Origin: Chryseobacterium sp. Tr-659 | GTDB taxonomy: Bacteria > Bacteroidota > Bacteroidia > Flavobacteriales > Weeksellaceae | DNA length: 64,000 bases | Direction: 5' to 3' | Assembly (NCBI RefSeq): GCF_011752975.1 | Contig: NZ_VWWP01000008.1 | Coordinates: 186,001 to 250,000, forward strand | Shown here: in pieces, positions 1 to 64,000 of the stretch | How the letters are laid out: the number at the start of each line of letters is the position of its first letter | Position numbering within the stretch: the stretch's first letter is position 1 | The notes under the pieces: model-generated | Database searches by the model: none | What the model saw: only the letters and a program-made list of their open reading frames with translations | What the model was told of the DNA's origin: nothing | Made by a program: the position numbers and the translations under genes

Positions 1-1
1 T

Positions 2-223
2 TTTGCTTCTATTCGTATTTATGAAGGTAGCCCTACCAACGTGAGAGAGGTTTTTGCAAAGTATGATATTGCGAATGACGCTTCTTTCAGAGGACATGTA
101 GCTATGGTGATGGGTGTTTTCTATAAAAGAAACGGAGAATGGAAATTCAACGCAATCGGTGATCCAACGGCAGACAAAAAACTGGAGCAGACGATCCAGA
201 CTGTACAGATGAATTACTTATAA
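2..223 (+). CDS. TerD family protein, C-terminal end (5' truncated by window)
   Basis: The frame is open from the window edge to a TAA at 221-223 and encodes the last 73 residues of a TerD/CABP1-type protein. It begins FASIRIYEG and continues through RGHVAMVMGVFYKRNGEWKF and FNAIGDPT. This is the usual end of TerD proteins, whose beta-sandwich binds calcium and which belong to the ter tellurite and stress-resistance clusters. The next gene downstream is a TerC homologue on the same strand, which supports the call. The start and the calcium-site residues lie outside the window, so which TerD paralogue (TerD, E or Z type) this is cannot be decided. A GTG at 41 is internal and is not the start. 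Confidence 0.85.
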   Translation, partial: FASIRIYEGSPTNVREVFAKYDIANDASFRGHVAMVMGVFYKRNGEWKFNAIGDPTADKKLEQTIQTVQMNYL

Positions 224-308
224 TCTATTGTCAATCAGAATATCAATAAAATAGCAATATTTGTACACTGTACATCTATTGCTTTTATCATATAATAACA
301 TAACTCAA

Positions 309-1349
309 GTGGAACATCAAAGTATTTTAGATCTGCACCCTGGTTTGGTGTGGGGATTTGCGGTAACAGTGGTTATCATGCTGCTCCTTGACTTAGGAGT
401 ATTTAATAAAAAAAGTCACGAAGTATCTTCCAAAGAAGCTACCATCTGGTCTATTGTATGGATCTCGCTGTCTATGGTATTCTCAGGAGTGGTTTATTGG
501 GTTTTTAATACCGATGGGTCGCCTGAAAGCCATGCCTTGGCAGTGGAGAAGTTTACACAGTATCAGGCTGCTTACTGGATTGAAAAGGCGCTCTCTGTGG
601 ATAACTTATTTGTGTTTATCCTTGTTTTCGGGTTCTTTAAAGTTCCGAAATACCTTCACCATAAAGTATTGTTCTGGGGGATTATCGGTGCTTTGATCTT
701 CAGGGCAATATTCATCTTTGCAGGAGTAGGATTGATCAATCTGACGTATCTTCCTGAAATGAATATCTTCGGAGAAGCTGTAAAGATCAACGTTGTGATG
801 ACCTTATTTGGATTATTCCTTGTGTATGCGGGAATCAAATCATGGGGCGACGGTGACGATGATGATGATGAAGATTATAGCAACACAGCAGGAGCAAAAC
901 TAATTAAAAGTTTCTGGAAAGTTTCTGATAACTATGATGGAGATAAATTCTTCACCATTCAGAACGGAATTAAAATGGCAACACCGCTTTTAGTAGTGGT
1001 AGGAGTAATTGAGTTTACAGACGTTCTCTTCGCGGTAGATTCCATTCCGGCCATCTTCGCGATCTCAAATGACCCGTTTATTCTTTATACATCGAATATC
1101 TTTGCGATTCTGGGATTAAGATCATTATATTTCCTGTTGGCCAATTTTATTCACATGTTCAGCAAACTTCCTTATGGGCTGGCAATTATCCTGTCTTTCA
1201 TCGGGGTTAAAATGCTTATTGCCCCTTGGATCCATATTCCATCTCCGGTTTCATTAGGAATTGTAGGAGGAGTTTTGGTAATTTCTGTTCTTTTATCCAT
1301 CATCTTCCCTGAAAAAGAAGATAAGAAGGAAGAACTGGAAGAAAAATAA
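309..1349 (+). CDS. TerC family integral membrane protein
   Basis: A 346-residue multi-pass membrane protein of the TerC family, which is linked to tellurite resistance and metal homeostasis at the inner membrane. Typical TerC segments are visible: LLDLGVFNKKSHEVS near the N-terminus, ALSVDNLFVFILVFGFF, IEFTDVLFAVDSIPAIFAIS with acidic membrane residues, and a last helix before a charged tail rich in E and K. A strongly acidic linker (GDGDDDDDEDY) separates the two halves. I chose the GTG at 309 (VEHQSILDLHPG). An upstream TTG at 261 lies inside a promoter-like TATTTG, and the extra residues it would add do not look like the family. It follows a TerD gene by about 85 nt and is followed by a strong terminator. 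Family assignment is very secure; the substrate is unknown. Confidence 0.93.
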   Translation: MEHQSILDLHPGLVWGFAVTVVIMLLLDLGVFNKKSHEVSSKEATIWSIVWISLSMVFSGVVYWVFNTDGSPESHALAVEKFTQYQAAYWIEKALSVDNLFVFILVFGFFKVPKYLHHKVLFWGIIGALIFRAIFIFAGVGLINLTYLPEMNIFGEAVKINVVMTLFGLFLVYAGIKSWGDGDDDDDEDYSNTAGAKLIKSFWKVSDNYDGDKFFTIQNGIKMATPLLVVVGVIEFTDVLFAVDSIPAIFAISNDPFILYTSNIFAILGLRSLYFLLANFIHMFSKLPYGLAIILSFIGVKMLIAPWIHIPSPVSLGIVGGVLVISVLLSIIFPEKEDKKEELEEK

Positions 1350-1371
1350 AAAATAATCAGAATATTATAAG

Positions 1372-1401
1372 AGCCCCGGAATTGAATTCCGGGGCTTTTT
1401 T
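1372..1401 (+). terminator. Rho-independent terminator after terC-like gene
   Basis: A 10-bp perfect stem AGCCCCGGAA / TTCCGGGGCT with a 5-nt loop is followed by TTTTTT. It lies 22 nt after the TerC stop codon and ends the TerD/TerC transcript before the convergent gene. Confidence 0.93.
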
Positions 1402-1442
1402 ATGGTCGTTCGAAAGAATGAGAACAATATAATATTACAAAT

Positions 1443-2450
1443 CTAGGTTCCCTTTCCGTGCAGCAGCTTATTTATTTTTCTTCTGGTTTGCACGGAAACC
1501 TTATATGCTTCATCACGCAGCTTCTGTATCTTTCCTACAGGCTGAAAAAAGATCTTACTTTCAAAAGGATTGAATGAAAGAAGTTCATTGCTGCAATCAC
1601 GGGAATCCAACAGAGAATCTTTATTTATTTTGACCTCACCAATCTTGATGAAAGGAGATCTTTTCCACTCTACATTCAATTTGTTGATAGGCTGGTTTTT
1701 CAGGTCATAGCACACCTGGATCATAACATCCGCTGTAAAATCATTTGTTTCGAGATAGTTTTTTAAAGAATCTTTGATCTTTTGCCTTCTTCCTGTGCTT
1801 TTATCCACAGATTTAGGGCAAAGTTTTATTTTGATGATCTGATCTCCCAGTCGGTAAGCACCTACAGAATAATAATCAAATGAGAGAATAAAATCATTTC
1901 TTTTCCCGAGAAGCTTTACCATATTACGAATCATATCGACAGTTAATAAAGAGGGAATCATTTTGAGTAGCTGAAAAAGTATCTGAAAAAAACTGCTCCA
2001 TTTTTTGATGTAAAACTTATTCACAGCGGTGAATAGTTTTAAAAAAGTAGTCACAGAATTTACCGGAAATAAAGGGAAATTTACCAGAGGGTAATTGGCC
2101 AGCAATCCGCCGTTTTCATCCTTAATCTGTACCGCAAACCCATATGCAGGAATATCTTTTTTGGAATTTTTGATTTTCAATTGGGCATTGGAAAAACGTA
2201 TTGTCAGATCAAATTTTTCTTTATCAAAAAAGGGCTGAAGAGATTCAGGGATATCCGGTTCAACCCAGAAAGTTCCCTTCGCTACTGCATAGGTCTTTGC
2301 GTGGGCATTTCTGGTGGCATAATTGACATCGCTGATGGAAGAGGATTGCTCAACAAAATCGGCTATCGTTTTTTTATTGATTTCCAGAAGTTTTTTTTCC
2401 TCTTCATTCAGCTCATCAAACTTCTTATTATATTTTATAGGATTTGGCAT
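1443..2450 (-). CDS. Catalase-related heme protein (y4iL-like)
   Basis: A 335-residue protein with the layout of the catalase-related y4iL-like family, not of true catalases (480-700 aa). Visible landmarks are RNAHAKTYAVAKGTFWVEPD around residues 47-66, where H50 matches the distal heme histidine; TIRFSNAQ at 83-90; PAYGFAVQIKD at 101-111; and FDYYSVGAYRLGD at 191-203, the core region before the proximal heme segment. Members of this family are thought to bind heme and act on peroxides, but most are untested. There is no signal peptide, so it is probably cytoplasmic. It is convergent with the TerC gene and has no close partner on its strand. The start MPNPIKYNKKF is the first ATG and fits the family. 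Confidence 0.75.
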   Translation of the reverse strand: MPNPIKYNKKFDELNEEEKKLLEINKKTIADFVEQSSSISDVNYATRNAHAKTYAVAKGTFWVEPDIPESLQPFFDKEKFDLTIRFSNAQLKIKNSKKDIPAYGFAVQIKDENGGLLANYPLVNFPLFPVNSVTTFLKLFTAVNKFYIKKWSSFFQILFQLLKMIPSLLTVDMIRNMVKLLGKRNDFILSFDYYSVGAYRLGDQIIKIKLCPKSVDKSTGRRQKIKDSLKNYLETNDFTADVMIQVCYDLKNQPINKLNVEWKRSPFIKIGEVKINKDSLLDSRDCSNELLSFNPFESKIFFQPVGKIQKLRDEAYKVSVQTRRKINKLLHGKGT

Positions 2451-2682
2451 TTAGTTTTTAAATCCAATTATAACGCCAAGTTTCGGAAATTGTGTTAAGA
2501 CAGTATTACAATTATTTGAATTTTGAGTAAGCTCAAAGCCGGAAGTTGAAGCATAGAAAGGTTTTCTTATTTAAGTTGTTGATTTTTAATGCTTACATTT
2601 TGCTGTGCAATTGATCTTAACCCAAACTTGGTCTCATCAGCCCTTATAATTATTAATGAATTTGCAGAAAATAGAATCTAAA
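2451..2682. other. Intergenic region, no gene seen
   Basis: 232 nt between two minus-strand genes. It holds a short dyad TTTGAG-N4-CTCAAA at about 2522-2538 and no convincing reading frame or terminator with a T-tract. Confidence 0.4.
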
Positions 2683-3207
2683 TTAAGGTTTCCAAAACGT
2701 CCAAACCGTTCCATTATAAACGGCAAGCTGTCTTTTTACGGTATCATAAACAAGCATCCCGGCACTTGGACTGATGATATTCAAATGAGGGCTGGCTACC
2801 TTGGGCAAAACCATAGCTCTGTTATCATCGGCAAGAACCAAAATTCCTTGGGTTGTATTAGTACCACCTGCTCCCGTACTGATGGAAATTTTTGCACCCG
2901 GCTGTTCTATTCTGTCATTAGCCTGCATATCCAGGTTGGCCGTTCCACTCGTATCCACACTTAAATCAAACCAGGTATTGGTATCTTTTAAATATTTCAC
3001 TTTATGGTCTGTGGTATCAAAAATCAAGGTTCCGTTTTCTGTTATTCCGCTTTTATCTGAAACATAAGGAAGAATGATCCCCTTATTTTCTGTGTCCCCA
3101 AATTCCAGAGAAACAGATCCGTTACTTACATTATCCCGACTTATTCCGATTTGGGCGTGTATGCTTAATGCCGAAAATAATCCCATTACTATCAGTGTGT
3201 TTTTCAT
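2683..3207 (-). CDS. Secreted protein with C-terminal 'GMLVYD...W' module
   Basis: A 174-residue exported protein. A signal peptide (MKNTLIVMGLFSALSIHAQ) is followed by a mature part rich in G, S, T and N. It contains ENKGIILPYVSDKSG near residue 40, the motif shared by many Chryseobacterium surface proteins, and ends with SAGMLVYDTVKRQLAVYNG...WTFW. The same end module is seen in the gene immediately upstream and in the three-gene group at 15061-17790. It starts 24 nt after the upstream stop codon, so the two genes probably form one transcript. No enzyme motif is visible. A structural or adhesin-like surface role is only an inference. No T9SS C-terminal signal is evident, although the terminal module could serve such a role. 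Confidence 0.8.
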   Translation of the reverse strand: MKNTLIVMGLFSALSIHAQIGISRDNVSNGSVSLEFGDTENKGIILPYVSDKSGITENGTLIFDTTDHKVKYLKDTNTWFDLSVDTSGTANLDMQANDRIEQPGAKISISTGAGGTNTTQGILVLADDNRAMVLPKVASPHLNIISPSAGMLVYDTVKRQLAVYNGTVWTFWKP

Positions 3208-3231
3208 TTTTTTATTTTTAGTTTAATATGA

Positions 3232-4941
3232 TTAATCCGGGCAGGTTTGGGTACTGATGCAATACCAGCCAAAAGTAACTCCCGAATCTTGTGAAGTGTA
3301 CATCTTGAGGCATTTATTAGTGAGGTCATATACCAGCATTCCTTCTACGAAGTTGGCTGGAAGAATATTGGTCGGGTTTCCTGAGGAATTGAATTCCATC
3401 CGGTTAACAACAAATCCTTTGGTTCTAGCTTCAATAACCAACCAGGCTCCATTTCTGGATGCAGGCCAGTTGTCCTGAATCTGCTGACTGTTGTTTCTTA
3501 ATAAAGAGCTGACTCCAACTTTACTGATTAACGCCGGATTTCCAACTGTGGCTGGCGTACCCGGTTTATAGCAAGAGCAAAGTGTTACTGTAACTGTTCT
3601 CGTTGCAGTTTGAGGGCAGCTTCCGTTATATTTATCATAAGTGTAAGTTATTGTTGTTGTTCCGGCTGAAACTCCGGTCACAACACCTGTTGTACTCACT
3701 ATTGCTATTGATGTATCGGCTGAACTCCAGGTTCCTTCTGATTGAGTAGATGAAAAAGAAGAATTGCTTCCTGTACAGATATTTTGTGTGCCGGAAAGAG
3801 TACCTGCTGTAAAATTAGAACAGCAAATGACCACACCAGAATCAATGGCTGATGAATAAGTATAGCCTGCCGTATTTTTATATTCAGCAGCAAAGGTATC
3901 ATTATCTTCAACTGAATCAGCAAATCCATTAGTTCCATAAGGTCCGGAAACTACGGATTCAACTACCGTTTTCGTAGATGTAACCGCTCCATTGCTTCCA
4001 TTTTGTACACTCCCGGACTGCATTGCCGAGGCACCCGCATAATCTACAACACCGGCTTCAACGGCATCAGGACATCCGTCCCCATCACTGTCCAAATCAA
4101 AGTTATTAGAGATTCCATCATTATCCTGGTCACATAGTGCTCCAATTCTTCCTATATAAACTTCCGCCTTTTCATCAAGCTCGTAAGAAACCCTAATCGT
4201 TTTTACTGTAGCGGAACTGCTTCCAACCAATGCAAATGCACGATCATCATTAGTACCTACTCCTAGCAACGGAACATTATAGCTTATTACACCCGTAGTG
4301 GCATTATAGCCTCCATTATTTGTATTGTTAGGATTGGGTAAATCCAAAGTTCCTACTTTATATGCATCCAGATCTTGTGTAGTGGCTGTACCTCCGCTAA
4401 CAGTAATAGTAATTGTTGGGGCTCTTCCGCTTGTTCTGTAATCTACATCCTGTAATACAATCAAAACCTCGCTTATAGGGATTGGAGTGCTGTAAGTGAA
4501 CGTCACAGATCCCCGCTGATCATCAATGCCATTAGTATTCATTAGCCAAAAGGACTCTCTGGTAGCTTTTATTCTAAAATTATTGGTATAGACCGAAGGA
4601 GCACTCCCGGTTATAATTCGATTAATATTGGTGATGCCCGATTTATTTCCAGGGGTTATATTAGTGGTATTACTTCGGGTTGCAGTAATTGTTGTTGTAC
4701 CATTCCAGATAGCATTTCCTGTTTCATTATATCTTTTTATTGTAGATGCAGGCTGGCATTCAATATAATCCAATATCCCGTCATTATCATCATCTATATC
4801 ATCATAATTAGAAATACCATCACCATCAAAATCATCACTGGCTCCATATTGGGCGGAAAGGTCATGGAATAATAAAATCAGTAAAAAGATCAGTATTTTA
4901 CTACATGGTAAAGCACCATGAAACGAATAATTCTTTTTCAT
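3232..4941 (-). CDS. Secreted multidomain surface protein with TSP3-type calcium repeats
   Basis: A 569-residue exported protein with an extended signal peptide ending in LLFHDLSAQ. The mature N-terminus carries thrombospondin type 3-like Asp repeats (DDFDGDGISNYDDIDDDNDG), repeated near residue 270 (CDQDNDGISNNFDLDSDGDG), which bind calcium in known proteins. A beta-rich domain lies between them. Next comes an Ig-like, Big-type region (GTWSSADTSIAIVSTTGVV and GVSAGTTTITYTY). The protein ends in a module resembling that of its downstream neighbour (EGMLVYDLTNKCLKMYTS, then GWYCIS). This suggests a cell-surface or secreted protein made together with the smaller secreted protein 24 nt downstream. 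No catalytic motif was found. Confidence 0.8.
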   Translation of the reverse strand: MKKNYSFHGALPCSKILIFLLILLFHDLSAQYGASDDFDGDGISNYDDIDDDNDGILDYIECQPASTIKRYNETGNAIWNGTTTITATRSNTTNITPGNKSGITNINRIITGSAPSVYTNNFRIKATRESFWLMNTNGIDDQRGSVTFTYSTPIPISEVLIVLQDVDYRTSGRAPTITITVSGGTATTQDLDAYKVGTLDLPNPNNTNNGGYNATTGVISYNVPLLGVGTNDDRAFALVGSSSATVKTIRVSYELDEKAEVYIGRIGALCDQDNDGISNNFDLDSDGDGCPDAVEAGVVDYAGASAMQSGSVQNGSNGAVTSTKTVVESVVSGPYGTNGFADSVEDNDTFAAEYKNTAGYTYSSAIDSGVVICCSNFTAGTLSGTQNICTGSNSSFSSTQSEGTWSSADTSIAIVSTTGVVTGVSAGTTTITYTYDKYNGSCPQTATRTVTVTLCSCYKPGTPATVGNPALISKVGVSSLLRNNSQQIQDNWPASRNGAWLVIEARTKGFVVNRMEFNSSGNPTNILPANFVEGMLVYDLTNKCLKMYTSQDSGVTFGWYCISTQTCPD

Positions 4942-5522
4942 CGATTTGTAAGTTTTGTTGTGTTTTTTTTTATTAATTAATTTTGATCTTACTTATATTA
5001 ATCAATACCAATTAATATTGAATTTTCATCATTTGCTAATTGTCTGTATTAACCAAAAATGAGATCTTACATTTTGCTTTGGTATTTTTACCAAGCCATT
5101 ACGTTTAAATAACTCTACATTTTTAGTATCGTGGCAAATTTATATAATGCACAAAAAATATAATCATTTATAATCATTAATTATTATTAATAAAATTTTG
5201 AAAATTTCAAAAAAGTATTAATTATTTTAATTTTAATATATTGATTTTCAGTGTTTTGTATTTTAAAGAATATTAAATTGTTAAAAATATATTTTCACTC
5301 TGCGCATCGTGTTTTCTCTTGAATGAAATTGATTTATCAGCTGCATTATGAACTGATAAAAGGCGTTAATTTATTGTTTAAATTGTTTTATTGTTATGTT
5401 CCGGAGCTTTTTAAAATATAGGACAGGTATTTTGCATTTCAATCTGAACTTAAGTTATTTTTCATGACCCGGCTTTGATCTTCCGACTTTAAAAAAGACT
5501 TATCTTTGTAAAAAAATATAAT
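4942..5522. other. Long AT-rich divergent intergenic region
   Basis: About 580 nt between the divergent secreted-protein gene and the FKBP gene. The middle part (about 5130-5300) is extremely AT-rich with runs of TTAATTATT type and encodes nothing recognisable. Only the FKBP promoter at the right end is clear. Such AT-rich stretches often hold upstream control regions, but no specific site could be read. Confidence 0.5.
5474..5508 (+). promoter_or_regulatory. Bacteroidota-type promoter of the FKBP gene
   Basis: TTTG at 5474-5477 and TATCTTTG at 5501-5508 are separated by 23 nt, matching the TTTG / TAnnTTTG pattern of this phylum. Transcription would start near 5514, just before the ATG at 5523. 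Confidence 0.7.
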
Positions 5523-5960
5523 ATGGGCGTAGCAGATATGTTATTTAAACGTAAAAAAGAACTGGCAGAAAAGAATCTGAAAGACGGTAAAGAATATATG
5601 GAAGAGTATGGTAAAAGAGAAAGTGTAGTGCAGCTGCCAAGTGGTCTGCAGTATGAAATTATCACAGAAGGAGACGGTCCGAAACCAGGTCCGAAATCTA
5701 CGGTGAAATGCCACTACCATGGAACAACCATTTCCGGTAAAGTTTTCGACAGTTCTGTAAAAAGAGGAACACCTGCATCATTTCCGCTAAACAGAGTTAT
5801 TGCAGGATGGACAGAAGCACTTCAGCTGATGCCTGTAGGAAGCAAATGGAGATTGATTATTCCTCCGCATTTAGCGTATGGGGATCAGGAGATCAGCAAA
5901 GAGATCGGGCCAAACAGTACCCTTGTTTTTGAAGTAGAATTATTGGATATTAAAAAATAG
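5523..5960 (+). CDS. FKBP-type peptidyl-prolyl cis-trans isomerase
   Basis: A 145-residue protein with a helical N-terminal extension (residues 1-35) and an FKBP domain at about 40-145. FKBP landmarks are VKCHYHGTTISGKVFDSS, the active-site segment FPLNRVIAGWTEALQLMPVG, the stretch WRLIIPPHLAYG, and the closing strand STLVFEVELLDI. These enzymes speed cis-trans isomerisation of proline peptide bonds during folding. No signal peptide or lipobox is present, so this copy should act in the cytoplasm, unlike the FkpA or Mip types. It is transcribed alone, from its own promoter to a hairpin 20 nt downstream. The call is secure from motifs; its client proteins are unknown. Confidence 0.93.
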   Translation: MGVADMLFKRKKELAEKNLKDGKEYMEEYGKRESVVQLPSGLQYEIITEGDGPKPGPKSTVKCHYHGTTISGKVFDSSVKRGTPASFPLNRVIAGWTEALQLMPVGSKWRLIIPPHLAYGDQEISKEIGPNSTLVFEVELLDIKK

Positions 5961-5980
5961 TCCAAACTTAAAAATAGATT

Positions 5981-6012
5981 AAAAATTTACCTGAACTCAG
6001 GTAAATTTTTTT
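5981..6012 (+). terminator. Terminator after FKBP gene
   Basis: The inverted repeat AAAAATTTACCTGA / TCAGGTAAATTTTT around a short centre is followed by further Ts. It starts 20 nt after the FKBP stop codon. The A-tract on the left arm would also allow termination from the other side. Confidence 0.85.
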
Positions 6013-6113
6013 ATTTGTACTATATTCGTGTAGATAAATACTGAAATGATGAATGAGGAGTAAAGGATTACCTTTACAATAGATCCGGTACACACAACAC
6101 AAAATATGACTGA

Positions 6114-7064
6114 ATGAAAAAACTCTTTTACTTTTTCGCTGTTGTTGGCTTACTTGCCTCCTGTGTTTCCAAAAAGAATCAGGCCATTCAACAGAACATA
6201 CTTACCCTTAAAGACAGCTATTGTAAGGCTCCTTTCCAATATAATTACAATACCAAAATTCCGTCTTACAACTCAGATTCCATTTTAGAAAGAAATAAAG
6301 AACTGAAGGGAATCTTTACCGATCAGAGTATTTTGATTTTAAATGCTTTGGGAAATCTGGATGACGTTCATAAAATTATTGAACTTAAAAAAGACTCTTC
6401 ACTCACTTCACAAGTTAAAATTTTACAGCTTAAAACAAAGATTAACAGCAGAATTACCATTGCTTTAACCGAGCTGGATGCTGTAGCCGCAGAATTCGAT
6501 TGTGAAGGAGAAAGGGTAGCGCAGATAGGAAATTACGTAGATAACCTAAATTCTTCCAGAAATAATAAACTGATTCTGTATTCAATTATTGCAGGTGCAG
6601 CATCCTCTATTGCCGGAGGAATTATAAAAAGCGATGGCTGGGATAACGCGATTGGCATTGGAGGAGGTATTTTAGGAGCAGGTTTCGGATTGGCAACTCT
6701 CAACCCGAAAGGAAAAAAGGTTGAGTTTATTCATCAGAGAAATCTTCTGAGAGACATCTGGAAAGAAAAACTAGAATCTCCGAATTTTCCACCTTTCATC
6801 TGGTATATGTATACGGAGAAAAAATTTTCCAATAAAGAAGAACGTTCTATTATCGGAAATATGAAAGAACGATGGCTGCATTATCAGTTTGATGATAGTA
6901 AAGAAGCAGCGGATAAATCAGTAATTTTCAGTAATGGAGGATATTACAGAGCAGATGATCTGCACAATCGTGCGGCTATGCTGAATCAGATGCAGTCGGC
7001 AACAAGAACCATCAATCAGAATATTAATTATTTACTCCTGGATCTGGATAAATTGATTCTTTAG
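6114..7064 (+). CDS. Lipoprotein of unknown function with glycine-rich membrane-like segment
   Basis: A 316-residue protein with a lipoprotein signal (MKKLFYFFAVVGLLASC; lipobox LASC, with lipidated Cys 17). The middle is helical and charged. At about residues 155-200 is a hydrophobic glycine-zipper stretch (IIAGAASSIAGGIIKS, then GIGGGILGAGFGLATL) that could insert in a membrane. The C-terminal part is charged and helical. I do not recognise the family. A TATATTCG at 6021-6028 resembles a -7 element with one mismatch and may be its promoter. It stands alone between two terminated units. A cell-envelope role is inferred only from the lipid anchor. Confidence 0.75.
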   Translation: MKKLFYFFAVVGLLASCVSKKNQAIQQNILTLKDSYCKAPFQYNYNTKIPSYNSDSILERNKELKGIFTDQSILILNALGNLDDVHKIIELKKDSSLTSQVKILQLKTKINSRITIALTELDAVAAEFDCEGERVAQIGNYVDNLNSSRNNKLILYSIIAGAASSIAGGIIKSDGWDNAIGIGGGILGAGFGLATLNPKGKKVEFIHQRNLLRDIWKEKLESPNFPPFIWYMYTEKKFSNKEERSIIGNMKERWLHYQFDDSKEAADKSVIFSNGGYYRADDLHNRAAMLNQMQSATRTINQNINYLLLDLDKLIL

Positions 7065-7071
7065 AAAAAAT

Positions 7072-7096
7072 AATTGTAATAATATTTGTTACAATT
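7072..7096. promoter_or_regulatory. Probable Rrf2-type operator, site 1 (overlaps -33)
   Basis: A perfect inverted repeat AATTGTAA-N9-TTACAATT covers the TTTG -33 element of the Rrf2 gene promoter (7085-7088). A second, nearly identical site with the same 9-nt spacing lies before the partner gene at 7557-7581. The position fits repression by the product of the adjacent gene. Confidence 0.7.
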
Positions 7097-7115
7097 AAAA
7101 TTTTGTTTACCTTTG
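7085..7115 (+). promoter_or_regulatory. Promoter of the Rrf2 regulator gene
   Basis: TTTG (7085-7088), a 19-nt spacer and TACCTTTG (7108-7115) form an excellent match to the phylum consensus. The predicted start of transcription is only about 8 nt before the ATG at 7129. A compact TGTAATTACA palindrome at 7119-7128 overlaps that start. Confidence 0.78.
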
Positions 7116-7128
7116 CCATGTAATTACA

Positions 7129-7539
7129 ATGAATAATACAAGATTTGCTACGGCAGTACATATAATGACCTTATTGGCTAAAAGTCCTCAGGAGTGGCTT
7201 ACTTCTGAATGGATAGCAGGTAGCATCAACGTAAATCCGGTGATCGTCCGAAAAGAGATCAGCGTGTTGAGAGAAGCAGATATGATCATCAGCAGACAAG
7301 GGAAAGAAGGAGGAAGCCAGCTAGCCAAAGATGCCGGTAAAATTACGATTTCTGAAATCTATAGAGCTGTAAAAAACACAGATGTATTGGGAAAGAAAAA
7401 TCAGAATCCTAATCCGGCTTGTAGTGTTGGAAAAGAAATCAATGTTCATTTAAATACATTATTTGAAGAAACAGATCAGTTGGTTATTAAATTTTTAGGA
7501 GACAAGTCTTTGCAGGAATTCGCAGATCAATTCGAGTAA
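7129..7539 (+). CDS. Rrf2 family transcriptional regulator (YwnA-like)
   Basis: A 136-residue Rrf2-family winged-helix regulator. It has the family N-terminus RFATAVHIMTLLA, the recognition-helix region NVNPVIVRKEISVLREADMI, the wing SRQGKEGGSQLAKD and the helix ITISEIYRAV. It has a single cysteine (in NPACSVG), so it probably does not carry an Fe-S cluster as IscR does. It resembles the YwnA/YwnB arrangement known in Bacillus, because an NAD(P)-binding protein gene follows 62 nt later. Matching inverted repeats before both genes suggest autoregulation and control of the partner. The likely signal is electrophile or oxidative stress, but that is inference. Confidence 0.9.
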   Translation: MNNTRFATAVHIMTLLAKSPQEWLTSEWIAGSINVNPVIVRKEISVLREADMIISRQGKEGGSQLAKDAGKITISEIYRAVKNTDVLGKKNQNPNPACSVGKEINVHLNTLFEETDQLVIKFLGDKSLQEFADQFE

Positions 7540-7556
7540 AAAATTTTTTTAACCAT

Positions 7557-7581
7557 AAATGTAACAAAAATTATTACAATT
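7557..7581. promoter_or_regulatory. Probable Rrf2-type operator, site 2
   Basis: The inverted repeat AAATGTAA-N9-TTACAATT has one mismatch from the site before the Rrf2 gene and identical spacing. It sits 21 nt before the ATG of the NAD(P)-binding protein gene. Confidence 0.65.
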
Positions 7582-7601
7582 TAATTTTAAAATATACCAT
7601 T

Positions 7602-8255
7602 ATGAAAAAAGTAGCAGTAATTGGTGCAACCGGATTTGTAGGAGCACACGTAGTAACAGAATTAGCAGACAGAGGATATGCGGTAGAAGCTTTAGTGAGA
7701 GATGCATCGAAGGTAAAAACACAGGAAAATGTAACTGCAAAAAGTGTTGATGTAAACAATGTAGAAGAGCTTGCAGAAGCATTAAAAGGAAGCGATGCGG
7801 TTATCAGTGCATTCAATGCAGGATGGACGAATCCTAATCTTTACAACGATTTCCTGAACGGTTCAGAAAACATTCAAAAAGCAGTAGAACAATCAGGAGT
7901 GAAAAGACTGATCGTGGTAGGTGGTGCAGGAAGCCTTTACACACCGGATCATGTACAGATCGTAGATACTCCCGATTTTCCGGATGCTTATAAACCTGGT
8001 GCAACAGCAGCAAGAGACTATCTGAACAAAATCAAAGAAAACAAGTCTTTAGATTGGACGTTTTTCAGCCCTGCTGTGGAAATGAACCCAGCCAACGTAG
8101 GAGAAAGAACGGGAAAATACAGAACCTCATTGGAAACTCCTGTATTCGACGAAAACGGAAGAAGCCGTCTTTCTGTAGAAGATGTTGCCGTGGTTCTGGT
8201 AGACGAACTGGAAAATAATAATCACATCCGTGAACGTTTTACAGCAGCTTACTAA
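7602..8255 (+). CDS. NAD(P)-binding atypical SDR family protein (YwnB-like)
   Basis: A 217-residue Rossmann-fold protein. The nucleotide-binding motif GATGFVGAHV is at residues 8-17, followed by the basic segment LVRDASKV, AVISAFNAGW, the strand KRLIVVGGAGSL and SPAVEMNPA. This is the layout of the short atypical SDR or NmrA-like family, often annotated as NAD(P)H-binding protein. The classical YxxxK catalytic pair is not evident, so it may be a reductase with another mechanism or a redox sensor. It lies 62 nt after the Rrf2 regulator gene, with its own copy of the operator-like repeat. This strongly suggests it is the regulator's target. The physiological substrate is unknown. Confidence 0.88.
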   Translation: MKKVAVIGATGFVGAHVVTELADRGYAVEALVRDASKVKTQENVTAKSVDVNNVEELAEALKGSDAVISAFNAGWTNPNLYNDFLNGSENIQKAVEQSGVKRLIVVGGAGSLYTPDHVQIVDTPDFPDAYKPGATAARDYLNKIKENKSLDWTFFSPAVEMNPANVGERTGKYRTSLETPVFDENGRSRLSVEDVAVVLVDELENNNHIRERFTAAY

Positions 8256-8270
8256 TTGAAAAGAGCAACA

Positions 8271-9443
8271 ATGATTAAAAAGAAATTATTATCATTACTT
8301 ACATTAATGGGGTTTATCAGCATATTCGCCGGAAATCTGAAAGTAAAAGTTTATAATCCGGGAAGTAAAGCAATATTTCCTATTACTTCCACCATCATTT
8401 ATGGGGATAAAGATGCCATACTTATTGATGCCCAGTTTCAGAAGCAGTATGCAGAGCAGCTGGTTAAAGAAATAAAAGCTACAGGAAAGAATCTGAAAAC
8501 CGTTTTCATTTCTCACAGTGATCCGGATTTTTATTTCGGACTGGATGTGATCAAGAAAGCTTTCCCTAATGCAAAGATTATTTCAACAGCCCAAACTGCT
8601 TACCTGATTTCCGCTTCAAAAGACGATAAGCTCTCAGTATGGAAACCACAGTTAAAAGCAGATGCTCCATCAGAAATAATAGTTCCTGAAGCAGCTGTTT
8701 CAATTCCTGATCTTGAAGGAAACAAGATTGAGATCAGGCAAAATATGGAAGATCCGGCACATAGTTTTCTTTGGATTCCTTCCATTAAAACCATAGCTGG
8801 TGGTATTTCTGTTTCTGTAGGTTCGCATCTGTGGATGGCAGACACTCAGAATATAAAAGCAATTGATCAGTGGATCGGACAGATTGATGCCATGAAAGCA
8901 TTAAGCCCGAAGCAGGTAATTCCTTCTCATTTTGGAAAAGAAATGATCTCTCCTCAGTCTCTTGATTTCGTTAAAAACTATCTTGAAAACTATAAAAAAG
9001 CAGTAACGGAGAATAAGATACCTTCAGCGGTTGTAGATTTTATGGTTAAAAAATATCCTGATCTTCCTGGAAAAGAAGAGCTGGAAATGGGAGCAAAAGT
9101 ATTTTTTAAAGAAATGGACTGGGATCTGAAGTCTCCATATCCTGCAATCGGGCATCAAATTGAAGTGGATTTTGGAGCAGTAAAATTCCTCCTGGATTTT
9201 AAAGATAATAGAACTATGACATTTACGGGAACGGCCGGAAGCTCAAAAAATAGTACAGATACAGTGGAATATACAGCTGTAGAAGTTGCAAAGAATGTTT
9301 TTATGGTCTACTGGCATGAACCTCATCTGGATTTCAATGTAACCCATATTCAGGATTACAATAAAAATATTGTGTATTCAAATATTGCGGGCCCCGACGG
9401 TACTTTTACCCATCCGAAAGGAAGTCTTAAGGTTTTAAAATAA
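8271..9443 (+). CDS. MBL-fold hydrolase-like protein with degenerate metal motif and C-terminal MoaF-like domain
   Basis: A 390-residue protein with a possible N-terminal signal (MIKKKLLSLLTLMGFISIFA). The metallo-beta-lactamase fold covers about residues 22-240, but the usual HxHxDH signature reads HSDPDF (H82, D84, D86). Later landmarks are a histidine in DPAHSFLW, an Asp in LWMADTQN and a His in VIPSHFG. A separate domain at about 285-390 (TMTFTGTAG, VEYTAVEVAKNVFMVYWHE, THIQDYNK) resembles MoaF-like, lipocalin-type domains. I chose the ATG at 8271, because the upstream TTG at 8256 adds residues before the signal sequence. It follows the NAD(P)-binding gene by 15 nt and is probably in the same Rrf2-controlled operon. 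The reaction is unknown. Confidence 0.8.
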   Translation: MIKKKLLSLLTLMGFISIFAGNLKVKVYNPGSKAIFPITSTIIYGDKDAILIDAQFQKQYAEQLVKEIKATGKNLKTVFISHSDPDFYFGLDVIKKAFPNAKIISTAQTAYLISASKDDKLSVWKPQLKADAPSEIIVPEAAVSIPDLEGNKIEIRQNMEDPAHSFLWIPSIKTIAGGISVSVGSHLWMADTQNIKAIDQWIGQIDAMKALSPKQVIPSHFGKEMISPQSLDFVKNYLENYKKAVTENKIPSAVVDFMVKKYPDLPGKEELEMGAKVFFKEMDWDLKSPYPAIGHQIEVDFGAVKFLLDFKDNRTMTFTGTAGSSKNSTDTVEYTAVEVAKNVFMVYWHEPHLDFNVTHIQDYNKNIVYSNIAGPDGTFTHPKGSLKVLK

Positions 9444-9455
9444 TACCAAAAAATC

Positions 9456-9488
9456 AAAAAGTACATGTATAATTCACATGTACTTTTT
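9456..9488 (+). terminator. Terminator after the Rrf2/YwnB/MBL operon
   Basis: A 13-bp perfect stem AAAAAGTACATGT / ACATGTACTTTTT with a 7-nt loop lies 12 nt after the MBL stop codon. The A/T ends make it usable from both directions. Confidence 0.9.
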
Positions 9489-9502
9489 CTTATATTTTGT
9501 TA

Positions 9503-9510
9503 TACATTTG
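9503..9510 (+). promoter_or_regulatory. -7 promoter element before lipoprotein gene
   Basis: TACATTTG fits TAnnTTTG. No clear -33 partner is seen, and the leader to the ATG at 9595 would be about 80 nt. Confidence 0.4.
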
Positions 9511-9594
9511 CGGGAATAGACTTTTCTTTAAGAGTATATACTTTGTGAACCTCCGAATTCCCGGATAAAATTTTTAAAATCAATTAATAACCCA

Positions 9595-10278
9595 ATGAAA
9601 TCAATTCAATTTTTACCTTTTATGCTGTTGCTATTTTTGTTCAGCTGTGGAAAACTGGCAACTACGCCCGAGGACAAGAAATCTGTCGATGAAGTTCAGA
9701 AGTTTTATGGCGGCTTTGTCCAAACCATGAAGGGTGTACAAAATCTAAACGGAAAATCCAGTAATTTTTTTGAGGTGGAGATTAAAGATAGTAAACTGAT
9801 CAATAAGCAACCTCAAAGAGCGGCATCTAACGCTGCCAATATTGCGTTTATGATTTTTCAGAATCAAAAACCGGAAAGCTCCTATGATATCATTAAAACA
9901 AAATTACTTTTCCCGGATGGAGCCAGCTTTTCGAAATCTTTTACAAAAGAGGAATTACAGGAAGTGAAAAATATATTTCCTGAAATTGATAAAATTAATT
10001 CACATCTGATCAATAAAGATTATGATGGAATTCTTGAAATGTTTGATGACAGGTTCAGACCTGCAGATAAGTCTGTAAAAGAGGGACTTTCCCGGATGGA
10101 TTCAGAAATGGGAGTTATTAAAAAAATACAGTTTCAAGGATTTGAATTTATTGATGATTCAAATTTAGGCAATACCGTTTTAATCAGAGAAGTAAGTGAA
10201 AGAGATCAACTTTTCCCCTTTATCAATGTGGCATTTGACAGGAAGACAAAAAAGGTTCTGAATATTGAATTCCCATAA
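9595..10278 (+). CDS. Lipoprotein of unknown function
   Basis: A 227-residue protein with a lipoprotein signal (FMLLLFLFSCGK; lipidated Cys at residue 18). The mature part is a mixed alpha/beta sequence without recognisable motifs. The second half (about 130-227) has alternating strands (IKKIQFQGFEFIDD, NTVLIREVSERDQLFPFINV) and could form a small cystatin-like or NTF2-like fold. That is only an impression. It is transcribed alone between two hairpin terminators. No neighbour suggests a role. The start at ATG 9595 gives a complete signal peptide. Confidence 0.72.
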   Translation: MKSIQFLPFMLLLFLFSCGKLATTPEDKKSVDEVQKFYGGFVQTMKGVQNLNGKSSNFFEVEIKDSKLINKQPQRAASNAANIAFMIFQNQKPESSYDIIKTKLLFPDGASFSKSFTKEELQEVKNIFPEIDKINSHLINKDYDGILEMFDDRFRPADKSVKEGLSRMDSEMGVIKKIQFQGFEFIDDSNLGNTVLIREVSERDQLFPFINVAFDRKTKKVLNIEFP

Positions 10279-10320
10279 AATACGAACGATAGAAATGATA
10301 AATCTGTTTATACTTTTTTA

Positions 10321-10417
10321 CTAAGCCACAAAAGCATTTTATAAACACTTAAGCTATCTTTCTAAAGTGGCTAACGTGTTTGAAAAATAAAAAACTTTTG
10401 TGACTTTGTGGTTAAGC
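10321..10417. repeat. Candidate dispersed palindromic element (REP/MITE-like)
   Basis: A roughly 97-nt non-coding block with nested imperfect inverted repeats. The outer arms are CTAAGCCACAAAAG and CTTTTGTGACTTTGTGG-TTAAG; the inner arms are AAACAC (10343-10348) and GTGTTT (10376-10381). This arrangement is what one expects of a REP-like intergenic element in Flavobacteriia. No coding capacity is present. Copy number elsewhere cannot be judged from this window. Confidence 0.45.
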
Positions 10418-10436
10418 TTAAACAGCTTTGATATAA

Positions 10437-10472
10437 AAAACAGACGTAAAATTAATACTTTACGTCTGTTTT
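10437..10472. terminator. Bidirectional terminator between convergent genes
   Basis: A 14-bp perfect stem AAAACAGACGTAAA / TTTACGTCTGTTTT with an 8-nt loop sits between the lipoprotein gene and the convergent DoxX gene, and A/T tracts flank both sides. Confidence 0.9.
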
Positions 10473-10489
10473 CTTTTATAATAAATGTA

Positions 10490-10870
10490 TCATGCTTTTA
10501 ACTTTCTGCTTCTTCCCCAAATAACAAAAGCGGCCAGAATCATTATAAAAATATTAAATCCGATATCTTTACCTTCATTTCTTAGAATATGAAAGGTGAT
10601 AGCTGCCAGCATCAGAAATATTATTCCAATTGATGTATACAATGTCAGATTAGGTTTTAATTGAAGCAGAGCAGGAAATACAATCCCGATTCCGGCCATC
10701 AGATCGATAAACCCTGTAAAAAGAACAAGATTGGGGTTTTCCTTTACCCAGGGAAAAGGCAATTGGTCAGGTGTGAATATTTTCATAAACCCTGTCCAGA
10801 CAAATAGAACTGCTAACAATCCCTGAGCTGTCCAAAGGAAAATATTAAGCGTTTTTGATTTTTTTTGCAT
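10490..10870 (-). CDS. DoxX family membrane protein
   Basis: A 126-residue membrane protein with four predicted helices: LWTAQGLLAVLFVWTGFMKI, LVLFTGFIDLMAGIGIVFPA, LYTSIGIIFLMLAAITFHIL and FNIFIMILAAFVIWG. The first helix with its FxxxGxxKI ending is typical of DoxX-like proteins, which are small inner-membrane proteins linked to redox or stress responses and of uncertain reaction. It is divergent from an HxlR-family regulator gene, and two tandem dyads lie between them. Control by that regulator is therefore likely. The start is the first ATG (MQKKSKTLN), which gives the expected cytoplasmic basic N-terminus. Confidence 0.88.
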   Translation of the reverse strand: MQKKSKTLNIFLWTAQGLLAVLFVWTGFMKIFTPDQLPFPWVKENPNLVLFTGFIDLMAGIGIVFPALLQLKPNLTLYTSIGIIFLMLAAITFHILRNEGKDIGFNIFIMILAAFVIWGRSRKLKA

Positions 10871-10899
10871 TTCGTTTAATCTTAGAATAATTTTCGTAA

Positions 10900-10907
10900 C
10901 AAAATTA
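10900..10907 (-). promoter_or_regulatory. -7 promoter element of the DoxX gene
   Basis: Read on the minus strand this is TAATTTTG, a TAnnTTTG match about 30 nt before the DoxX ATG. The tandem dyads at 10934-10968 start just upstream, at and beyond the -33 position. Confidence 0.55.
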
Positions 10908-10933
10908 ATTAGATTTGCTATCGAAAATATATT

Positions 10934-10968
10934 ACTATCCTTTTGGAAAGCACTATCCGATAGGAAAG
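10934..10968. promoter_or_regulatory. Tandem HxlR-type operator dyads
   Basis: Two direct copies of ACTATCC-N4-GGAAAG lie at 10934-10950 and 10952-10968, exactly 18 nt apart. Each copy is itself a near-perfect dyad (CTATCC against GGAAAG). They sit between the divergent DoxX and HxlR genes, as expected for the binding sites of the adjacent regulator. Confidence 0.7.
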
Positions 10969-10990
10969 TAACGTCAAAATATATTAAGAT

Positions 10991-11332
10991 ATGATATCAA
11001 AAGGCGGCTGTCCTAAGACAATGCTTTCAATAAAGGATGCATTAGAAGCGGTAGAAGGAAGATGGAAACTTCTTATTCTGTTTTCATTATCAGAATGTCC
11101 TAAAAGATTTGGAGAAATTTCAAAAAATGTGAATGGAATCACAGATAAAACTTTATCCAAAGAATTAAAGCTTTTAGAATCTAATAAATTGATAAAGAGA
11201 GAAGTCTTTGATTCTTTTCCACCAAAAGTTATGTATTCCATCACCGAACACGGAAAATCTCTGGAAAGAGTTCTGGATGAGCTGCATTTTTGGGGGCTGC
11301 TCCACCGAAAAGAGGTCCTGTCAGATAACTAA
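10991..11332 (+). CDS. HxlR family transcriptional regulator
   Basis: A 113-residue winged-helix protein of the HxlR type. It has the family pattern ALEAVEGRWKLLILFSLSE, KRFGEISKNVNGITDKTLSKELKLLESNKLI and the wing VFDSFPPKVMYSITEHGKSL. A cysteine near the N-terminus (GGCPKT) matches the redox-sensing cysteine of several HxlR regulators; a second (SECPKR) follows helix 2. It is divergent from the DoxX gene and about 200 nt upstream of an Old Yellow Enzyme gene, a common regulon for electrophile-sensing HxlR proteins. The regulatory link to both neighbours is inference. Confidence 0.92.
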   Translation: MISKGGCPKTMLSIKDALEAVEGRWKLLILFSLSECPKRFGEISKNVNGITDKTLSKELKLLESNKLIKREVFDSFPPKVMYSITEHGKSLERVLDELHFWGLLHRKEVLSDN

Positions 11333-11483
11333 TATGCAGATGAACCGTAGAAAATAACATTACCGATTAAGGAAAATTCAATATAACTTGAAGAAATTTC
11401 TAATATTTGAAGCAGTATATAGGTAATTGTTTTTTTACAAATATAGAATGAATTTTTACAATCAATGCTCCTGGTTGTTACTA

Positions 11484-11491
11484 TATTTTTG
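11484..11491 (+). promoter_or_regulatory. -7 promoter element of the OYE gene
   Basis: TATTTTTG fits TAnnTTTG and lies about 38 nt before the ATG at 11530. No strong -33 element was found. Confidence 0.45.
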
Positions 11492-11529
11492 TCAGTATAA
11501 TTTACAGACAAATAATTAAAAAATATAGT

Positions 11530-12630
11530 ATGAAAAAAATATTTCAATCCTATCATTTAAATGATATCCTCTTAAATAACCGTTTTGTAATGGCTCCTAT
11601 GACCCGCAGCCGTTCTTCTGAACCAGGTTGTATTCCTAATGATCTGATGGCTGAATATTATGGGCAGCGCGCTTCAGCAGGTCTTATAATTTCTGAAGCT
11701 ACTCAGATTTCTCTCCAGGGAATGGGATATGCCAGAACCCCTGGGATCTATACTAAAGAACAAATTGAAGGCTGGAAAAAAGTGACTCAGGCCGTACATG
11801 AAAAAGGAGGACATATATTTTTGCAGCTCTGGCATGTAGGAAGAGTGTCTTCTTCCTGGGTTAACGGGCTGCAGCCTTTAGCACCTTCGGCACTTAAGGC
11901 CACAAATACAAACGTATATCTTTTTGATGGTGCTCCAAATGGTGACGCAGCTTTTATAGAAGTGGAAGAACCGAAAGCAATGACAAAAGATGAAATCCAT
12001 CAAACCATTCAAGACTTTGCAGAAGGGGCAAAAAATGCTATAGATGCAGGTTTTGACGGTGTGGAAATTCATGGGGCAAACGGCTATCTTATTGACCAGT
12101 TTCTGAGAAGCAATTCCAATATCAGAACAGATGAATATGGTGGAAATACAGAAAACAGAATCCGCTTTCTGATAGAAGTAACCGAAGCTGTAATTAATGC
12201 TGTAGGAAAAGAAAGAACTGGTGTGAGACTTTCACCGTTCATTAAGTTTAAAGATATGGATGATCCAAAAATTCTGGACACCATTATGCAGGCAGTAGAA
12301 AAACTCAATGAACTTGGGATCGCCTATATTCATTTATGTGAAGCTGACTGGGATGATGCTCCCCGGATTCCGTATCTGTTTAGAAAAGAACTTAGATACA
12401 AGTTTAGCAATACAATTATTGCCACGGGAAATAAAACCCCGTCTGAAGGAGAAGAACTATTGGAAAAAGATCTGGTAGATATGATCGGGTTCGGAAGAAA
12501 ATTTCTAACCAATCCCGATTATCCTGAAAGAGTCAGACAAAATGCTGCTTTGAATGAAATCAGTGATCCGCATACCTTATTTGGCGGAGGAGATAGCAGG
12601 GGATATACGGATTATCCGTTTTTGACCTGA
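11530..12630 (+). CDS. Old Yellow Enzyme family alkene reductase (NADH:flavin oxidoreductase)
   Basis: A 366-residue FMN-dependent TIM-barrel enzyme of the classical OYE class (usual length about 360-370). Landmarks are NRFVMAPMTRSRSS near residue 20, LIISEATQISLQG, FLQLWHVGRVSS, the substrate-binding HGANGYLIDQFLRSNSN with its HxxN pair, DEYGGNTENRIRF, GVRLSPF and the phosphate-binding end DMIGFGRKFLTNPD. Such enzymes reduce activated C=C bonds, nitro groups and similar electrophiles with NAD(P)H in the cytoplasm. The HxlR gene upstream is a plausible regulator. It is monocistronic, with a strong terminator 28 nt after the stop codon. Identification is very secure; the native substrate is not known. 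Confidence 0.95.
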   Translation: MKKIFQSYHLNDILLNNRFVMAPMTRSRSSEPGCIPNDLMAEYYGQRASAGLIISEATQISLQGMGYARTPGIYTKEQIEGWKKVTQAVHEKGGHIFLQLWHVGRVSSSWVNGLQPLAPSALKATNTNVYLFDGAPNGDAAFIEVEEPKAMTKDEIHQTIQDFAEGAKNAIDAGFDGVEIHGANGYLIDQFLRSNSNIRTDEYGGNTENRIRFLIEVTEAVINAVGKERTGVRLSPFIKFKDMDDPKILDTIMQAVEKLNELGIAYIHLCEADWDDAPRIPYLFRKELRYKFSNTIIATGNKTPSEGEELLEKDLVDMIGFGRKFLTNPDYPERVRQNAALNEISDPHTLFGGGDSRGYTDYPFLT

Positions 12631-12657
12631 TTATATTTAATTTAAAGTTTTGTAAAG

Positions 12658-12690
12658 AAATGGCTGCCAATAACTGGCAGCCATTTTTTA
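12658..12690 (+). terminator. Terminator after OYE gene
   Basis: A 12-bp perfect stem AAATGGCTGCCA / TGGCAGCCATTT with loop ATAAC is followed by Ts. It overlaps the last bases of the convergent M23 peptidase gene. Confidence 0.92.
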
Positions 12691-13713
12691 TAGATTCATA
12701 AACAGTTTCGGATTGACCGGAGTATTGTTTTTGTGTACTTCATAATGAAGATGAGGCCCTGTGGAGCGTCCGGAATTTCCGGATTTTGCAATAACCTGGC
12801 CTACTTTTACCTTGTCATTTACTTTTGAGACAAGTTGCGATAAATGTCCATACAGAGTAGCCAGCCCATTTCCATGAGAAACGATTACACAGTTTCCATA
12901 TCCCCCTTTCTGGCCGGAGAAAATAACTGTTCCTGCAGCTGCAGCTCTTACATCAGAACCGAATGCTACTGCAATATCCAACCCTTTATGGAACTGCATC
13001 TGATCTGCTTCAGCCGGTGGATTATTCTTTTCAACAGGAGCAGATTTTGCAGCTGTATTGGTGGCTGTTTTTGGGGCTGTCACTGTTGGAGCCGAAGCAA
13101 CAGGAGCCGCTTTCGGAGTTACCATTACTTTTACTTCTCTTTTATTTCCATAGCTGTCGGTAAGCTCAATGATCTTTTCCACAGGTTCAGCCTTTACTTC
13201 AGGCTTGGGAACTGCCGCAGCTACAGATTTTGTTTCCGGGGCAGCACTGGTTTTTACGGAAGCGAAAACGGTTTTAAATGGAATAGGGTTTTTTCTTACA
13301 CCAAAGTTGGATGAAATATACCCGTCTGTAGGCATTCCCAAAGGAACCTGCATCAGTTTTTTCTGAAGGTCCATCAAATATTGGCTGTATCGGTTAGCTT
13401 GTTTGGAAAGATAAATAGAATTTGAGATACTATCCTGGTTGAGCATCATCAGCTTTTCATTGGAAATATCCTTAGATTTAAGGAAAGAATTAAGCTGGGC
13501 AACGGTTTGATCTACAAGTGTAAGATCAGTTTTCATTTTTAAATAATCTACACTGTCTTTTTCAGTGTTTATTTTTACAAGGTTCACTTCGTAGGTCTTA
13601 TCATCTCTTTCGGAAAAGAGCTTAGCAATGAAGACACCCTGTGCAAAAACTACTAGCAAAAGTCCCCCAAGGAGAATATTTACGTTCTTCTTGCTCTTTA
13701 GAAATTTTTTCAT
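12688..13713 (-). CDS. Membrane-anchored M23 family metallopeptidase with Ala/Pro-rich insert
   Basis: A 341-residue protein with one N-terminal membrane helix (residues 12-33) and a helical, probably coiled-coil stretch at 45-120. It ends in a LytM/M23 peptidase domain. The zinc ligands are visible as H242 and D246 in FHKGLDIA and H323 in HLHYE; H290 (LYGH) and H321 complete the active site. Such enzymes cut peptidoglycan cross-links or act as division or envelope factors. The domain opens at GYISSNFGVRKNP (131-143), but the usually short link to FHKGLD is replaced by about 95 residues rich in A, P, V and K. Catalytic residues are intact, so activity is likely. The protein faces the periplasm. 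Confidence 0.9.
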   Translation of the reverse strand: MKKFLKSKKNVNILLGGLLLVVFAQGVFIAKLFSERDDKTYEVNLVKINTEKDSVDYLKMKTDLTLVDQTVAQLNSFLKSKDISNEKLMMLNQDSISNSIYLSKQANRYSQYLMDLQKKLMQVPLGMPTDGYISSNFGVRKNPIPFKTVFASVKTSAAPETKSVAAAVPKPEVKAEPVEKIIELTDSYGNKREVKVMVTPKAAPVASAPTVTAPKTATNTAAKSAPVEKNNPPAEADQMQFHKGLDIAVAFGSDVRAAAAGTVIFSGQKGGYGNCVIVSHGNGLATLYGHLSQLVSKVNDKVKVGQVIAKSGNSGRSTGPHLHYEVHKNNTPVNPKLFMNL

Positions 13714-13911
13714 ATTTCTTCTCTTAGAATGTTAAAACGGTTTTGAGGCTGTAAAATTAATTAAAAATAAACATTATGGGTTATTATTAATTAAAATTCA
13801 GTTTTTTCTGTATCAAACGCAGAAATAGATATTTAATTGTGTCGGGAACCTGATTTTTTTTAGAAATTGGTTTTTGTTGGGCTTTCAGTGCCCTGTTAAA
13901 TCTATGTTTAA

Positions 13912-13919
13912 TATATTTG
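13912..13919 (+). promoter_or_regulatory. gpsA: -7 promoter element of gpsA
   Basis: TATATTTG fits TAnnTTTG and sits 17 nt before the ATG at 13937. This makes the upstream in-frame ATG at 13874 unlikely as the start. Confidence 0.6.
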
Positions 13920-13936
13920 CAGTTCACATTCCAATT

Positions 13937-14977
13937 ATGGCTAAAAAGAAAATTATTACAGAATCTTCGAATCCAAAAAAGAATAAAAAAGATATTTCTG
14001 TAGGAGTTGTAGGGAGCGGAAGTTTTGCAACCGCAATCGTAAAAATGCTTGTTGAAAACTGTAAAGTAGTACACTGGTGTGTAAGAAGTGAATTTGTAAA
14101 AGGAGCTATTGAGCTTCGTGGGCATAATCCTACCTATCTTACTGCCGCTCATTTTAATCTGAAGAGTCTGAAGCTAACAACAGATATCAATGAGCTGGTG
14201 TCTGCTTGTGATGTCGTTGTACTGGCAACACCATCCATTTATTTGTCTGATACGCTGGAAAAAATGACGTGTGATTATTCAGATAAAATATTTATTTCGG
14301 CAATTAAAGGAATCATTCCTAAGGTAAATGATGTAGTAGCACACTATCTTCGTGATGAATTTAAGATCGGATTCAGAAATCAGGCTGTTATTGCAGGGCC
14401 TTGTCATGCCGAAGAAGTTGCAATGGAAAGACTTTCTTACCTTACTATTGCCACGGTAGAAGATGAAACGGCGCAGAAGCTTGAAGAAATTTTTAGTTCA
14501 GATTTTATAAAAGTACATACAAGCAAGGATATTTTAGGTAATGAATACAGTGCTATTCTTAAAAATATTTTTGCAATCGGAGCCGGAATCGCCAGTGGAT
14601 TAGGATATGGTGATAACTTTACTGCTGTTTTTGTGTCTAATGCGATTCGTGAAATGGAAACTTTCCTCGAAGCCATCTATGAAGCCCCAAGAGACGTGAA
14701 TGAAAGTGCTTACTTGGGAGACCTTTTGGTAACAGCCTATTCACTTTTTTCAAGGAACAGGAACTTAGGAAATCTTATCGGAAAAGGATATACGGTAAAA
14801 TCGGCAATCCAATCGATGAACATGGTAGCAGAAGGATATTATGCAGCAGATTCAATTTATAAAACGGCAAAACAAAAAGGCCTTAAATTACCGATTATTG
14901 ATACAGTATATGCCATTCTTTATGATGGTAAAAATGCAGAAAAGCAGTTTAAAAAATTGACAGCAAAGCTGAATTAA
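13937..14977 (+). CDS. gpsA: NAD(P)H-dependent glycerol-3-phosphate dehydrogenase
   Basis: A 346-residue enzyme that reduces dihydroxyacetone phosphate to sn-glycerol 3-phosphate for phospholipid synthesis in the cytoplasm. The N-terminal Rossmann domain shows VGVVGSGSFATAIVK; other GpsA landmarks are VVLATPSIYLSD, ISAIKGII, VIAGPCHAEEVA and the catalytic-domain segment NEYSAILKNIFAIGAGIASG followed by GYGDN. Length matches the family (about 330-350). I chose the ATG at 13937 (MAKKKIITESS) because the -7 promoter element lies between it and the earlier ATG. A basic leader of about 25 residues precedes the fold. The gene is monocistronic, with a terminator 20 nt downstream. Confidence 0.95.
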   Translation: MAKKKIITESSNPKKNKKDISVGVVGSGSFATAIVKMLVENCKVVHWCVRSEFVKGAIELRGHNPTYLTAAHFNLKSLKLTTDINELVSACDVVVLATPSIYLSDTLEKMTCDYSDKIFISAIKGIIPKVNDVVAHYLRDEFKIGFRNQAVIAGPCHAEEVAMERLSYLTIATVEDETAQKLEEIFSSDFIKVHTSKDILGNEYSAILKNIFAIGAGIASGLGYGDNFTAVFVSNAIREMETFLEAIYEAPRDVNESAYLGDLLVTAYSLFSRNRNLGNLIGKGYTVKSAIQSMNMVAEGYYAADSIYKTAKQKGLKLPIIDTVYAILYDGKNAEKQFKKLTAKLN

Positions 14978-14997
14978 TAAACAGGCAGACATGATAT

Positions 14998-15036
14998 AAA
15001 AACAAGGCTTATCTATTGGTAAACCTTGTTTTTTTT
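14998..15036 (+). terminator. Terminator after gpsA
   Basis: The stem AACAAGG-C-TTA / TAA-A-CCTTGTT, with one mismatch and an 8-nt loop, is followed by an eight-T run. Confidence 0.85.
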
Positions 15037-15060
15037 ATGCTGATGTGTTTTTATAGGATT

Positions 15061-15837
15061 TTACTGGCTCATCTTCGTAATGACAAGCGCCAGTGAGGAT
15101 CTGATATTGAGGTTGCTGGCCGTAAAACCGTTCCCGGTATCAAATTCAAATTTTTGTTTAATCGTTGTAGGAGAAGTAAGCTTTAAAAAGTAACTTCCCT
15201 GGAAGAATGTAAAAGAACTAGATAGCTGGCACATTCTGTTTATTTCCGTAATCGTGGCAGTACTGGCTGCGTTAATCAGGTAAGATTGAGTACATGTGAA
15301 ATTCTGCGATAAATACTGGGTATTGGCAGTTCCGTTATTATTGTTAGCATTACTGGAATCCACAGAATAACGGAGTATGTAAGTGCCTGCCGGTAATGTA
15401 ATGGAAGAGGTATCTGATCCCAAAGATGCTCCTGTAATTTTATTCGAAGTTACAGTGAAGTTAGATAATGTATTATTCGTACTTCCGGTAGGAATTAATA
15501 CTCCTGAGTTGATAATCAGAGACATGATTTGCGGTTCAGATCCGGAAAGAATAGTGCGCTGCCACTGATTTCTCACCCAAATATAATAGCCTTTCGGAAA
15601 AGTGGAAGCTCCTCCTTTGTTGTAAATAATAAGCCCGTCTGCCGGATTGGATACCGGTGTTGATGTGCTGTTCAGAACAATAAGGTCGTATTGCGGAAAA
15701 AGAGCACCTTTGTTCGAGGAGTTGATATCCAGAACGGTACTTGTATTAGGGGTGTTTGTATTGATACCAACCTGTGCTTTTGCAGAAATGCCGAACAGAA
15801 AGATCGAAATACAGACAATATAAATAGATGTTTTCAT
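15061..15837 (-). CDS. Secreted protein, third gene of a surface-protein operon
   Basis: A 258-residue exported protein (signal MKTSIYIVCISIFLFGISAKA, mature QVGINTNTPN). It begins with the pattern QVGINT-TP-TS-LDI-SSNKGALFPQYD, followed by PVSNPADGLIIYNKGG...GYYIWVRNQWQ. The two genes upstream share this double module. The rest is a predicted beta-rich domain with many S, T and N residues (SSITLPAGTYILRYSVDSS, typical of C1q/TNF-like or lectin-like beta sandwiches). It starts 11 nt after the upstream stop codon, so the three genes are cotranscribed. No enzyme motif and no clear T9SS sorting domain are visible. A surface or matrix role is inferred. Confidence 0.8.
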   Translation of the reverse strand: MKTSIYIVCISIFLFGISAKAQVGINTNTPNTSTVLDINSSNKGALFPQYDLIVLNSTSTPVSNPADGLIIYNKGGASTFPKGYYIWVRNQWQRTILSGSEPQIMSLIINSGVLIPTGSTNNTLSNFTVTSNKITGASLGSDTSSITLPAGTYILRYSVDSSNANNNNGTANTQYLSQNFTCTQSYLINAASTATITEINRMCQLSSSFTFFQGSYFLKLTSPTTIKQKFEFDTGNGFTASNLNIRSSLALVITKMSQ

Positions 15838-15848
15838 TGTACAGTTGA

Positions 15849-16670
15849 TTATTGATTAAGTGCTGATCTCTGGATGTCAATTTTAGCATTGGTGATGATG
15901 ATCTCCCCGTTATTCGGAGCAGTTCCTCCTGCACCCGACTGATAGGTTCCTCCTGCATCATGAGCAATAGCAGGAACTAACAGAATTGGCGTTGTTGATG
16001 TGGTCACAAAAGAGAAGCTCATATTCAGAGTATGCGTTTTGTTGGTGGCAATAGACTGGGCATTGATGCTGATTGTTTTACCATATTGGTTTCCACTTAC
16101 CGGGTCTACGAGTTTTACCAGATATTGATGCAGATGAATGGCTGTTCCGCCAATTCCGGCTGTTGTGCTTTCAAGAGTTGTTCTTATATTCAGGCATACA
16201 TTTACCAGATAACCACTGTTTCCGGGAAGTGTGATAACTCCTGTTGAATTGTTGTATAAAGCTCCGATATCATTGGAAACAACAGTGAAAGCAGCATCGT
16301 TGAAGTTCTTGTAAGTTCCGTTGGCAAAGCCTCCTAATATAGGATAATCGATGGTTCTTTGAAGCATCATATAGCTTACCAGATTATAGGTATCCGCCAG
16401 TTGGGTCCATCTGTTGTTTTTCCAGATATAAAGACCCGGACTTATTGTATTCCCTTTATTATATACCACAAGGCCTTCTACAGGATTATTGACGGGTGAT
16501 GTATTGTTCAGGATATCAATAATATCCACTCTGGGAAGAAGAACTCCTTTGTTGGATGATTCGGAAACTTCCAGTGCAGCTGAGGTGTTCACTGATGTTT
16601 TACCAATCGCAACCTGGGCATATAGGGTCTGTACTATAATTAATAATAGCAGAATATAACTTTTTTTCAT
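15849..16670 (-). CDS. Secreted protein, second gene of a surface-protein operon
   Basis: A 273-residue exported protein (signal MKKSYILLLLIIVQTLYAQ). The mature part repeats the N-terminal plan of its neighbours: VAIGKTSVNTSAALEVSES followed by NKGVLLPRVD, and PVNNPVEGLVVYNKG...GLYIWKNNRWTQL at about 60-90. The C-terminal 180 residues are beta-rich (VITLPGNSGYLVNVCLNIRT, HLHQYLVKLVDP). It is a diverged paralogue of the flanking genes and lies 13 nt after the upstream gene. The duplicated arrangement suggests subunits of one surface structure, but there is no direct evidence for this. Confidence 0.8.
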   Translation of the reverse strand: MKKSYILLLLIIVQTLYAQVAIGKTSVNTSAALEVSESSNKGVLLPRVDIIDILNNTSPVNNPVEGLVVYNKGNTISPGLYIWKNNRWTQLADTYNLVSYMMLQRTIDYPILGGFANGTYKNFNDAAFTVVSNDIGALYNNSTGVITLPGNSGYLVNVCLNIRTTLESTTAGIGGTAIHLHQYLVKLVDPVSGNQYGKTISINAQSIATNKTHTLNMSFSFVTTSTTPILLVPAIAHDAGGTYQSGAGGTAPNNGEIIITNAKIDIQRSALNQ

Positions 16671-16683
16671 ATGTTGGTTGTTT

Positions 16684-17790
16684 TTAAAGCTGGGATATTT
16701 TTATATAAGATCCGGTAGAGATCACATTAACAAGGTCGTAGAAGGTGCTGTTCTGCATTCTTCCTAATTGCAGTCTTAGCCCTCCAATAATATTGGCGTT
16801 CGGATTAGCAGGAACAGAATAGTAATAAGACCAGGTAGCCAAATGGTTCGTTGAAACCTTAGAGACAATCGGAACCTCCTTTCTTGTATTGGCTCCTCCC
16901 GTAAATGTATTGGCTGAATTATTATAAGTATCGTTGGTGAAGTCTATAAAATATCCCATCAGATAATATGAGCTTCCTGTAAGTGGAGCTGTTCCCCCTT
17001 GTCCTGGCGGATTTTCCTGTGGCGAATTTAAATTTAAATTAACTTCTACCAGATAATTTCCTTGTGGCAAAATAATTGAATAGCCGCCAAATGAAGTATT
17101 CTGAACGACCTTAAATCCATTGATATTCGATACCCCTGAAATAGCCGGTGGATTAACCAATAATAAAGTACTGGCTCCGGCAACAGCATTGTCAAGAGCA
17201 GATAAGGACCCTGTAAAATCAAGATAAGCAATTTTAGGGGTGTTTTCTGCATCAATAGTACTTTGCCACTGGCTTGATGTGCTGTTGAAAAAATGCAGTG
17301 CCTTGTTATTGCTATTGGTTCCACCGTTAAATCCGATAAGGCCGTTGGCAGGAGAAGGAACTGGCGAAGTCGTATTGCTTAAGCTAACAATATTAAGGTT
17401 TGGAAACAGCATACCTTTGTTTCCCCCTGATATAGCTACCGTGGGAGCAGTATTGTAACCGCTGCCGCCATTATTAAGGGTAATGCCTGTTATAACGCCG
17501 TTGGAAACAGTTGCTGTAGCACGGGCTTTATTTCCTCCGTTGACAACAGAGCCTCCTCCATAAAAATTGACAGTAGGGGCTGTAGTATAGCCGCTTCCTC
17601 CGTTAGTGATGGTTATTCCGGTTACTGCACCTCCCGATACGGTAGCGGTGGCAGTGGCTGGAACTCCATTGAAGTTTTCGATGTGCAGAATTGCACTGGG
17701 GTCCGGTGTGGACGTGTTAATTCCTACACTTCCGCTTTGGGCTAATGCCACTGTAGCGAAAAATGTACAAGTTAGGGTAACAATTTTCAT
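16684..17790 (-). CDS. Secreted protein, first gene of a surface-protein operon, with GGSGYxxAP repeats
   Basis: A 368-residue exported protein (signal [17 protein letters not shown]). The family N-terminus [19 protein letters not shown] is followed by an insertion of about 80 residues not seen in its two paralogues. The insertion carries two copies of ATATVS-G-VTGITI-NGGSGY-TAPTV. The protein then resumes at [17 protein letters not shown] and [13 protein letters not shown]...[13 protein letters not shown], before a beta-rich C-terminal domain. Repeats of the [12 protein letters not shown] type are common in phage tail-fibre and adhesin-like beta structures. It heads a three-gene operon with 11-13 nt gaps. 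A binding or adhesion role is inference. Confidence 0.8.
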
Positions 17791-18314
17791 CTTTTAGTTT
17801 GTTTGCGAAATAATTTTAATCAATATTGCTTTAAATATTGTATTAATTTTATTGAAAGGTACGTAAAAAAAACAATCATTCGTTGTGTTTGGTTTAGATT
17901 TTTATCTATAAAGTTGCTTATTTGTCAATTGAAGGTGAATTTTTATTAATTATTTTTAATGTTTAATCACTTTATGTTGATAAAATGTTATTACATAAAC
18001 GATTATGGTTAAAGTATTCCGCATTGTGAACTTAATTGAACTTAAATTTTTAGAGGATATAAAACAATGGAATGAAGGATAATTATTTACTCTATGGTGA
18101 ATTATAAAATTTGAAATTGTGGTACTTTTTTCAACATTTCATCCAAAAAGAAGAGTTTGATTCATCATCTCAATGAAACTTTATTGATAATTTCCATGGT
18201 TTTTTGTTGTTCATTCAGGAAGTCTTTTTTCATCAAAAAATAAGGTGTTAAAATCGTTAAACGCGTTTCTGTTTTTAAAACTTTTCCCGAAATTTGGAGT
18301 AAAATTTTAAAATT
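17791..18314. other. Divergent intergenic region before mqo
   Basis: 524 nt of AT-rich sequence between the secreted-protein operon and mqo. The best promoter-like string is GAAATTTG at 18289-18296, one base from TAnnTTTG, just before the mqo ATG. No gene, RNA or strong dyad was found in the rest. Confidence 0.45.
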
Positions 18315-19820
18315 ATGTCACAATCGCTTACAAGCAGAACACCGAAACCTAAATACGACGTTGTACTGATAGGGGGCGGAATCATGAGCGCCACTTTAGC
18401 GACGCTGCTTCATGAATTTGATCCAAATCTTGAAATCGCTATCTTCGAAAGACTTGGAAGATTCGCCAAAGAAAGTACAGCAGCCTGGAACAACGCCGGA
18501 ACAGGGCATTCCGCTTTTTGTGAGCTAAATTATACTCCTGAAAAACCAGACGGCTCCATTGATATTACAAAAGCAGAAAGCATTGCTGAACAGTTTGAAA
18601 TTTCAAAACAGTTCTGGTCCTACCTGATTACAAAAGGGTACATTAAAGAACCTAAAGAATTTATCAACTCATGTCCTCATATGAGCCTGGTATTCGGAGA
18701 AAGAGATGCCGAATATCTTCAAAAGCGTCACGATACAATGGAAGAATCTGTTCTTTTTTCAGGAATGGAGTTTTCTAAAGACCACGAAAAACTGAAAGAA
18801 TGGATTCCTTTGGTAATGAGTAAAAGAAATAAATCCGAAGTAATGGCAGCCACAAAGATGGATATGGGAACCGATGTGAACTTTGGAACACTGACGAGAA
18901 AAATGGGAAGACATCTTCTGGAAGATTCCAATGTTGAGGTTTTCTTATACCATGAAGTGAAAGATGTTTCTCCGCGGGAAAACGGTCAATGGGAAATGAA
19001 AGTCAAAGACCGAATCCATAATCACAAACAGGAAGTTGTGGCTGATTTTGTATTTATAGGTGCCGGAGGATATGCCCTTCCATTGCTGGACAGCTCAGAT
19101 ATCAAAGAAAGTGAAGGGTACGGAGGTTTCCCGGTTTCCGGGCAATGGTTGGTAAGCCATAATCAGGAATTGGTAGAAAAACACCATGCAAAAGTGTACA
19201 CGCAGGCAACAGTAGATGCACCACCAATGTCTGTTCCACACCTGGACCTTAGAATTATTGATGGTAAAAAAGCGCTTCTGTTTGGCCCTTTTGCAGGATT
19301 TTCCACAAAATTCCTGAAAGAAGGAAGCTACCTCGATCTTCCTGAAAGTGTGAATACCAAAAATCTGAAATCATTATTCGGTGCGTGGTGGCATAATATT
19401 CCTCTTACGAAATATCTTATTCAGCAGGTGGCAATGACCAAATCACAGAGAATGCAGCATTTAAGAGAATTTATCAAAGATGCTAAAGAAGATGACTGGG
19501 AATTGAAGGTTGCCGGGCAGAGAGTCCAGATCATAAAGAAAGATGAAAAAGAAGGAGGGAAGCTGGAATTCGGAACCGAAGTGGTGGTGAATAAAAACGG
19601 AACGATCGCTTCTTTACTGGGAGCTTCACCAGGTGCTTCAACAGCTGTATATGCAATGCTGAATGTTCTTGAAAAATGTTTTCCGGAAAAACTTCATGGA
19701 GAATGGAAAGATAAACTGCTTGAAATGGTGCCTTCTTACGGACAGAAACTGGCAGAAAATCCAGAGCTTACCCATGAAGTAAGAACCTACACAAAAGAAA
19801 AATTAGAATTAGAATATTAA
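18315..19820 (+). CDS. mqo: Malate:quinone oxidoreductase
   Basis: A 501-residue FAD-dependent membrane-associated enzyme that oxidises malate to oxaloacetate and passes electrons to quinone, replacing or complementing NAD-malate dehydrogenase in the TCA cycle. Landmarks are the FAD motif DVVLIGGGIMSATLATLL, ESTAAWNNAGTGHSAFCELNYTP, ITKAESIAEQFEISKQFW, GTDVNFGTLTR, FIGAGGYALPLL, SEGYGGFPVSGQWL, LFGPFAGFSTKFLK and GASPGASTAVYAMLNVLEKCF. Length matches the family (about 490-500). It is transcribed alone. The start MSQSLTSRTPKPKYD is the first ATG, and the FAD motif follows at once. Confidence is very high. Confidence 0.97.
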   Translation: MSQSLTSRTPKPKYDVVLIGGGIMSATLATLLHEFDPNLEIAIFERLGRFAKESTAAWNNAGTGHSAFCELNYTPEKPDGSIDITKAESIAEQFEISKQFWSYLITKGYIKEPKEFINSCPHMSLVFGERDAEYLQKRHDTMEESVLFSGMEFSKDHEKLKEWIPLVMSKRNKSEVMAATKMDMGTDVNFGTLTRKMGRHLLEDSNVEVFLYHEVKDVSPRENGQWEMKVKDRIHNHKQEVVADFVFIGAGGYALPLLDSSDIKESEGYGGFPVSGQWLVSHNQELVEKHHAKVYTQATVDAPPMSVPHLDLRIIDGKKALLFGPFAGFSTKFLKEGSYLDLPESVNTKNLKSLFGAWWHNIPLTKYLIQQVAMTKSQRMQHLREFIKDAKEDDWELKVAGQRVQIIKKDEKEGGKLEFGTEVVVNKNGTIASLLGASPGASTAVYAMLNVLEKCFPEKLHGEWKDKLLEMVPSYGQKLAENPELTHEVRTYTKEKLELEY

Positions 19821-19887
19821 CATCAGTAATGGGCAGTGAGTTATATCATTATTATACATTGCCCATTATTTATTATGTATAAAAAAG

Positions 19888-20289
19888 GTGGCAGAAATAG
19901 TTGTAAAACCGGTTATCGCAAAAGAAATTCTGGAATCTCTTCAGGCGAAAACAGAAGAAGAGAGGCAGGTTATTGTGCACTGTTGTTTTCCGGCATCTCC
20001 GTTTTTAGGAAATCTGATAAGAATCTGGCATTCGACTTATCTTTTTGATAATCAGTCTGAACACAGAAGTAAGTTGATTCATGCTGAAAATATTTCAATT
20101 TCCCCTTACTGGACACCAGTCCCTTTTATGAAAGATTTTTGGTTTACCCTGATCTTTTCCGGACTTCCGAAAGACTGTAAAAGTTTCGATTTAAAAGAAG
20201 TTATTCCGGAAGAAGGAGGTTTTTTTGTGGAATCTATTAAGAGAAATTCCTCAGACATTTATCGTGTAAAAATATCAGAATCCTATTGA
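19888..20289 (+). CDS. Conserved protein of unknown function
   Basis: A 133-residue protein read from a GTG at 19888 (VAEIVVKPVIAKEI), directly after the purine-rich AAAAAAGG. It is cytoplasmic in character, with the notable strings VIVHCCFPASPFLGNLIRIW and ISPYWTPVPFMKDFWFTL, the latter unusually aromatic. I do not recognise the family. It ends 1 nt before the AadS-like gene, so the two are probably translated from one message. The start is uncertain, because no ATG occurs near the N-terminus in this frame. A weak inverted repeat (TAATGGGCA / TGCCCATTA, 19827-19868) separates it from mqo. Confidence 0.65.
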   Translation: MAEIVVKPVIAKEILESLQAKTEEERQVIVHCCFPASPFLGNLIRIWHSTYLFDNQSEHRSKLIHAENISISPYWTPVPFMKDFWFTLIFSGLPKDCKSFDLKEVIPEEGGFFVESIKRNSSDIYRVKISESY

Positions 20290-20290
20290 T

Positions 20291-21163
20291 ATGAAGACAA
20301 GAGAAGAAAAGCTTGAACAAATCATTCAATGGGCTGAAAAGAATCCCGATATCCGTGCTATTCTTCTCACCAGTTCGCTGGTTAACCCCTATGCTCCCGT
20401 AGATGATTTCAGTGATCTTGACGTAGAATTGGTGTTTGAAAGCAGAGCAGCTTATGAATCCGATAACAGCTGGATCAGACTTTTTGGAGAACCTATTTCC
20501 ATGATTGAAGAAGATGATCGTGTTTTTGAAGGAAAACATGCTATGAAAATGGTGCTGTACAAAGACCATGTCAAAGTAGACTTTAAACTGTATCAGACTA
20601 CTGAATTTATTCAGGAAATTCAGAAGGAAACCCTTCCTGAAGATTGGGATGTAGGATATAAAGTGCTGATCGATAAAGATGATCTGACAAAAGGCCTGAA
20701 ACCGCCGACTTATCAATCCATTATGATCCATAAACCTTCAGAAGAGAGATTCAGGCAGCTTCTGAATGATTTCTGGTGGGATACAACCTATGTCGCAAAA
20801 TGTCTTAAAAGAAAAGATATCTTTTATGCGAAATTCATGTCTGAAAATATTCTCCGGACAGATTATCTGGTCCCTTTAATCGAATGGTATATTGCAGACG
20901 CTAACAATTGGAACAATATAACCACCAACAAACACGGAAGATTGTTCAGGAAGTATCTGCCGGAAAATCTGTGGAGGAAGTTAGAGGCAACTTTCTCAGG
21001 AAACAATATTGAAGAAAACTGGAATGCCTTATTTGCATTTGCTGATGTGGTTCATGAGTTGGGAACTTCTTTAGCTGAAAAACTCAGTTTTACTTATCCG
21101 AGTCAACATGAAGAAGATATCCGGAATTATCTTAATGAAGTACGATCAATACCTTATTCTTAA
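20291..21163 (+). CDS. aadS: AadS-like aminoglycoside 6-adenylyltransferase
   Basis: A 290-residue nucleotidyltransferase of the ANT(6)/AadS class (usual length about 285-300). The N-terminal motif LLTSSLVNPYAPVDDFSDLD (residues 25-44) holds the conserved S-S/N pair and the two catalytic Asp residues of the DxD pair. Further landmarks are IRLFGEPISMIEEDD, KVDFKLYQ with the third acidic residue, and the helical C-terminal domain with NDFWWDTTYVAKCLKRKD and ILRTDYLVPLIEWYI. Such enzymes inactivate streptomycin by adenylylation. Related genes are chromosomal in Chryseobacterium and are also carried by Bacteroides. It overlaps the convergent GMC gene by 4 nt. No mobile element is nearby, so it looks intrinsic. 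Confidence 0.88.
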   Translation: MKTREEKLEQIIQWAEKNPDIRAILLTSSLVNPYAPVDDFSDLDVELVFESRAAYESDNSWIRLFGEPISMIEEDDRVFEGKHAMKMVLYKDHVKVDFKLYQTTEFIQEIQKETLPEDWDVGYKVLIDKDDLTKGLKPPTYQSIMIHKPSEERFRQLLNDFWWDTTYVAKCLKRKDIFYAKFMSENILRTDYLVPLIEWYIADANNWNNITTNKHGRLFRKYLPENLWRKLEATFSGNNIEENWNALFAFADVVHELGTSLAEKLSFTYPSQHEEDIRNYLNEVRSIPYS

Positions 21164-22740
21164 GCAAACTCATTTTGCTTTATAAGATTTTCAATACAAT
21201 ACTCTGCAATAGCCGTAATAGTAACAAAGGGATTTACACCTATAGTTCCGGGAATTAATGATCCATCCAGAACATAAAGGTTTTCATGGTGCTTTAACTT
21301 CCCGAATTCATTAGTAGATTCACCCAGAACACAACCTCCGAGTGGATGATAACAGATATCTGCTCCAAAACCGTTATTGAACAGAAAATGACTTCGGGTA
21401 CCACCATTGGCCTTATTCATTTTTCTGACAAAATATTGGGCATTTTCTTTCATTTTGGCTGTGTGGCTGTTATCCCAGTGTAAGGTTAGTGAGCGGTTGG
21501 TCTTATTATAGATCACTTCACCCTTTTTATCCACTCTGTTGATCAGTAAATATAATGCCGTAGCTACATCCATTCCCATAGGCAGCGGTGCAATCTCTGT
21601 AAAAAACGTATGCTCTTTATCGTCCCAGTTATCAATTCCGCCCACAGGAATAGTGGATTGCTTAGATCCTGTACCGCCGGAAAAAGGTTTTACCCAGTTT
21701 CTTCCGGTCATGAAATTCCCATTGTTTCCCCAGTTTTTTCCTATCTTTTCATGAATGGGAAGGCTGTTTTCAGCATTGGATCGCATCAGAAGCTGCAGTG
21801 TTCCCATAGTTCCTGCAGAAAGGATCAGCTTTTTACAATTGAAAATCTTTTCAGCAGTAACATTTCCTGAAGTATCAATCTGATTTGTATTTAATGTATA
21901 GGTTGTATCCTTATTAAGTCTGATACTCTGAACATGATGAAGGTCCAGGATTTCAAGATTTCCTGTTTCCAGTGCTTTTTTGAGATAGGTTTTGTCTAAA
22001 CTGTTTTTTCCATGATTGTTTCCATAAATGACCTCGGTATTGAGGGCAGAACGTGGAACCTCATTTTTGAATTCCTTTTCCATATATTTAAAATCGTAAA
22101 CATTCGGAACTCTGATGGTTTTAAAACCGGCTTTATGAGCTTCTTCTTCACCTACTCGGGTAAATTGGTAATAAGGACATTCTTTTAAAAAATTTTCATT
22201 TATAACATTTACTTTAAGCTCTTCCTGTACCAAAGGAAAATAATATGAATAAAATTTTTCAGCATCAAGCTCAGGAAAGACCTCACTGAAATAGTTTTTT
22301 TTAGGAGTTACAGCCATTCCGCCATTTACCAGTGAACCTCCGCCCACACCTCTTCCTACCCAGATCTTGATGTTTTCAAAGTCCAGTCGGTCTAATGTTC
22401 CGGTAAAAGGAGTCAGAGAAAAGATATTCATGAAAGGAGCAATACTTTTCTTTTTCAGCCAGGCAGAACTTTTTCCGGGTTTCAGAAGATTGGAATAAGG
22501 AATACCTGCTTTCTCCCAGTTTAGCCCCATTTCCAGCATCACTACTTTTTTTCCGGCTTCACAAAGGCGCAGGGCAGATACTGCACCTCCATATCCGCTG
22601 CCGATAATTACAATCGGAGCATCAATGGTTTCTTTCTTTATATTCACATTTCTCTCAGCGGCTTTCAATAGATCAGACTGAAGAAAATAAAAACCGGAAA
22701 TGGCTAATGCACTTGTTGTAATGAAGTCCTTTCTGTTCAT
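21160..22740 (-). CDS. GMC family FAD-dependent oxidoreductase (cholesterol oxidase-like)
   Basis: A 526-residue protein with the GMC layout. An N-terminal segment (MNRKDFITTSALAISGFYFL) could be a Tat-like or plain signal. The FAD motif is APIVIIGSGYGGAVSALRL, then WVGRGVGGGSLVNGGMAVTP, KLILSAGTMGTLQLLMRS, and the C-terminal active-site end YHPLGGCVLGESTNEFGK...LYVLDGSLIPGTIGVNPFVTITAIAEY with the conserved histidine and asparagine. The cholesterol-oxidase branch of GMC enzymes shows the same PLGGC and GVNPxxT patterns. The natural substrate may be a sterol or another alcohol. A 13-bp palindrome lies just before the start codon. The 3' end overlaps the convergent AadS-like gene. Confidence 0.88.
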   Translation of the reverse strand: MNRKDFITTSALAISGFYFLQSDLLKAAERNVNIKKETIDAPIVIIGSGYGGAVSALRLCEAGKKVVMLEMGLNWEKAGIPYSNLLKPGKSSAWLKKKSIAPFMNIFSLTPFTGTLDRLDFENIKIWVGRGVGGGSLVNGGMAVTPKKNYFSEVFPELDAEKFYSYYFPLVQEELKVNVINENFLKECPYYQFTRVGEEEAHKAGFKTIRVPNVYDFKYMEKEFKNEVPRSALNTEVIYGNNHGKNSLDKTYLKKALETGNLEILDLHHVQSIRLNKDTTYTLNTNQIDTSGNVTAEKIFNCKKLILSAGTMGTLQLLMRSNAENSLPIHEKIGKNWGNNGNFMTGRNWVKPFSGGTGSKQSTIPVGGIDNWDDKEHTFFTEIAPLPMGMDVATALYLLINRVDKKGEVIYNKTNRSLTLHWDNSHTAKMKENAQYFVRKMNKANGGTRSHFLFNNGFGADICYHPLGGCVLGESTNEFGKLKHHENLYVLDGSLIPGTIGVNPFVTITAIAEYCIENLIKQNEFA

Positions 22741-22744
22741 GAAC

Positions 22745-22757
22745 TTTGACGGTCAAA
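22745..22757. promoter_or_regulatory. Palindrome next to the GMC start (possible operator)
   Basis: TTTGAC-G-GTCAAA is a perfect 13-nt palindrome 4 nt before the GMC ATG, in the region shared with the divergent DUF1684 gene. The factor that would bind it is unknown. Confidence 0.4.
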
Positions 22758-22872
22758 AAATATGCTAGATGAACAGAAATTAATAGTATTTAAAACAGAT
22801 TATACTTTTTTTATCAGAATTTTAACTTTTGTTGCTCTTAAAATTCATAGTTTTACTTATAATTTTAAACGT

Positions 22873-23490
22873 ATGAAAAAATATATATTGTTCTTTCTAA
22901 TGCTTCCATTGTGGATGTTTTCTCAAAAAAAGATTTCAAAAGAAGAGCTGGAAGTACAGAAATTTCAACAAGAACTCGATGCTGAATATCTTAATCCGAA
23001 AGAAACTCCGCTAAGAGGAGATAATTTTAAAAACTTCAAAAAGCATCCTTTCTTTCCGTTTGATAAGAAATACAGAGTGACTGCAAAATTTGAGAGATCA
23101 AAAGATACACAACCTTTTGAACTTCCTACTTCTTCAGGAAAAACAAAATCTTATCAGGAATATGGAAAAGCAACCTTTACACTGGATGGAAAGCCTTATA
23201 CCGTATCACTCTATCAAAGTCTTGCCCTTATTAAACAACCGAAATACAAAGATTATCTTTTTCTTCCTTTCCGTGATGCTACCAATGAAAAGGAGACCTA
23301 CGGCGGCGGAAAATATATGGATCTGAAAATTCCGAAAGGAAATACCATTCTACTGGATTTTAACCAGTCCTATCAGCCGTACTGCGCATATAATGCGTAT
23401 GATTATAACTGCCCGATTGTTCCTGAAGAAAATAAACTTCCGGTGGAGATTCGTGCGGGAGTAATGTATGAAGATGTCTATCATCACTAA
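22873..23490 (+). CDS. DUF1684 domain-containing secreted protein
   Basis: A 205-residue protein with a signal peptide (MKKYILFFLMLPLWMFSQ). It is followed by the DUF1684 pattern: GDNFKNFKKHPFFPFDKKYR, YGKATFTLDGKPYTVSLYQS, YLFLPFRDATNEKETYGGGKYMDL, LLDFNQSYQPYCAYNAYDYN and the end NKLPVEIRAGVMY. The family is widespread and secreted or periplasmic in Bacteroidota. Its biochemical role is unknown, although conserved Tyr, Asp and Asn residues suggest ligand binding. I chose the ATG at 22873 because upstream in-frame codons would place about 37 odd residues before a good signal peptide. It lies 5 nt before a GNAT gene, so the two are probably cotranscribed. Confidence 0.88.
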   Translation: MKKYILFFLMLPLWMFSQKKISKEELEVQKFQQELDAEYLNPKETPLRGDNFKNFKKHPFFPFDKKYRVTAKFERSKDTQPFELPTSSGKTKSYQEYGKATFTLDGKPYTVSLYQSLALIKQPKYKDYLFLPFRDATNEKETYGGGKYMDLKIPKGNTILLDFNQSYQPYCAYNAYDYNCPIVPEENKLPVEIRAGVMYEDVYHH

Positions 23491-23495
23491 TATTT

Positions 23496-23969
23496 ATGGT
23501 ACATTTAGAGTTTTTTAAGCCCGAAGAACTTGCCGGATTAAGTTACACGCTGGACGAAGATCAGATGCGTTTCACTGCAACTGTTCAGCATGCATTAATG
23601 AATATAAGCAAAAGAGACGATTCGGATGCATTTCCTGTTACTATATTTGAAGAAGGTTCACCTGCCGGTTTTTTTGTTCTGGATTTTGGAAATGATAAAT
23701 TTGAACTTACAGATAATAAAGATTCTGTATTGGTACGCTCTCTATCTGTTAATCCTCAATTACAGGGAAAAGGAATTGGAAAAACTGCGATGCTGAAGCT
23801 TGATGATTTTATAAGAAATCACTTCAAAAGCTGTGATGAAATTGTGCTGGCTGTCAATCAGAAAAATGATTCTGCTTACCATATTTATCTTAAGGCCGGA
23901 TACCTTTATGAGGGGAAAACCAGAATCGGAAGAAGTGGACCTCAATATCTGATGTACAAAAAACTTTAA
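23496..23969 (+). CDS. GNAT family N-acetyltransferase
   Basis: A 157-residue acetyltransferase. The acetyl-CoA binding motif A is clear: VRSLSVNPQLQGKGIGKTAM at about 88-107, containing the Q-x-x-G-x-G pyrophosphate loop. The preceding strand PAGFFVLDFG and the closing motif B pattern NDSAYHIYLKAGYLYEG also fit the GNAT fold. The acceptor (a small amine, peptide or antibiotic) cannot be told from sequence. It follows the DUF1684 gene after only 5 nt. Confidence 0.88.
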   Translation: MVHLEFFKPEELAGLSYTLDEDQMRFTATVQHALMNISKRDDSDAFPVTIFEEGSPAGFFVLDFGNDKFELTDNKDSVLVRSLSVNPQLQGKGIGKTAMLKLDDFIRNHFKSCDEIVLAVNQKNDSAYHIYLKAGYLYEGKTRIGRSGPQYLMYKKL

Positions 23970-24013
23970 TAAAATTTTAAAATCATAATTTTTTATCTGC
24001 TGATTTCTTTCCA

Positions 24014-24021
24014 TAACTTTG
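24014..24021 (+). promoter_or_regulatory. -7 promoter element of SDR gene
   Basis: TAACTTTG fits TAnnTTTG and lies 21 nt before the ATG at 24043. No -33 partner is obvious. Confidence 0.45.
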
Positions 24022-24042
24022 AGTAACATCAAATTATAGAAA

Positions 24043-24852
24043 ATGGAAATATCACTTCATAATCAGGTTGCTGTGGTTACAGGAGCCTCCAGCGGAATCG
24101 GTTCAGGCATTGCAAAGTCTTTAGGAGCGGCAGGTGCTGTCGTTATTGTCAATCACTCTTCAGAAAGATCTCAGGAAGAAGCGAAAGCTGTTTTGAAAGA
24201 AATAACCGATGCAGGCGGAAAAGGAATAACTTATCAGTGTGATGTCTCCAAAGAAGATCAGGTGGTTAAAATGTTCCAGGATGTAGTTTCCGAGTTTCAG
24301 ACGGTAGATATTCTGGTGAATAACGCTGGTATTCAAAAAGATGCTAAATTTACGGAGATGACTTTAGACCAATGGAATGCCGTGATCGGAGTCAATCTCA
24401 CAGGACAGTTTCTATGCGCAAGAGAAGCTATTAAAGAATTTTTACGCCGGGGAATAGATCCTTCACGTTCTATTGCATGCGGAAAGATTATTCATATCAG
24501 TTCTGTGCATGAAATTATTCCATGGGCAGGGCATGCTAATTATGCGGCCAGTAAAGGAGCTATCAGGATGCTGATGCAGACTCTTGCTCAGGAATATGGA
24601 GCAGATAGAATCCGTGTTAACTCCATTTGTCCGGGAGCCATTCAGACGCCTATTAATCAAAACGCATGGAACACACCGGAAGCGCTCAATTCACTTCTCA
24701 CCCTGATTCCCTATAACAGAATCGGCCAGCCGCAGGATATCGGAAACCTTGCTGTATTTCTTGCCAGTGATCTTGCAGATTATATTACCGGAACCAGCAT
24801 CTTTATTGATGGAGGAATGACTACGTTTGAAAGTTTTTCAACAGGAGGATAG
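24043..24852 (+). CDS. SDR family oxidoreductase, glucose 1-dehydrogenase type
   Basis: A 269-residue classical short-chain dehydrogenase. The cofactor motif is TGASSGIGSGIAKSLGAAG at 14-32, with NNAGIQ near residue 92. The catalytic triad is Ser in KIIHISSVHE and Tyr/Lys in YAASKGAIRML; the C-terminal IRVNSICPGAIQTPIN and TSIFIDGGMT are the usual family end. The sequence resembles bacterial glucose 1-dehydrogenases (GdhB/GdhIV type), which oxidise beta-D-glucose to gluconolactone. The glucosidase-like gene about 105 nt downstream on the same strand would release glucose and supports this substrate. Both genes probably share a transcript. Specificity is inferred. Confidence 0.88.
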   Translation: MEISLHNQVAVVTGASSGIGSGIAKSLGAAGAVVIVNHSSERSQEEAKAVLKEITDAGGKGITYQCDVSKEDQVVKMFQDVVSEFQTVDILVNNAGIQKDAKFTEMTLDQWNAVIGVNLTGQFLCAREAIKEFLRRGIDPSRSIACGKIIHISSVHEIIPWAGHANYAASKGAIRMLMQTLAQEYGADRIRVNSICPGAIQTPINQNAWNTPEALNSLLTLIPYNRIGQPQDIGNLAVFLASDLADYITGTSIFIDGGMTTFESFSTGG

Positions 24853-24957
24853 CTGAACATGGAAATTGAAAAATGATAAACATTTAGTGTATCATAGCAC
24901 TTTACAATTTTCAAATCAAACAGTTTTCATTACTAATTGCTCATCACTCATAAAAAA

Positions 24958-27627
24958 ATGCTTATGTCAGAAAAACAAAGAGTTCCGGATATCTCATGGA
25001 AAAAATGGGGACCATACGTAAGTAACCGGGAATGGGGACTTGTGCGAGAGGATTACAGCGAAAACGGAGATGCTTGGAATTATACCAGCCATGATACCGC
25101 AGAAGCCAAAACATACCGCTGGGGGGAAGAGGGAATCTGTGGAATCTGTGACGATCTTCAGAAGATGGTCTTTTCCCTGGGATTCTGGAATAAGAAAGAT
25201 AAAATGGTGAAGGAACGTTTCTTCGGGCTTACGAACGGGCAAGGAAATCATGGTGAAGATGTGAAGGAATACTTTTATTATCTGGATTCTACACCCACGC
25301 ATTCTTACATGAAAATGTTGTACAAGTATCCCCAAAATGCCTTTCCTTATGAAGAATTGATAAGAATAAATGCGGAAAGAAATAAAAATGAGCCGGAATA
25401 TGAGCTCATTGACACGGGAATTTTTGATACCAATGAATATTTTGACATCTTTATCGAGTATGCGAAAGAAAGCCAGAATGATATTTTAATCAGAGTAACA
25501 GTTATCAATAAATCTGAAAATGAAGTTTCTCTTGTAATATTACCTACCGTCTGGTTCAGAAATACCTGGAACTGGGGGTATGATGATTATAAACCACAGT
25601 TACATGCAGAAGAAGCAAACAGAATTAAAGTCAGCCATCAGGATCTTGAGATAAAGAATATTTATGCAAAACAATCTTTAAAAACCCTGTTTTGTAATAA
25701 TGAAACGAATAACGAAAGACTTTATCAATCGTCCAATGAAGCCAGGTATTGTAAAGACGGGATTAATAATTTTGTGATGACGGGAAACTCGCAGTCTGTA
25801 AATCCTAAGAATATTGGAACCAAAGCGGCTTTTTTTATTGATGAAGATTTTAAAGGTAAAGAATCCAAAATATTTGAATTCAGAATATCTGATAAAGAGG
25901 TAAGAGAACCTTTCAATGATTTTGATGCTCTTTTCAAACAAAGGCAGAACGAAGCAGATGAATTTTATGCTGAAATCCAGAAAGGAATATCGTCAGAGGA
26001 TGAAAAACTGGTGCAAAGACAAGCATTTGCAGGAATGCTTTGGAATAAAATGTACTATCATTATAATGTTGAAAAATGGCTGAAAGGTGATCCTGCGGAA
26101 ATGCCACCACCTAAATCCAGAGAAAAAATAAGAAACTACGACTGGAAGCATCTTAACAATGAACATATCATCTCAATGCCCGATAAATGGGAGTATCCCT
26201 GGTATGCAACCTGGGATCTGGCTTTCCATACCATCAGTTTCTCACTGATTGATCCGGATTTTGCAAAACATCAGTTAAAACTTTTCCTGTTTGAATGGTA
26301 CATGCATCCCAATGGGCAGCTTCCCGCTTATGAATGGAATTTAAGTGACGTAAATCCCCCGGTACATGCGTGGGCTGTTTTCAGGGTATTTAAAATTGAT
26401 GAATACTTAAGAGATAAGCCTGATCTGGAATTTCTGGAGAGTGCTTTTCAAAAATTACTGATGAATTTTACCTGGTGGGTGAATAAAAAAGACCTTAATG
26501 GTAATAATATTTTTGAAGGAGGTTTCTTAGGGCTTGATAATATTGGTGTTTTCGACAGAAATTCAGTTCTTCCGAACGGAGAACAGCTGGAGCAGTCGGA
26601 TGGTACAAGCTGGATGGCCATGTTTGCTTTGAATATGATGCGGATTGCTTTAGAATTGGCACTATACAATAATGTATATGAAGAAATGGCAATGAAGTTT
26701 TTTGAACACTTTCTGGCGATTGCCAATTCTCTGGATAATATGGGTGACGAAAATTTCAGTCTGTGGGATGAAGAGGATGAATTCTTTTATGATGCCATCG
26801 CTTCCAATGACGGGACACACATGTATTTAAGGCTAAGAACTATCGTTGGACTGATCCCGATGTTTGCCGTTGAGGTAATAGACGATGAAATGATTGAAAA
26901 TCTGCCCAACTTCAAGAAAAGAATGAAATGGGTACTGGAGAATAAACCCGAACTGGCCTCTCTGGTTTCAAGATGGGAAGTTAAAGGACAGGATTCAAAG
27001 CATCTTTTATCTTTACTTCGGGGGCATCGCTTAAAAAGATTATTAAGCAGAATGCTGAATCCCAATGAGTTTTTAAGTGAGTATGGGGTGCGGGCTCTTT
27101 CCAAAGAATATGAAAATAATCCATATACCTTAAATTTGAACGATACTGATTATAGCGTAAAATATACACCTGCAGAAAGTGACAGCGGGCTTTTCGGTGG
27201 GAACAGCAACTGGCGCGGACCGGTATGGTTTCCTATTAATTTTCTGATTATTGATAGTCTTCAACGGTTTTTCTTCTACTACAGCCCAGATTTCTTGGTG
27301 GAATATCCTACAGGAAGCGGAAATTATTCAAACCTGGATCAGATTGCCGATTCTTTGAATAAAAGGCTTGCAAAGATATTTCTAAAAGGAGAGAATGGGA
27401 AGCGCCCGGTGCATGGTCAATATGAAAGATTCCAGACAGACCCTGATTTTAAGGACTATATCCTGTTCTATGAGTATTTCCATGGTGACAACGGCCGTGG
27501 AGTAGGAGCTTCACATCAGACCGGCTGGACAGGGCTTATCGCAAAAATTCTGCAGCCCAGATTTTCCAAAAAAGAAATAGCAGAATCTGAAACCGAAATG
27601 CCTGAAGATATAAATAAAGAAAGCTAA
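24958..27627 (+). CDS. GH63-like glucosidase (MGH1 family)
   Basis: An 889-residue cytoplasmic-type protein (no signal peptide) of the glycoside hydrolase 63 / MGH1-like group with an (alpha/alpha)6 barrel. Telling segments are KWEYPWYATWDLAFHTISFS, LFLFEWYMHPNGQLPAYEWN, SDVNPPVHAWAVFR, the repeated barrel-loop strings LGLDNIGVFDR and QSDGTSWMAMFALNMM, SGLFGGNSNWRGPVWFPINFL and the end GASHQTGWTGLIAKIL. Relatives hydrolyse alpha-glucosidic bonds in oligosaccharides or glucosylglycerate-type solutes. I use the ATG at 24958; the ATG at 24964 (MSEKQRVP) is equally possible. An upstream TTG adds nothing typical. It is paired with the glucose-dehydrogenase-like gene. Confidence 0.87.
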   Translation: MLMSEKQRVPDISWKKWGPYVSNREWGLVREDYSENGDAWNYTSHDTAEAKTYRWGEEGICGICDDLQKMVFSLGFWNKKDKMVKERFFGLTNGQGNHGEDVKEYFYYLDSTPTHSYMKMLYKYPQNAFPYEELIRINAERNKNEPEYELIDTGIFDTNEYFDIFIEYAKESQNDILIRVTVINKSENEVSLVILPTVWFRNTWNWGYDDYKPQLHAEEANRIKVSHQDLEIKNIYAKQSLKTLFCNNETNNERLYQSSNEARYCKDGINNFVMTGNSQSVNPKNIGTKAAFFIDEDFKGKESKIFEFRISDKEVREPFNDFDALFKQRQNEADEFYAEIQKGISSEDEKLVQRQAFAGMLWNKMYYHYNVEKWLKGDPAEMPPPKSREKIRNYDWKHLNNEHIISMPDKWEYPWYATWDLAFHTISFSLIDPDFAKHQLKLFLFEWYMHPNGQLPAYEWNLSDVNPPVHAWAVFRVFKIDEYLRDKPDLEFLESAFQKLLMNFTWWVNKKDLNGNNIFEGGFLGLDNIGVFDRNSVLPNGEQLEQSDGTSWMAMFALNMMRIALELALYNNVYEEMAMKFFEHFLAIANSLDNMGDENFSLWDEEDEFFYDAIASNDGTHMYLRLRTIVGLIPMFAVEVIDDEMIENLPNFKKRMKWVLENKPELASLVSRWEVKGQDSKHLLSLLRGHRLKRLLSRMLNPNEFLSEYGVRALSKEYENNPYTLNLNDTDYSVKYTPAESDSGLFGGNSNWRGPVWFPINFLIIDSLQRFFFYYSPDFLVEYPTGSGNYSNLDQIADSLNKRLAKIFLKGENGKRPVHGQYERFQTDPDFKDYILFYEYFHGDNGRGVGASHQTGWTGLIAKILQPRFSKKEIAESETEMPEDINKES

Positions 27628-27658
27628 TGCATAAACGCAGTTTTCCCTGTCTCTTTAA

Positions 27659-28345
27659 TTATTCGAATATCTGTTGTATAATTTCAAGTGATGCAGGTGT
27701 TTTGAAATCTGTGATATGATAGTGATAATACACCAAAAGGCTGTCCAGAAAGTCCTTTCTTAAAGAGGATGGGATTTTTGTGACATAAAAATGGTCTGCA
27801 CATAGCGCTTCTTTCCATAATAGGGAAATTTCTTCATTGAACAGCTGGTGAGTGATACCTTTGGAAAAAGTACCCGTTTCCGGATCTAAAAAACTTCCGT
27901 CACTTAATAGCGGAGCAACTCCCTGGATTTTTAAAACAGCAAGCAGAAAAAGCAGATGAGCCTGATAGTTTTTGTGGGTTAGTTCATAAATAAAATCATC
28001 GATGCCTGAGAAAATCGGAATATTCTTATCCTCATACTTTAGAATCTGATTCAAAAAATCAGATATAAAAAATATAATGGTGTTGACCTTTATGTCAGTA
28101 TAGATATCATTGTTCTTGACCAGTTCAAACTTTGAAACTGATTGTATCCCATTACCTCTGGCATGGCTTAATGAAAAATTAAGCTTGTTTAATGGCTGCA
28201 GCAGGGCTTTTTTCTTATTCCTTTTGGAGTAAATTCCTTTAAGGAAATAGCTCTGAAACCCCTCTTCTTCGGTAAAACAATGCAAGACAGCATCATTTTC
28301 TCCATATTTTATAAAAGAAAGTAAAAAACCGTTTTGTGAATTCAT
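27659..28345 (-). CDS. recO: DNA repair protein RecO
   Basis: A 228-residue RecO protein. The N-terminal OB fold begins NGFLLSFIKYGENDAVLHCFTEEEG, then YFLKGIYSKRNKKKALLQPLNKLNF. The helical C-terminal domain carries LLFLLAVLKIQGVAPLL and DPETGTF. RecO loads RecA and anneals DNA in the RecFOR gap-repair pathway. The zinc-binding cysteines found in some RecO proteins are absent here, as is common in Bacteroidota. Its start codon overlaps the stop codon of porZ in a TAATG arrangement, making it the last gene of a four-gene operon. It ends 31 nt from the convergent glucosidase gene. Confidence 0.92.
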   Translation of the reverse strand: MNSQNGFLLSFIKYGENDAVLHCFTEEEGFQSYFLKGIYSKRNKKKALLQPLNKLNFSLSHARGNGIQSVSKFELVKNNDIYTDIKVNTIIFFISDFLNQILKYEDKNIPIFSGIDDFIYELTHKNYQAHLLFLLAVLKIQGVAPLLSDGSFLDPETGTFSKGITHQLFNEEISLLWKEALCADHFYVTKIPSSLRKDFLDSLLVYYHYHITDFKTPASLEIIQQIFE

Positions 28346-30594
28346 TAATTAACCACTCCTATTTTGGCTGTAGCTTTATCCGATCCGTCTTCATTAGTCA
28401 TCAGAACAAAATAAATTCCAGATGCTACTCTTGTTCCTTTCTGGTTATTGAGATCCCATTCATAATAACCGCCTCTTGCCACAGCTGAATGTACTACATT
28501 TCCTGCAGCGTCCACAATTCTGATGTTGGTCTTTTCGGCCAATCCTTTTATGGTAACTTTTCCTTTAAAGTTAGAATAGACAACCGGGTTAGGATACACC
28601 AGTACATCCCCGAAATTGGAAGTTACATCAGTAACATCTGACTGGTATGTTACAATGCCATTGTAAGTGACAAAATATACTTTTCCTGTTTTCTTATCGA
28701 TCTTAATATCCGTAATACTATTGGTGGGAAGAGGGGAGTTTTCTTTGGTGAAGTGTCTGATGGTTTTCTGGCCATCAGAAGAGAGATAGTATACACCACC
28801 TCCGTCAATAGATACCCATTTATTGTCTCCGCCATCCACTGCGATCTGAAGAACTGCAGATTCCCTGAAGAGTTCTTCACCCAACCCATTTTGTTCTATT
28901 ACAATTGGCTCTAGTTTGGGATGAGCCGTTTTTATTTCTGATGCTGCATTGGACATTACTCTTAAGCCTCCGTCTGTCCCGATCCAGGCATCTCCGGATT
29001 TGTCAAATGCAACAGATAAGATACCTCCACCTGAAAGACCATTAGATTCAGAAAGGATATAATCGCTATCATCGGAAAGATTGGTTGGGTTTTTATAATC
29101 ATACACCCAGAAGTTGGCAGATCTTGGCAGGGGTGTCCATAACATATTTTCATAGAAAACAGGCTTCTGTACACCATCACTGGCAATAACATATTTTTTT
29201 ATGATAAAATCGTCAGAAGCTTTATCATAGATTCCTATAGAAGGGTTTCCGTCATTAAATCCGAAAGATACAAAAAGGTTGTTCTGAGGATCTGTTGCAA
29301 AACCCACAGGACGTCTGTAATAAGGTTGTGCGCCAAGGTTGTAATACTTTACAAAATCAAAATCTTTGCTCGTAGTATTATATTTCATCCTATAGACACC
29401 ATTATCGAACATTGTATAATTGGTAAAGAATATTTCGTTGTGATCATAGGGATTTATTGTGGCATCCAGGATATTTATAGATTTTGGATTATTCACAAAA
29501 TAAGAAGGATAAATCCATTCTGTTCCGTTAAAATAATAGAAGCCTGGCTTTTTGGGGTTGATAGCAGGTTCATTATAATTATTGGCTCTGGCTCCGGTGG
29601 AAACCAGTAATTGATTATTGTCAAACAGGTTAATATTATAAGCAATATTCATATAAGGCCCGGATGGTTTATATGTATTATTACTTTCGTCTTTTATTCC
29701 GGATAATACAGTTCCGCCAAGAATTTTTCCACTGGCTGTTATCGCTGTGTTGCATTCCTCACCAAGACTTATTGAGTTTTGTGATACCCCGTTTACACCA
29801 TAAGTATAAACTCTGTTGTCCGTTACAATAATGTTGCTGGGGGTAATGACAACATCCCGGATATTTCCGAAAGATGTTGGAAGTTGTATAGGCGTACCGT
29901 TATTATATATAAATGCAGCTGTAGCTGTTGAAAAAACAAGTTCGGATTCAGAATCTACATGTTTGAATGCCCCGGGAATCTCAGTTGTCCAAGTAGAATA
30001 TACCGGGAAAGTAGTATTCATTTCATGGCTTTTTAAGCCGGTGTTGGTTACAGAATATACCTTATTTCCAAATATAGTAGCTTCGTTGCTCGCCTGATAT
30101 ACTCCTCCACTTAAAAAGAACGTGGAATCTCCAAATTCTTTCTTTTTAAGGTTAAAGATAGAAAGCCCATATCCTACGGAAATAACCGCCTGGTCTCCTG
30201 TAATAGAGATATGATTGATCTTTTTGTTTCCATTATAGCCGGTAGCAATAGGAATATCAACAATATATTTGATTTCCTGCGGTGTAATGATATCCATAGA
30301 ACCGTTATCATAACCGATAAGACCTATTTTGGTCTGAGGATTATAATCAAAAGCGGTTATTCCGGTATTATGCAGACCGTTGGCTTTGGATAACTTCGTA
30401 ATTTCTCCTGTTGCTATTGTATAGTAGAATATTCCGTTTTCTGTGGCTGCAATTATTTTTCCATTGTCTTCTTTCATAGCAAAGACATTATTGTAGGAAA
30501 AAAGATCTGCCCACCTTTTTGAAGAAATGACCTGAGCTTTTATAAATTGCAGGGAGGCTAAAATACCAAGAGAAATTATAGAAAGTTTTTTCAT
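28345..30594 (-). CDS. porZ: PorZ-like T9SS protein with double beta-propeller and type A sorting domain
   Basis: A 749-residue exported protein (signal MKKLSIISLGILASLQFIKA). The N-terminus VISSKRWADLFSYNNVFAM, then KIIAATENGIFYYTIATGEI and HNTGITAFDYNPQTKIGLIG match the PorZ beta-propeller. More propeller blades follow, including GLSGGGILSVAFDKSGDAWI. The C-terminus (VLVYPNPVVYSNFKGKVTIK, then ASGIYFVLMTN) is a type A T9SS sorting domain. PorZ sits on the cell surface and, in Porphyromonas gingivalis, works in the T9SS attachment complex that anchors substrates to A-LPS. In this window it lies between a nucleotidase pair and recO, with gaps of 1 nt or overlaps. Confidence 0.85.
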   Translation of the reverse strand: MKKLSIISLGILASLQFIKAQVISSKRWADLFSYNNVFAMKEDNGKIIAATENGIFYYTIATGEITKLSKANGLHNTGITAFDYNPQTKIGLIGYDNGSMDIITPQEIKYIVDIPIATGYNGNKKINHISITGDQAVISVGYGLSIFNLKKKEFGDSTFFLSGGVYQASNEATIFGNKVYSVTNTGLKSHEMNTTFPVYSTWTTEIPGAFKHVDSESELVFSTATAAFIYNNGTPIQLPTSFGNIRDVVITPSNIIVTDNRVYTYGVNGVSQNSISLGEECNTAITASGKILGGTVLSGIKDESNNTYKPSGPYMNIAYNINLFDNNQLLVSTGARANNYNEPAINPKKPGFYYFNGTEWIYPSYFVNNPKSINILDATINPYDHNEIFFTNYTMFDNGVYRMKYNTTSKDFDFVKYYNLGAQPYYRRPVGFATDPQNNLFVSFGFNDGNPSIGIYDKASDDFIIKKYVIASDGVQKPVFYENMLWTPLPRSANFWVYDYKNPTNLSDDSDYILSESNGLSGGGILSVAFDKSGDAWIGTDGGLRVMSNAASEIKTAHPKLEPIVIEQNGLGEELFRESAVLQIAVDGGDNKWVSIDGGGVYYLSSDGQKTIRHFTKENSPLPTNSITDIKIDKKTGKVYFVTYNGIVTYQSDVTDVTSNFGDVLVYPNPVVYSNFKGKVTIKGLAEKTNIRIVDAAGNVVHSAVARGGYYEWDLNNQKGTRVASGIYFVLMTNEDGSDKATAKIGVVN

Positions 30595-30595
30595 A

Positions 30596-31546
30596 TTATG
30601 CGGTTATGCTGCTGTCTATTACCTGATTGTTCCAGGAGATATGCTGTACGTTTTTGTTTGTATCAAAATAAAAATCTATTCTACCTAAAAGAAGACCTGC
30701 CCATCCAACCTGGTTAACAAGTACATTTTTGCCCTGTCTGTTGGTATAAGACTGAGGTTCTGGTAAGAATGTATGAGTATGACCTCCCAGAATTATATCA
30801 ATATTCTCTGTGTTGGCCGCTAAAATTTTATCACTTATTTTATTAGGTTCATCTTTATAGTCGTAACCTATATGGGATAAACAAATAACAAGATCACATT
30901 GCTGATCCTTTTTAAGGAAATTGGAATAATGCTGAGCTACATCAATCGGGTTAGAGTAAACGGTTTCTCCATACTGTTTTTTGCCTACAAGGCCATCCAG
31001 CTGAATTCCAACCCCGAAAATTCCCACTTTGATTCCATTCTTATTAAAGATTTTATACTGAGAAGTTTTTCCGTCCAGAATTGTGTTTTTGAAATCATAA
31101 TTAGAGCAGATAAAAGGAAATTCTGCATTTGGAAGTACCTTTAAAAATCCTTCCAGTCCGTTATCAAAATCATGATTACCCATGGTAGAGGCATCATACT
31201 TCATCATAGACATTAATTTAAATTCCAGTTCTCCTCCAAAGAAGTTAAAATAGGGTGTTCCCTGGAAAATATCACCTGAATCAAGCAGTAATACATTGTT
31301 CTCCTGATTTCTGATCTGCTGAATCAGGCTTGCTCTTCTTGCAAATCCTCCCTGATTGGGATTCCTTGTATAGCTGGCATCAAAAGGTTCTATTCTGCTA
31401 TGCTGATCATTGGTATGAAGAATAGTCAGTTTGTTTGCGGATTTTAATTTCAGAACGTTTAATTCTTCCGCCATCATCATATTGGGAGCTAAAGCCATTG
31501 CTAAAGATCCACCTCCTATTGCCTTTAAAAAACTTTTTCTATCCAT
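30596..31546 (-). CDS. Metallophosphatase half of a split 5'-nucleotidase
   Basis: A 316-residue calcineurin-like phosphoesterase with a twin-arginine-like or signal segment (MDRKSFLKAIGGGSLAMALA). The metal motifs are complete: ILHTNDQHSR (D and H), LLDSGDIFQG, TMGNHDFDNG, VICLSHIG and ILGGHTHTF. This is the N-terminal catalytic domain of UshA-type 5'-nucleotidases, without their substrate-binding domain. That second domain is encoded by the gene immediately upstream, whose stop codon overlaps this start codon (TAATG). The two products probably work together outside the inner membrane on nucleotides or related phosphoesters. Separate genes for the halves are known in Bacteroidota. Confidence 0.9.
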   Translation of the reverse strand: MDRKSFLKAIGGGSLAMALAPNMMMAEELNVLKLKSANKLTILHTNDQHSRIEPFDASYTRNPNQGGFARRASLIQQIRNQENNVLLLDSGDIFQGTPYFNFFGGELEFKLMSMMKYDASTMGNHDFDNGLEGFLKVLPNAEFPFICSNYDFKNTILDGKTSQYKIFNKNGIKVGIFGVGIQLDGLVGKKQYGETVYSNPIDVAQHYSNFLKKDQQCDLVICLSHIGYDYKDEPNKISDKILAANTENIDIILGGHTHTFLPEPQSYTNRQGKNVLVNQVGWAGLLLGRIDFYFDTNKNVQHISWNNQVIDSSITA

Positions 31547-32304
31547 TATTTCTTACCGATAAAATTTAAACGAACATCTGTAGCGGGAACTATCTCAGGA
31601 TTTTTTTTGAAATATTCAATATATAAATCTCTGAGCTTTACACCTGTCGGGATTGCTTCTCCTTTTGCAAAGAATTTCATATTGTCGCCTCCCAGGGCAA
31701 GATAATCTGATGTGGCAATATAATAGTCTTTGTTCGGCTCAGGTGTTTTTCCATTAATTAAAGATTTAGATAACTGTCCGTTTTTTGTTTCAATATATAA
31801 ATGTGAAACCGGATTATTAACCTGAGTTTTTGCATAATAATCAAAAAGTGCCTGCAGATCAGTACCTTTCATTTTTACAATAATCAATTCGTTTTCGAAA
31901 GGCATTACTTCAAAAAGATTTTTAAGAAAAATATCTCCCTTTCCGATAGTAGTACGGATTCCCCCGATATTGATCAATGCGGCATCTGCATTCTGTTTAA
32001 GATGAGCTTGTAGCCAGTCATTGCCTCCCTCAAATGTATAATCCGCTAAAAGATTTCCCAGATTGCTGTTATTACCTTGTTTCGTAAGATCTACACTGGT
32101 ATGCGAGATCTTCTGGTTCATTTCCTTATCAAGTTTTTGCTTATAAGGTTCAATAACTTTTACAAATGCCTCATCATTCTTAAGCTCGTTATTAATAGAA
32201 ATATTTTTCTGGGTCTTTACATTCACAAGCGACGGTGCGGAAACCGTTTTGCATGCTGTAAGAGATGCCAGAGCAATTCCTAGTAACAAGAATTTATTTT
32301 TCAT
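31546..32304 (-). CDS. 5'-nucleotidase C-terminal domain lipoprotein
   Basis: A 252-residue lipoprotein (MKNKFLLLGIALASLTACK; lipidated Cys 18) made of a 5'-nucleotidase C-terminal, substrate-binding domain. Typical strings are SNLGNLLADYTFEGG, ADAALINIGGIRTTIGKGDI, LFEVMPFENELIIVKMKG and YIATSDYLALGGDNMKFF. I chose the ATG at 32304, because the -7 promoter element on this strand (32330-32323) covers the upstream ATG. It is the first gene of an operon with the catalytic half, porZ and recO. Its lipid anchor would tether the two-part enzyme to a membrane. Confidence 0.88.
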   Translation of the reverse strand: MKNKFLLLGIALASLTACKTVSAPSLVNVKTQKNISINNELKNDEAFVKVIEPYKQKLDKEMNQKISHTSVDLTKQGNNSNLGNLLADYTFEGGNDWLQAHLKQNADAALINIGGIRTTIGKGDIFLKNLFEVMPFENELIIVKMKGTDLQALFDYYAKTQVNNPVSHLYIETKNGQLSKSLINGKTPEPNKDYYIATSDYLALGGDNMKFFAKGEAIPTGVKLRDLYIEYFKKNPEIVPATDVRLNFIGKK

Positions 32305-32322
32305 AATATCTTTTAGTATATG

Positions 32323-32330
32323 CAAATATA
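32323..32330 (-). promoter_or_regulatory. -7 element of the nucleotidase/porZ/recO operon
   Basis: Read on the minus strand this is TATATTTG. Transcription would start near 32317, which decides the start codon at 32304 for the first gene. Confidence 0.65.
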
Positions 32331-32384
32331 ACTATATGTATAATAAAACATTATTATTTATTATAAATTCTTATTGTAAATGAT

Positions 32385-32392
32385 TAAATTTG
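32385..32392 (+). promoter_or_regulatory. dapA: -7 element of dapA
   Basis: TAAATTTG fits TAnnTTTG and lies 19 nt before the dapA ATG. It is divergent from the promoter at 32323-32330. Confidence 0.55.
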
Positions 32393-32411
32393 GCAAAAAT
32401 AATTCGAACAG

Positions 32412-33284
32412 ATGAGCATTTTAAAAGGAGTAGGTGTTGCTTTGGTGACGCCCTTTAATGAAGATTTATCCGTTGACTTCGAAAGTTTAACAAAACTTGT
32501 CGAATTTAATATTGAGAACGGAACCAATTATTTGGTAGTGTTGGGAACTACGGCAGAAGCCGCAACGCTTTCTGAAGAGGAGAAGAAACAGGTAATTGAG
32601 CATATCATTAAGGTAAATAATAAACGCCTTCCTTTGGTATTAGGAATTGGCGGCAACAATACTCTGGATGTCAAGAAACAGATAGAAGAAGCAGATCTTT
32701 CTGCATTTGAAGCAGTACTTTCCGTATCTCCATATTATAACAAACCTAATCAGGAAGGGCTTTATCAGCATTATAAGGCTTTGGCTTCCACAGGAAAAAA
32801 TATTATCATTTATAATGTTCCTTCAAGAACCGGTCAGAATGTGGAAGCAGATACTACAATTCGTCTTGCAAAAGAATTCCCGAATTTATTTATGATCAAA
32901 GAAGCAGCACCGAATATTCTACAATATTTTGATATTCTTAGAAAGAAACCTGAAGGCTTTTCTTTGGTTTCCGGAGATGATGAATATACACTGCCTGTAA
33001 CGCTGGCGGGAGGACAAGGTGTAATTTCTGTGATTGGACAGGCGTATCCTAAAGAGTTCTCAACTATGGTACAGCTTGCTTTTGATGGTAAAGTGAAAGA
33101 GGCTTATGAGATCCACAATAAGTTGGTAGATATCACCCGTCTGATCTTTGCAGAAGGAAACCCTTGCGGGATTAAAGTGATTTTAGCTGAAAAAGGAATC
33201 ATTAAAAACTATTTAAGACTTCCATTGGTGGCAGCTTCAGAAGGGCTTTATGCAAAAATTAAAGCTGAAATGAGCAATATCTAA
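32412..33284 (+). CDS. dapA: 4-hydroxy-tetrahydrodipicolinate synthase
   Basis: A 290-residue TIM-barrel aldolase that condenses pyruvate with aspartate semialdehyde, the first committed step of lysine and diaminopimelate synthesis. Landmarks are GVGVALVTPFNEDLSVD, the variant GTTAEAATLSEEEK in place of the usual GTTGE, VLSVSPYYNKPNQEGLYQHY, IIIYNVPSRTGQNVE with the catalytic Tyr, FMIKEAAPN with the Schiff-base Lys, SLVSGDDEYTLPVTLAGGQG and the end GIIKNYLRLPL. The GTTAE variant keeps the two Thr residues. Length matches the family. The gene is monocistronic, with a hairpin terminator about 80 nt after the stop codon. Confidence 0.95.
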   Translation: MSILKGVGVALVTPFNEDLSVDFESLTKLVEFNIENGTNYLVVLGTTAEAATLSEEEKKQVIEHIIKVNNKRLPLVLGIGGNNTLDVKKQIEEADLSAFEAVLSVSPYYNKPNQEGLYQHYKALASTGKNIIIYNVPSRTGQNVEADTTIRLAKEFPNLFMIKEAAPNILQYFDILRKKPEGFSLVSGDDEYTLPVTLAGGQGVISVIGQAYPKEFSTMVQLAFDGKVKEAYEIHNKLVDITRLIFAEGNPCGIKVILAEKGIIKNYLRLPLVAASEGLYAKIKAEMSNI

Positions 33285-33364
33285 AAATGTTAAATTTAAG
33301 CTGGCTGTAAGTTTACATTTTCATTACAGCACAAAATTGACAATTAATAATTGGAAATATAAAG

Positions 33365-33393
33365 GTGAAAGGCTCCGGCTTTTCACTTTTTTT
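33365..33393 (+). terminator. Terminator after dapA
   Basis: The 9-bp stem GTGAAAGGC / GCTTTTCAC (one G-U pair) with loop TCCG is followed by a run of seven Ts. Confidence 0.85.
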
Positions 33394-33412
33394 AATCAAA
33401 ATACAATATAAT

Positions 33413-33916
33413 ATGAAATTAACACAAGCTACAGAAAAGGACATTCCTTTAATTCAGGATTTGGCCAGAAGGTCATGGGAAAATGCATATGCAGAAATAC
33501 TTTCGGTTGATCAGATGGACTATATGCTTTCGGAAATGTATTCTGAAACTGAGATTAAAAGCCATCTTCTGAATCCTGATTATCATTATTACTTAATTCA
33601 GGATGAAACTACGGGCTTATATGATGGTTTTATTGGTTATCAGCATAATTATGAAAATCTTACTACAAAACTTCACCGCATTTATTTAGTTCCGGAAAGT
33701 AAAGGAAAAGGTTTTGGTAAAGAAGCACTTTTATTCCTGAATGAAAAAGTTTCTGAAAACGGGAATGACCGAATTATTCTGAATGTCAACAAATATAATT
33801 CTGCCAGGAACTTCTATGAGTCCCAAGGATACAGAGTTTATGGGGAAGGCGTTTTTGATATTGGAAACGGTTTTGTAATGGATGATTATATGATGGAATT
33901 TCTAATTCACAAATAA
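33413..33916 (+). CDS. GNAT family N-acetyltransferase
   Basis: A 167-residue acetyltransferase. It starts MKLTQATEKDIPLIQDLARR, the common GNAT opening, and carries motif A as RIYLVPESKGKGFGKEALLF, followed by ILNVNKYNSARNFYESQGYR. The sequence resembles PaiA-type and related small-molecule acetyltransferases, but the substrate cannot be told. I chose the ATG at 33413, because an earlier in-frame codon lies inside the dapA terminator hairpin. It is transcribed alone. Confidence 0.9.
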   Translation: MKLTQATEKDIPLIQDLARRSWENAYAEILSVDQMDYMLSEMYSETEIKSHLLNPDYHYYLIQDETTGLYDGFIGYQHNYENLTTKLHRIYLVPESKGKGFGKEALLFLNEKVSENGNDRIILNVNKYNSARNFYESQGYRVYGEGVFDIGNGFVMDDYMMEFLIHK

Positions 33917-34210
33917 ATGACTTAAAATTTTGTAACTTTATCTTATAATTCTATAACAAGTGACTTCTTTTTTTGGTTCATCTTTGCTTCAGAACCAAAT
34001 CACTTATAACAATACATTCATATGCTTGGTTTTGAGCTGAATCAGCTTTTTATCAGTATATTTTTTTCATCCTTAGTGTTTAAATTCCTGTATTCTTTAA
34101 TGCAGGAGTTTTTTCGTATATGTGCAAAGTTAAAAAAATATATTTCTATTTCACTTTTAAATGAAATAAATTATTATATTTACTAAAAAATTGGCTTTAT
34201 TTATACTAGG
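33917..34210. other. Intergenic region with hairpins, possible small RNA
   Basis: 294 nt without a convincing gene. A two-part hairpin is formed by AAGTGA (33958-33963) with TCACTT (34000-34005) and TTTGGTTC (33972-33979) with GAACCAAA (33992-33999). A CATCTTTG, one base from a -7 element, lies at about 33979-33986. A terminator follows at 34084-34114. A 54-codon frame from 34021 looks random. Confidence 0.35.
34084..34114 (+). terminator. Terminator-like hairpin
   Basis: The 9-bp stem ATTCCTGTA / TGCAGGAGT, with two G-U pairs and an 8-nt loop, is followed by six Ts. It lies about 170 nt after the GNAT stop codon, so it may end that transcript or an independent short RNA. Confidence 0.65.
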
Positions 34211-34789
34211 ATGAAAATGTACGTTAAATTTGATTTCAATGCCCTTTGTAAAAAGGTATTGGACGAGAAGCTTAAAGAGCATGGGTTGAAATACCGCTTG
34301 CTGAACTTCGGTGAGGTAGAATTTTATGAGCCTCTTACGCAGGAACAGCACAGCCTTTTTAAGAAGAATCTTGAAGATTATGGTATCGAAATTATAGAAA
34401 GCCAGAAAACGGCTTTAGTACAGAAAATTAAAGATGCCATTGTAGAGCTTGTCTTTTCTGATGAGATTATTCCTGTGAAAGCATCCATCTATATCTCAGA
34501 AAAACTAAATCACAGTTATGGATATCTTTCAAATCTGTTTTCTGAAGTTGCCTTTACTTCCATTGAGAATTTTATTATTCTACAGAAAATAGAACATGCA
34601 AAGGCACTGATCATAAGAAATAAGCAAAGTCTGACAGAAATTGCCCATAAACTGAATTATTCCAGTGTGGCACATCTAAGTACCCAGTTCAAAAATACAA
34701 CGGGGATCACCCCCTCCCAATTTCAAAAAATTATAGGAAGAAGAAGAGCCCAAAGCACAGTAACAAACGCTAAAATGCAGTATGAATAG
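34211..34789 (+). CDS. AraC-family helix-turn-helix regulator
   Basis: A 192-residue regulator with an N-terminal alpha/beta domain (residues 1-60, KMYVKFDFNALCKKVLDEKL) and a C-terminal AraC-type double HTH at about 85-180. The HTH region contains YISEKLNHSYGYLSNLFSEV, TSIENFIILQKIEHAKALI and LTEIAHKLNYSSVAHLSTQF followed by KNTTGITPSQF. Proteins of this layout are common in Flavobacteriia. The start of the next gene, an atypical receiver, lies inside its last codons (8-nt overlap), so the two are translationally coupled. Target genes and signal are unknown. The N-terminal domain does not match the usual sugar-binding cupin of AraC. Confidence 0.88.
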   Translation: MKMYVKFDFNALCKKVLDEKLKEHGLKYRLLNFGEVEFYEPLTQEQHSLFKKNLEDYGIEIIESQKTALVQKIKDAIVELVFSDEIIPVKASIYISEKLNHSYGYLSNLFSEVAFTSIENFIILQKIEHAKALIIRNKQSLTEIAHKLNYSSVAHLSTQFKNTTGITPSQFQKIIGRRRAQSTVTNAKMQYE

Positions 34790-35231
34790 AGAATTTCTGA
34801 ACGTAATAGTAGCAGATAACGATGAAAATACATTGATTTTTTTTAAAAATATCTTAAAAGAGCTAAAGATCTCTATAAAAGTTCAATGTTTCAGTAACGG
34901 AAAAGATTTGATGGAATATATAAGCAACAATGATGCTGTAGTTCCTGAAATTATTTTTATTGCATATACGCTCGCCGGGAAAGACGGCATGGAATGCCTG
35001 GCAGAAATTAAATCTGATCAGAAATTCAGCAATATGGTGACAGCCATTTATTCTGATCCGATTCAGGAATGTGAGGTTGAGGATATCTTTGTAAAAGGAG
35101 CTAATATTTTTATAAAGAAACCTGATTCTTTTGAAGGGCTGAAGAAGGTGCTTACCGATGTAATCACCATTAACTGGCAGTATCATACTTCCGGATTAAA
35201 TAAAGAGAATTTTATTCTTAAAGTATTATAA
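34782..35231 (+). CDS. Atypical response-regulator receiver domain protein (phospho-Asp replaced by Ala)
   Basis: A 149-residue stand-alone receiver fold. The acidic pocket (ADNDENT; D12 and D14), the post-beta-4 Ser (IYSDPI; S91) and the conserved Lys (FIKKPDS; 112-113) are present. The phosphorylation site on strand 3 reads IIFIAYTLAGKDGMECL, with Ala 61 where the family has Asp (FLDxxxPxxDG). It cannot be phosphorylated at the normal position, so it may act as a constitutive or partner-binding pseudo-receiver. It overlaps the AraC-type regulator gene by 8 nt, which suggests that the two proteins interact. No output domain is present. Confidence 0.85.
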   Translation: MNREFLNVIVADNDENTLIFFKNILKELKISIKVQCFSNGKDLMEYISNNDAVVPEIIFIAYTLAGKDGMECLAEIKSDQKFSNMVTAIYSDPIQECEVEDIFVKGANIFIKKPDSFEGLKKVLTDVITINWQYHTSGLNKENFILKVL

Positions 35232-35830
35232 ATAAGCAGCTTTATGTCTTTATTTATTTCAGTCATAAATTATATTTGTTGCATACTATTCACAAATAAG
35301 TGAAAATTTTATAACTAAATGTTAAAATAATATAAAAAGGATAACAATTAATATTCTGACATTTGTAAATATAAACTCAGACACAAATTTGACTATATAG
35401 AAAAAGAGGCAGATGAATGAGAAGTAATTGTTTCTAAAAAACAAAATTTATATAAATCACGATGTTAGTAACAAAATGAATTATATTAATTTCCAATTTT
35501 AAAGCATAGAAGATCTTTAAACAAAACGGTACAATCATGAAAACTTAAAGCAGCTGGAGATATTTTTATTCGTTTCATTCCCTCATCTCCATCTGTACAC
35601 AGTTAGTTTTTATAATAAGCAAGTTGGAAAAATAATTCATTTTGTTTTTATAATTTATTTTAATAGTTATGGCTTTTAACTTATTTAAAATATAGATATT
35701 TTCACACCACATCACAAAATATTAATAAGCCTAAACTATTAAAATAAATTTTTTCACCAGATTACAAAGTAATTTCTTCTAAATAACAGTTTTATAAGGG
35801 GGCCGCAGGAAAAATCTTTCTGCGGTTTTT
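35232..35830. other. Long intergenic region ending in a terminator, no gene seen
   Basis: About 600 nt of AT-rich sequence. A -7-like TATATTTG lies at 35271-35278 and a plus-strand terminator closes the stretch at 35803-35832. Between them are only short frames and a weak hairpin (GGAGAT / ATCTCC, about 35553-35590). It is either a very long 3' leader of the receiver gene or a non-coding transcript of about 540 nt. Confidence 0.4.
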
Positions 35831-35832
35831 TT
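35803..35832 (+). terminator. Terminator before convergent recG
   Basis: The stem CCGCAG / CTGCGG with an A/T-rich loop that can extend the pairing is followed by seven Ts on the plus strand. It ends transcription arriving from the left. Confidence 0.75.
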
Positions 35833-37918
35833 ATGATATTTTACTCCATTTGTTTTTCCCTTTATAGTATCTGATATAATAGTTTTTAATAATCAGATTG
35901 TCTGGTCTGGATAGCATAGGATCAGCTTCCAGAATTTTTTCCACTGTATTTTTTGTCGTTTTAATAATCTTTGAATCATTAATCAGATCCAGTCTTTTGA
36001 AATCTACTACACCACTTTGCTGGGTACCCAGAATATCACCGGGACCACGAAGCTGCATATCAACTTCAGAAATTTTGAAACCATCATTGGTTTCGGTCAT
36101 CGTTTTGATACGGGTTCTGCTTTCCTTAGAGAGTTTATCTGAGGTCATCAGAATACAATAGCTCTGTTCTGCACCTCTTCCCACACGTCCTCTAAGCTGA
36201 TGCAGCTGTGAAAGGCCAAACCTTTCGGAACTTTCAATAACCATAACTGAAGCATTAGGAACATTTACTCCTACTTCAATGACCGTAGTTGCTACCATAA
36301 TTTCAGCTTTTCCCGAAGCAAAATAAGCCATTGCAGCATCCTTTTCATCCGGTTTCATTTTTCCGTGAAGCATGGTTACATTATATTCAGAAAAGTAATC
36401 CATAACATGCTCAAGGCCTTCCATCAGATTTTTATAATCTAAAGTTTCAGATTCTTCAATAAGTGGATATACAAAATAAACCTGCCGCCCTTTCGTTATT
36501 TCATCCTTACAGAAATTATAAACGTAAAGCCTGTCTTTCTCACGTCTGTGAGCCGTTATAATAGGCTTTCTTCCCACCGGCATTTCATCAATTACAGAAA
36601 CATCAAGGTCAGAGTAAAAGCTCATCGCTAGCGTTCTTGGAATAGGGGTTGCAGTCATCACCAGAATATGCGGCGGAATTTTATTCTTAGCCCAGAGTTT
36701 AGCTCTTTGAGCCACACCAAATCTATGCTGCTCGTCAATAATTGCTAATCCCAGATTTTTAAATTTTACTTTATCCTCCAAAACAGCATGGGTTCCTACT
36801 AAAATGGAAAGTGTACCATTTTCAAGTTCTTCATGAATGATTCTTCTCTCCGCTGCTTTGGTAGAGCCGGTGAGAAGTCGGACATTGATTTCTGTGTGCT
36901 CTAAAAGTTCTTTAATCCCGTTATAATGCTGCTGGGCAAGAATTTCCGTTGGTGCCATCATACAGCTCTGAAATCCGTTGTCCATAGCAATAAGCATCGT
37001 CAGTAATCCAACCATTGTTTTACCTGAACCTACATCTCCCTGCAGAAGCCTGTTCATTTGGATGGGCTTCTTCATATCCATACGAATTTCCTTTAAAACC
37101 CTTTTCTGAGCATTGGTAAGCTCAAAAGGAAGATGATTTTCATAAAATCCATTGAAGTGATCACCAATAATAGGGAAGGGATTGCCATAAGACTGTGTTT
37201 TATGATGGAGTTTCTTTAAGCCATAACCCAATTGAAAAAAGAATGACTCTTCAAATTTCAGCCTATAATCAGCTTTATCAAAATGTTCCATGTCTTTTGG
37301 AAAATGGACGTTCAGAAAAGCATGCTGTCTTGACATGAATTTGAAGGTCTTCATCAGGTATTCCGGGAAGTTTTCTTCTATAAGATTCGGGATTTCTTTG
37401 CAGATATTTCTTAAAGCATTCTGAAAAAAACGCTGATTTAATCCTCTTTTAGTTAATTTTTCAGAACTTGGGTAAATCGGTTTCAAACGGGTGTCTCCTT
37501 CTTTCTTTTCCTCAGCTTCAATTTCCGGATGCGGCATAGAAAACTGTCGGTTGAAAACATTGATCTTTCCAAAAATATAAACTTCACGGTTAATAGGAAG
37601 CTGTTCTTTCAGCCATTTTGAATACTGGAACCAGACCAGATCCATGCTGCCGGTTTCATCATTGAATTTTGCCGTTAATCTTTTGGTTTTTCCTGTTTGA
37701 ATTTCCTGTACATGGGTAATTTTTCCCTTCAGTTGTATTTCCTGACTGGTTTCCTCATGAAGTTGAGATATCGTATAGATCTTACTTTTGTCCAGATACC
37801 GGATCGGATAAAAGTTCAGCATATCTTCTACGGTGGATAATCCCAACACATTTTTGATGAGTTTGGCTCTATCGGGACCTATTCCTTTTACATATTCTAT
37901 GGAAGTATCTAACGTCAT
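35831..37918 (-). CDS. recG: ATP-dependent DNA helicase RecG
   Basis: A 695-residue RecG, the branch-migration helicase that regresses stalled forks and processes Holliday junctions. The wedge OB domain lies at about 50-150. The helicase motifs are complete: NRLLQGDVGSGKTMVGLLT (Walker A), MMAPTEILAQQHY, TGSTKAAER, LAIIDEQHRFGVAQR (DEQH box), VMTATPIPRTLAMSFYSDLD, IMVATTVIEVGVNVPNASVM and QLRGRVGRGAEQSYC. The C-terminal MQLRGPGDILGTQQSG is diagnostic of RecG. Length matches the family (about 690-700). It is transcribed on the minus strand with a thioredoxin gene upstream, from which a terminator separates it. Confidence 0.97.
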   Translation of the reverse strand: MTLDTSIEYVKGIGPDRAKLIKNVLGLSTVEDMLNFYPIRYLDKSKIYTISQLHEETSQEIQLKGKITHVQEIQTGKTKRLTAKFNDETGSMDLVWFQYSKWLKEQLPINREVYIFGKINVFNRQFSMPHPEIEAEEKKEGDTRLKPIYPSSEKLTKRGLNQRFFQNALRNICKEIPNLIEENFPEYLMKTFKFMSRQHAFLNVHFPKDMEHFDKADYRLKFEESFFFQLGYGLKKLHHKTQSYGNPFPIIGDHFNGFYENHLPFELTNAQKRVLKEIRMDMKKPIQMNRLLQGDVGSGKTMVGLLTMLIAMDNGFQSCMMAPTEILAQQHYNGIKELLEHTEINVRLLTGSTKAAERRIIHEELENGTLSILVGTHAVLEDKVKFKNLGLAIIDEQHRFGVAQRAKLWAKNKIPPHILVMTATPIPRTLAMSFYSDLDVSVIDEMPVGRKPIITAHRREKDRLYVYNFCKDEITKGRQVYFVYPLIEESETLDYKNLMEGLEHVMDYFSEYNVTMLHGKMKPDEKDAAMAYFASGKAEIMVATTVIEVGVNVPNASVMVIESSERFGLSQLHQLRGRVGRGAEQSYCILMTSDKLSKESRTRIKTMTETNDGFKISEVDMQLRGPGDILGTQQSGVVDFKRLDLINDSKIIKTTKNTVEKILEADPMLSRPDNLIIKNYYIRYYKGKNKWSKIS

Positions 37919-37990
37919 TTTTGATCTGAGGTTCGAGTTTTCGGGAATCGAATTTTAAATGAAAAAACGAAGGTTCGAATTTCGGTAAAA

Positions 37991-38022
37991 TAAAAAAGAC
38001 TTCCAAAAAAAATTGGAAGTCT
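37991..38022 (-). terminator. Terminator of the thioredoxin gene (minus strand)
   Basis: The stem AGACTTCCAA / TTGGAAGTCT (10 bp, 6-nt loop) is followed on the minus strand by a T-run. It lies between the thioredoxin stop codon and recG. Confidence 0.85.
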
Positions 38023-38057
38023 GAATTCTGTATCTGAAAACCCCGCCGGGCATTCGG

Positions 38058-38591
38058 TTATTCTTTGATCTTGGATTTGAACTTTTTCTGATAATCTTCC
38101 CATTGTTCACGGGTACGGATTTTTTTAAATAAATCCTTTGAGATCAGCTCCAGGTAAGGTTCCAATTCCTTGGCAGAAAGTTCTCCCTGAAGAATAGTGA
38201 TGGGATCACCGTGCTCATCCAGAAAAACCGTACTTGGAACAGCTCCTACATTCATATATTGGGTAAACTCATGTAGAGAATTTCTTCCTTTTTTATGTTC
38301 AGTATTGGGATTTGAAAATGTTCTTCCAAAGATCTCTATGTTCTTTTTTTCTTCTGCATTGAATTTTACAGGATAGTAGTTTTCATTTAAAATCTGGGAA
38401 ATCACGGGATGTCCGTATGTTTTTTTGTCCATGATTTTGCATGGTCCGCACCAATCTGCATAGAAATCAATAAGAATCTTTTTAGGACTTTCCTTTTGAG
38501 CTTTTAAAGCTTCTTCAATGGTCATCCATTTGATCTGTGCAAAGCTGAGGTTTAATAAAAATAAGAGAGTTATGCTTAAAATTTTCTTCAT
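38058..38591 (-). CDS. Secreted thioredoxin-family protein
   Basis: A 177-residue periplasmic thioredoxin-fold protein with a signal peptide (MKKILSITLLFLLNLSFAQ). The redox motif is DFYADWCGPCKIMDKKTY, with CGPC at about residues 48-51. The insert VISQILNENYYPVKFNAEE and the cis-proline region VGAVPSTVFLDEHGDPI follow. This is the thioredoxin_7/DUF255-like group common in Bacteroidota, probably keeping periplasmic cysteines reduced or delivering electrons. The C-terminal tail (about 140-177) is long and charged. It is monocistronic. Confidence 0.9.
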   Translation of the reverse strand: MKKILSITLLFLLNLSFAQIKWMTIEEALKAQKESPKKILIDFYADWCGPCKIMDKKTYGHPVISQILNENYYPVKFNAEEKKNIEIFGRTFSNPNTEHKKGRNSLHEFTQYMNVGAVPSTVFLDEHGDPITILQGELSAKELEPYLELISKDLFKKIRTREQWEDYQKKFKSKIKE

Positions 38592-38632
38592 AATTTGATA
38601 TTTAAGTAAAAATAAGCATAAATACTTATTTC

Positions 38633-40168
38633 CTATTTTACATCTTGCATTAATTTTTTCACGTACGGAGATATCAAAATTAATACCACTCCCGCAATTA
38701 CAGCATACAGTCCCAATTGTTTATATCCATCAGTATAAGTGATCAATTCATCATAGTTGGTAGAACCTTCCTTAGCTGTAGCAAGGCTGGCCCCAATAAT
38801 CCCTGCAACGTACTGTCCATAAGCTGAAGCAAGGAACCACATTCCCATCATCATTCCCTGAAGGTTTTTCGTAGAAAGTTTGGTCATGATTGATAAACCG
38901 ATAGGAGAGAGACATAATTCTCCAAGGGTAATGATTAAAAGTGCCAGCGTGAAGAAGTTCAAAGAAGTGATTCCCTGAAGGTTTGCAAATAAACGTGTTG
39001 CAAATAATACATAGTAACCTAAACCAAGGAAAATGAATCCCAGCCCGAATTTGATAATGGTATTCGGTTCAATTTTTCTTTTATTAAGCCAGATCCAAAG
39101 AAGACCGATAAGCGGAGCAAGGAAAATAATAAAGAAAGCACCTCCTGAGTTATTGACACCATTCGGATCTAATCCAAAAAGATCTTTATTTAGGTTCTTG
39201 GCTGCGAAAATACTTAATGAACCTCCGCTTTGTTCATAAATTCCCCAGAATATAATGGAAAAGATGATGAAAACCAGCGCTGCCCAAAGTTTTTTACGTT
39301 CAGAAGCTGTTACTTTGCTCATTTCGTAGAACAGATAAATCAATGTTAATGGGCCAATGGTCCACATAAAATAATCTGTATATTCTGTTTTGGCAACCAT
39401 AGTCATAATGATAGGCACAAAAATCAATGACAGAACATATACTCCATATTCTTTCCATTTTGGTATCGGAGCTGTCTTTACTTCTGCCAGGGGATGGCCG
39501 GGTTGTAGACCGATTGGACCTAACCTTCTTTGAGTAAAAATAAAGTTAATTAAACTTATAACCATTACAACAGCTGCTAAACCAAAAGCAACGTGCCATT
39601 GAAGATTTTCAGGAATTAATCCTTTTCCCAATTGAATTACCCCTAACTCTATATATCCAGTTTTGCCAATGGAAATACAGGCGTAACCACCAAGTAAAGC
39701 TCCAAGATTAATTCCGGCATAGAAAAGAGAAAAACCAGCATCAGCCCTTTCATCATTAGGTTTATAAAGTTGTCCTACCATGGATGAAATATTTGGTTTA
39801 AAGAAACCCGTTCCCACTACGGTAAATGCTATTCCTAAGAAAAAGAACTTATGAGGATCTGTAGCAAGAATCAAACTTCCTACAATCATCAGAAGGCCGC
39901 CCCAGAAAAGGGATTTTCTGAATCCTAAAATTTTATCCGCAAAAAGTCCGCCTACAAAAGTAAAGGCATATACAAAAGCCTGGGTGGCTCCGTATTGAAG
40001 ATTGGCTTCTTTTTCATGGAAATTAAGCTGTGAGATCATGAAGAAAACCAGCATTCCGCGCATTCCGTAGAAACAGAAACGTTCCCACATTTCAGAGAAA
40101 AACAGACTCCAGATTTGTCTGGGATACTTTCCTTTGAAATTTTGTATTTCATCTAAAGTTAAGCTCAT
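38633..40168 (-). CDS. POT family proton-dependent peptide transporter (copy 1)
   Basis: A 511-residue inner-membrane transporter of the POT/PTR2 family, which imports di- and tripeptides with protons. The proton-coupling motif ExxER is seen in FFSEMWERFCFYGMRGMLVF, then GATQAFVYAFTFVGGLFADK, FTVVGTGFFKPNISSMVGQL and SLFYAGINLGALLGG, the PTR2 signature. FWGIYEQSGGSLSIFA and the late GELCLSPIGLSIMTKLS follow. About 13-14 helices are expected. It is the first of three related genes on this strand. A truncated DUF1016 remnant separates it from copy 2. No strong TAnnTTTG promoter was found directly before it. Confidence 0.95.
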   Translation of the reverse strand: MSLTLDEIQNFKGKYPRQIWSLFFSEMWERFCFYGMRGMLVFFMISQLNFHEKEANLQYGATQAFVYAFTFVGGLFADKILGFRKSLFWGGLLMIVGSLILATDPHKFFFLGIAFTVVGTGFFKPNISSMVGQLYKPNDERADAGFSLFYAGINLGALLGGYACISIGKTGYIELGVIQLGKGLIPENLQWHVAFGLAAVVMVISLINFIFTQRRLGPIGLQPGHPLAEVKTAPIPKWKEYGVYVLSLIFVPIIMTMVAKTEYTDYFMWTIGPLTLIYLFYEMSKVTASERKKLWAALVFIIFSIIFWGIYEQSGGSLSIFAAKNLNKDLFGLDPNGVNNSGGAFFIIFLAPLIGLLWIWLNKRKIEPNTIIKFGLGFIFLGLGYYVLFATRLFANLQGITSLNFFTLALLIITLGELCLSPIGLSIMTKLSTKNLQGMMMGMWFLASAYGQYVAGIIGASLATAKEGSTNYDELITYTDGYKQLGLYAVIAGVVLILISPYVKKLMQDVK

Positions 40169-40218
40169 AATGATATATGATTAAGTTTTAATTAGGGTTT
40201 TTATTTTCTTGATCCAGT

Positions 40219-40620
40219 TCAAAATGGATACTGTCCTGGTCGATAATTTGTTTTTATTCTTCTTCTTTTGGGAGATACTTTATCATCCTGACTGGAAAGC
40301 AGCCGATAATGGGACCAGCTTAATTCGTGATGCAGTGCGTCACGAATTGGAAATGCATGATAAAAAGAACACATATTCCTTAGATTGCTCTCGTTAAACC
40401 CTTTTCCAAACTCTAAAGTAAGTTTCTGAGAAAGATTCTTTAACGTATACTTTCCATATTCTGCACGTTCCTTTCCTTGTTGCTCATCCTCTACAATCAG
40501 TTTTCCCATTTGCCAGTATGTAAGCAGTAGTGTGGAATTCGCTATTCGAAAAACCTTTTCGCGCGATTGTCTAATAATTTCCTTTACGGATTGAAATAAA
40601 GGATCTTCGGAAATTTCCAT
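40219..40620 (-). pseudogene. DUF1016/YhcG N-terminal remnant
   Basis: A 133-codon frame whose first 108 residues match the N-terminal domain of YhcG-type PDDEXK nuclease-family proteins: SVKEIIRQSREKVFRIANST, LLLTYWQMGKLIVEDEQQG, YGKYTLKNLSQKL, ESNLRNMCSFYHAFP and ELSWSHYRLL. Intact proteins run on for some 200 more residues with the nuclease domain. Here the frame turns into a basic nonsense tail (SSQDDKVSPKRRRIK) after HYRLL (40297-40311). In the shifted frame the next codons read KYLPKEEE before a stop codon at 40254, which resembles the extreme end of the family. This suggests an internal deletion. It is a decaying fragment sitting between two POT genes. Confidence 0.75.
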
Positions 40621-40631
40621 CGTACGAAAAT

Positions 40632-40661
40632 AAAAAAAACCTCTGACTTAGCAGAGGTTTT
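40632..40661 (-). terminator. Terminator of POT copy 2 (minus strand)
   Basis: The stem AAAACCTCTG / CAGAGGTTTT (10 bp, 6-nt loop) is followed on the minus strand by a T-run. It lies 19 nt after the copy 2 stop codon. Confidence 0.88.
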
Positions 40662-40679
40662 ATTCATATTTTGTTAATG

Positions 40680-42434
40680 CTAGTTTACACCATGCATCAT
40701 TTTCTTTAATATAGGTGAAAGCAAGCCTAAAATTACAGAAGCAATACCACAAAGTACAACGAATACCATAAAGAATTCGAATAAGTTATGGATCTCAAAC
40801 CCTGCAAATGTAGGATTGTGTAACGGTAACTGAGCTTTTTCGAAAGCAGCAACCTGATCTGCATTCAACGTTACTTTTTTATCTAAAACTTCCTGAAGAT
40901 TGATTCCCATTTCTTCAGCTTTTTTGAATTTATCACCTGTAGCAGGGATTAGAGCTCCCAATGAACCTGCTAATGCATAACCTGCAGCATTGGAAATAAA
41001 GAATACTCCGTATAATAATGAAGCAAACCTTTTCGGAGCTAATTTACCTACCAATGATAAACCGATTGGGGAAAGACAAAGCTCACCACAAGTCTGGATA
41101 AAATATAGTAGCATTAACCATTTGATAGCCAATAAACCTGAACTTCCCAGATCTTTTACGTTATGAGCGATGATGAAATACGAAAGAGCAATTAATGCCA
41201 ATCCCATTGCCTGTTTGAAAGGAGATACGGGCTCTTTTCCTTTTGCTCTTAATTTATCCCAAATCAAACTGAACGGAACTGCAAGAATCACTACGAAAAT
41301 ACCATTGAAGATCTGTACCATTGAAGGAGGCATATTCCATCCTAAAATATTTCTATCCGTCTGGTTATCCGCGATGAATGTTAACGAAGAACCTGCCTGT
41401 TCGAAAGCTGCCCAGAAGAAGATAATGAAGAAAGAAACGATATAGATTACCCAAATTCTCTGTCTTTCAATTTTATTTTCAGCAGAAGTCATGATCAGGA
41501 ATGCTAAGGAAATACCTGCTGCATAGATGAAAGGGTAGATAATACCTTTAATCAGCTGTCCCATTTCCATTGAATTGAAACCAAGTTCCCCTACAAGAAG
41601 ATATCTGAATGCAAAGAATAAAGCAACAAAGATAAGTCCTGTAACAGCAAGGAATTTACCTGAGAATTTCGCTGACTGTGTTTCTCCTTCTTCGAAATCT
41701 GCACTTGTATTGTTCTTTGGTAATCCTCCAATAGGTCTTCCTTCCGGAGTTACTACATATTTATTTTTAAGGATAAAGAATGTTACAGTTCCGATTACCA
41801 TAGCAATAGAAGCTGCAAGGAATCCCCATTTGAAAGCGAAAATATCTCTTACACCGGTAGTTGCATCTTTTACGTCTCCTACGTAAGGACAAATAAACTG
41901 TCCTAAGAATGCCCCGATGTTGATTCCCATATAGAAAATGGTGAAAGCAGAGTCTAATTTTGATTTTTCCTGCTTAGGATAAAGGCTTCCTACCATTGAG
42001 GAAATGTTAGGCTTGAAGAATCCGTTACCGAAAATGATAACAAATAAAGCCAGCCACATAATAAGTTTGGCACTACTGATATCAGCAGAAAACGTTGAGG
42101 CACTGATGAATAATAAAAACTGGCCAATAGCCATTAATGATCCACCGATGATGATAGCGAATCTGTTTCCTATGTATTTATCAGCAATAAATCCTCCCAA
42201 AAGAGGGGTTAAATAACATAAAGCCAGGAATCCACCGTAGATGATTGCTGCATCAGCTTCTTTTATTAATAAGGAATTTACCATGAAGAGCGTTAAAAGT
42301 GCTCTCATCCCATAAAAGTTGAAACGCTCCCACATTTCTGTTCCGAAAAGAACCCATAATCCTTTAGGATGCCTGGAATTCTTATTCTCTACAAATTCAT
42401 CCGGTTTCGGACTCAATGCTTCAATATTATCCAT
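40680..42434 (-). CDS. POT family proton-dependent peptide transporter (copy 2)
   Basis: A 584-residue POT transporter. The ExxER motif is in FGTEMWERFNFYGMRALLTL, then FLALCYLTPLLGGFIADKYI, VIIFGNGFFKPNISSMVGSL, FYMGINIGAFLGQFICPYVG and GELCLSPIGLSLVGKLAP. It is longer than copy 1 because of a cytoplasmic loop (GGLPKNNTSADFEEGETQS) and an extra segment between the last helices (PATGDKFKKAEEMGINLQEV). It has its own full promoter and terminator, so it is expressed independently. The substrate is probably short peptides, which fits the proteolytic lifestyle suggested by the DPP IV-like gene at 50394. Confidence 0.95.
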   Translation of the reverse strand: MDNIEALSPKPDEFVENKNSRHPKGLWVLFGTEMWERFNFYGMRALLTLFMVNSLLIKEADAAIIYGGFLALCYLTPLLGGFIADKYIGNRFAIIIGGSLMAIGQFLLFISASTFSADISSAKLIMWLALFVIIFGNGFFKPNISSMVGSLYPKQEKSKLDSAFTIFYMGINIGAFLGQFICPYVGDVKDATTGVRDIFAFKWGFLAASIAMVIGTVTFFILKNKYVVTPEGRPIGGLPKNNTSADFEEGETQSAKFSGKFLAVTGLIFVALFFAFRYLLVGELGFNSMEMGQLIKGIIYPFIYAAGISLAFLIMTSAENKIERQRIWVIYIVSFFIIFFWAAFEQAGSSLTFIADNQTDRNILGWNMPPSMVQIFNGIFVVILAVPFSLIWDKLRAKGKEPVSPFKQAMGLALIALSYFIIAHNVKDLGSSGLLAIKWLMLLYFIQTCGELCLSPIGLSLVGKLAPKRFASLLYGVFFISNAAGYALAGSLGALIPATGDKFKKAEEMGINLQEVLDKKVTLNADQVAAFEKAQLPLHNPTFAGFEIHNLFEFFMVFVVLCGIASVILGLLSPILKKMMHGVN

Positions 42435-42462
42435 TTCTATTGTTAATTTTTGTTAAGACTGA

Positions 42463-42492
42463 CAAATATAGTTTATTTTAGGTTTTTGGCAA
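42463..42492 (-). promoter_or_regulatory. Promoter of POT copy 2 (minus strand)
   Basis: On the minus strand TTG (42492-42490), a 19-nt spacer and TATATTTG (42470-42463) give a full phylum-type promoter about 28 nt before the ATG at 42434. Confidence 0.75.
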
Positions 42493-42510
42493 GGTTTTAA
42501 TTTTATTTTT

Positions 42511-42543
42511 AAATAAAAAAGCTGCGGAACTATCCCGCAGCTT
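42511..42543 (-). terminator. Terminator of POT copy 3 (minus strand)
   Basis: The stem AAGCTGCGG / CCGCAGCTT with a 7-nt loop is followed on the minus strand by TTTTTT. It separates copies 3 and 2. Confidence 0.9.
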
Positions 42544-42566
42544 GCTAATCGTTATAATATCAAGGA

Positions 42567-44222
42567 TTAATGTCCTTTTTCTCTCATAATTTTATTCAGC
42601 CTTTTTAACATAGAAAGACCTAAAAGTGTAGCAAATATTAACAATGCGAAGTTAACAAGGAAATAATTCGTCTTGTTTTCGTAATTGTACCAGGTACTTG
42701 CCAGGATTCCGGAAAGCTTGTTTCCTACTGAGTTGGCAAGGAAGAATCCTCCCATCATCAGTGCTGTGATTCTCGCAGGAGAAAGTTTGGATACGAAAGA
42801 AAGTCCCATCGGAGAAAGACATAATTCTCCGATTGTAATAACTCCGTAACTGGCTACAAGCCACAAAGGAGAAACTTTTACAGCTCCGTTATCCCCAGCC
42901 ATTACAGCTAGAACCATCACAAGACATGAAAGTCCGGAAATAAATAATCCTAAAACAATTTTAGTAGGGGTTAAAGGTTCTTTTCCTTTTCTTCGTAATA
43001 AGGCCCAGAATCCTACAATAACCGGTGTTAATGCAATTACCCAGAATGGATTGATAGACTGGAATAATTCAGTATTATAGAGATATACTTTATTTTCAGG
43101 GTTTTTCTCTAATGCAGTACGTTGTTCAGGAGAAATATTTTTAAAATAAACATCTTTCCCCATTTCTTTCTTGGTTTCTCCATTATCATCCTTTTGAGAT
43201 CTGAATTGATTATCATAAACCGGAGTTTCCTTATTCTCATAGCTCTTTCCCTCCACCATATAAATTCCTTCCAATGGCTTTTCAAGGGAAGCAGGAACAC
43301 TTCTGTCCGTATAATAATTGGCCCATCTTGTCAACGCTGTACCGTTTTGTTTGAAAACAGCCCAAAAGAACATACTGATCAGGAATACAGAAAGTAAAGC
43401 CCCAATAGATGATTTTTCTTCAGGTTTCGCCTTGAAATAAAGAGAGGCATAAAAGTAAATAACAGGAATACATGCAAAAATAAAGGCATCTGTACTGTCA
43501 CTGCCAAAGATATTATTTGGAATAAACCAGCCAATTGCTCCGGCAACGATAGCAGGAACGAATACTTTGATCAGGATTTCTGAAAGTTTTGTATCTCCTT
43601 CCTGTACTGGCTTCATTTGTGCGGCATGAATATAATGCTTTCTTCCGATGGTAAAAATAACCATTCCGATCAGCATTCCGACTCCCGCAGTGATGAAAGC
43701 TTCACCCCAACCGAATTTATTACGCATGAAAGCAGCAATAATATTACAGATAAATGCCCCAATATTGATCCCCATGTAGAAAATATTGTACCCGGAATCT
43801 TTATTGGCTTTATAAGGTTCTTCAGAATAAAGGTTTCCTAAAAGAGTTGAAATGGTAGGCTTAAAGAAACCGTTACCAATAATAATCAACGCAAGAGAGG
43901 TATAGAATAGAGGTAAGTCTTTAAATACACCCATTCCGATATATCCGGCAGCCATTAAAAAGCCTCCCAGGTAAATGGATTTAATATACCCTAAAACTCT
44001 GTCTGCCAAAAAACCACCAATAAAAGGAGTAAGATATGTGAGTGCAATATAAGTTCCGAAAATATCATCAGCAGTTTTGTCCGGAAGCCCGAGACCTCCC
44101 TTCATGCCGGTAGGTTCAATAACATACAGAACAAAGATTCCAAGAATCAGGTAGTACCCGAAACGCTCCCACATTTCTGTAAAAAAGAGAAAGGGCAGCC
44201 CTTTAGGATGTTTAGTCTTCAT
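42567..44222 (-). CDS. POT family proton-dependent peptide transporter (copy 3)
   Basis: A 551-residue POT transporter with FFTEMWERFGYYLILGIFVL (ExxER), TYIALTYLTPFIGGFLADRV, LIIIGNGFFKPTISTLLGNL, YNIFYMGINIGAFICNI and GELCLSPMGLSFVSKLSP. A soluble insertion of about 80 residues (around 320-400, with GIYMVEGKSYENKETPVYDN) lies between membrane segments. It is longer than in copies 1 and 2 and is predicted to be periplasmic or cytoplasmic. I chose the ATG at 44222 (MKTKHPKGLPFLFF), because the upstream TTG lies in the -7 promoter element. Confidence 0.93.
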   Translation of the reverse strand: MKTKHPKGLPFLFFTEMWERFGYYLILGIFVLYVIEPTGMKGGLGLPDKTADDIFGTYIALTYLTPFIGGFLADRVLGYIKSIYLGGFLMAAGYIGMGVFKDLPLFYTSLALIIIGNGFFKPTISTLLGNLYSEEPYKANKDSGYNIFYMGINIGAFICNIIAAFMRNKFGWGEAFITAGVGMLIGMVIFTIGRKHYIHAAQMKPVQEGDTKLSEILIKVFVPAIVAGAIGWFIPNNIFGSDSTDAFIFACIPVIYFYASLYFKAKPEEKSSIGALLSVFLISMFFWAVFKQNGTALTRWANYYTDRSVPASLEKPLEGIYMVEGKSYENKETPVYDNQFRSQKDDNGETKKEMGKDVYFKNISPEQRTALEKNPENKVYLYNTELFQSINPFWVIALTPVIVGFWALLRRKGKEPLTPTKIVLGLFISGLSCLVMVLAVMAGDNGAVKVSPLWLVASYGVITIGELCLSPMGLSFVSKLSPARITALMMGGFFLANSVGNKLSGILASTWYNYENKTNYFLVNFALLIFATLLGLSMLKRLNKIMREKGH

Positions 44223-44243
44223 ATAATTTAATTTCAAATTCCT

Positions 44244-44251
44244 CAAAAATA
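44244..44251 (-). promoter_or_regulatory. -7 element of POT copy 3 (minus strand)
   Basis: Read on the minus strand this is TATTTTTG, about 22 nt before the ATG at 44222. It decides against the TTG start at 44246. Confidence 0.5.
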
Positions 44252-44428
44252 AGTTTTTAATTTCAATTGATAAAATAAATAATACTTAGGTAAATGATTA
44301 ATGAAATAAATATAAATGGGGAATCCTAAACGGTATTTAAATCATACGGGATACTTGTACAAAGCAGAGATACGGTTGTACACAATCAAAAAAATGAAAT
44401 TACATGCAATCTGCAATAACATCTCTCG

Positions 44429-44456
44429 TTGAAGTGATATTTGTTTTTTAGTTTCG
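44429..44456 (+). promoter_or_regulatory. Promoter of peptide cassette 1
   Basis: TTG at 44429-44431, a 17-nt spacer and TAGTTTCG at 44449-44456 (one base from TAnnTTTG). Cassette 2 has TAGTTTTG at the matching place, followed at nearly the same distance by the same dyad. Confidence 0.6.
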
Positions 44457-44460
44457 ACAC

Positions 44461-44474
44461 TGTCAATAGTGACA
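44461..44474. promoter_or_regulatory. Conserved dyad after the -7 element, cassette 1
   Basis: TGTCA-ATAG-TGACA is a perfect dyad 4 nt after the -7 element. Cassette 2 has GTCA-ATAA-TGAC in the same position. It would overlap the transcription start, as a repressor site does. Confidence 0.6.
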
Positions 44475-44494
44475 AATAATCTAAAAAAAACATT

Positions 44495-44680
44495 ATGAAA
44501 AAAAACGATTTAAAGAAACTGAAAGGCAGCTTATCAAGAAATGAGCTAAGAACGATTAAAGGAGGGACAATACATGAAGATCCTATAGATATGGGTTGTG
44601 CATGTACCAATGCCGCTTGTGCTGCTACGCATAATGGTAATGGTGATTCGTATTGCAATGGCACCTTTTGTTGTGGATAA
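44495..44680 (+). CDS. GG-leader cysteine-rich peptide precursor, copy 1
   Basis: A 61-residue precursor. The leader LSRNELRTIKGG (Gly-Gly at 23-24) matches the double-glycine leaders of Bacteroidota bacteriocin-like peptides that C39 peptidases cut. The core of 37 residues holds six cysteines at 35, 37, 42, 54, 59 and 60, spaced C-x-C-x4-C-x11-C-x4-CC, and otherwise small or polar residues (DMGCACTNAACAATHN). No homologue with a known activity is recognised. The VKOR/thioredoxin gene downstream suggests the core is oxidised to disulfides. A promoter and dyad lie just upstream, and a hairpin with T-tract lies just downstream. Function as a bacteriocin, signal or structural peptide is open. 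Confidence 0.85.
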   Translation: MKKNDLKKLKGSLSRNELRTIKGGTIHEDPIDMGCACTNAACAATHNGNGDSYCNGTFCCG

Positions 44681-44703
44681 TCAAAATCAGTCCTTTAAAA
44701 ATG

Positions 44704-44730
44704 GCAACAGGAAACTGTTGCTATTTTTTT
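44704..44730 (+). terminator. Internal hairpin (attenuator) in cassette 1
   Basis: A 7-bp stem GCAACAG / CTGTTGC closed by a GAAA tetraloop is followed by TATTTTTTT. It lies between the peptide gene and the oxidoreductase gene and would let part of the transcripts stop after the peptide, favouring high peptide output. Confidence 0.8.
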
Positions 44731-44752
44731 GAAATGTAAAAGAAGTATTAAA

Positions 44753-46312
44753 ATGACACGCAAAAGTTATACTGCTGTTATCAATTATTTAGACTATAAT
44801 AAGATACATATTGACCGGGATGAATTTGAACTTCAGTTGGAAGGACATCCGGACTTTCCAAGCCTTTTAGCATTTTCTGATGCTCTGAATTTTTTCAATA
44901 TTGAAAATTATAGTTATAGAATAGATAACGATGAAAAAGATATTTTACCTGAAGATTTTTTGGCCTTGGTAGAAGGTGAATTGACTGTTGTAAAAAATAA
45001 AAACAATCAGCTTACTATTAATGGTTCTCCTGCACATGATTTTTTTACAAAATGGGAAAATATAATCTTCATTGTAGAACAAGAAGAATCTGCCAATACA
45101 AAACCCAAGTTTGATTATTCCTATATCAATTGGGGAATCTTTATCCTGTTGTTGGTATTTCTATTAGGATATGATTCTTCTAATAGGATATTAAAATTAA
45201 TATTTGCCTGTACTTCTTTGGTGGGATTTATAATGGCTTATGAAGCTTATAAAAAGACGCATGGAAAAGGAACATTTATTCCGGTTGGAGTATGCAAGAG
45301 TAATTATTTGAATACAGATTGTGATTTGGTATTTAATTCCAAAAAATGGAAGCTTTTTACAAAAATAGATTTGTCTGAAATTTCATTGCTGTTTTTTACT
45401 ACTCAAGTCACATGTTTTGTTCTGTTTTCACTGATGGGAAATATCGGATTTTTCCTTGAGGTTTATCAATATGCTTTATTGGGCTTTATACCCATCGCTT
45501 GTATGTCTTTATACTATCAAATAGTTGTGGTTAAAAAATATTGTCCGGTATGTATGGCCATCATCGCTTGCGTATTGATTCAATTAATAGTTGCTAATCT
45601 TATGTTTTTTGATCATAAAACTATTGATGTTGGTTCTGTCATCTTATTTTTTATTGGAATTTTTGGGACAATGATTGTTTTGCTAAACCTAAGGGCAAAT
45701 GAAGAGATCGCACAGAAAAATGAATATATCATTAAGAAAGATTTGAAATTCAGGAGAAACTATAAGTTTTTCAAAAACAATCTATCCTTTCAAAAGAAAC
45801 TGACGGATACCGATTTTTCGGGTGCTTTTGTGTTTGGAAATGAAAAAGCATTGCAAAGCTTAACCTTCATTACCAATCCTTTTTGTAAGCATTGTAAGGA
45901 TTTTTATCCCGTTTTTATAAAGCTGGTGAAAAAATATTCTGACGAATTGAGAATCAATATTTTCTTTGATATAGATCTTGGAAGAGACGATGTGGATAAC
46001 AGAACAGTTCACATAAATCTTAGCAGTATATATATCAATAGCGAAAATAAAGCAGACTTTCTGGAAGCCTTAAGCGGTTGGTATTCAGTTCAGGGATATA
46101 ATGAAAATAAAACCGGCTGGTATAGAAAATATTCTAAATATTTTGGAAACCCAGAAGAAGCACTTGTTATTTTAAAAGAGCATGAAAAATGGTGTGGCAA
46201 CAATAGTATTCATTTTACACCTGATATTTTTATCAATGATACGGAATATCCACTCCAATACGAAAGAGCAGACCTGGAATATTTTATACCGGAACTTTTA
46301 TCTGAAAATTAA
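44753..46312 (+). CDS. C39-like / VKOR / thioredoxin fusion membrane protein, copy 1
   Basis: A 519-residue protein. Residues 1-110 resemble a C39 peptidase domain (FELQLEGHPDFPSLLAFSDA), but no catalytic Cys is visible, so it may only bind the leader. Helices follow from about 125. The VKOR domain has its four cysteines: C181 and C190 (CKSNYLNTDCDLVF) and the active CPVC at C264 and C267. A thioredoxin/DsbA-like domain starts near 350, with TNPFCKHCKDFYP (C378, C381) and the cis-Pro region HFTPDIFIND. VKOR domains pass electrons from a thioredoxin partner to quinone. The fused pair should make disulfides in an exported substrate, most likely the adjacent six-Cys peptide. I chose the ATG at 44753; an earlier TTG sits in the hairpin T-tract. 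Confidence 0.9.
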   Translation: MTRKSYTAVINYLDYNKIHIDRDEFELQLEGHPDFPSLLAFSDALNFFNIENYSYRIDNDEKDILPEDFLALVEGELTVVKNKNNQLTINGSPAHDFFTKWENIIFIVEQEESANTKPKFDYSYINWGIFILLLVFLLGYDSSNRILKLIFACTSLVGFIMAYEAYKKTHGKGTFIPVGVCKSNYLNTDCDLVFNSKKWKLFTKIDLSEISLLFFTTQVTCFVLFSLMGNIGFFLEVYQYALLGFIPIACMSLYYQIVVVKKYCPVCMAIIACVLIQLIVANLMFFDHKTIDVGSVILFFIGIFGTMIVLLNLRANEEIAQKNEYIIKKDLKFRRNYKFFKNNLSFQKKLTDTDFSGAFVFGNEKALQSLTFITNPFCKHCKDFYPVFIKLVKKYSDELRINIFFDIDLGRDDVDNRTVHINLSSIYINSENKADFLEALSGWYSVQGYNENKTGWYRKYSKYFGNPEEALVILKEHEKWCGNNSIHFTPDIFINDTEYPLQYERADLEYFIPELLSEN

Positions 46313-46320
46313 AATTAATT

Positions 46321-47139
46321 ATGAAAAACTTATTATTTATATTGTTGGGAACAGCCATGCTCTTTTCTCAGAACAACAGGTTCATCTATGATGTTAAATA
46401 TAAAAAAGACTCAACTTCAAAGCATATTATCAGAGAAAATTACTATTTGGATATCACAAAAGATGATGTAGCCTATTATAACAGACTGAATTATATTAAT
46501 GATTCAATATTCAGTGTTACTGGAAAATATACACCTGCTAAGCTGACTTCTTTTCTCATAAAAAAGAACAAAAGCAATGTCTATCAAAATTATGAATATA
46601 TTGGGGATGTAAACTTCTATAAAATATCCGAAGAAGCCAGACTGCATTGGAATATCACGGACAGTATAAAAGTTTCCAATCATTTCCGGCTTCAAAAAGC
46701 TACTACGCAATTCGGAGGAAGAAATTGGATCGCATGGTTTTCTAAAGATATTCCCATGCCTTATGGGCCCTATAAGTTTAACGGATTACCAGGGTTGATC
46801 ATGGAATTGTATGATACCAAAAAGAATTATTATTTTAATGTGATTAAAAGTGAAAAGATTCCGGATGATTATAAGCGTCATTCCTTAAATAATTATATAC
46901 CCAGAGCAATTCCCGTTACTCAGAAAGAATTGAATAAATTAAAGTTAGACCTTTATTCCAATCCTTTTAAATATGTTTTGAATGGGGCATTAACGATTCC
47001 GGAAGGAAAGAAACTTCTTTTGGATGATGGGACAGTTCTCTCCAAAGAACAATTGAAACCCGCAGAAGCCAACGAAAGAAAAAAAATAAAATCTTTCAAT
47101 AATCCTATCGAATTGGATAAAGCAATTAAGTATCCTTAA
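46321..47139 (+). CDS. GLPGLI family secreted protein, copy 1
   Basis: A 272-residue exported protein (short signal MKNLLFILLGTAMLFSQ) of the GLPGLI family, named after the motif seen here in PYKFNGLPGLIMELYD. Other family strings are NRFIYDVKYKKDS at the mature start and FGGRNWIAWFSKDIP before the motif. The fold and function of the family are unknown. Proteins are exported to the periplasm or surface in Bacteroidota. It starts 8 nt after the oxidoreductase stop codon, so it is the last gene of the cassette. Its 3' end is identical in DNA to copy 2 over 62 bp. A role in handling the peptide is inference from gene order only. Confidence 0.9.
   Translation: MKNLLFILLGTAMLFSQNNRFIYDVKYKKDSTSKHIIRENYYLDITKDDVAYYNRLNYINDSIFSVTGKYTPAKLTSFLIKKNKSNVYQNYEYIGDVNFYKISEEARLHWNITDSIKVSNHFRLQKATTQFGGRNWIAWFSKDIPMPYGPYKFNGLPGLIMELYDTKKNYYFNVIKSEKIPDDYKRHSLNNYIPRAIPVTQKELNKLKLDLYSNPFKYVLNGALTIPEGKKLLLDDGTVLSKEQLKPAEANERKKIKSFNNPIELDKAIKYP
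47044..47105 (+). repeat. 62-bp perfect repeat, copy 1 (GLPGLI 3' end)
   Basis: Identical base for base to 50222-50283 (offset 3178), while the flanking coding DNA differs at many positions. The block encodes the invariant EQLKPAEANERKKIKSFNN region. Confidence 0.9.
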
Positions 47140-47156
47140 TCTGCTGCTGTATTAAT

Positions 47157-47194
47157 AAAAAAGAACCTTTCAAAATCTTGAAAGGTTCTTTTTT
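47157..47194. terminator. Closing terminator of cassette 1, bidirectional
   Basis: A 16-bp perfect stem AAAAAAGAACCTTTCA / TGAAAGGTTCTTTTTT with loop AAATCT. It ends cassette 1 and also faces the convergent XRE gene. Cassette 2 ends in a related hairpin with loop AAAGCT. Confidence 0.92.
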
Positions 47195-47223
47195 ATTAAT
47201 ACATTAAATAGTGAGTCTATGAG

Positions 47224-47592
47224 TCAAAAATTGTTTTGAGATTTTAATATTCGATTTTCTTCTTTTAATTCATGAATATTTTGCTTTAGAAAAACAATAT
47301 AATCCTGTAAATTTTCAATTAGTGAATGATTGAAATTTTGGATATACTGATATTGGGAGTGATCTTTGAATATGGAATTTCCATTACTGATTATTTTCTC
47401 ATCCTCTTCTTTGATTTCAGAAATAGGAACATTCAGTGTTTCAGATATTTTCTTCCATTCGTCTTCATGTATCCTTACTTCTCCTCGTTCTTTTCGGGAG
47501 TAATTTGAAGGATCAGTTGATAAAATTTTTGCCATTTTCTCTTGAGAAATGCCTTGTAGTTTTCGTAGGTTTTTTAGTTTTTCTTGCTTCAT
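47224..47592 (-). CDS. XRE-family transcriptional regulator between the cassettes
   Basis: A 122-residue protein with an N-terminal HTH_3 domain (residues 3-60: NLRKLQGISQEKMAKILSTD, RKERGEVRIHEDEWKKISE) and a C-terminal helical, probably coiled-coil tail (LQDYIVFLKQNIHELKEENR) suited to dimer formation. It is read opposite to the cassettes and placed exactly between them, so it is a natural candidate for their regulator. A perfect 14-bp palindrome lies about 30 nt before its start codon. A second candidate target is the GTCA-N4-TGAC dyad seen at both cassette promoters. The signal and the direction of regulation are unknown. Confidence 0.88.
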   Translation of the reverse strand: MKQEKLKNLRKLQGISQEKMAKILSTDPSNYSRKERGEVRIHEDEWKKISETLNVPISEIKEEDEKIISNGNSIFKDHSQYQYIQNFNHSLIENLQDYIVFLKQNIHELKEENRILKSQNNF

Positions 47593-47622
47593 TGTTTCTT
47601 AATGTCGATTGCAAATATGCAA

Positions 47623-47636
47623 AACATGTACATGTT
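47623..47636. promoter_or_regulatory. Palindrome upstream of the XRE gene (possible autoregulatory site)
   Basis: AACATGTACATGTT is a perfect 14-nt palindrome, 31 nt before the XRE start codon and about 60 nt before the cassette 2 promoter. It could serve both. Confidence 0.55.
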
Positions 47637-47696
47637 CTGCAAAAAATTTGCCAGAAAAATGCCTGATCTATTTCTCTTATTCGAGATTTTAATTTA

Positions 47697-47704
47697 TAGT
47701 TTTG
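47697..47704 (+). promoter_or_regulatory. -7 promoter element of peptide cassette 2
   Basis: TAGTTTTG fully matches TAnnTTTG. It is followed after 4 nt by the conserved dyad, exactly as in cassette 1 apart from one base. Confidence 0.65.
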
Positions 47705-47708
47705 AAAA

Positions 47709-47720
47709 GTCAATAATGAC
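47709..47720. promoter_or_regulatory. Conserved dyad after the -7 element, cassette 2
   Basis: GTCA-ATAA-TGAC is a perfect dyad 4 nt after the -7 element. It matches TGTCA-ATAG-TGACA in cassette 1. Confidence 0.6.
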
Positions 47721-47743
47721 ACAGAATATTAAAAGAAAATTTT

Positions 47744-47920
47744 ATGAAAAAGAATGCTTTAAAAATTACAAAAGCAAGCTTAACGAGAAACGAGTTAAGA
47801 ACACTTAAAGGAGGAAAAAGAATACCAGATGATCCAGAAACTGGCGTAGAGTGTGGTTGTGTACAAGCAGGCTGTGCTGGAGATGGTAGTGCAAGATGTG
47901 GTGGAGGATGTTGTAACTAA
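47744..47920 (+). CDS. GG-leader cysteine-rich peptide precursor, copy 2 (58 aa)
   Basis: A 58-residue gene, small enough to be missed easily. The leader LTRNELRTLKGG has the Gly-Gly at 23-24, exactly as in copy 1, and the N-terminus MKKNALKITKASL aligns without gaps. The core (34 residues) has six cysteines at 37, 39, 44, 52, 56 and 57, spaced C-x-C-x4-C-x7-C-x3-CC, the same order as copy 1. Loop lengths and most other residues differ (VECGCVQAGCAGDG). Leader and Cys pattern are conserved while the core varies, as expected for a processed peptide under diversifying pressure. Promoter, dyad and downstream hairpin match copy 1. Confidence 0.85.
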   Translation: MKKNALKITKASLTRNELRTLKGGKRIPDDPETGVECGCVQAGCAGDGSARCGGGCCN

Positions 47921-47931
47921 AACTAAATCAC

Positions 47932-47967
47932 AATCAGCAATGAAATTTCATTGCTGATTATTTTTTT
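47932..47967 (+). terminator. Internal hairpin (attenuator) in cassette 2
   Basis: A 14-bp perfect inverted repeat AATCAGCAATGAAA / TTTCATTGCTGATT is followed by ATTTTTTT. It ends 7 nt before the oxidoreductase ATG, so it may also hide the ribosome-binding region. Cassette 1 has an unrelated hairpin at the same place. Confidence 0.82.
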
Positions 47968-47974
47968 AAGATCT

Positions 47975-49483
47975 ATGAAGAAAAATATTAATATACTAAC
48001 CCATTATTTGAACCTTAATGATATTCATGTTGACAAAACTGAGTTTGAATATCAGCTAAATGGTCATCCGGAATTTCCTAATATTCTGTCTTTTTCTGAT
48101 ACACTTCATTTTTTTAATATTGATTGCTCTGTTTTTGAAATAGATAAAGAGGATGTTGAATTGTTACCTGAAAATTTTCTTTCAATTAATGAAGGTGATT
48201 TTAAATTGGAAGACAAAAAAAATTATGATATTTCCACATCTAACGTTGTTTTATTAGTTGATAAATCAGAAATTTTCCACAATGAAAAGAAAAAGAATAA
48301 TATCTTGTTATGGAGTATGCTTTTATTAAGCGCTCTGGTATTATCCATATTATTAATAGACTTTTCTTTTTTTTATATAGGAACTGCATTTTTATCACTT
48401 TCATTTTTAGGAATCTTTCTTTCCTATGAGGCTTATAAAAAGACACATGGTAAAGGAACCTTCATACCTTTAGGTGTATGTCAGAATAAAATGTTGAAAA
48501 CAGACTGTGATTATGTATTCAATTACAAAAAATGGAAGTTTTTTGATATATCTGAGATTTCTTTGCTGTTCTTTTTTTCTCAAATGATCAGTTTTATAAT
48601 TTTAGCAATATATAAAGATCTCAGTTTTTATTATTTTATTTACAAGTACATATTCTACTTATTTATACCTATTTCATTCATTTCATTGTATTATCAGGTT
48701 ATTGTTATTAAAAAACTCTGCCCGGTTTGTATAGGGATCATACTTTCTGTCTATGGCCAGCTGGCTCTTTTATTATTCCTGCCAAATTCTTTAGTGAGTG
48801 TCAATCCATTCTCTATTATTTTGTATCTCATTTTTGTATTGGCTTCTGTACTATTCCTTCTGTATTTGAAGGAAAAAATTTCATGGAATAATAAACTGAA
48901 AGAAGAAATTATAAAAAGTTCGAGGTTTAAAAAGAACTATGCTTTCTTTAGAAATAACCTTTCAATTCAAAAGAAAACTCTTAATGATGATTTTTTAAAC
49001 TCATTTAATTTTGGAACACCTGATTCCAATTTAACATTAACTTTAGTAACAAACCCTTCGTGTAAATATTGTAAAGAGTTTTATCCAACATTTATGAGAA
49101 TTATTAATAATTATGGCAATAAAGTTAATATACGTCTTGTATTGGATGCAGACTTAGATAATTTTCCTGAAAACTTGCGGGCTACCTATATAAACTTAGC
49201 CTGTATTTATGAAAATTCGGAAGATAAAACAACTTTTTTTGTAGCTTTGGAAGAATGGTATAATATAAGAACAGATAAAAACGAAATTGATAAATGGTAT
49301 AATAAGTATTCTCATCTGTTTAATAATCAGTATGATGTGATTTCTATTTTAAATAATCAGAAAAAATGGAGAAATATCAATGACATTAATTTTACACCTG
49401 ATATTTTTATCAATGGATATCAATATCCTATAGAATATGACAGAGCAGATTTAGAGTATTTTATATCAGAGATGGTAGGATAA
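47975..49483 (+). CDS. C39-like / VKOR / thioredoxin fusion membrane protein, copy 2
   Basis: A 502-residue paralogue of the copy 1 protein with the same domains in order. The C39-like part lies at 1-95 (YQLNGHPEFPNILSFSDTL; no active Cys seen) and helices start at about 108. The VKOR cysteines are C169 and C178 (CQNKMLKTDCDYVF) and CPVC at C249 and C252. The thioredoxin motif is TNPSCKYCKEFYP (C363, C366), with FTPDIFING near the end. The block YEAYKKTHGKGTFIPLGVC is almost unchanged from copy 1. I chose the ATG at 47975 (MKKNINILTHYL), because the frame upstream lies in the hairpin. It is 9 nt from the GLPGLI gene. Confidence 0.9.
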   Translation: MKKNINILTHYLNLNDIHVDKTEFEYQLNGHPEFPNILSFSDTLHFFNIDCSVFEIDKEDVELLPENFLSINEGDFKLEDKKNYDISTSNVVLLVDKSEIFHNEKKKNNILLWSMLLLSALVLSILLIDFSFFYIGTAFLSLSFLGIFLSYEAYKKTHGKGTFIPLGVCQNKMLKTDCDYVFNYKKWKFFDISEISLLFFFSQMISFIILAIYKDLSFYYFIYKYIFYLFIPISFISLYYQVIVIKKLCPVCIGIILSVYGQLALLLFLPNSLVSVNPFSIILYLIFVLASVLFLLYLKEKISWNNKLKEEIIKSSRFKKNYAFFRNNLSIQKKTLNDDFLNSFNFGTPDSNLTLTLVTNPSCKYCKEFYPTFMRIINNYGNKVNIRLVLDADLDNFPENLRATYINLACIYENSEDKTTFFVALEEWYNIRTDKNEIDKWYNKYSHLFNNQYDVISILNNQKKWRNINDINFTPDIFINGYQYPIEYDRADLEYFISEMVG

Positions 49484-49492
49484 TAATTAATT

Positions 49493-50317
49493 ATGAAAAA
49501 ACTGTTATTTTTATTATTGGGAACATTTATTTGTTTTTCCCAAAACAATAGATTTATATATGAAGTAGTCTATAAAAAAGATTCTGTTTCTAAAGATTTA
49601 ATAAGAGAAAATTTTAATCTTGATGCAACTACAGAGGATATTGCCTATTATAATAGATTGTATTACGCCAACGATTCGTTATTTGCAGCCAAAAATCAGT
49701 ATGGATTTAAAGGTTATAAACTGACCTCATTTCTGATTAAAAAAAATAACAATAATGAATATCAGAATTATGAATATATAGGAGATGTAAATTTCTATAA
49801 GATAAACGAAAAAGCAGAACAGAATTGGAAGATTACAGACGCTGTTAAAACTTCTGATGGTATTCATCTTCAAAAAGCGGTAACAGAATTTGGAGGAAGA
49901 AGCTGGATAGCATGGTTCTCAAAAGATATTCCCATTCCTTATGGCCCTTATAAATTTAATGGTCTGCCCGGACTTATTATGGAATTATATGATACAAAAA
50001 ATAATTACTATTTCAGAGTGATTAAAAGTGAAAAAATTCCAGACACTTATAAAAGGACTTCATTAGAAAACTCTATTTCCAGGGCAATCCCTGTTGATCA
50101 GAATAAATTGAATAAATTGAAATTAGAATTATATGACAGCCCTTTTAAATATATAATGAACGGAAGGCTTACGTTGCCTGAAGGAAAAAAATTGCAGCTA
50201 GATGACGGAACTATTCTTACAAAAGAACAATTGAAACCCGCAGAAGCCAACGAAAGAAAAAAAATAAAATCTTTCAATAATCCGATAGAGCTTGACAAAG
50301 CAGTCAAATATCCTTAA
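49493..50317 (+). CDS. GLPGLI family secreted protein, copy 2
   Basis: A 274-residue exported protein (signal MKKLLFLLLGTFICFS), paralogous to copy 1 along its whole length. The family core is PYKFNGLPGLIMELYD, preceded by FGGRSWIAWFSKDIP, and the last 60 residues are nearly identical to copy 1. Function is unknown. It closes cassette 2 and is followed by its terminator. The strong conservation next to the variable peptide genes suggests a general, not peptide-specific, role in the system. Confidence 0.9.
   Translation: MKKLLFLLLGTFICFSQNNRFIYEVVYKKDSVSKDLIRENFNLDATTEDIAYYNRLYYANDSLFAAKNQYGFKGYKLTSFLIKKNNNNEYQNYEYIGDVNFYKINEKAEQNWKITDAVKTSDGIHLQKAVTEFGGRSWIAWFSKDIPIPYGPYKFNGLPGLIMELYDTKNNYYFRVIKSEKIPDTYKRTSLENSISRAIPVDQNKLNKLKLELYDSPFKYIMNGRLTLPEGKKLQLDDGTILTKEQLKPAEANERKKIKSFNNPIELDKAVKYP
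50222..50283 (+). repeat. 62-bp perfect repeat, copy 2 (GLPGLI 3' end)
   Basis: Identical base for base to 47044-47105 in the copy 1 gene. See that entry. Confidence 0.9.
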
Positions 50318-50338
50318 TGAGGCACTTTATTAATAAAC

Positions 50339-50372
50339 AAAATCCCTTTCAAAAGCTTGAAAGGGATTTTTG
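50339..50372. terminator. Closing terminator of cassette 2
   Basis: A 13-bp perfect stem AAAATCCCTTTCA / TGAAAGGGATTTT with loop AAAGCT. It is related to the cassette 1 terminator and faces the convergent peptidase gene. Confidence 0.9.
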
Positions 50373-50393
50373 TATTTCTGCTGATTCAGAATA

Positions 50394-52523
50394 TTATAAA
50401 TTATTCAGAATAAAATCTGTCATTTTCTGATACAGTTGCGGCCTTGTCTGTCCACCGTAAATTCCGTGGTTTTTGTCAGGGTAAGCCATGAAATCGAATT
50501 GCTTTTTGTTTTGAATCAAAGCTTCAGAGAATTCCATAGAGTTCTGGAAGTGAACATTATCATCAGCCGTTCCATGGATTAACAGAAATTTGCCTTTCAA
50601 TAAATTGGCATATTCGGTAGGGGAGTTTTTATCATATCCATCCGGATTTTCCTGAGGTGTTCTCATAAATCTTTCCGTATATACAGAATCATAATATCTC
50701 CAGTTGGTTACAGGAGCTACTGCGATTCCCACTTTGAAAACATCAGCTCCTTTAGTCATAGCCAGGCTGGTCATATAGCCACCGAAACTCCACCCGAACA
50801 TCCCGATTCTGCTCTTATCAATATAAGATTGGTTTCCGAACCATTTTGCTGCAGTAATCTGGTCTTCAATCTCGTATTTCCCAAGATTCATGTAAGTTAC
50901 CTTCTTATATTTTGCTCCTTTATAACCGGTTCCGCGCCCGTCTACACAAGCAACGATGTATCCCTTTTGTACAAGGTGGTTGAACCACATGGCATTTCCG
51001 TTATCCCAAGAGTTTGAAACCTGCTGAGACCCCGGTCCGGAATACTGGAACATAAATAAAGGATATTTTTTATTTGGATCGAAGTTCTTAGGCTTCATTA
51101 TCCATGCATTCATCTGATCACCAACAGCATTCGGAATAGTAATGAATTCTTTTACCGCAAAATTATCCGTTTTTAATTTCTGCAACTGGTCGTTATTATT
51201 CTGAAGCTCTTTTACAGCTTTTCCATTGCCATCTTTTAAAACATAAGTGTAAGGTCTTGCAGCGGTAGAAGATGTTTCAATAAAATAGTTGTAATTTTTA
51301 CTGAAATTAGCCGAATTGTTTCCTTCCGTATTAGAGATCAGCTGAGATTTCCCATTTTCAATATTTACTTTGGAAACCACTTTATTGATGCTCCCTTTCT
51401 CCGTAGTCTGAACGTAAATTTCTTTAGATTTCGGGTTGAAACCATAATAATCGGTAACTTCCCAATTTCCTTTCGTAATCTGTTTTTTGAGCTTACCATC
51501 CTTGTCATACCAGTAAAGGTGGCGGTTGCCATCTCTTTCAGAAGCCCAAAGGAAAGAGTTGTCCTCAAGAAACTCCAATGTAGGGCTATCCGTATCAATC
51601 CATTTATCATCCGTTTCGGTAAATAATTTCTGAACCGCTCCAGTTTTGGTATTAACTTTTAAAATGTCCGAAGCATTCTGAATTCTCTCAGAAGTAATCA
51701 GAACAATTTCATCCGGTTTTGCGGTCTGGAAAACATTGGGGATATAATAGTTTTTGAAAGAACCTAAATTCAACAGCATTATTTTCCCGGTATCAAGACG
51801 GTATAATTGTGCAGATACTACAGAATTCTTTTCACCCGCTTTTGGATATTTGTAACGCATTTCTACCGGATACAGGTTTTTACCGTAAATTGGAATATAG
51901 ATTTCCGGAACTTGGCTTTCATCAGATTTTACAAATACAATGGCATCAGAATTTTTTGTCCATTCATACTGTTTTGCGTGCCCGAATTCTTCTTCATAAA
52001 CCCAATCTGCCAAACCATTGAGGATGGAGTTCTTTTTACCATCAGTCGTTACCTGGATAATTTTCCCCGAAGTAAGATCCTGATAGAACAGGTTGTTGTC
52101 AGAGATGAAAGCTACTTTGGTAGCATCAGGAGAAAAGGAAGGTTCCTGAACTGTTTTTCCCTCATTCAAACTGATAGTCTTTCCGGATTTTAAATCTTTT
52201 ACATCAAATTTTCCAAGGAAAGAATGTCTGTAAATCGGCTGGCTTCCTACCTGTAAAAGAATTTTTGATTCATCATCAGAAAAAATATAGCTTTCGAATT
52301 TTCCGTCAACAATATTTCCTTCCTTCTGAGAAGTTTTGTAAGAATACTTTGCAATTCCTGAAGGCTCAATAACAAGATAATTTTCACCATTTTTCATGGA
52401 AGAGATTCCTGCAATTCCTTTTCCCCGGTAGTATCCCGAATATATCTTATCTAAAGTGATTTCCTGTGCCGATACATTTTGGAATGCCGCAGCTACAGTA
52501 AGTGTTAAGAGTAGTTTTTTCAT
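50394..52523 (-). CDS. S9 family dipeptidyl peptidase IV-like protein
   Basis: A 709-residue exported serine peptidase (signal MKKLLLTLTVAAAFQNVSAQ). The N-terminal beta-propeller is typical of DPP IV, with GLADWVYEEEFGHAKQYEWT holding the double-Glu motif that binds the substrate N-terminus. The alpha/beta-hydrolase domain has the nucleophile GWSFGGYMTSL, the acid near LLIHGTADDNVHFQNSMEF and the histidine DKNHGIYGG. Such enzymes remove X-Pro dipeptides from peptides in the periplasm or at the surface, feeding peptide importers such as the nearby POT transporters. I chose the ATG at 52523, because the -7 element leaves only 5 nt before the ATG at 52532. Confidence 0.94.
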   Translation of the reverse strand: MKKLLLTLTVAAAFQNVSAQEITLDKIYSGYYRGKGIAGISSMKNGENYLVIEPSGIAKYSYKTSQKEGNIVDGKFESYIFSDDESKILLQVGSQPIYRHSFLGKFDVKDLKSGKTISLNEGKTVQEPSFSPDATKVAFISDNNLFYQDLTSGKIIQVTTDGKKNSILNGLADWVYEEEFGHAKQYEWTKNSDAIVFVKSDESQVPEIYIPIYGKNLYPVEMRYKYPKAGEKNSVVSAQLYRLDTGKIMLLNLGSFKNYYIPNVFQTAKPDEIVLITSERIQNASDILKVNTKTGAVQKLFTETDDKWIDTDSPTLEFLEDNSFLWASERDGNRHLYWYDKDGKLKKQITKGNWEVTDYYGFNPKSKEIYVQTTEKGSINKVVSKVNIENGKSQLISNTEGNNSANFSKNYNYFIETSSTAARPYTYVLKDGNGKAVKELQNNNDQLQKLKTDNFAVKEFITIPNAVGDQMNAWIMKPKNFDPNKKYPLFMFQYSGPGSQQVSNSWDNGNAMWFNHLVQKGYIVACVDGRGTGYKGAKYKKVTYMNLGKYEIEDQITAAKWFGNQSYIDKSRIGMFGWSFGGYMTSLAMTKGADVFKVGIAVAPVTNWRYYDSVYTERFMRTPQENPDGYDKNSPTEYANLLKGKFLLIHGTADDNVHFQNSMEFSEALIQNKKQFDFMAYPDKNHGIYGGQTRPQLYQKMTDFILNNL

Positions 52524-52542
52524 TTCTAACATTAATGGATTT

Positions 52543-52550
52543 CAAAGATA
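52543..52550 (-). promoter_or_regulatory. -7 element of the DPP IV-like gene
   Basis: Read on the minus strand this is TATCTTTG, a TAnnTTTG match. Transcription would start near 52537. Confidence 0.55.
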
Positions 52551-52644
52551 ATGATTTTATTAAAATGTGTAAAAAAGCTTTTCACAATACGCTTTTGGCA
52601 AAAAAATTGAATATCATTAAGTATAATCAAATCAAATAATAATT

Positions 52645-53118
52645 ATGGAAACGAATGCATACAATCAGAAACTCAACCGTTACGTATTGAACGATCAGAT
52701 TGTTTATACAGGTTTTTCCAGCTTTAAAGATGCGGAAGAATATACAAAGCGAAAAGGCGGAACACTCGTTGAAATAGGGTTTAAAGACGGAAACGATAAC
52801 CCTGAAATTACAGATGAAGCCGGCTTGATAGAGAAAAAACTTCATTACTATGTGTATGCAGGCGATGAATATAAATTTATCCACTCATCTGATCCCGGCT
52901 TTAGAAAATATGCAGATGAGCTGCAGAAAATAAAGGCTAAAAATGATAAAACAAGCCCGGATGAAAGGTATTTTGCCAATTTCGAAATTGAAAATATAGA
53001 AGACCCGATTATTGTGATTAAAAATGATCATTTTGAATCGGTAACTTCGAGAGAGCGTTCAAAGTATTTGAAGCATGCCAGAGTTTATGAACTAGGGGTA
53101 TCCCTGCCGAAATCTTAA
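52645..53118 (+). CDS. Conserved hypothetical protein
   Basis: A 157-residue soluble protein without a signal peptide. It opens METNAYNQKLNRYVLNDQIV and contains DAEEYTKRKGGTLVEIGFKD, LIEKKLHYYVYAGDEYKFIH and FANFEIENIEDPIIVIKN. The alternating strands and charged helices suggest a small compact fold. I recognise no family. It is followed after 9 nt by a DUF6496 gene, so the pair may be one transcript. Nothing in the neighbourhood fixes a role. Confidence 0.7.
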   Translation: METNAYNQKLNRYVLNDQIVYTGFSSFKDAEEYTKRKGGTLVEIGFKDGNDNPEITDEAGLIEKKLHYYVYAGDEYKFIHSSDPGFRKYADELQKIKAKNDKTSPDERYFANFEIENIEDPIIVIKNDHFESVTSRERSKYLKHARVYELGVSLPKS

Positions 53119-53127
53119 AAAAAATGG

Positions 53128-53313
53128 ATGATGAGCAAGACTAAATATTCAGACAAAGCTCAGGACAAAGTAGGAAAAGTGATGCACGAATTTAAGGAAG
53201 GAAAACTGAAGTCTTCCTCCGGAAAAAAAGTGACAAGCAGAAAACAGGCCATAGCCATCGGTATTTCTGAAGCAAGAGAAAAAGGCTTGAAAGTGCCTCC
53301 AAAGAAAAAATAA
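53128..53313 (+). CDS. DUF6496 domain-containing small basic protein
   Basis: A 61-residue, strongly basic protein of the DUF6496 family: KYSDKAQDKVGKVMHEFKEG, then SSGKKVTSRKQAIAIGISEA and REKGLKVPPKKK. Family members are small, Lys-rich and cytoplasmic, and related domains are repeated in other bacterial proteins. The function is unknown, though the charge suggests nucleic-acid contact. The second Met (53131) is an equally good start. It follows the hypothetical gene closely and ends before a strong terminator. Confidence 0.85.
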   Translation: MMSKTKYSDKAQDKVGKVMHEFKEGKLKSSSGKKVTSRKQAIAIGISEAREKGLKVPPKKK

Positions 53314-53325
53314 TCATTCTAAAAT

Positions 53326-53357
53326 AAAAAATGCCCGGAAATTTCCGGGCATTTTTT
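53326..53357. terminator. Bidirectional terminator
   Basis: A 16-bp perfect palindrome, AAAAAATGCCCGGAAA / TTTCCGGGCATTTTTT, sits between the DUF6496 gene and the convergent phosphorylase gene. Confidence 0.93.
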
Positions 53358-53415
53358 ATTTTTTAAGCAAAACTACAAATTATCTATTTCGCGATTTTGA
53401 CATTTAACGTTTTTG

Positions 53416-55080
53416 CTATTTTGCTTCATTATAAAGTATTCTGTAATATTCATCCGCCATTCTGTCGCTGTTGAAATGATCTTTCACATCGTTCATCGCG
53501 TTATGCTGAATTTTTCTCCACTGATCAGGACGATCGTAGTAAGTGGGAAGAATTTCATTTTCAAGAAGCTCGTATAATTTATTCAGATCATAATTATCCT
53601 GTTCATAGATACTCATGTTCAGGTAGTCGGCTTTTGGAACTACAAAAGAGTTTTCTCCGCTTTTAGCAAATTCAGGAATCCAGCCATCGTCTGTGGATAA
53701 ATTTACAGAACCGTTCATGGCAGCCGTCATTCCTGAAGTTCCTGAAGCTTCTCTCGGAACCCTTGGATTATTTAACCATAGATCCGAGCCCTGTTTTAAA
53801 GATTTGCTTAAAGAAAGCTCATAACCTGTAAGAACAGCCATGTTCTTGTGGTTTTTACTTTCCTCAACCAACGTATTGAAAGTGGATATTGCAGAATAAT
53901 CCATTGGGTAAGGTTTTCCTGCCCAGATAATCTGTACCGGATATTTTGGATTGTTCAGAAGTCTGTAGAATCTGTCTTTGTCATGTAAAAGAAGTTCCGC
54001 ACGCTTGTAACCTGCAAATCTTCTTGCCCAGACAATGGTGAAAACATTCGGGTTGAAGAGATTTCCTGTCTGATCCGCTACAATGCTGAATAATTTTTTC
54101 TTTAAATGCTTCTTACGGTAATCAAAAACCATTGAATCATTTTCATCTTTGGCATTGTATAAAGGTTTGTCTGCCCAATATTTAAATTCCTGAGCGTTGG
54201 TGATGGAAGTGATTTCACAGATTCCCGGGTATTTATTCCACATAGCTCTGGAAACAACACCATGAAGCTGGGAAACACCGTTGGCAATTCTTGCCATTTT
54301 CAAAGCACAAAGCGAATGGTTAAAACGTTCATCATGAGCTCCTTCAATATTTTTTACTTCCTCTATGCTGTACCCTGAGAAATAAGACATGTCATAACAT
54401 AATTTCATATTATGCTTTTCATTTCCGGCTTCTTCAGGAGTGTGGGTAGTGAAAACAAGCTTTTCTTTTACTTTATTCAGGTCTCCGTTATATTTTTTCA
54501 ACAGGTAAAATGCCGCGGGAAGCCCGTGGGCCTCGTTTAAATGATAAACATCTCTTTCAATGTTCATTTCATCAAGAAGTTTGGCACCTCCTTTTCCCAA
54601 TAAGATATATTGTGCCAGCTTTGTAGATTCATTGGCATCGTATAATTTATGACAGATTGTTTTTGAAACATGGTCATTTTCCGGAACATCCGTAGAAAGG
54701 AAGAACATGGGAGCCGTATTGAAGATTTCAGGATCAAGGTACCACACTTTTACCCAAACCGGAGCACTGTGGATTTCAATCTGAAACTTGATCCCGGTAT
54801 CTTCAAGAAAGCTGTACATTTTCCTCGTCCATACCGGCTGAAGCGTCTGATCATGATTTCTGGCCTGGTCATAATAACCAAATTTCCATAGAATACCAAT
54901 ACCGATAAGGTCCTGTTTAAGATTATAAGCACTTCTCATGTGAGATCCGGCAAGGAAGCCAAGTCCTCCCGAATATATCTTCAGTACTTGCTCAAGGGCA
55001 AATTCCATTGAGAAATAAACAGCTTTTTTGGAATATTGAGGATTGATGTTGTAGGGTATTTTAAAATTCCTAAAATCCAT
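53416..55080 (-). CDS. Short alpha-glucan phosphorylase-like protein lacking the PLP lysine
   Basis: A 554-residue GT35-like protein of the short alpha-glucan phosphorylase type (TIGR02094-like). It has KKAVYFSMEFALEQVLKIYS, YSGGLGFLAGSHMRSAYNLK, HLNEAHGLPAAF, FTTHTPEEAGN, WARRFAGYKRAELL and GSDLWLNNPRVPREASGTSG. In known glycogen phosphorylases EASGTxxM is followed by the lysine that holds pyridoxal phosphate. In this protein that place is Thr 452 (SGTSGMTAAMNG). Either cofactor use has been lost or this branch transfers glucose by another mechanism. There is no signal peptide. A promoter element lies just upstream. The fold is secure; the reaction is not. Confidence 0.85.
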   Translation of the reverse strand: MDFRNFKIPYNINPQYSKKAVYFSMEFALEQVLKIYSGGLGFLAGSHMRSAYNLKQDLIGIGILWKFGYYDQARNHDQTLQPVWTRKMYSFLEDTGIKFQIEIHSAPVWVKVWYLDPEIFNTAPMFFLSTDVPENDHVSKTICHKLYDANESTKLAQYILLGKGGAKLLDEMNIERDVYHLNEAHGLPAAFYLLKKYNGDLNKVKEKLVFTTHTPEEAGNEKHNMKLCYDMSYFSGYSIEEVKNIEGAHDERFNHSLCALKMARIANGVSQLHGVVSRAMWNKYPGICEITSITNAQEFKYWADKPLYNAKDENDSMVFDYRKKHLKKKLFSIVADQTGNLFNPNVFTIVWARRFAGYKRAELLLHDKDRFYRLLNNPKYPVQIIWAGKPYPMDYSAISTFNTLVEESKNHKNMAVLTGYELSLSKSLKQGSDLWLNNPRVPREASGTSGMTAAMNGSVNLSTDDGWIPEFAKSGENSFVVPKADYLNMSIYEQDNYDLNKLYELLENEILPTYYDRPDQWRKIQHNAMNDVKDHFNSDRMADEYYRILYNEAK

Positions 55081-55105
55081 AAATGTGGGTTTGTGTTAGA
55101 AGGGA

Positions 55106-55113
55106 CAAAGGTA
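55106..55113 (-). promoter_or_regulatory. -7 element of the phosphorylase-like gene
   Basis: Read on the minus strand this is TACCTTTG, a TAnnTTTG match about 25 nt before the ATG at 55080. Confidence 0.55.
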
Positions 55114-55284
55114 TTAATTATCAAAATAAACTTTACATTAATTAATAGATAAATTAATTTTAAAAGTAGATATCGGATTGTTTTTTTACCTATCTTTAAG
55201 TGTGTAAATTTTTGATTATCAAAAACTTTTAATGATGAAAGCCTGTGGCTGCATGTGTTCTTTAATTTAATAAAAAAATCACAC

Positions 55285-56082
55285 ATGAAAAAGACGTTTT
55301 CTGATGAAGATCTGATTAAGAATCTGAGTTTATATTACCTGAACAGGCATTTGAAAAAAAAGCCCATAGAAAAGTATCACCGTACCATAGATGAATCTCC
55401 GCTTCATGATCGTGAAAAATACAGAAAGAAGTCAGAGATACTTCTTCTCAACTCTTTTATGCATCATTTCCCCGAAGTGAAATTTGAGAATCTTACCTGC
55501 GAGAGCCCGGACTTTATCGCAAAATTGAATGACAAAAAAATCGGAATAGAACTGACCGAAGTAATCAATCATCTGGAAATGAAAAAAGTAGAAAGTACTT
55601 TGAATAAGATGTTCCGTCAGGCAGAAATATTATTAGAACAGGAAGACACTACGAAATATCGTGGTGTTTATTTTTTAGAATTCCATCCCAATATTAAATT
55701 TGATAATCTAGAAGCACAGGAAGAAAACATTATCAATATTTATAAAAGTATCAAAAAAAATAAAGCAATTGGCTGCGTAAAAAGTATCAGAAAATCTTTC
55801 CACCGCAGAAATGTTTTTATTACTCATGAATACAGTATGAATCTATTTGATGAGCTTTGCTCGGAGAAGATTCTTGAGCTTATTGAAAAAAAGAACGAAA
55901 AATTTCCTTATTATGACACTTCCGTAGACGAATGCTGGCTGGTGATTGTTTCGGATATGAATTCTATTGCTTCAAGATATACTTTTATTCAGGATAAAGA
56001 ACATTTGAATGAAGTAAAAAGTCCCTTCCATAAAATTTTTCACCTGGAAAACCTGTGCGGTAATATTACAAGTATAAAATAA
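55285..56082 (+). CDS. Hypothetical protein with possible PD-(D/E)xK-like core
   Basis: A 265-residue soluble protein, rich in Lys and Glu. The segment EILLLNSFMHHF (51-62) followed by ESPDFIAKLNDKKIGIELTE (73-92) resembles the opening helix and beta core of PD-(D/E)xK nuclease-like folds, with E51, P75-D76 and E89. The usual second Lys is a Thr (ELTEV). The rest shows no known motif. It could be a restriction-like or repair nuclease, or an inactive relative. I chose the ATG at 55285 (MKKTFSDEDLIKN); the frame extends further upstream without an ATG. It is flanked by unrelated genes. Confidence 0.65.
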   Translation: MKKTFSDEDLIKNLSLYYLNRHLKKKPIEKYHRTIDESPLHDREKYRKKSEILLLNSFMHHFPEVKFENLTCESPDFIAKLNDKKIGIELTEVINHLEMKKVESTLNKMFRQAEILLEQEDTTKYRGVYFLEFHPNIKFDNLEAQEENIINIYKSIKKNKAIGCVKSIRKSFHRRNVFITHEYSMNLFDELCSEKILELIEKKNEKFPYYDTSVDECWLVIVSDMNSIASRYTFIQDKEHLNEVKSPFHKIFHLENLCGNITSIK

Positions 56083-56151
56083 GTTTTCATTGTTATATGT
56101 TTAAATATTTCGCGTTTTAATTTAAAATACTTTAAAATTATTTATATTTTA

Positions 56152-56181
56152 TTGTTTGTAATTAAAATATAGGTATATTTG
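56152..56181 (+). promoter_or_regulatory. Promoter of the T9SS type B surface protein gene
   Basis: TTG (56152-56154), a 19-nt spacer and TATATTTG (56174-56181) form a good phylum-type promoter with a leader of about 50 nt. Confidence 0.72.
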
Positions 56182-56238
56182 GTATAGGTTGAATATCAGT
56201 CTGATTAATAACCAATTTAACCATAAAAACATATATCT

Positions 56239-58344
56239 ATGAGAAAACTTTTACTCTTTGCACTCCTGTGTATGTCTCATATTTTGTATTCTCAGGCGGA
56301 TTGCGCTACTGCTCTGTCAGTTTGTGGAAATTCAAATATTACGTATAGTCCTTCAGGATATGGTGATATAAAGGAATTAGTAAATTCGGGAAGCTGTATA
56401 GACTTTACCGGAGAACACAACTCAATCTGGTATAAAATTACCATTGCTACCGGAGGTACACTCACTTTTGATCTGGTTCCGAATAATCCAGATGCAGATT
56501 ATGACTGGGCGATCTTTGGCCCTAATGTAACGTGTGGAAGTCTGGGCTCTCCAATACGTTGTAACGCAGCAACCGTTATCGGTCCAGGACCAGCTACAGG
56601 ATTGAATATGACAAGTACGCTTTTAAGTGCTGCCGGAGGTTCCCTTACACCTTATTGCAGATACATGGATGTTCTTCCCGGGCAAACTTATTATTTATTT
56701 ATAGACAATTGGGTGAGCAGTACGAGCTCCACTACCGCTCCGTTTTCTTTAACGTGGGGAGGAACTGCAACGCTGGCATCTCCATTTACAGATCCTAATA
56801 TTCAGACGCAGCCGTTTAACCCTCCGGGAATTCCAGCTGCAAATCCTGCTGATCCGAGAGAAGTAGTAATATGCTCAAGTACGGCTTTGTTTGATTTTTC
56901 TACATTGTCTGCAGGGATTCTTAACGGGAATCAAAATTTCAATGTCAGCTATCATGTAACACAGAATGATGCTTTAACAGGTAATAACCCGATTACGGCA
57001 CCAAGAACGGTAAATACAACTACTGTTTTTTATTATAGTATCAACTATACAGATCCGACGAATCCGGTCAATCCGCTCAATAAATGTAAACAAATCGGAG
57101 CATTTAAGTTTAAAGACGGTTCTATTACGGTTAAAAATGTAACATTAACCCAGTGCAACAATAATAATGCGGGAACAGCAACATATGATTTAACGACAGC
57201 TGATGTCATTGCCAATCCGAATGTGACGAAGAAATATTATCATACGATGTCTGATCTCAATGCCGGTATCAATGAAATAACCAATCCAATGGCATTTGTA
57301 TCCGCAGAAGGAGTCATTTACGTGAAAGTAATTTCTGAATTCGGGTGTACCGCAGTGGCACAAATCACTTTAAAATTCTATCCGCTGGTAGTGGTAAATG
57401 AAGTAACATTAAGATCATGCTTTATAGAATCCAATCCTTCTACTGCATCTTTTAATCTTGTCAATGCATCTGTAACCGGTCAGAACCCTGTTCCGATAAA
57501 AAAATATTATCCGTCACTTACCGATGCAATCAATCAAACCAATGAGATTATGAATCCAGGTGCTTATATAGCTCCAAACGGATTTGTATATATAAGAGTT
57601 TCCAATGCACAGGGATGTTATGCCATAGCGAGAGTAACTCTGGTAGTGATTCCGCCGGTATATTCAGACATTCTTAAAGATAAAACCATTTGTGCAGAAG
57701 AGCAGACGGTTCTGGATGCCGGACCAGGTTTCAAAAGCTATGAATGGAGCACAGGAGCTACTACTCAAACCATCAAAGCGGGAATTGGAGTATATTGGGT
57801 AAAGCTTAAAACTGGTGAATGTATTACAATGCAGACTGTTAAAGTAATTCCTTCTGAACAGCCGGTTGTTTCCGGAATTGATATTTCCAACAATACAATT
57901 ACCGTTAATGTAATTGGCGGGAATCCTGCCTATAAATATTCAATTGATAAGATCATTTGGCAGGACTCCAATGTTTTTACCAATCTTTCAAGAGGAGACC
58001 ATAAAGTGTATGTAAAAGATGCTTACAACTGTGATCCTATAGAAATAGGAATTGTAGTCCCTAATCTGGTGAATGTGATTACGCCTAACGCAGACGGTGT
58101 GAATGATGTGATTGATTATTCTGCATTGGCTAACAAGCAAAATCTCATCCTGAATGTTTTTGACAGATACGGAAATAAAATTCATCAGGCAGACCGTCAA
58201 AACGGATATAAATGGGATGGCACCCAGGGCGGAAGAAGAGTGCCTACGGGAACTTATTGGTATTCTGTAACATGGAATGAGAATAATAAAAACAGTACTC
58301 CTGTCAAATTTACAGGTTGGGTATTGGTGAAAAACAGAGAATAA
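56239..58344 (+). CDS. Surface protein with T9SS type B sorting domain (gliding-motility associated)
   Basis: A 701-residue exported protein (signal MRKLLLFALLCMSHILYSQ). The N-terminal domain has paired Cys residues (ADCATALSVCG) and HNSIWYKITIATGGTLTFDL, typical of adhesin-like domains in Bacteroidota. Several repeated segments of about 80-90 residues follow, each with a C-N or C-F motif (LTQCNNNNAGTATYDLTTAD; LRSCFIESNPSTASFNLV). The C-terminus VITPNADGVNDVIDYSALAN, then FDRYGNKIHQADR and GWVLVKNRE is the type B signal recognised by the type IX system. It is transcribed alone. Surface attachment is likely; the ligand is unknown. Confidence 0.9.
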   Translation: MRKLLLFALLCMSHILYSQADCATALSVCGNSNITYSPSGYGDIKELVNSGSCIDFTGEHNSIWYKITIATGGTLTFDLVPNNPDADYDWAIFGPNVTCGSLGSPIRCNAATVIGPGPATGLNMTSTLLSAAGGSLTPYCRYMDVLPGQTYYLFIDNWVSSTSSTTAPFSLTWGGTATLASPFTDPNIQTQPFNPPGIPAANPADPREVVICSSTALFDFSTLSAGILNGNQNFNVSYHVTQNDALTGNNPITAPRTVNTTTVFYYSINYTDPTNPVNPLNKCKQIGAFKFKDGSITVKNVTLTQCNNNNAGTATYDLTTADVIANPNVTKKYYHTMSDLNAGINEITNPMAFVSAEGVIYVKVISEFGCTAVAQITLKFYPLVVVNEVTLRSCFIESNPSTASFNLVNASVTGQNPVPIKKYYPSLTDAINQTNEIMNPGAYIAPNGFVYIRVSNAQGCYAIARVTLVVIPPVYSDILKDKTICAEEQTVLDAGPGFKSYEWSTGATTQTIKAGIGVYWVKLKTGECITMQTVKVIPSEQPVVSGIDISNNTITVNVIGGNPAYKYSIDKIIWQDSNVFTNLSRGDHKVYVKDAYNCDPIEIGIVVPNLVNVITPNADGVNDVIDYSALANKQNLILNVFDRYGNKIHQADRQNGYKWDGTQGGRRVPTGTYWYSVTWNENNKNSTPVKFTGWVLVKNRE

Positions 58345-58365
58345 TCATAAATAAAATACATAGAC

Positions 58366-58396
58366 AAAACCACTTCATCCGAGGTGGTTTTTATTT
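58366..58396 (+). terminator. Terminator after the surface protein gene
   Basis: An 11-bp stem AAAACCACTTC / GAGGTGGTTTT (one G-U pair) with loop ATCC is followed by Ts. Confidence 0.88.
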
Positions 58397-58432
58397 TAAA
58401 AAATAACTACATTAGTTATCAAAATAGAAGGT

Positions 58433-59023
58433 ATGATTGATTTGTTTGTAAAACGTTTTGAATATTATAAAACCCTTGGTGATAAGACATTCGGTCAGTT
58501 GGATGATGAGCAGATATTCTGGCAGTATAATGAAGAAAGTAATTCTGTTGCTGTAATTGTAAAGCACATTGCCGGAAATATGCTTTCAAGATGGACTAAT
58601 TTCCTTACTGAAGATGGCGAAAAATCCTGGCGTAACCGTGATGAAGAATTTATAACGGATTTCAAAACGAAAGATGAGGTAGTAGAGTATTGGGAGAAAG
58701 GATGGACATGTTTTTTTGACGCTTTGAAACAGATTAATGATGAAAATTTATATTCTACCATTTATATAAGAGGAGAAGGGCATTCTGTTATTGATGCTGT
58801 TTTTCGGCAGCTGGCCCATTACCCTTATCATATAGGGCAAATTGTTTACATCGCTAAGATGATAAAAAATGATGACTGGAAGACGCTGTCCATTGCAAGA
58901 AATCGCTCTCAGGAATTTAATGCTGAAATGAAAAATAAGTTCTCAGATAATGAACAGGAGGGGAATTCTTCCCCGGTCTGCTTTCAAAACAGTTCCGAAG
59001 TAAGAAACGAATATAAACAATAG
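58433..59023 (+). CDS. DUF1572 / DinB-like family protein
   Basis: A 196-residue protein of the DUF1572 (DinB/YfiT-like) four-helix family. The metal-binding histidines are visible as VAVIVKHIAGNMLSRWTNFL and AVFRQLAHYPYHIGQIVYIA. The N-terminal LFVKRFEYYKTLGDKTFGQL is also typical. Related proteins bind a divalent metal and act as thiol-dependent transferases or are of unknown function. The last 25 residues (SDNEQEGNSSPVCFQ) are a polar tail outside the fold. It stands alone before the mtaB promoter. The specific reaction is unknown. Confidence 0.9.
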   Translation: MIDLFVKRFEYYKTLGDKTFGQLDDEQIFWQYNEESNSVAVIVKHIAGNMLSRWTNFLTEDGEKSWRNRDEEFITDFKTKDEVVEYWEKGWTCFFDALKQINDENLYSTIYIRGEGHSVIDAVFRQLAHYPYHIGQIVYIAKMIKNDDWKTLSIARNRSQEFNAEMKNKFSDNEQEGNSSPVCFQNSSEVRNEYKQ

Positions 59024-59035
59024 ATTGAATCAATC

Positions 59036-59064
59036 TTGGATTATTATTAAAATTACTATCTTTG
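59036..59064 (+). promoter_or_regulatory. Promoter of mtaB
   Basis: TTG (59036-59038), an 18-nt spacer and TATCTTTG (59057-59064) match the consensus well. The leader to the ATG at 59090 is about 20 nt. Confidence 0.78.
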
Positions 59065-59089
59065 CACCCATAAAATTCAGGAGTAACAA

Positions 59090-60436
59090 ATGTCTACTTT
59101 TCACAGAACTGCCGCGTTTCATACACTTGGCTGCAAATTAAACTTTGCAGAAACATCTACTATTGCCCGTCAATTAACAGATGCAGGTTATGATAAGGTA
59201 AGTTTTGATGAAAAAGCCAATGTATATGTCATCAATACCTGTTCGGTAACTGAAAATGCTGACCGTGAATGTAAGCTTCACGTAAAAAGAGCAATGAAAG
59301 CCAATCCGGAAGGGCTGGTAGTTATTGTAGGATGTTATGCACAGCTGAAACCTGAAGAAATTTCCCAGATTGAAGGTGTTGATCTTGTTCTGGGAGCTAA
59401 AGAAAAATTCAATATCCTAAGCTATCTTGATGATTTAGAAAAATCAGATAACGAAGGTGTAGTTCATTCATGTGAAATTGAAGAAACCGATTTCTTTATC
59501 GGAAGTTATTCTATCGGAGACAGAACCAGGGCTTTTTTGAAAGTTCAGGATGGCTGTGACTATAAATGTACGTACTGTACCATCCCATTGGCAAGAGGGA
59601 TCTCTCGTTCGGATACCATTCAAAATGTTCTGAAAAATGCGACAGAAATCGCAGCAAAAGACATTAAGGAAATTGTTCTTACAGGTGTGAATATCGGAGA
59701 TTACGGTAAAGGAGAGTTTGGAAACAAAAGACATGAACATACCTTCTTAGATCTGATCTCAGAGCTTGATCAGGTAGAAGGAATCGAGAGAATCCGTATT
59801 TCGTCTATTGAACCCAACCTTTTGAAAGACGAAAGTATTGAGCTGGTTTCTAAAAGCAAAAGCTTTGTTCCGCATTTTCATATCCCGTTACAATCCGGAA
59901 GCGATGATTTATTGAAAAAAATGAAACGCCGTTACCTGACAAAACTTTACAATGACAGAGTCAACAAGATCCGTGAGGTAATGCCTGATGCAGCTATTGG
60001 CGTGGATGTTATCGTAGGGTTCCCGGGAGAAACAGAAGAAAAGTTTATGGAAACCTATAATTTCCTTAATGAACTTCCTATCACTTATCTTCATGTATTT
60101 ACCTATTCTGAAAGAGAAAATACAGAAGCTGCTGCTATGGACGGTGTTGTTCCGGTAGTGGAAAGAAAAAAACGTAATAAGATGCTTAGAATTCTTTCTG
60201 AAAAGAAGAAAATGGCATTTTATCAGACACAATTAGGAAAAACGCTTCCTGTACTTTGGGAGCACGAAAATAAAGACGGGAAAATGTTTGGCTTCACAGA
60301 GAACTATGTGAGAGTCCAGAAAGACTTTGATCCTGCATTCGTAAACCAAATCGAATTTCTAAATTTAGAAAAAATCCTGTCAGATGGCACGGTTTCAGTG
60401 CAATCTTCCTACCAAAATTTTTTAGCAAAAGCATAG
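59090..60436 (+). CDS. mtaB: tRNA t6A37 C2-methylthiotransferase MtaB
   Basis: A 448-residue radical SAM enzyme that adds a methylthio group to N6-threonylcarbamoyladenosine at position 37 of tRNA. The UPF0004 domain carries its three cluster cysteines in HTLGCKLNFAETS, VINTCSVTENAD and VIVGCYAQLKPEE. The radical SAM motif is VQDGCDYKCTYCTIPLARG (CxxxCxxC). Later come SSIEPNLL, FHIPLQSGSDDLLKKMKRRY and IGVDVIVGFPGETEE. The GCKxNxxE opening separates MtaB from MiaB and RimO. The C-terminal part is shorter than a full TRAM domain but typical of this group. Identification is secure. Confidence 0.95.
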   Translation: MSTFHRTAAFHTLGCKLNFAETSTIARQLTDAGYDKVSFDEKANVYVINTCSVTENADRECKLHVKRAMKANPEGLVVIVGCYAQLKPEEISQIEGVDLVLGAKEKFNILSYLDDLEKSDNEGVVHSCEIEETDFFIGSYSIGDRTRAFLKVQDGCDYKCTYCTIPLARGISRSDTIQNVLKNATEIAAKDIKEIVLTGVNIGDYGKGEFGNKRHEHTFLDLISELDQVEGIERIRISSIEPNLLKDESIELVSKSKSFVPHFHIPLQSGSDDLLKKMKRRYLTKLYNDRVNKIREVMPDAAIGVDVIVGFPGETEEKFMETYNFLNELPITYLHVFTYSERENTEAAAMDGVVPVVERKKRNKMLRILSEKKKMAFYQTQLGKTLPVLWEHENKDGKMFGFTENYVRVQKDFDPAFVNQIEFLNLEKILSDGTVSVQSSYQNFLAKA

Positions 60437-60489
60437 GCTCTTTGCAAAATTTCCACTAATTTTATTTTTAAACTTTAAATACTACATTC

Positions 60490-62007
60490 ATGAGAGATAA
60501 GTTTTTATCTTGGGGAATTGTATTAGTACTTGCTACATGGATTATAGCAGTACTGATCAGAGCGCATTATTGGATACCAACACTGCTATCCGCCATTTAT
60601 GCATTGGGTGTTTACAATGCTTACCAATCGAAACATGCTATTTTGAGGAATTTCCCTGTATTGGGGTATTTCCGGTATTTTTTCGAAAGTATTTCACCGG
60701 AAATGCAGCAATATTTTATTGAAAGGGAAACAGACGGAAAGCCGTTTCCAAGAAATCAGCGTTCTGCAGTATACAGAAGGGCAAAAAATTTAAGTGATAC
60801 TGTTGCTTTCGGTACACAGCTGGAAGTTAATCATAGAAAATATGAAGGGATCAAGCATTCAATCTATGCCAAATCACCATCAGAAGAGCTTCCGAGAGTT
60901 TGGGTAGGAGGAGAGCAGTGTACACAGCCTTATCATGCTTCTTTATTCAATATTTCGGCAATGAGTTTTGGAGCATTGAGCGACAGGGCGCAGATTTCCC
61001 TGAACAGAGGAGCTAAAAAAGGGAATTTTTATCACAATACAGGAGAAGGAGGAATTTCACCTTACCATATGGAAGGAGGAGATTTATGCTGGCAGATCGG
61101 AACAGGGTATTTCGGTTGTAGAGATGATCAAGGAAAATTCAATCCTGAATTATTTGCAAAATATTCAACACTTCCGAATGTGAAAATGATTGAGATTAAA
61201 TTGTCACAGGGAGCAAAGCCTGGTCACGGAGGAGTGCTTCCCGGGGTGAAAAACACTCCGGAAATTGCAGCAATTCGTCACGTAACTCCGGGAATGACGG
61301 TTATTTCGCCACCTTCACATACTTCTTTTTCTGATGCCGCAGGATTGCTGAGGTTTGTACAGCAGCTGAGAGAGCTTTCAGGAGGGAAACCGGTAGGATT
61401 TAAGCTGTGCATAGGGGATACAAAAGAATTTGAAGATATCTGTGTTCAAATGAATGTTCTGAAAATCTATCCGGACTTTATTACGATAGACGGAGCAGAA
61501 GGAGGAACCGGAGCCGCACCACCGGAATTCTCGGATGGAGTAGGAATGCCTTTAGAGCCGGCATTGATATTTGTCAACAGAACATTGAACAACTATAATG
61601 TAAGAAGCAAGCTGAGAGTGATTGCCAGTGGTAAAGTTCTTACCAGTCTGGATATTCTGCGAGCGGTAGCTATGGGAGCAGATATGTGTAATAATGCAAG
61701 AGGATTTATGTTCTCTCTGGGATGCATCCAGGCATTAAGATGTAATTCTAACAATTGCCCTACTGGAGTGGCCACACAAGATAAAATGCTTATTAAAGGA
61801 CTTGATGTGACAGATAAGGCAGAAAGAGTATACCATTTCCACAAAAATACTCTTCATACTTGTAATGAATTGATTGCGGCAGCTGGTAGAAGCTCTTATG
61901 AAGAAGTAGATGCCACAATGTTTATGAGAGGAGATGAATTTGACCACCTGGCAGATCTTTACTTCCCGGATATTTTAGGAAATGTAAAACAGAAAGCGAG
62001 ATCTTAA
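60490..62007 (+). CDS. FMN-binding glutamate synthase family protein (membrane-anchored)
   Basis: A 505-residue protein with two N-terminal membrane helices (residues 5-45, LSWGIVLVLATWIIAVLIRA) and a GltB-like FMN-binding TIM barrel. Landmarks are ISAMSFGALSDRAQISLNRG, FYHNTGEGGISPYHMEGGDL, QGAKPGHGGVLPGVKNTPE, TIDGAEGGTGAAPPEFSDG, VIASGKVLTSLDILRAVAMG and the Cys-rich RCNSNNCPTGVATQD, all typical of the stand-alone glutamate-synthase-like family (COG0069). These lack the glutaminase domain of true glutamate synthase, and their substrate is unsettled. It follows mtaB by 53 nt. The stop codon precedes a terminator by about 25 nt. Confidence 0.93.
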   Translation: MRDKFLSWGIVLVLATWIIAVLIRAHYWIPTLLSAIYALGVYNAYQSKHAILRNFPVLGYFRYFFESISPEMQQYFIERETDGKPFPRNQRSAVYRRAKNLSDTVAFGTQLEVNHRKYEGIKHSIYAKSPSEELPRVWVGGEQCTQPYHASLFNISAMSFGALSDRAQISLNRGAKKGNFYHNTGEGGISPYHMEGGDLCWQIGTGYFGCRDDQGKFNPELFAKYSTLPNVKMIEIKLSQGAKPGHGGVLPGVKNTPEIAAIRHVTPGMTVISPPSHTSFSDAAGLLRFVQQLRELSGGKPVGFKLCIGDTKEFEDICVQMNVLKIYPDFITIDGAEGGTGAAPPEFSDGVGMPLEPALIFVNRTLNNYNVRSKLRVIASGKVLTSLDILRAVAMGADMCNNARGFMFSLGCIQALRCNSNNCPTGVATQDKMLIKGLDVTDKAERVYHFHKNTLHTCNELIAAAGRSSYEEVDATMFMRGDEFDHLADLYFPDILGNVKQKARS

Positions 62008-62030
62008 CGCTGATATTCCTGCAGATAAAT

Positions 62031-62060
62031 AAAAACCCCGCAATGAGTATTGCGGGGTTT
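62031..62060. terminator. Bidirectional terminator
   Basis: A 12-bp stem AAACCCCGCAAT / ATTGCGGGGTTT with loop GAGT. On the minus strand the stem is followed by Ts, so it mainly serves the convergent lipoprotein gene as well as the plus-strand gene. Confidence 0.88.
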
Positions 62061-62088
62061 GCTATTGTAAGTAAATTTTTATCTTTGT

Positions 62089-62847
62089 TTATGGTCTTGC
62101 AGATCTTCCGTAAACCTGGAAATTGAAAACAAAAGTTTTATTTCTCAGAGAGATAACACTGCTGTAATTCATATAGTTGTAAGGGTAATAAGGATCTCTT
62201 GCAAAAGCTGCTCTTGACGGAACAATAATTACTCCTTGTAAGTTATAGGGAGCTTCACTACCAAGATTATTGAAAGCTTTGAATTTCTGTAATGCTTCAC
62301 TGAAACCTTCAATCATATAGTAACTTGGCTGTTGAGCCGCTGCTGTAGTAGCATTTTTGATTAATGGGTCAGTTGGCGAAATGTAATAGTACTTAGGATC
62401 AATTGCAGGGACTCCGGTTCCACTGATTGTATTCATGAAAGGAGTTGCTGTGATAAATGTAGCCTGCCCGTCATTATTAGCTGCCAGGTAAGTAGTAGCA
62501 TTCATCATGACTCTAATAATATCCGTACTGCCAATGGTTTGTTCATCAGTTGGAGAGGGCTGAGCTCCAGTTCTCATAATATAGATTGTTCCGGAAGGAA
62601 GAGTCTTATAATCTAAGTCAGATAATTTTTTCTCGTTGTCATCAGAAGTATCCGTAGCACTGAAAGCTTTTATATTTCCCTGCGCATCAAGATAATTCTC
62701 ATCCATAAATTTCTTAATGGCCAGATCATCGTAGGAATTTTGCGTTGCAATATCTTCTGGCTCTACATAAGTTGCTACATTATCATCTTTCTTACATGCA
62801 GAAAAACATAAAGATCCTGCAAGGATATATAAAAATATTTTTTTCAT
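62089..62847 (-). CDS. Lipoprotein with degenerate FKBP-like C-terminal domain
   Basis: A 252-residue lipoprotein (MKKIFLYILAGSLCFSACKK; lipidated Cys 18). The N-terminal third is polar (DIATQNSYDDLAIKKFMDEN). The C-terminal third, with LQGVIIVPSRAAFARDPYY and VFNFQVYG, resembles the end of FKBP domains, where LIIPPHLAYG and FEVELL are the matching strings. The active-site pattern of a working isomerase is not convincing. Similar lipoproteins occur in Flavobacteriia and may help outer-membrane or gliding proteins fold. That role is inference. The gene is divergent from the S4 gene. Confidence 0.75.
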   Translation of the reverse strand: MKKIFLYILAGSLCFSACKKDDNVATYVEPEDIATQNSYDDLAIKKFMDENYLDAQGNIKAFSATDTSDDNEKKLSDLDYKTLPSGTIYIMRTGAQPSPTDEQTIGSTDIIRVMMNATTYLAANNDGQATFITATPFMNTISGTGVPAIDPKYYYISPTDPLIKNATTAAAQQPSYYMIEGFSEALQKFKAFNNLGSEAPYNLQGVIIVPSRAAFARDPYYPYNYMNYSSVISLRNKTFVFNFQVYGRSARP

Positions 62848-62885
62848 TTCAAAAAACTTTAATTACTTTACAAATAATATAACGG

Positions 62886-62893
62886 CAAAAGTA
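62886..62893 (-). promoter_or_regulatory. -7 element of the FKBP-like lipoprotein gene
   Basis: Read on the minus strand this is TACTTTTG, a TAnnTTTG match about 38 nt before the ATG at 62847. Confidence 0.5.
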
Positions 62894-62902
62894 TAAAAAA
62901 AT

Positions 62903-63340
62903 ATGAGAATAGATAAATTTTTATGGAGTATTCGTTTTTATAAGACGAGAAGTATTGCAGCAGAGGAGATTAAGAAGAATAGAGTTTCTATAGGAACTTC
63001 CGCCGTAAAATCATCTAAGGAGGTAAAAGAAGGAGATGTTATTAAGATCCGCAAAAATCAGATTGACTATAAAATAAAGGTAATCCAGATTCCCAAAAGC
63101 AGAATCGGAGCCAAGTTGGTTCCGCTTCATATCCAGGATGTAACGGATAAAGAGCAGTACGAATTGCTGAAACTCCGTAAAATGTCACAGGATTATTACA
63201 GAAACAAAGGAGAGGGAAGACCTACTAAAAAAGACAGAAGAGAAATGGATGACTACGTAGGCAATGATGTCGCCTCTGATTTTACAGACTGGGATGACTT
63301 TTTCGGAGAAACTGATGACGAAACAGAAGACGAAAATTAA
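62903..63340 (+). CDS. S4-domain RNA-binding protein (Hsp15-like)
   Basis: A 145-residue protein. The S4 RNA-binding domain fills residues 1-60 (MRIDKFLWSIRFYKTRSIAA, then VSIGTSAVKSSKEVKEGDVI), with the D-x-F-L-W opening typical of Hsp15. The middle is basic (KKDRREMDDYVGND) and the end strongly acidic (DWDDFFGETDDETEDEN). Hsp15 recycles 50S ribosomal subunits that still carry a nascent chain. In Bacteroidota the close homologue is annotated as an S4 RNA-binding protein. The acidic tail is longer than in E. coli. It ends 12 nt before the convergent aroK stop codon. Confidence 0.9.
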   Translation: MRIDKFLWSIRFYKTRSIAAEEIKKNRVSIGTSAVKSSKEVKEGDVIKIRKNQIDYKIKVIQIPKSRIGAKLVPLHIQDVTDKEQYELLKLRKMSQDYYRNKGEGRPTKKDRREMDDYVGNDVASDFTDWDDFFGETDDETEDEN

Positions 63341-63346
63341 AATAAG

Positions 63347-63370
63347 AAAGCTCTAGAGATAGAGCTTTTC
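63347..63370. terminator. Terminator-like hairpin between convergent genes
   Basis: An 8-bp stem AAAGCTCT / AGAGCTTT with a 6-nt loop lies across the aroK stop codon. The T-tract is short, so it is a weak terminator. Confidence 0.6.
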
Positions 63371-63868
63371 TATTATTTCGTTGACAATGTCTTCCGGTTC
63401 TCTGGAATCTGTGCCCACGGTGAACTGCGCTTTGCTGTAAAACTGATTTCTTTCAAATAAATGTTTAGCAATAAATTCCGGCAGATCTTCCTCAGAAATA
63501 TTGGCGATAATTGGCCTTTTTTCTTTTTGTTTGGACAGTCTTTCTGCTAATGTTGATACAGAGGTTCTTAAAAAGACAGTTTTAGAATTGTGATTGATGA
63601 TCTCCATATTATTATAATAGACAGGAGTTCCTCCGCCAAGGCTTAAAACAATGTTCTCTTCGGAAGCCAGGATCTCTTCCAGTGCTTCTCTTTCCAGTTT
63701 TCTAAAGTAAATTTCTCCCTTTTTTTCAAAAATTTCAGGAATGGTTAATTTATTTCTTCTGGAAATCTCTTTATCGAGGTCAATTAGTTTAAAATTTATT
63801 TTTTCGCTTAATATTTTGGAAATGTGAGATTTGCCGCTCCCCATGTATCCGATCAATGAAATTACCAT
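63353..63868 (-). CDS. aroK: Shikimate kinase
   Basis: A 171-residue enzyme that phosphorylates shikimate at the 3-hydroxyl with ATP, an aromatic amino acid pathway step. Walker A is LIGYMGSGKSHISKIL at 5-20. The shikimate-binding DLDKEISRR (near residue 32), the Arg in YFRKLEREAL, the loop LSLGGGTPVYY and the lid with RPIIANISEEDL are all visible. Length is right for AroK. It is convergent with the S4 protein gene. The only ATG near the Walker A motif is the start used. Confidence 0.95.
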   Translation of the reverse strand: MVISLIGYMGSGKSHISKILSEKINFKLIDLDKEISRRNKLTIPEIFEKKGEIYFRKLEREALEEILASEENIVLSLGGGTPVYYNNMEIINHNSKTVFLRTSVSTLAERLSKQKEKRPIIANISEEDLPEFIAKHLFERNQFYSKAQFTVGTDSREPEDIVNEIIEKLYL

Positions 63869-63900
63869 GTATTTTTTTTAAACAAATTTGCGAAAAAGTT

Positions 63901-63929
63901 TTGAGATAAAGAAAAAAGTCATATCTTTG
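63901..63929 (+). promoter_or_regulatory. Promoter of the tRNA gene at the window end
   Basis: TTG (63901-63903, extended TTTTG), an 18-nt spacer and TATCTTTG (63922-63929) match the consensus well. About 50 nt separates the predicted start from the tRNA. Confidence 0.75.
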
Positions 63930-63983
63930 CACCACTTAAAACAAGGGACATTACTTAAATGAAAACTTGTTAAGTAAGTGGCC

Positions 63984-64000
63984 GACTCGGTAGCTCAGCT
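63984..64000 (+). tRNA. tRNA gene, 5' end only (possibly tRNA-Lys)
   Basis: GACTCGG-TA-GCTC-AGCT reads as the acceptor stem (7 nt), positions 8-9 and the D-stem of a tRNA. The acceptor sequence resembles flavobacterial tRNA-Lys, but the anticodon lies outside the window. A strong promoter lies just upstream. Confidence 0.7.

What the first reader, a model, noticed from the sequence alone, without database searches (positions are those of the whole stretch)
44429..50372. Tandemly duplicated peptide cassette: six-Cys GG-leader peptide + C39-like/VKOR/thioredoxin fusion + GLPGLI protein
Two units of about 2.7 kb carry the same three genes in the same order, with the same kind of promoter and terminator. 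The VKOR domain (CPVC plus loop Cys pair) and the thioredoxin domain (CKHC/CKYC) are made for disulfide formation outside the cytoplasm. The only Cys-rich candidate substrate in the window is the adjacent peptide. GLPGLI proteins have no known function, and here they are tied to a peptide system twice. I infer an undescribed pathway for making disulfide-rich secreted peptides. No ABC exporter or active C39 protease is nearby, so export must use genes elsewhere.
Basis: partly seen in the sequence, partly recalled or inferred. Interest (0 to 1): 0.88.

Follow-up and report, generated by a model that had tools for sequence, protein, structure and literature searches.

The report
Paired disulfide-rich secreted peptide cassettes
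Two neighbouring gene cassettes in a Chryseobacterium-like bacterium each appear to make a small exported peptide, the enzyme that would lock its cysteines into disulfide bonds, and a partner protein of unknown function (GLPGLI), and they look like part of a wider Bacteroidota system that serves dozens of such peptides in one genome.

Summary
Each cassette is peptide - terminator hairpin - C39-like/VKOR/DsbA-like fusion - GLPGLI, preceded by a 13-base site (GTCAATARTGACA) whose only exact matches in this genome are these two. The fusion's six redox cysteines are invariant in 52 aligned sequences. An exporter is in the same genome: a third fusion paralogue sits beside a catalytic C39-ABC transporter, a GG-leader peptide and an HlyD-like protein; that transporter occurs in 21 of 21 cassette genomes. 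Three tests tie fusion to peptides. Ten same-genus genomes without the fusion hold one sub-cutoff leader match in all; seven with it hold 6-32 each. Of 45 leader peptides in this genome, 43 have an even Cys number. At 62 other fusion loci, 90 of 90 such peptides lie on the fusion's strand. The closest known system is bacteroidetocins. GLPGLI pairs with GG peptides above chance only for a minority of its genes; its predicted fold resembles the PNGase F-II N-domain and LolA. Disulfides, export and GLPGLI function remain inferred. New variant of a known kind.

The parts
44449..44474 (+). Cassette 1 promoter/operator: TAGTTTCG box (44449-44456) and palindromic GTCAATAGTGACA (44462-44474)
   Evidence: GTCAATARTGAC exact in 20 of 26 distinct trio peptide genes, one mismatch in 4, absent in 2; exact 13-mer in this genome only at the two cassettes, while one-mismatch matches are no commoner than in the control
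44495..44680 (+). Peptide 1 (61 aa): GG leader with L-12, E-8, L-7, I-4; mature 37 aa, six Cys (CxCx4Cx11Cx4CC)
   Evidence: 15 distinct type-A genes: 27-codon core has 4 invariant, 18 synonymous-only and 5 nonsynonymous positions
44704..44728 (+). Terminator-like hairpin with GAAA loop and T run between peptide 1 and fusion 1
   Evidence: (listed for the other strand); such a hairpin in 22 of 25 distinct intervals after trio peptides
44753..46312 (+). Fusion 1 (519 aa): degenerate C39-like domain, VKOR domain, DsbA-like thioredoxin domain
46321..47139 (+). GLPGLI 1 (272 aa), N-terminal signal-like helix, LolA/PNGase F-II N-domain-like predicted fold
47162..47196 (+). Terminator-like inverted repeat and T run after GLPGLI 1 (read by eye; not listed by the scan)
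   Evidence: Sequence
47224..47592 (-). XRE-family HTH protein, divergent from peptide 2: candidate regulator
   Evidence: HTH_3 43.1 bits; homologue in 11 of 36 trio loci examined, within flanks of 1.5-5 kb
47697..47721 (+). Cassette 2 promoter/operator: TAGTTTTG (47697-47704) and GTCAATAATGACA (47709-47721)
47744..47920 (+). Peptide 2 (58 aa): GG leader with L-12, E-8, L-7, L-4; mature 34 aa, six Cys, same framework
47932..47968 (+). Terminator-like hairpin (12-bp stem) and T run between peptide 2 and fusion 2
47978..49483 (+). Fusion 2 (501 aa), 42% identical to fusion 1
49493..50317 (+). GLPGLI 2 (274 aa), 75% identical to GLPGLI 1
50339..50370 (.). Terminator-like hairpin after cassette 2 (scored on both strands)

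Best explanation
Each cassette is a dedicated production unit for one small secreted disulfide-rich peptide. The peptide carries a canonical double-glycine leader and is made in excess over its enzyme because a leaky terminator separates the two genes (inferred). A C39-ABC exporter encoded elsewhere in the genome cuts the leader and exports the 34-37 aa core (inferred; exporter present). The fusion sits in the inner membrane: its degenerate, cytoplasmic C39-like domain probably holds the leader and brings the enzyme to the exporter, while its VKOR and DsbA-like domains, both on the periplasmic side, put three disulfides into the emerging core and pass electrons to quinone (inferred from conserved cysteines, predicted fold and recalled VKOR chemistry). 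GLPGLI, a predicted LolA-like protein with a signal-like N-terminus, probably binds peptides of this family as carrier, chaperone or immunity factor (least certain). The peptide is most likely a bacteriocin or a signal with a conserved target.
For: Trio conserved. Redox residues invariant in 52 aligned sequences; model mean pLDDT 83.4; Trx domain like ScsC/BdbD (Z about 15), VKOR domain like Synechococcus VKOR 4nv2 (Z 12.3, 139 aligned, 3.7 A). Third paralogue beside a C39-ABC exporter, a GG peptide and an HlyD-like protein; ABC exporter in the flanks of 46 of 78 named fusion loci, 45 with the C39 catalytic motif; exporter in 21 of 21 trio genomes. Leaders: 0 in nine and 1 (sub-cutoff) in one of 10 same-genus genomes without the fusion, 6-32 in 7 with it. 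Even Cys in 43 of 45 own-genome leader peptides and 65 of 76 non-redundant peptides at non-trio loci, against 15 of 33 control ORFs. All 90 peptides there co-directional with the fusion; none in reversed or five times shuffled DNA. N-domain to C39 profile match, hhalign probability 87.4 over 92 columns, without the catalytic residues. Type-A core under purifying selection. Conserved hairpin after the peptide gene.
Against: No experiment. The fusion-less genomes may be few lineages, so the co-absence is not ten independent losses. The C39-like assignment rests on one moderate profile match; that domain was not modelled alone and its profile found no convincing PDB sequence. G207 lacks the fusion yet keeps a 90% identical exporter. 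13 of 62 non-trio fusion loci showed no Cys-rich GG peptide with my pattern, which was written after seeing part of these leaders. CxC and CC motifs also occur in metal-binding peptides (recalled). Which exporter serves the cassettes is not shown: this genome has three such ABC proteins. No Cys-rich GG peptide lies within 1.5 kb of the 15 other GLPGLI genes of this genome.
Confidence: 0.72

Rival explanations
1. GLPGLI is the immunity protein of a bacteriocin, and each cassette is toxin - maturase - immunity.
For: One GLPGLI per cassette, third in the operon, with a signal-like N-terminus; direct peptide-GLPGLI neighbours without a fusion gene between them exist (L065 1444-1599 and 544-1371, L059 3464-3646 and 3719-4546; five in other genomes).
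Against: In C. culicis (L061) cassette A carries a type-B GLPGLI (84% to L066 B, 70% to window A) while its fusion stays type A (73% to window A, 41% to its own B), so GLPGLI is exchangeable between peptide types. 100 of 105 GLPGLI matches in seven genomes have no leader within 500 bp upstream. The predicted fold is LolA/PNGase F-II N-domain-like.
Confidence: 0.25
2. The peptides are secreted metal-binding (metallothionein-like) peptides; CxC and CC are metal ligands and the fusion oxidises something else.
For: CxC and CC motifs, and one His conserved in the type-A core.
Against: Even cysteine numbers across unrelated frameworks suit disulfides; the oxidase gene is co-directional with the peptides.
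Confidence: 0.1
3. The fusion is a general periplasmic disulfide oxidase and its neighbours are accidental.
For: VKOR-Trx fusions are known general oxidases in other phyla (recalled, no call).
Against: In the family sample 139 of 149 same-genus genomes (own included) have the fusion, and the 10 without it nearly lack the leaders; conserved order, strand and framework.
Confidence: 0.05
4. The peptides are intercellular signals rather than toxins, with the HTH protein or another regulator responding and the palindromic site as operator.
For: Core strongly conserved across species (22 of 27 type-A codons without amino-acid change); shared 13-base site with exact matches only at the cassettes; divergent HTH gene at cassette 2.
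Against: An HTH homogue is near only 11 of 36 trio loci, within flanks of 1.5-5 kb; no receptor identified.
Confidence: 0.3

Closest known systems
Bacteroidetocins (proposed class IIf; PMC6671954, passages read)
   Same: Bacteroidota; double-glycine leader; Cys-containing mature peptide that runs differently when reduced; C39-ABC exporter, multi-TM protein and, in most regions, a thiol oxidoreductase encoded nearby.
   Different: Bacteroidetocins A and B have four Cys and 42 aa; here six Cys in a CxC..C..C..CC framework and 34-37 aa; oxidase is one C39-like/VKOR/DsbA-like protein; exporter in trans; GLPGLI present; no activity known. Sequence similarity to bacteroidetocins or their oxidoreductases was not tested.
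NCBIfam NF047798 leader_Chryseo 'bacteriocin-like protein'
   Same: Same leader type; peptide 1 matches at E 1.4e-4.
   Different: Both window peptides fall below the curated cut-off (22.0 and 13.0, cut-off 23.5); the model covers only 18 leader positions.
Bacterial VKOR-thioredoxin fusions (Synechococcus VKOR, 4nv2; fusion nature recalled)
   Same: VKOR four-Cys core with a fused thioredoxin-fold domain; VKOR domain Z 12.3.
   Different: Extra N-terminal C39-like domain, DsbA-like thioredoxin domain, and a genetic tie to GG peptides.
C39-like domains of type I secretion ABC exporters such as HlyB (PMC6363468, passages read)
   Same: Degenerate C39 without catalytic Cys, proposed to recruit substrate.
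   Different: Here the domain is on an oxidase, not on the transporter.
GLPGLI family TIGR01200 / Porph_ging
   Same: Family member by score and motif.
   Different: This clade travels with a peptide and an oxidase. Three papers in the library name GLPGLI; the passages of the one I opened report GLPGLI genes as PhoP-regulated in Riemerella and give no function.

Membership tests
Bacteroidetocin (class IIf) | Double-glycine leader with C39-type recognition residues | tested here: met
   L-12, L-7 and I/L-4 before GG in both peptides; pockets for these positions in PMC6363468 (passages)
Bacteroidetocin (class IIf) | Mature peptide of 42 aa with four Cys, as in bacteroidetocins A and B | tested here: not met
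   37 and 34 aa, six Cys; definition from PMC6671954 passages, where further members have at least two Cys
Bacteroidetocin (class IIf) | C39-ABC exporter in the same gene region | tested here: not met
   This genome's three matches at E <= 1e-100 are on contigs C2, C29 and C22; the window is on C34
Bacteroidetocin (class IIf) | Sequence similarity to known bacteroidetocins | not tested
   No such sequence was fetched
Bacteroidetocin (class IIf) | Antibacterial activity | not testable with these tools
   Needs culture work
NF047798 leader_Chryseo | Score over the curated cut-off 23.5 | tested here: not met
   22.0 and 13.0 bits
TIGR04149 rSAM-modified RiPP | Score over the curated cut-off 25 | tested here: not met
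   18.9 and 13.8 bits
GLPGLI TIGR01200 | Score over the curated cut-off 50 | tested here: met
   147.2 and 145.6 bits
VKOR (PF07884) | Score over the gathering cut-off 27.5 | tested here: inconclusive
   Copy 1 32.8 (over), copy 2 21.3 (under)
VKOR (PF07884) | Loop Cys pair and CxxC of the catalytic core, VKOR fold | tested here: met
   C181, C190, C264, C267 invariant in 52 rows; Z 12.3-13.2 to VKOR structures in the rows shown
DsbA-like thioredoxin domain | CxxC, cis-Pro and fold | tested here: met
   C378, C381, T489-P490 invariant; Z about 15 to ScsC, BdbD and BcfH
Peptidase C39, active | Catalytic Cys, His, Asp | tested here: not met
   Not conserved in the N-domain alignment; present in the neighbouring exporters
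C39-like domain (non-catalytic) | C39 fold without catalysis | tested here: inconclusive
   hhalign probability 87.4, E 3.6e-6 over 92 columns; no convincing PDB sequence match; domain not modelled alone
Inhibitor cystine knot peptide | C..C..CC..C..C order | tested here: not met
   Window peptides have 1-4-11-4-0 and 1-4-7-3-0 spacing; 7 of 26 six-Cys peptides of this genome with 17 bits or more have the order

The most novel reading that the evidence does not exclude
Flavobacteria and relatives run a general disulfide-peptide secretion system: one exporter and one C39-like/VKOR/DsbA oxidase, recruited through the double-glycine leader itself, serve dozens of scattered peptide genes with unrelated cysteine frameworks, some knottin-like in spacing. 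GLPGLI proteins are the periplasmic binding partners of a subset of these peptides, which would give this large orphan family its first role.
Probability: 0.35. Interest if true: 0.87.

Novelty: new variant of a known kind. Interest (0 to 1): 0.74.

Why it matters
If right, a single Chryseobacterium-like genome encodes about 50 secreted peptides with mostly even cysteine numbers, a large little-explored source of disulfide-rich natural products, together with the machinery needed to make them. It proposes a new way to couple oxidation to export (a degenerate protease domain that brings an oxidase to a leader peptide). It also gives some GLPGLI proteins, a Bacteroidota family for which I found no published function, a concrete and testable context.

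Tried and rejected
Chance adjacency was rejected. rSAM-modified RiPP was considered because TIGR04149 matched weakly; both scores are under the cut-off; I did not search the window for an rSAM gene. A knottin reading of the window peptides was rejected on spacing. A phage, plasmid or mobile-element reading was not tested.

Searches that led nowhere (paper library; listings of titles and abstract starts, at most 20 or 40 rows each): GLPGLI with vitamin K epoxide reductase, 0 papers; GLPGLI alone, 3 papers, one opened in passages; VKOR, C39, double-glycine and Bacteroidetes combinations; knottin with Bacteroidetes; Chryseobacterium bacteriocin-like; PNGase F-II. None of the rows listed describes this system. 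Further papers opened in passages only: PMC10352776 and PMC6491836, PMC5524665. The TMcin preprint was opened (abstract and a term search with 0 hits) and looks unrelated. The library lacks most subscription papers. Foldseek for the fusion showed only thioredoxin-fold proteins in the 50 rows printed; a C39 match is not among the rows, which says nothing about that fold.

Weak spots in my own steps: the 78 named loci are the best of 298 candidates, so they lean towards close relatives. The leader pattern was written after seeing part of these leaders; its controls are reversed DNA and a crude two-base shuffle. One search read minus-strand loci unturned and was replaced. The GLPGLI profile was trained on 8 of 16 loci for the same reason. 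One search read 53 of 56 leader places; its parity count uses the 45 with 17 bits or more. The 8 below that have 8, 6, 6, 4, 4, 4, 2 and 0 Cys, the last two from doubtful rows. In one search the type-B core table is out of register because type-B peptides differ at the end, so only type A is used. Of the five peptide-GLPGLI pairs four come from one genome, and the 105 GLPGLI matches there include one split gene. The two odd peptides are a 34-aa one with 1 Cys before a GLPGLI gene and a 5-Cys one near a contig end.
Full report
What is there. The window belongs to a 4.88 Mb genome (G000, contig C34); the best named matches to its fusion are in Chryseobacterium. At 44449-50370 lie two cassettes in the same direction: peptide, fusion protein, GLPGLI protein. 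An XRE-type HTH gene on the other strand separates them. Both peptides carry a double-glycine leader with hydrophobic residues at -12, -7 and -4, the positions that a C39 peptidase reads (rule from PMC6363468, passages), and six cysteines in one framework, CxCx4Cx(11 or 7)Cx(4 or 3)CC.

Is it more than chance. The peptide framework is in 37 of 37 of these sources, the window counted as one, and in 0 of 108 other loci, which were the 62 other named fusion loci, L022 and 45 loci around this genome's leader hits. The sets overlap in species and give 26 distinct peptide genes. In 15 distinct type-A genes the 27-codon core has 4 invariant codons, 18 that vary only synonymously and 5 with amino-acid changes, while the stretch between GG and the first Cys varies in sequence and length. 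That is purifying selection on the core of a translated peptide.

Regulation. A palindromic GTCAATARTGAC stands before the peptide exactly in 20 of 26 genes, with one mismatch in 4, and not in 2 (L037, L038); a TAGTTTYG-like box precedes it. In this genome the 13-base form has exact matches only at the two cassettes; matches with up to one mismatch number 14 against 19 for the backward control, so near matches carry no weight. A terminator-like hairpin follows the peptide gene in 22 of 25 distinct intervals, in type A with a GAAA loop. I infer high peptide and low enzyme expression.

The fusion. Redox cysteines of VKOR (181, 190, 264, 267) and thioredoxin (378, 381) and the cis-proline are invariant in 52 aligned sequences. 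The model (mean pLDDT 83.4, pTM 0.64) matches ScsC and BdbD over about 345-519 (Z about 15) and VKOR structures over about 142-292 (Z 12.3 to 13.2). The N-terminal part aligns to the C39 domain of the neighbouring exporters over 92 columns (hhalign probability 87.4) but lacks the catalytic residues. With the usual VKOR topology (recalled) this domain is cytoplasmic and the redox sites are periplasmic. In a phylum sample 41 of 395 genomes and 12 of 170 genera have the fusion at E <= 1e-20.

The exporter. A third paralogue in this genome (C2, 31% identical) is followed by a C39-ABC exporter with an intact QPDTKDCGPTC motif, a six-Cys GG peptide and an HlyD-like protein (L022). That exporter has a match in 21 of 21 trio genomes, this one included: 91-98% identity in the 19 other same-genus genomes, and a partial 84% match in G003 of another genus. 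Of the 78 named fusion loci (best of 298 candidates), 46 hold an ABC exporter in the flanks, 45 with the C39 motif; none of the 16 trio loci does.

Fusion and peptides go together. In the family sample 139 of 149 same-genus genomes, own included, have the fusion and 10 do not. In those 10 the leader profile finds nothing in 9 and one sub-cutoff match in the tenth, G207; in 7 genomes with the fusion it finds 6, 13, 16, 18, 23, 29 and 32 at the same limit, and 37 in this genome (counted). The G207 match is a leader remnant without start codon or GG, just before a GLPGLI gene. Seven of the 10 keep an ABC protein of this kind, 90% identical in G207 and 46-50% in the rest. The 10 may be few lineages.

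Disulfides. Of the 45 leader peptides of this genome with 17 bits or more, 43 have 4, 6 or 8 cysteines in the mature part, 1 has 5 and 1 has 1; made non-redundant, 41 of 43 are even. At the 62 non-trio named loci 65 of 76 non-redundant peptides are even, against 15 of 33 control ORFs. There, 49 of 62 loci hold at least one GG peptide with four or more Cys; the 90 peptides are all on the fusion's strand, and none appears in reversed DNA or in five shuffles. Seven of 26 six-Cys peptides of this genome have the C..C..CC..C..C order of cystine knots, the window ones do not.

GLPGLI. The genome has 17 matches. In seven other genomes 5 of 105 matches have a same-strand leader within 500 bp upstream, 0 downstream, 1 on the other strand; rotated controls give 0.10 on average and 3 at most (2000 rounds). 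Four of the five are in one genome. Against this, the other 15 GLPGLI loci of this genome hold no Cys-rich GG peptide within 1.5 kb by my pattern; one has a leader with a single Cys directly upstream (C30). So the tie is real for a minority of GLPGLI genes. GLPGLI also lies in the flanks of 8 of 62 non-trio fusion loci. The model (pLDDT 80.9) matches the N-terminal domain of PNGase F-II (4r4x, Z 14.9, 174 aligned, 3.3 A) and then, at Z of about 7-11, LolA, RseB, ependymin-related and other proteins. In C. culicis the type-A cassette carries a type-B GLPGLI while its fusion stays type A, and the two GLPGLI genes of the window share 62 identical bases, so GLPGLI seems exchangeable between the two peptide types. 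This favours a shared carrier, chaperone or broad immunity role over strict one-to-one immunity.

How it most likely works. Shown: gene order, conserved sites, co-occurrence, parity, folds by prediction. Inferred: the leader docks on the C39-like domain and the exporter; the exporter cuts after GG and exports; the periplasmic VKOR and DsbA-like domains form three disulfides; GLPGLI binds the product; the peptide acts as bacteriocin or signal.

Known or new. Bacteroidetocins share leader, C39-ABC exporter and, in most regions, a thiol oxidoreductase (PMC6671954, passages), but A and B have four cysteines and the exporter is adjacent. NCBIfam already holds the leader type as 'bacteriocin-like protein', with both window peptides under its cut-off. 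In ten searches of the held paper library no row that I saw joins the fusion, the peptides and GLPGLI. I file it as a new variant of a known kind.

Noticed in passing
G000 genome-wide (L160-L204), e.g. C33:163817-164845: 48 leader peptides with four or more Cys besides the window's two are scattered over the genome, some in small tandem groups; a C33 group of five has knottin-like C..C..CC..C..C spacing.
   Followed up: partly
L061 5001-10599 (C. culicis): The type-A cassette carries a type-B GLPGLI, which suggests gene conversion between tandem cassettes.
   Followed up: yes
window 47044-47105 and 50222-50283: The 3' ends of the two GLPGLI genes share 62 identical bases although the proteins are 75% identical overall, which suggests conversion here too.
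   Followed up: partly
G000:C30:71265-72256 (L202) and L219 1501-2498: A leader-bearing short ORF (one Cys) or a leader remnant stands directly before a GLPGLI gene in this genome and in G207, which lacks the fusion: perhaps a decayed peptide-GLPGLI pair.
   Followed up: partly
L086, L095, L115, L122, L131: In Subsaximicrobium, Tenacibaculum, Bizionia and Roseivirga the fusion loci hold several different Cys-rich GG peptides side by side.
   Followed up: no
L059 3464-4546; L065 544-1599: Separate GG-peptide and GLPGLI neighbours without a fusion gene between them lie near trio cassettes.
   Followed up: no
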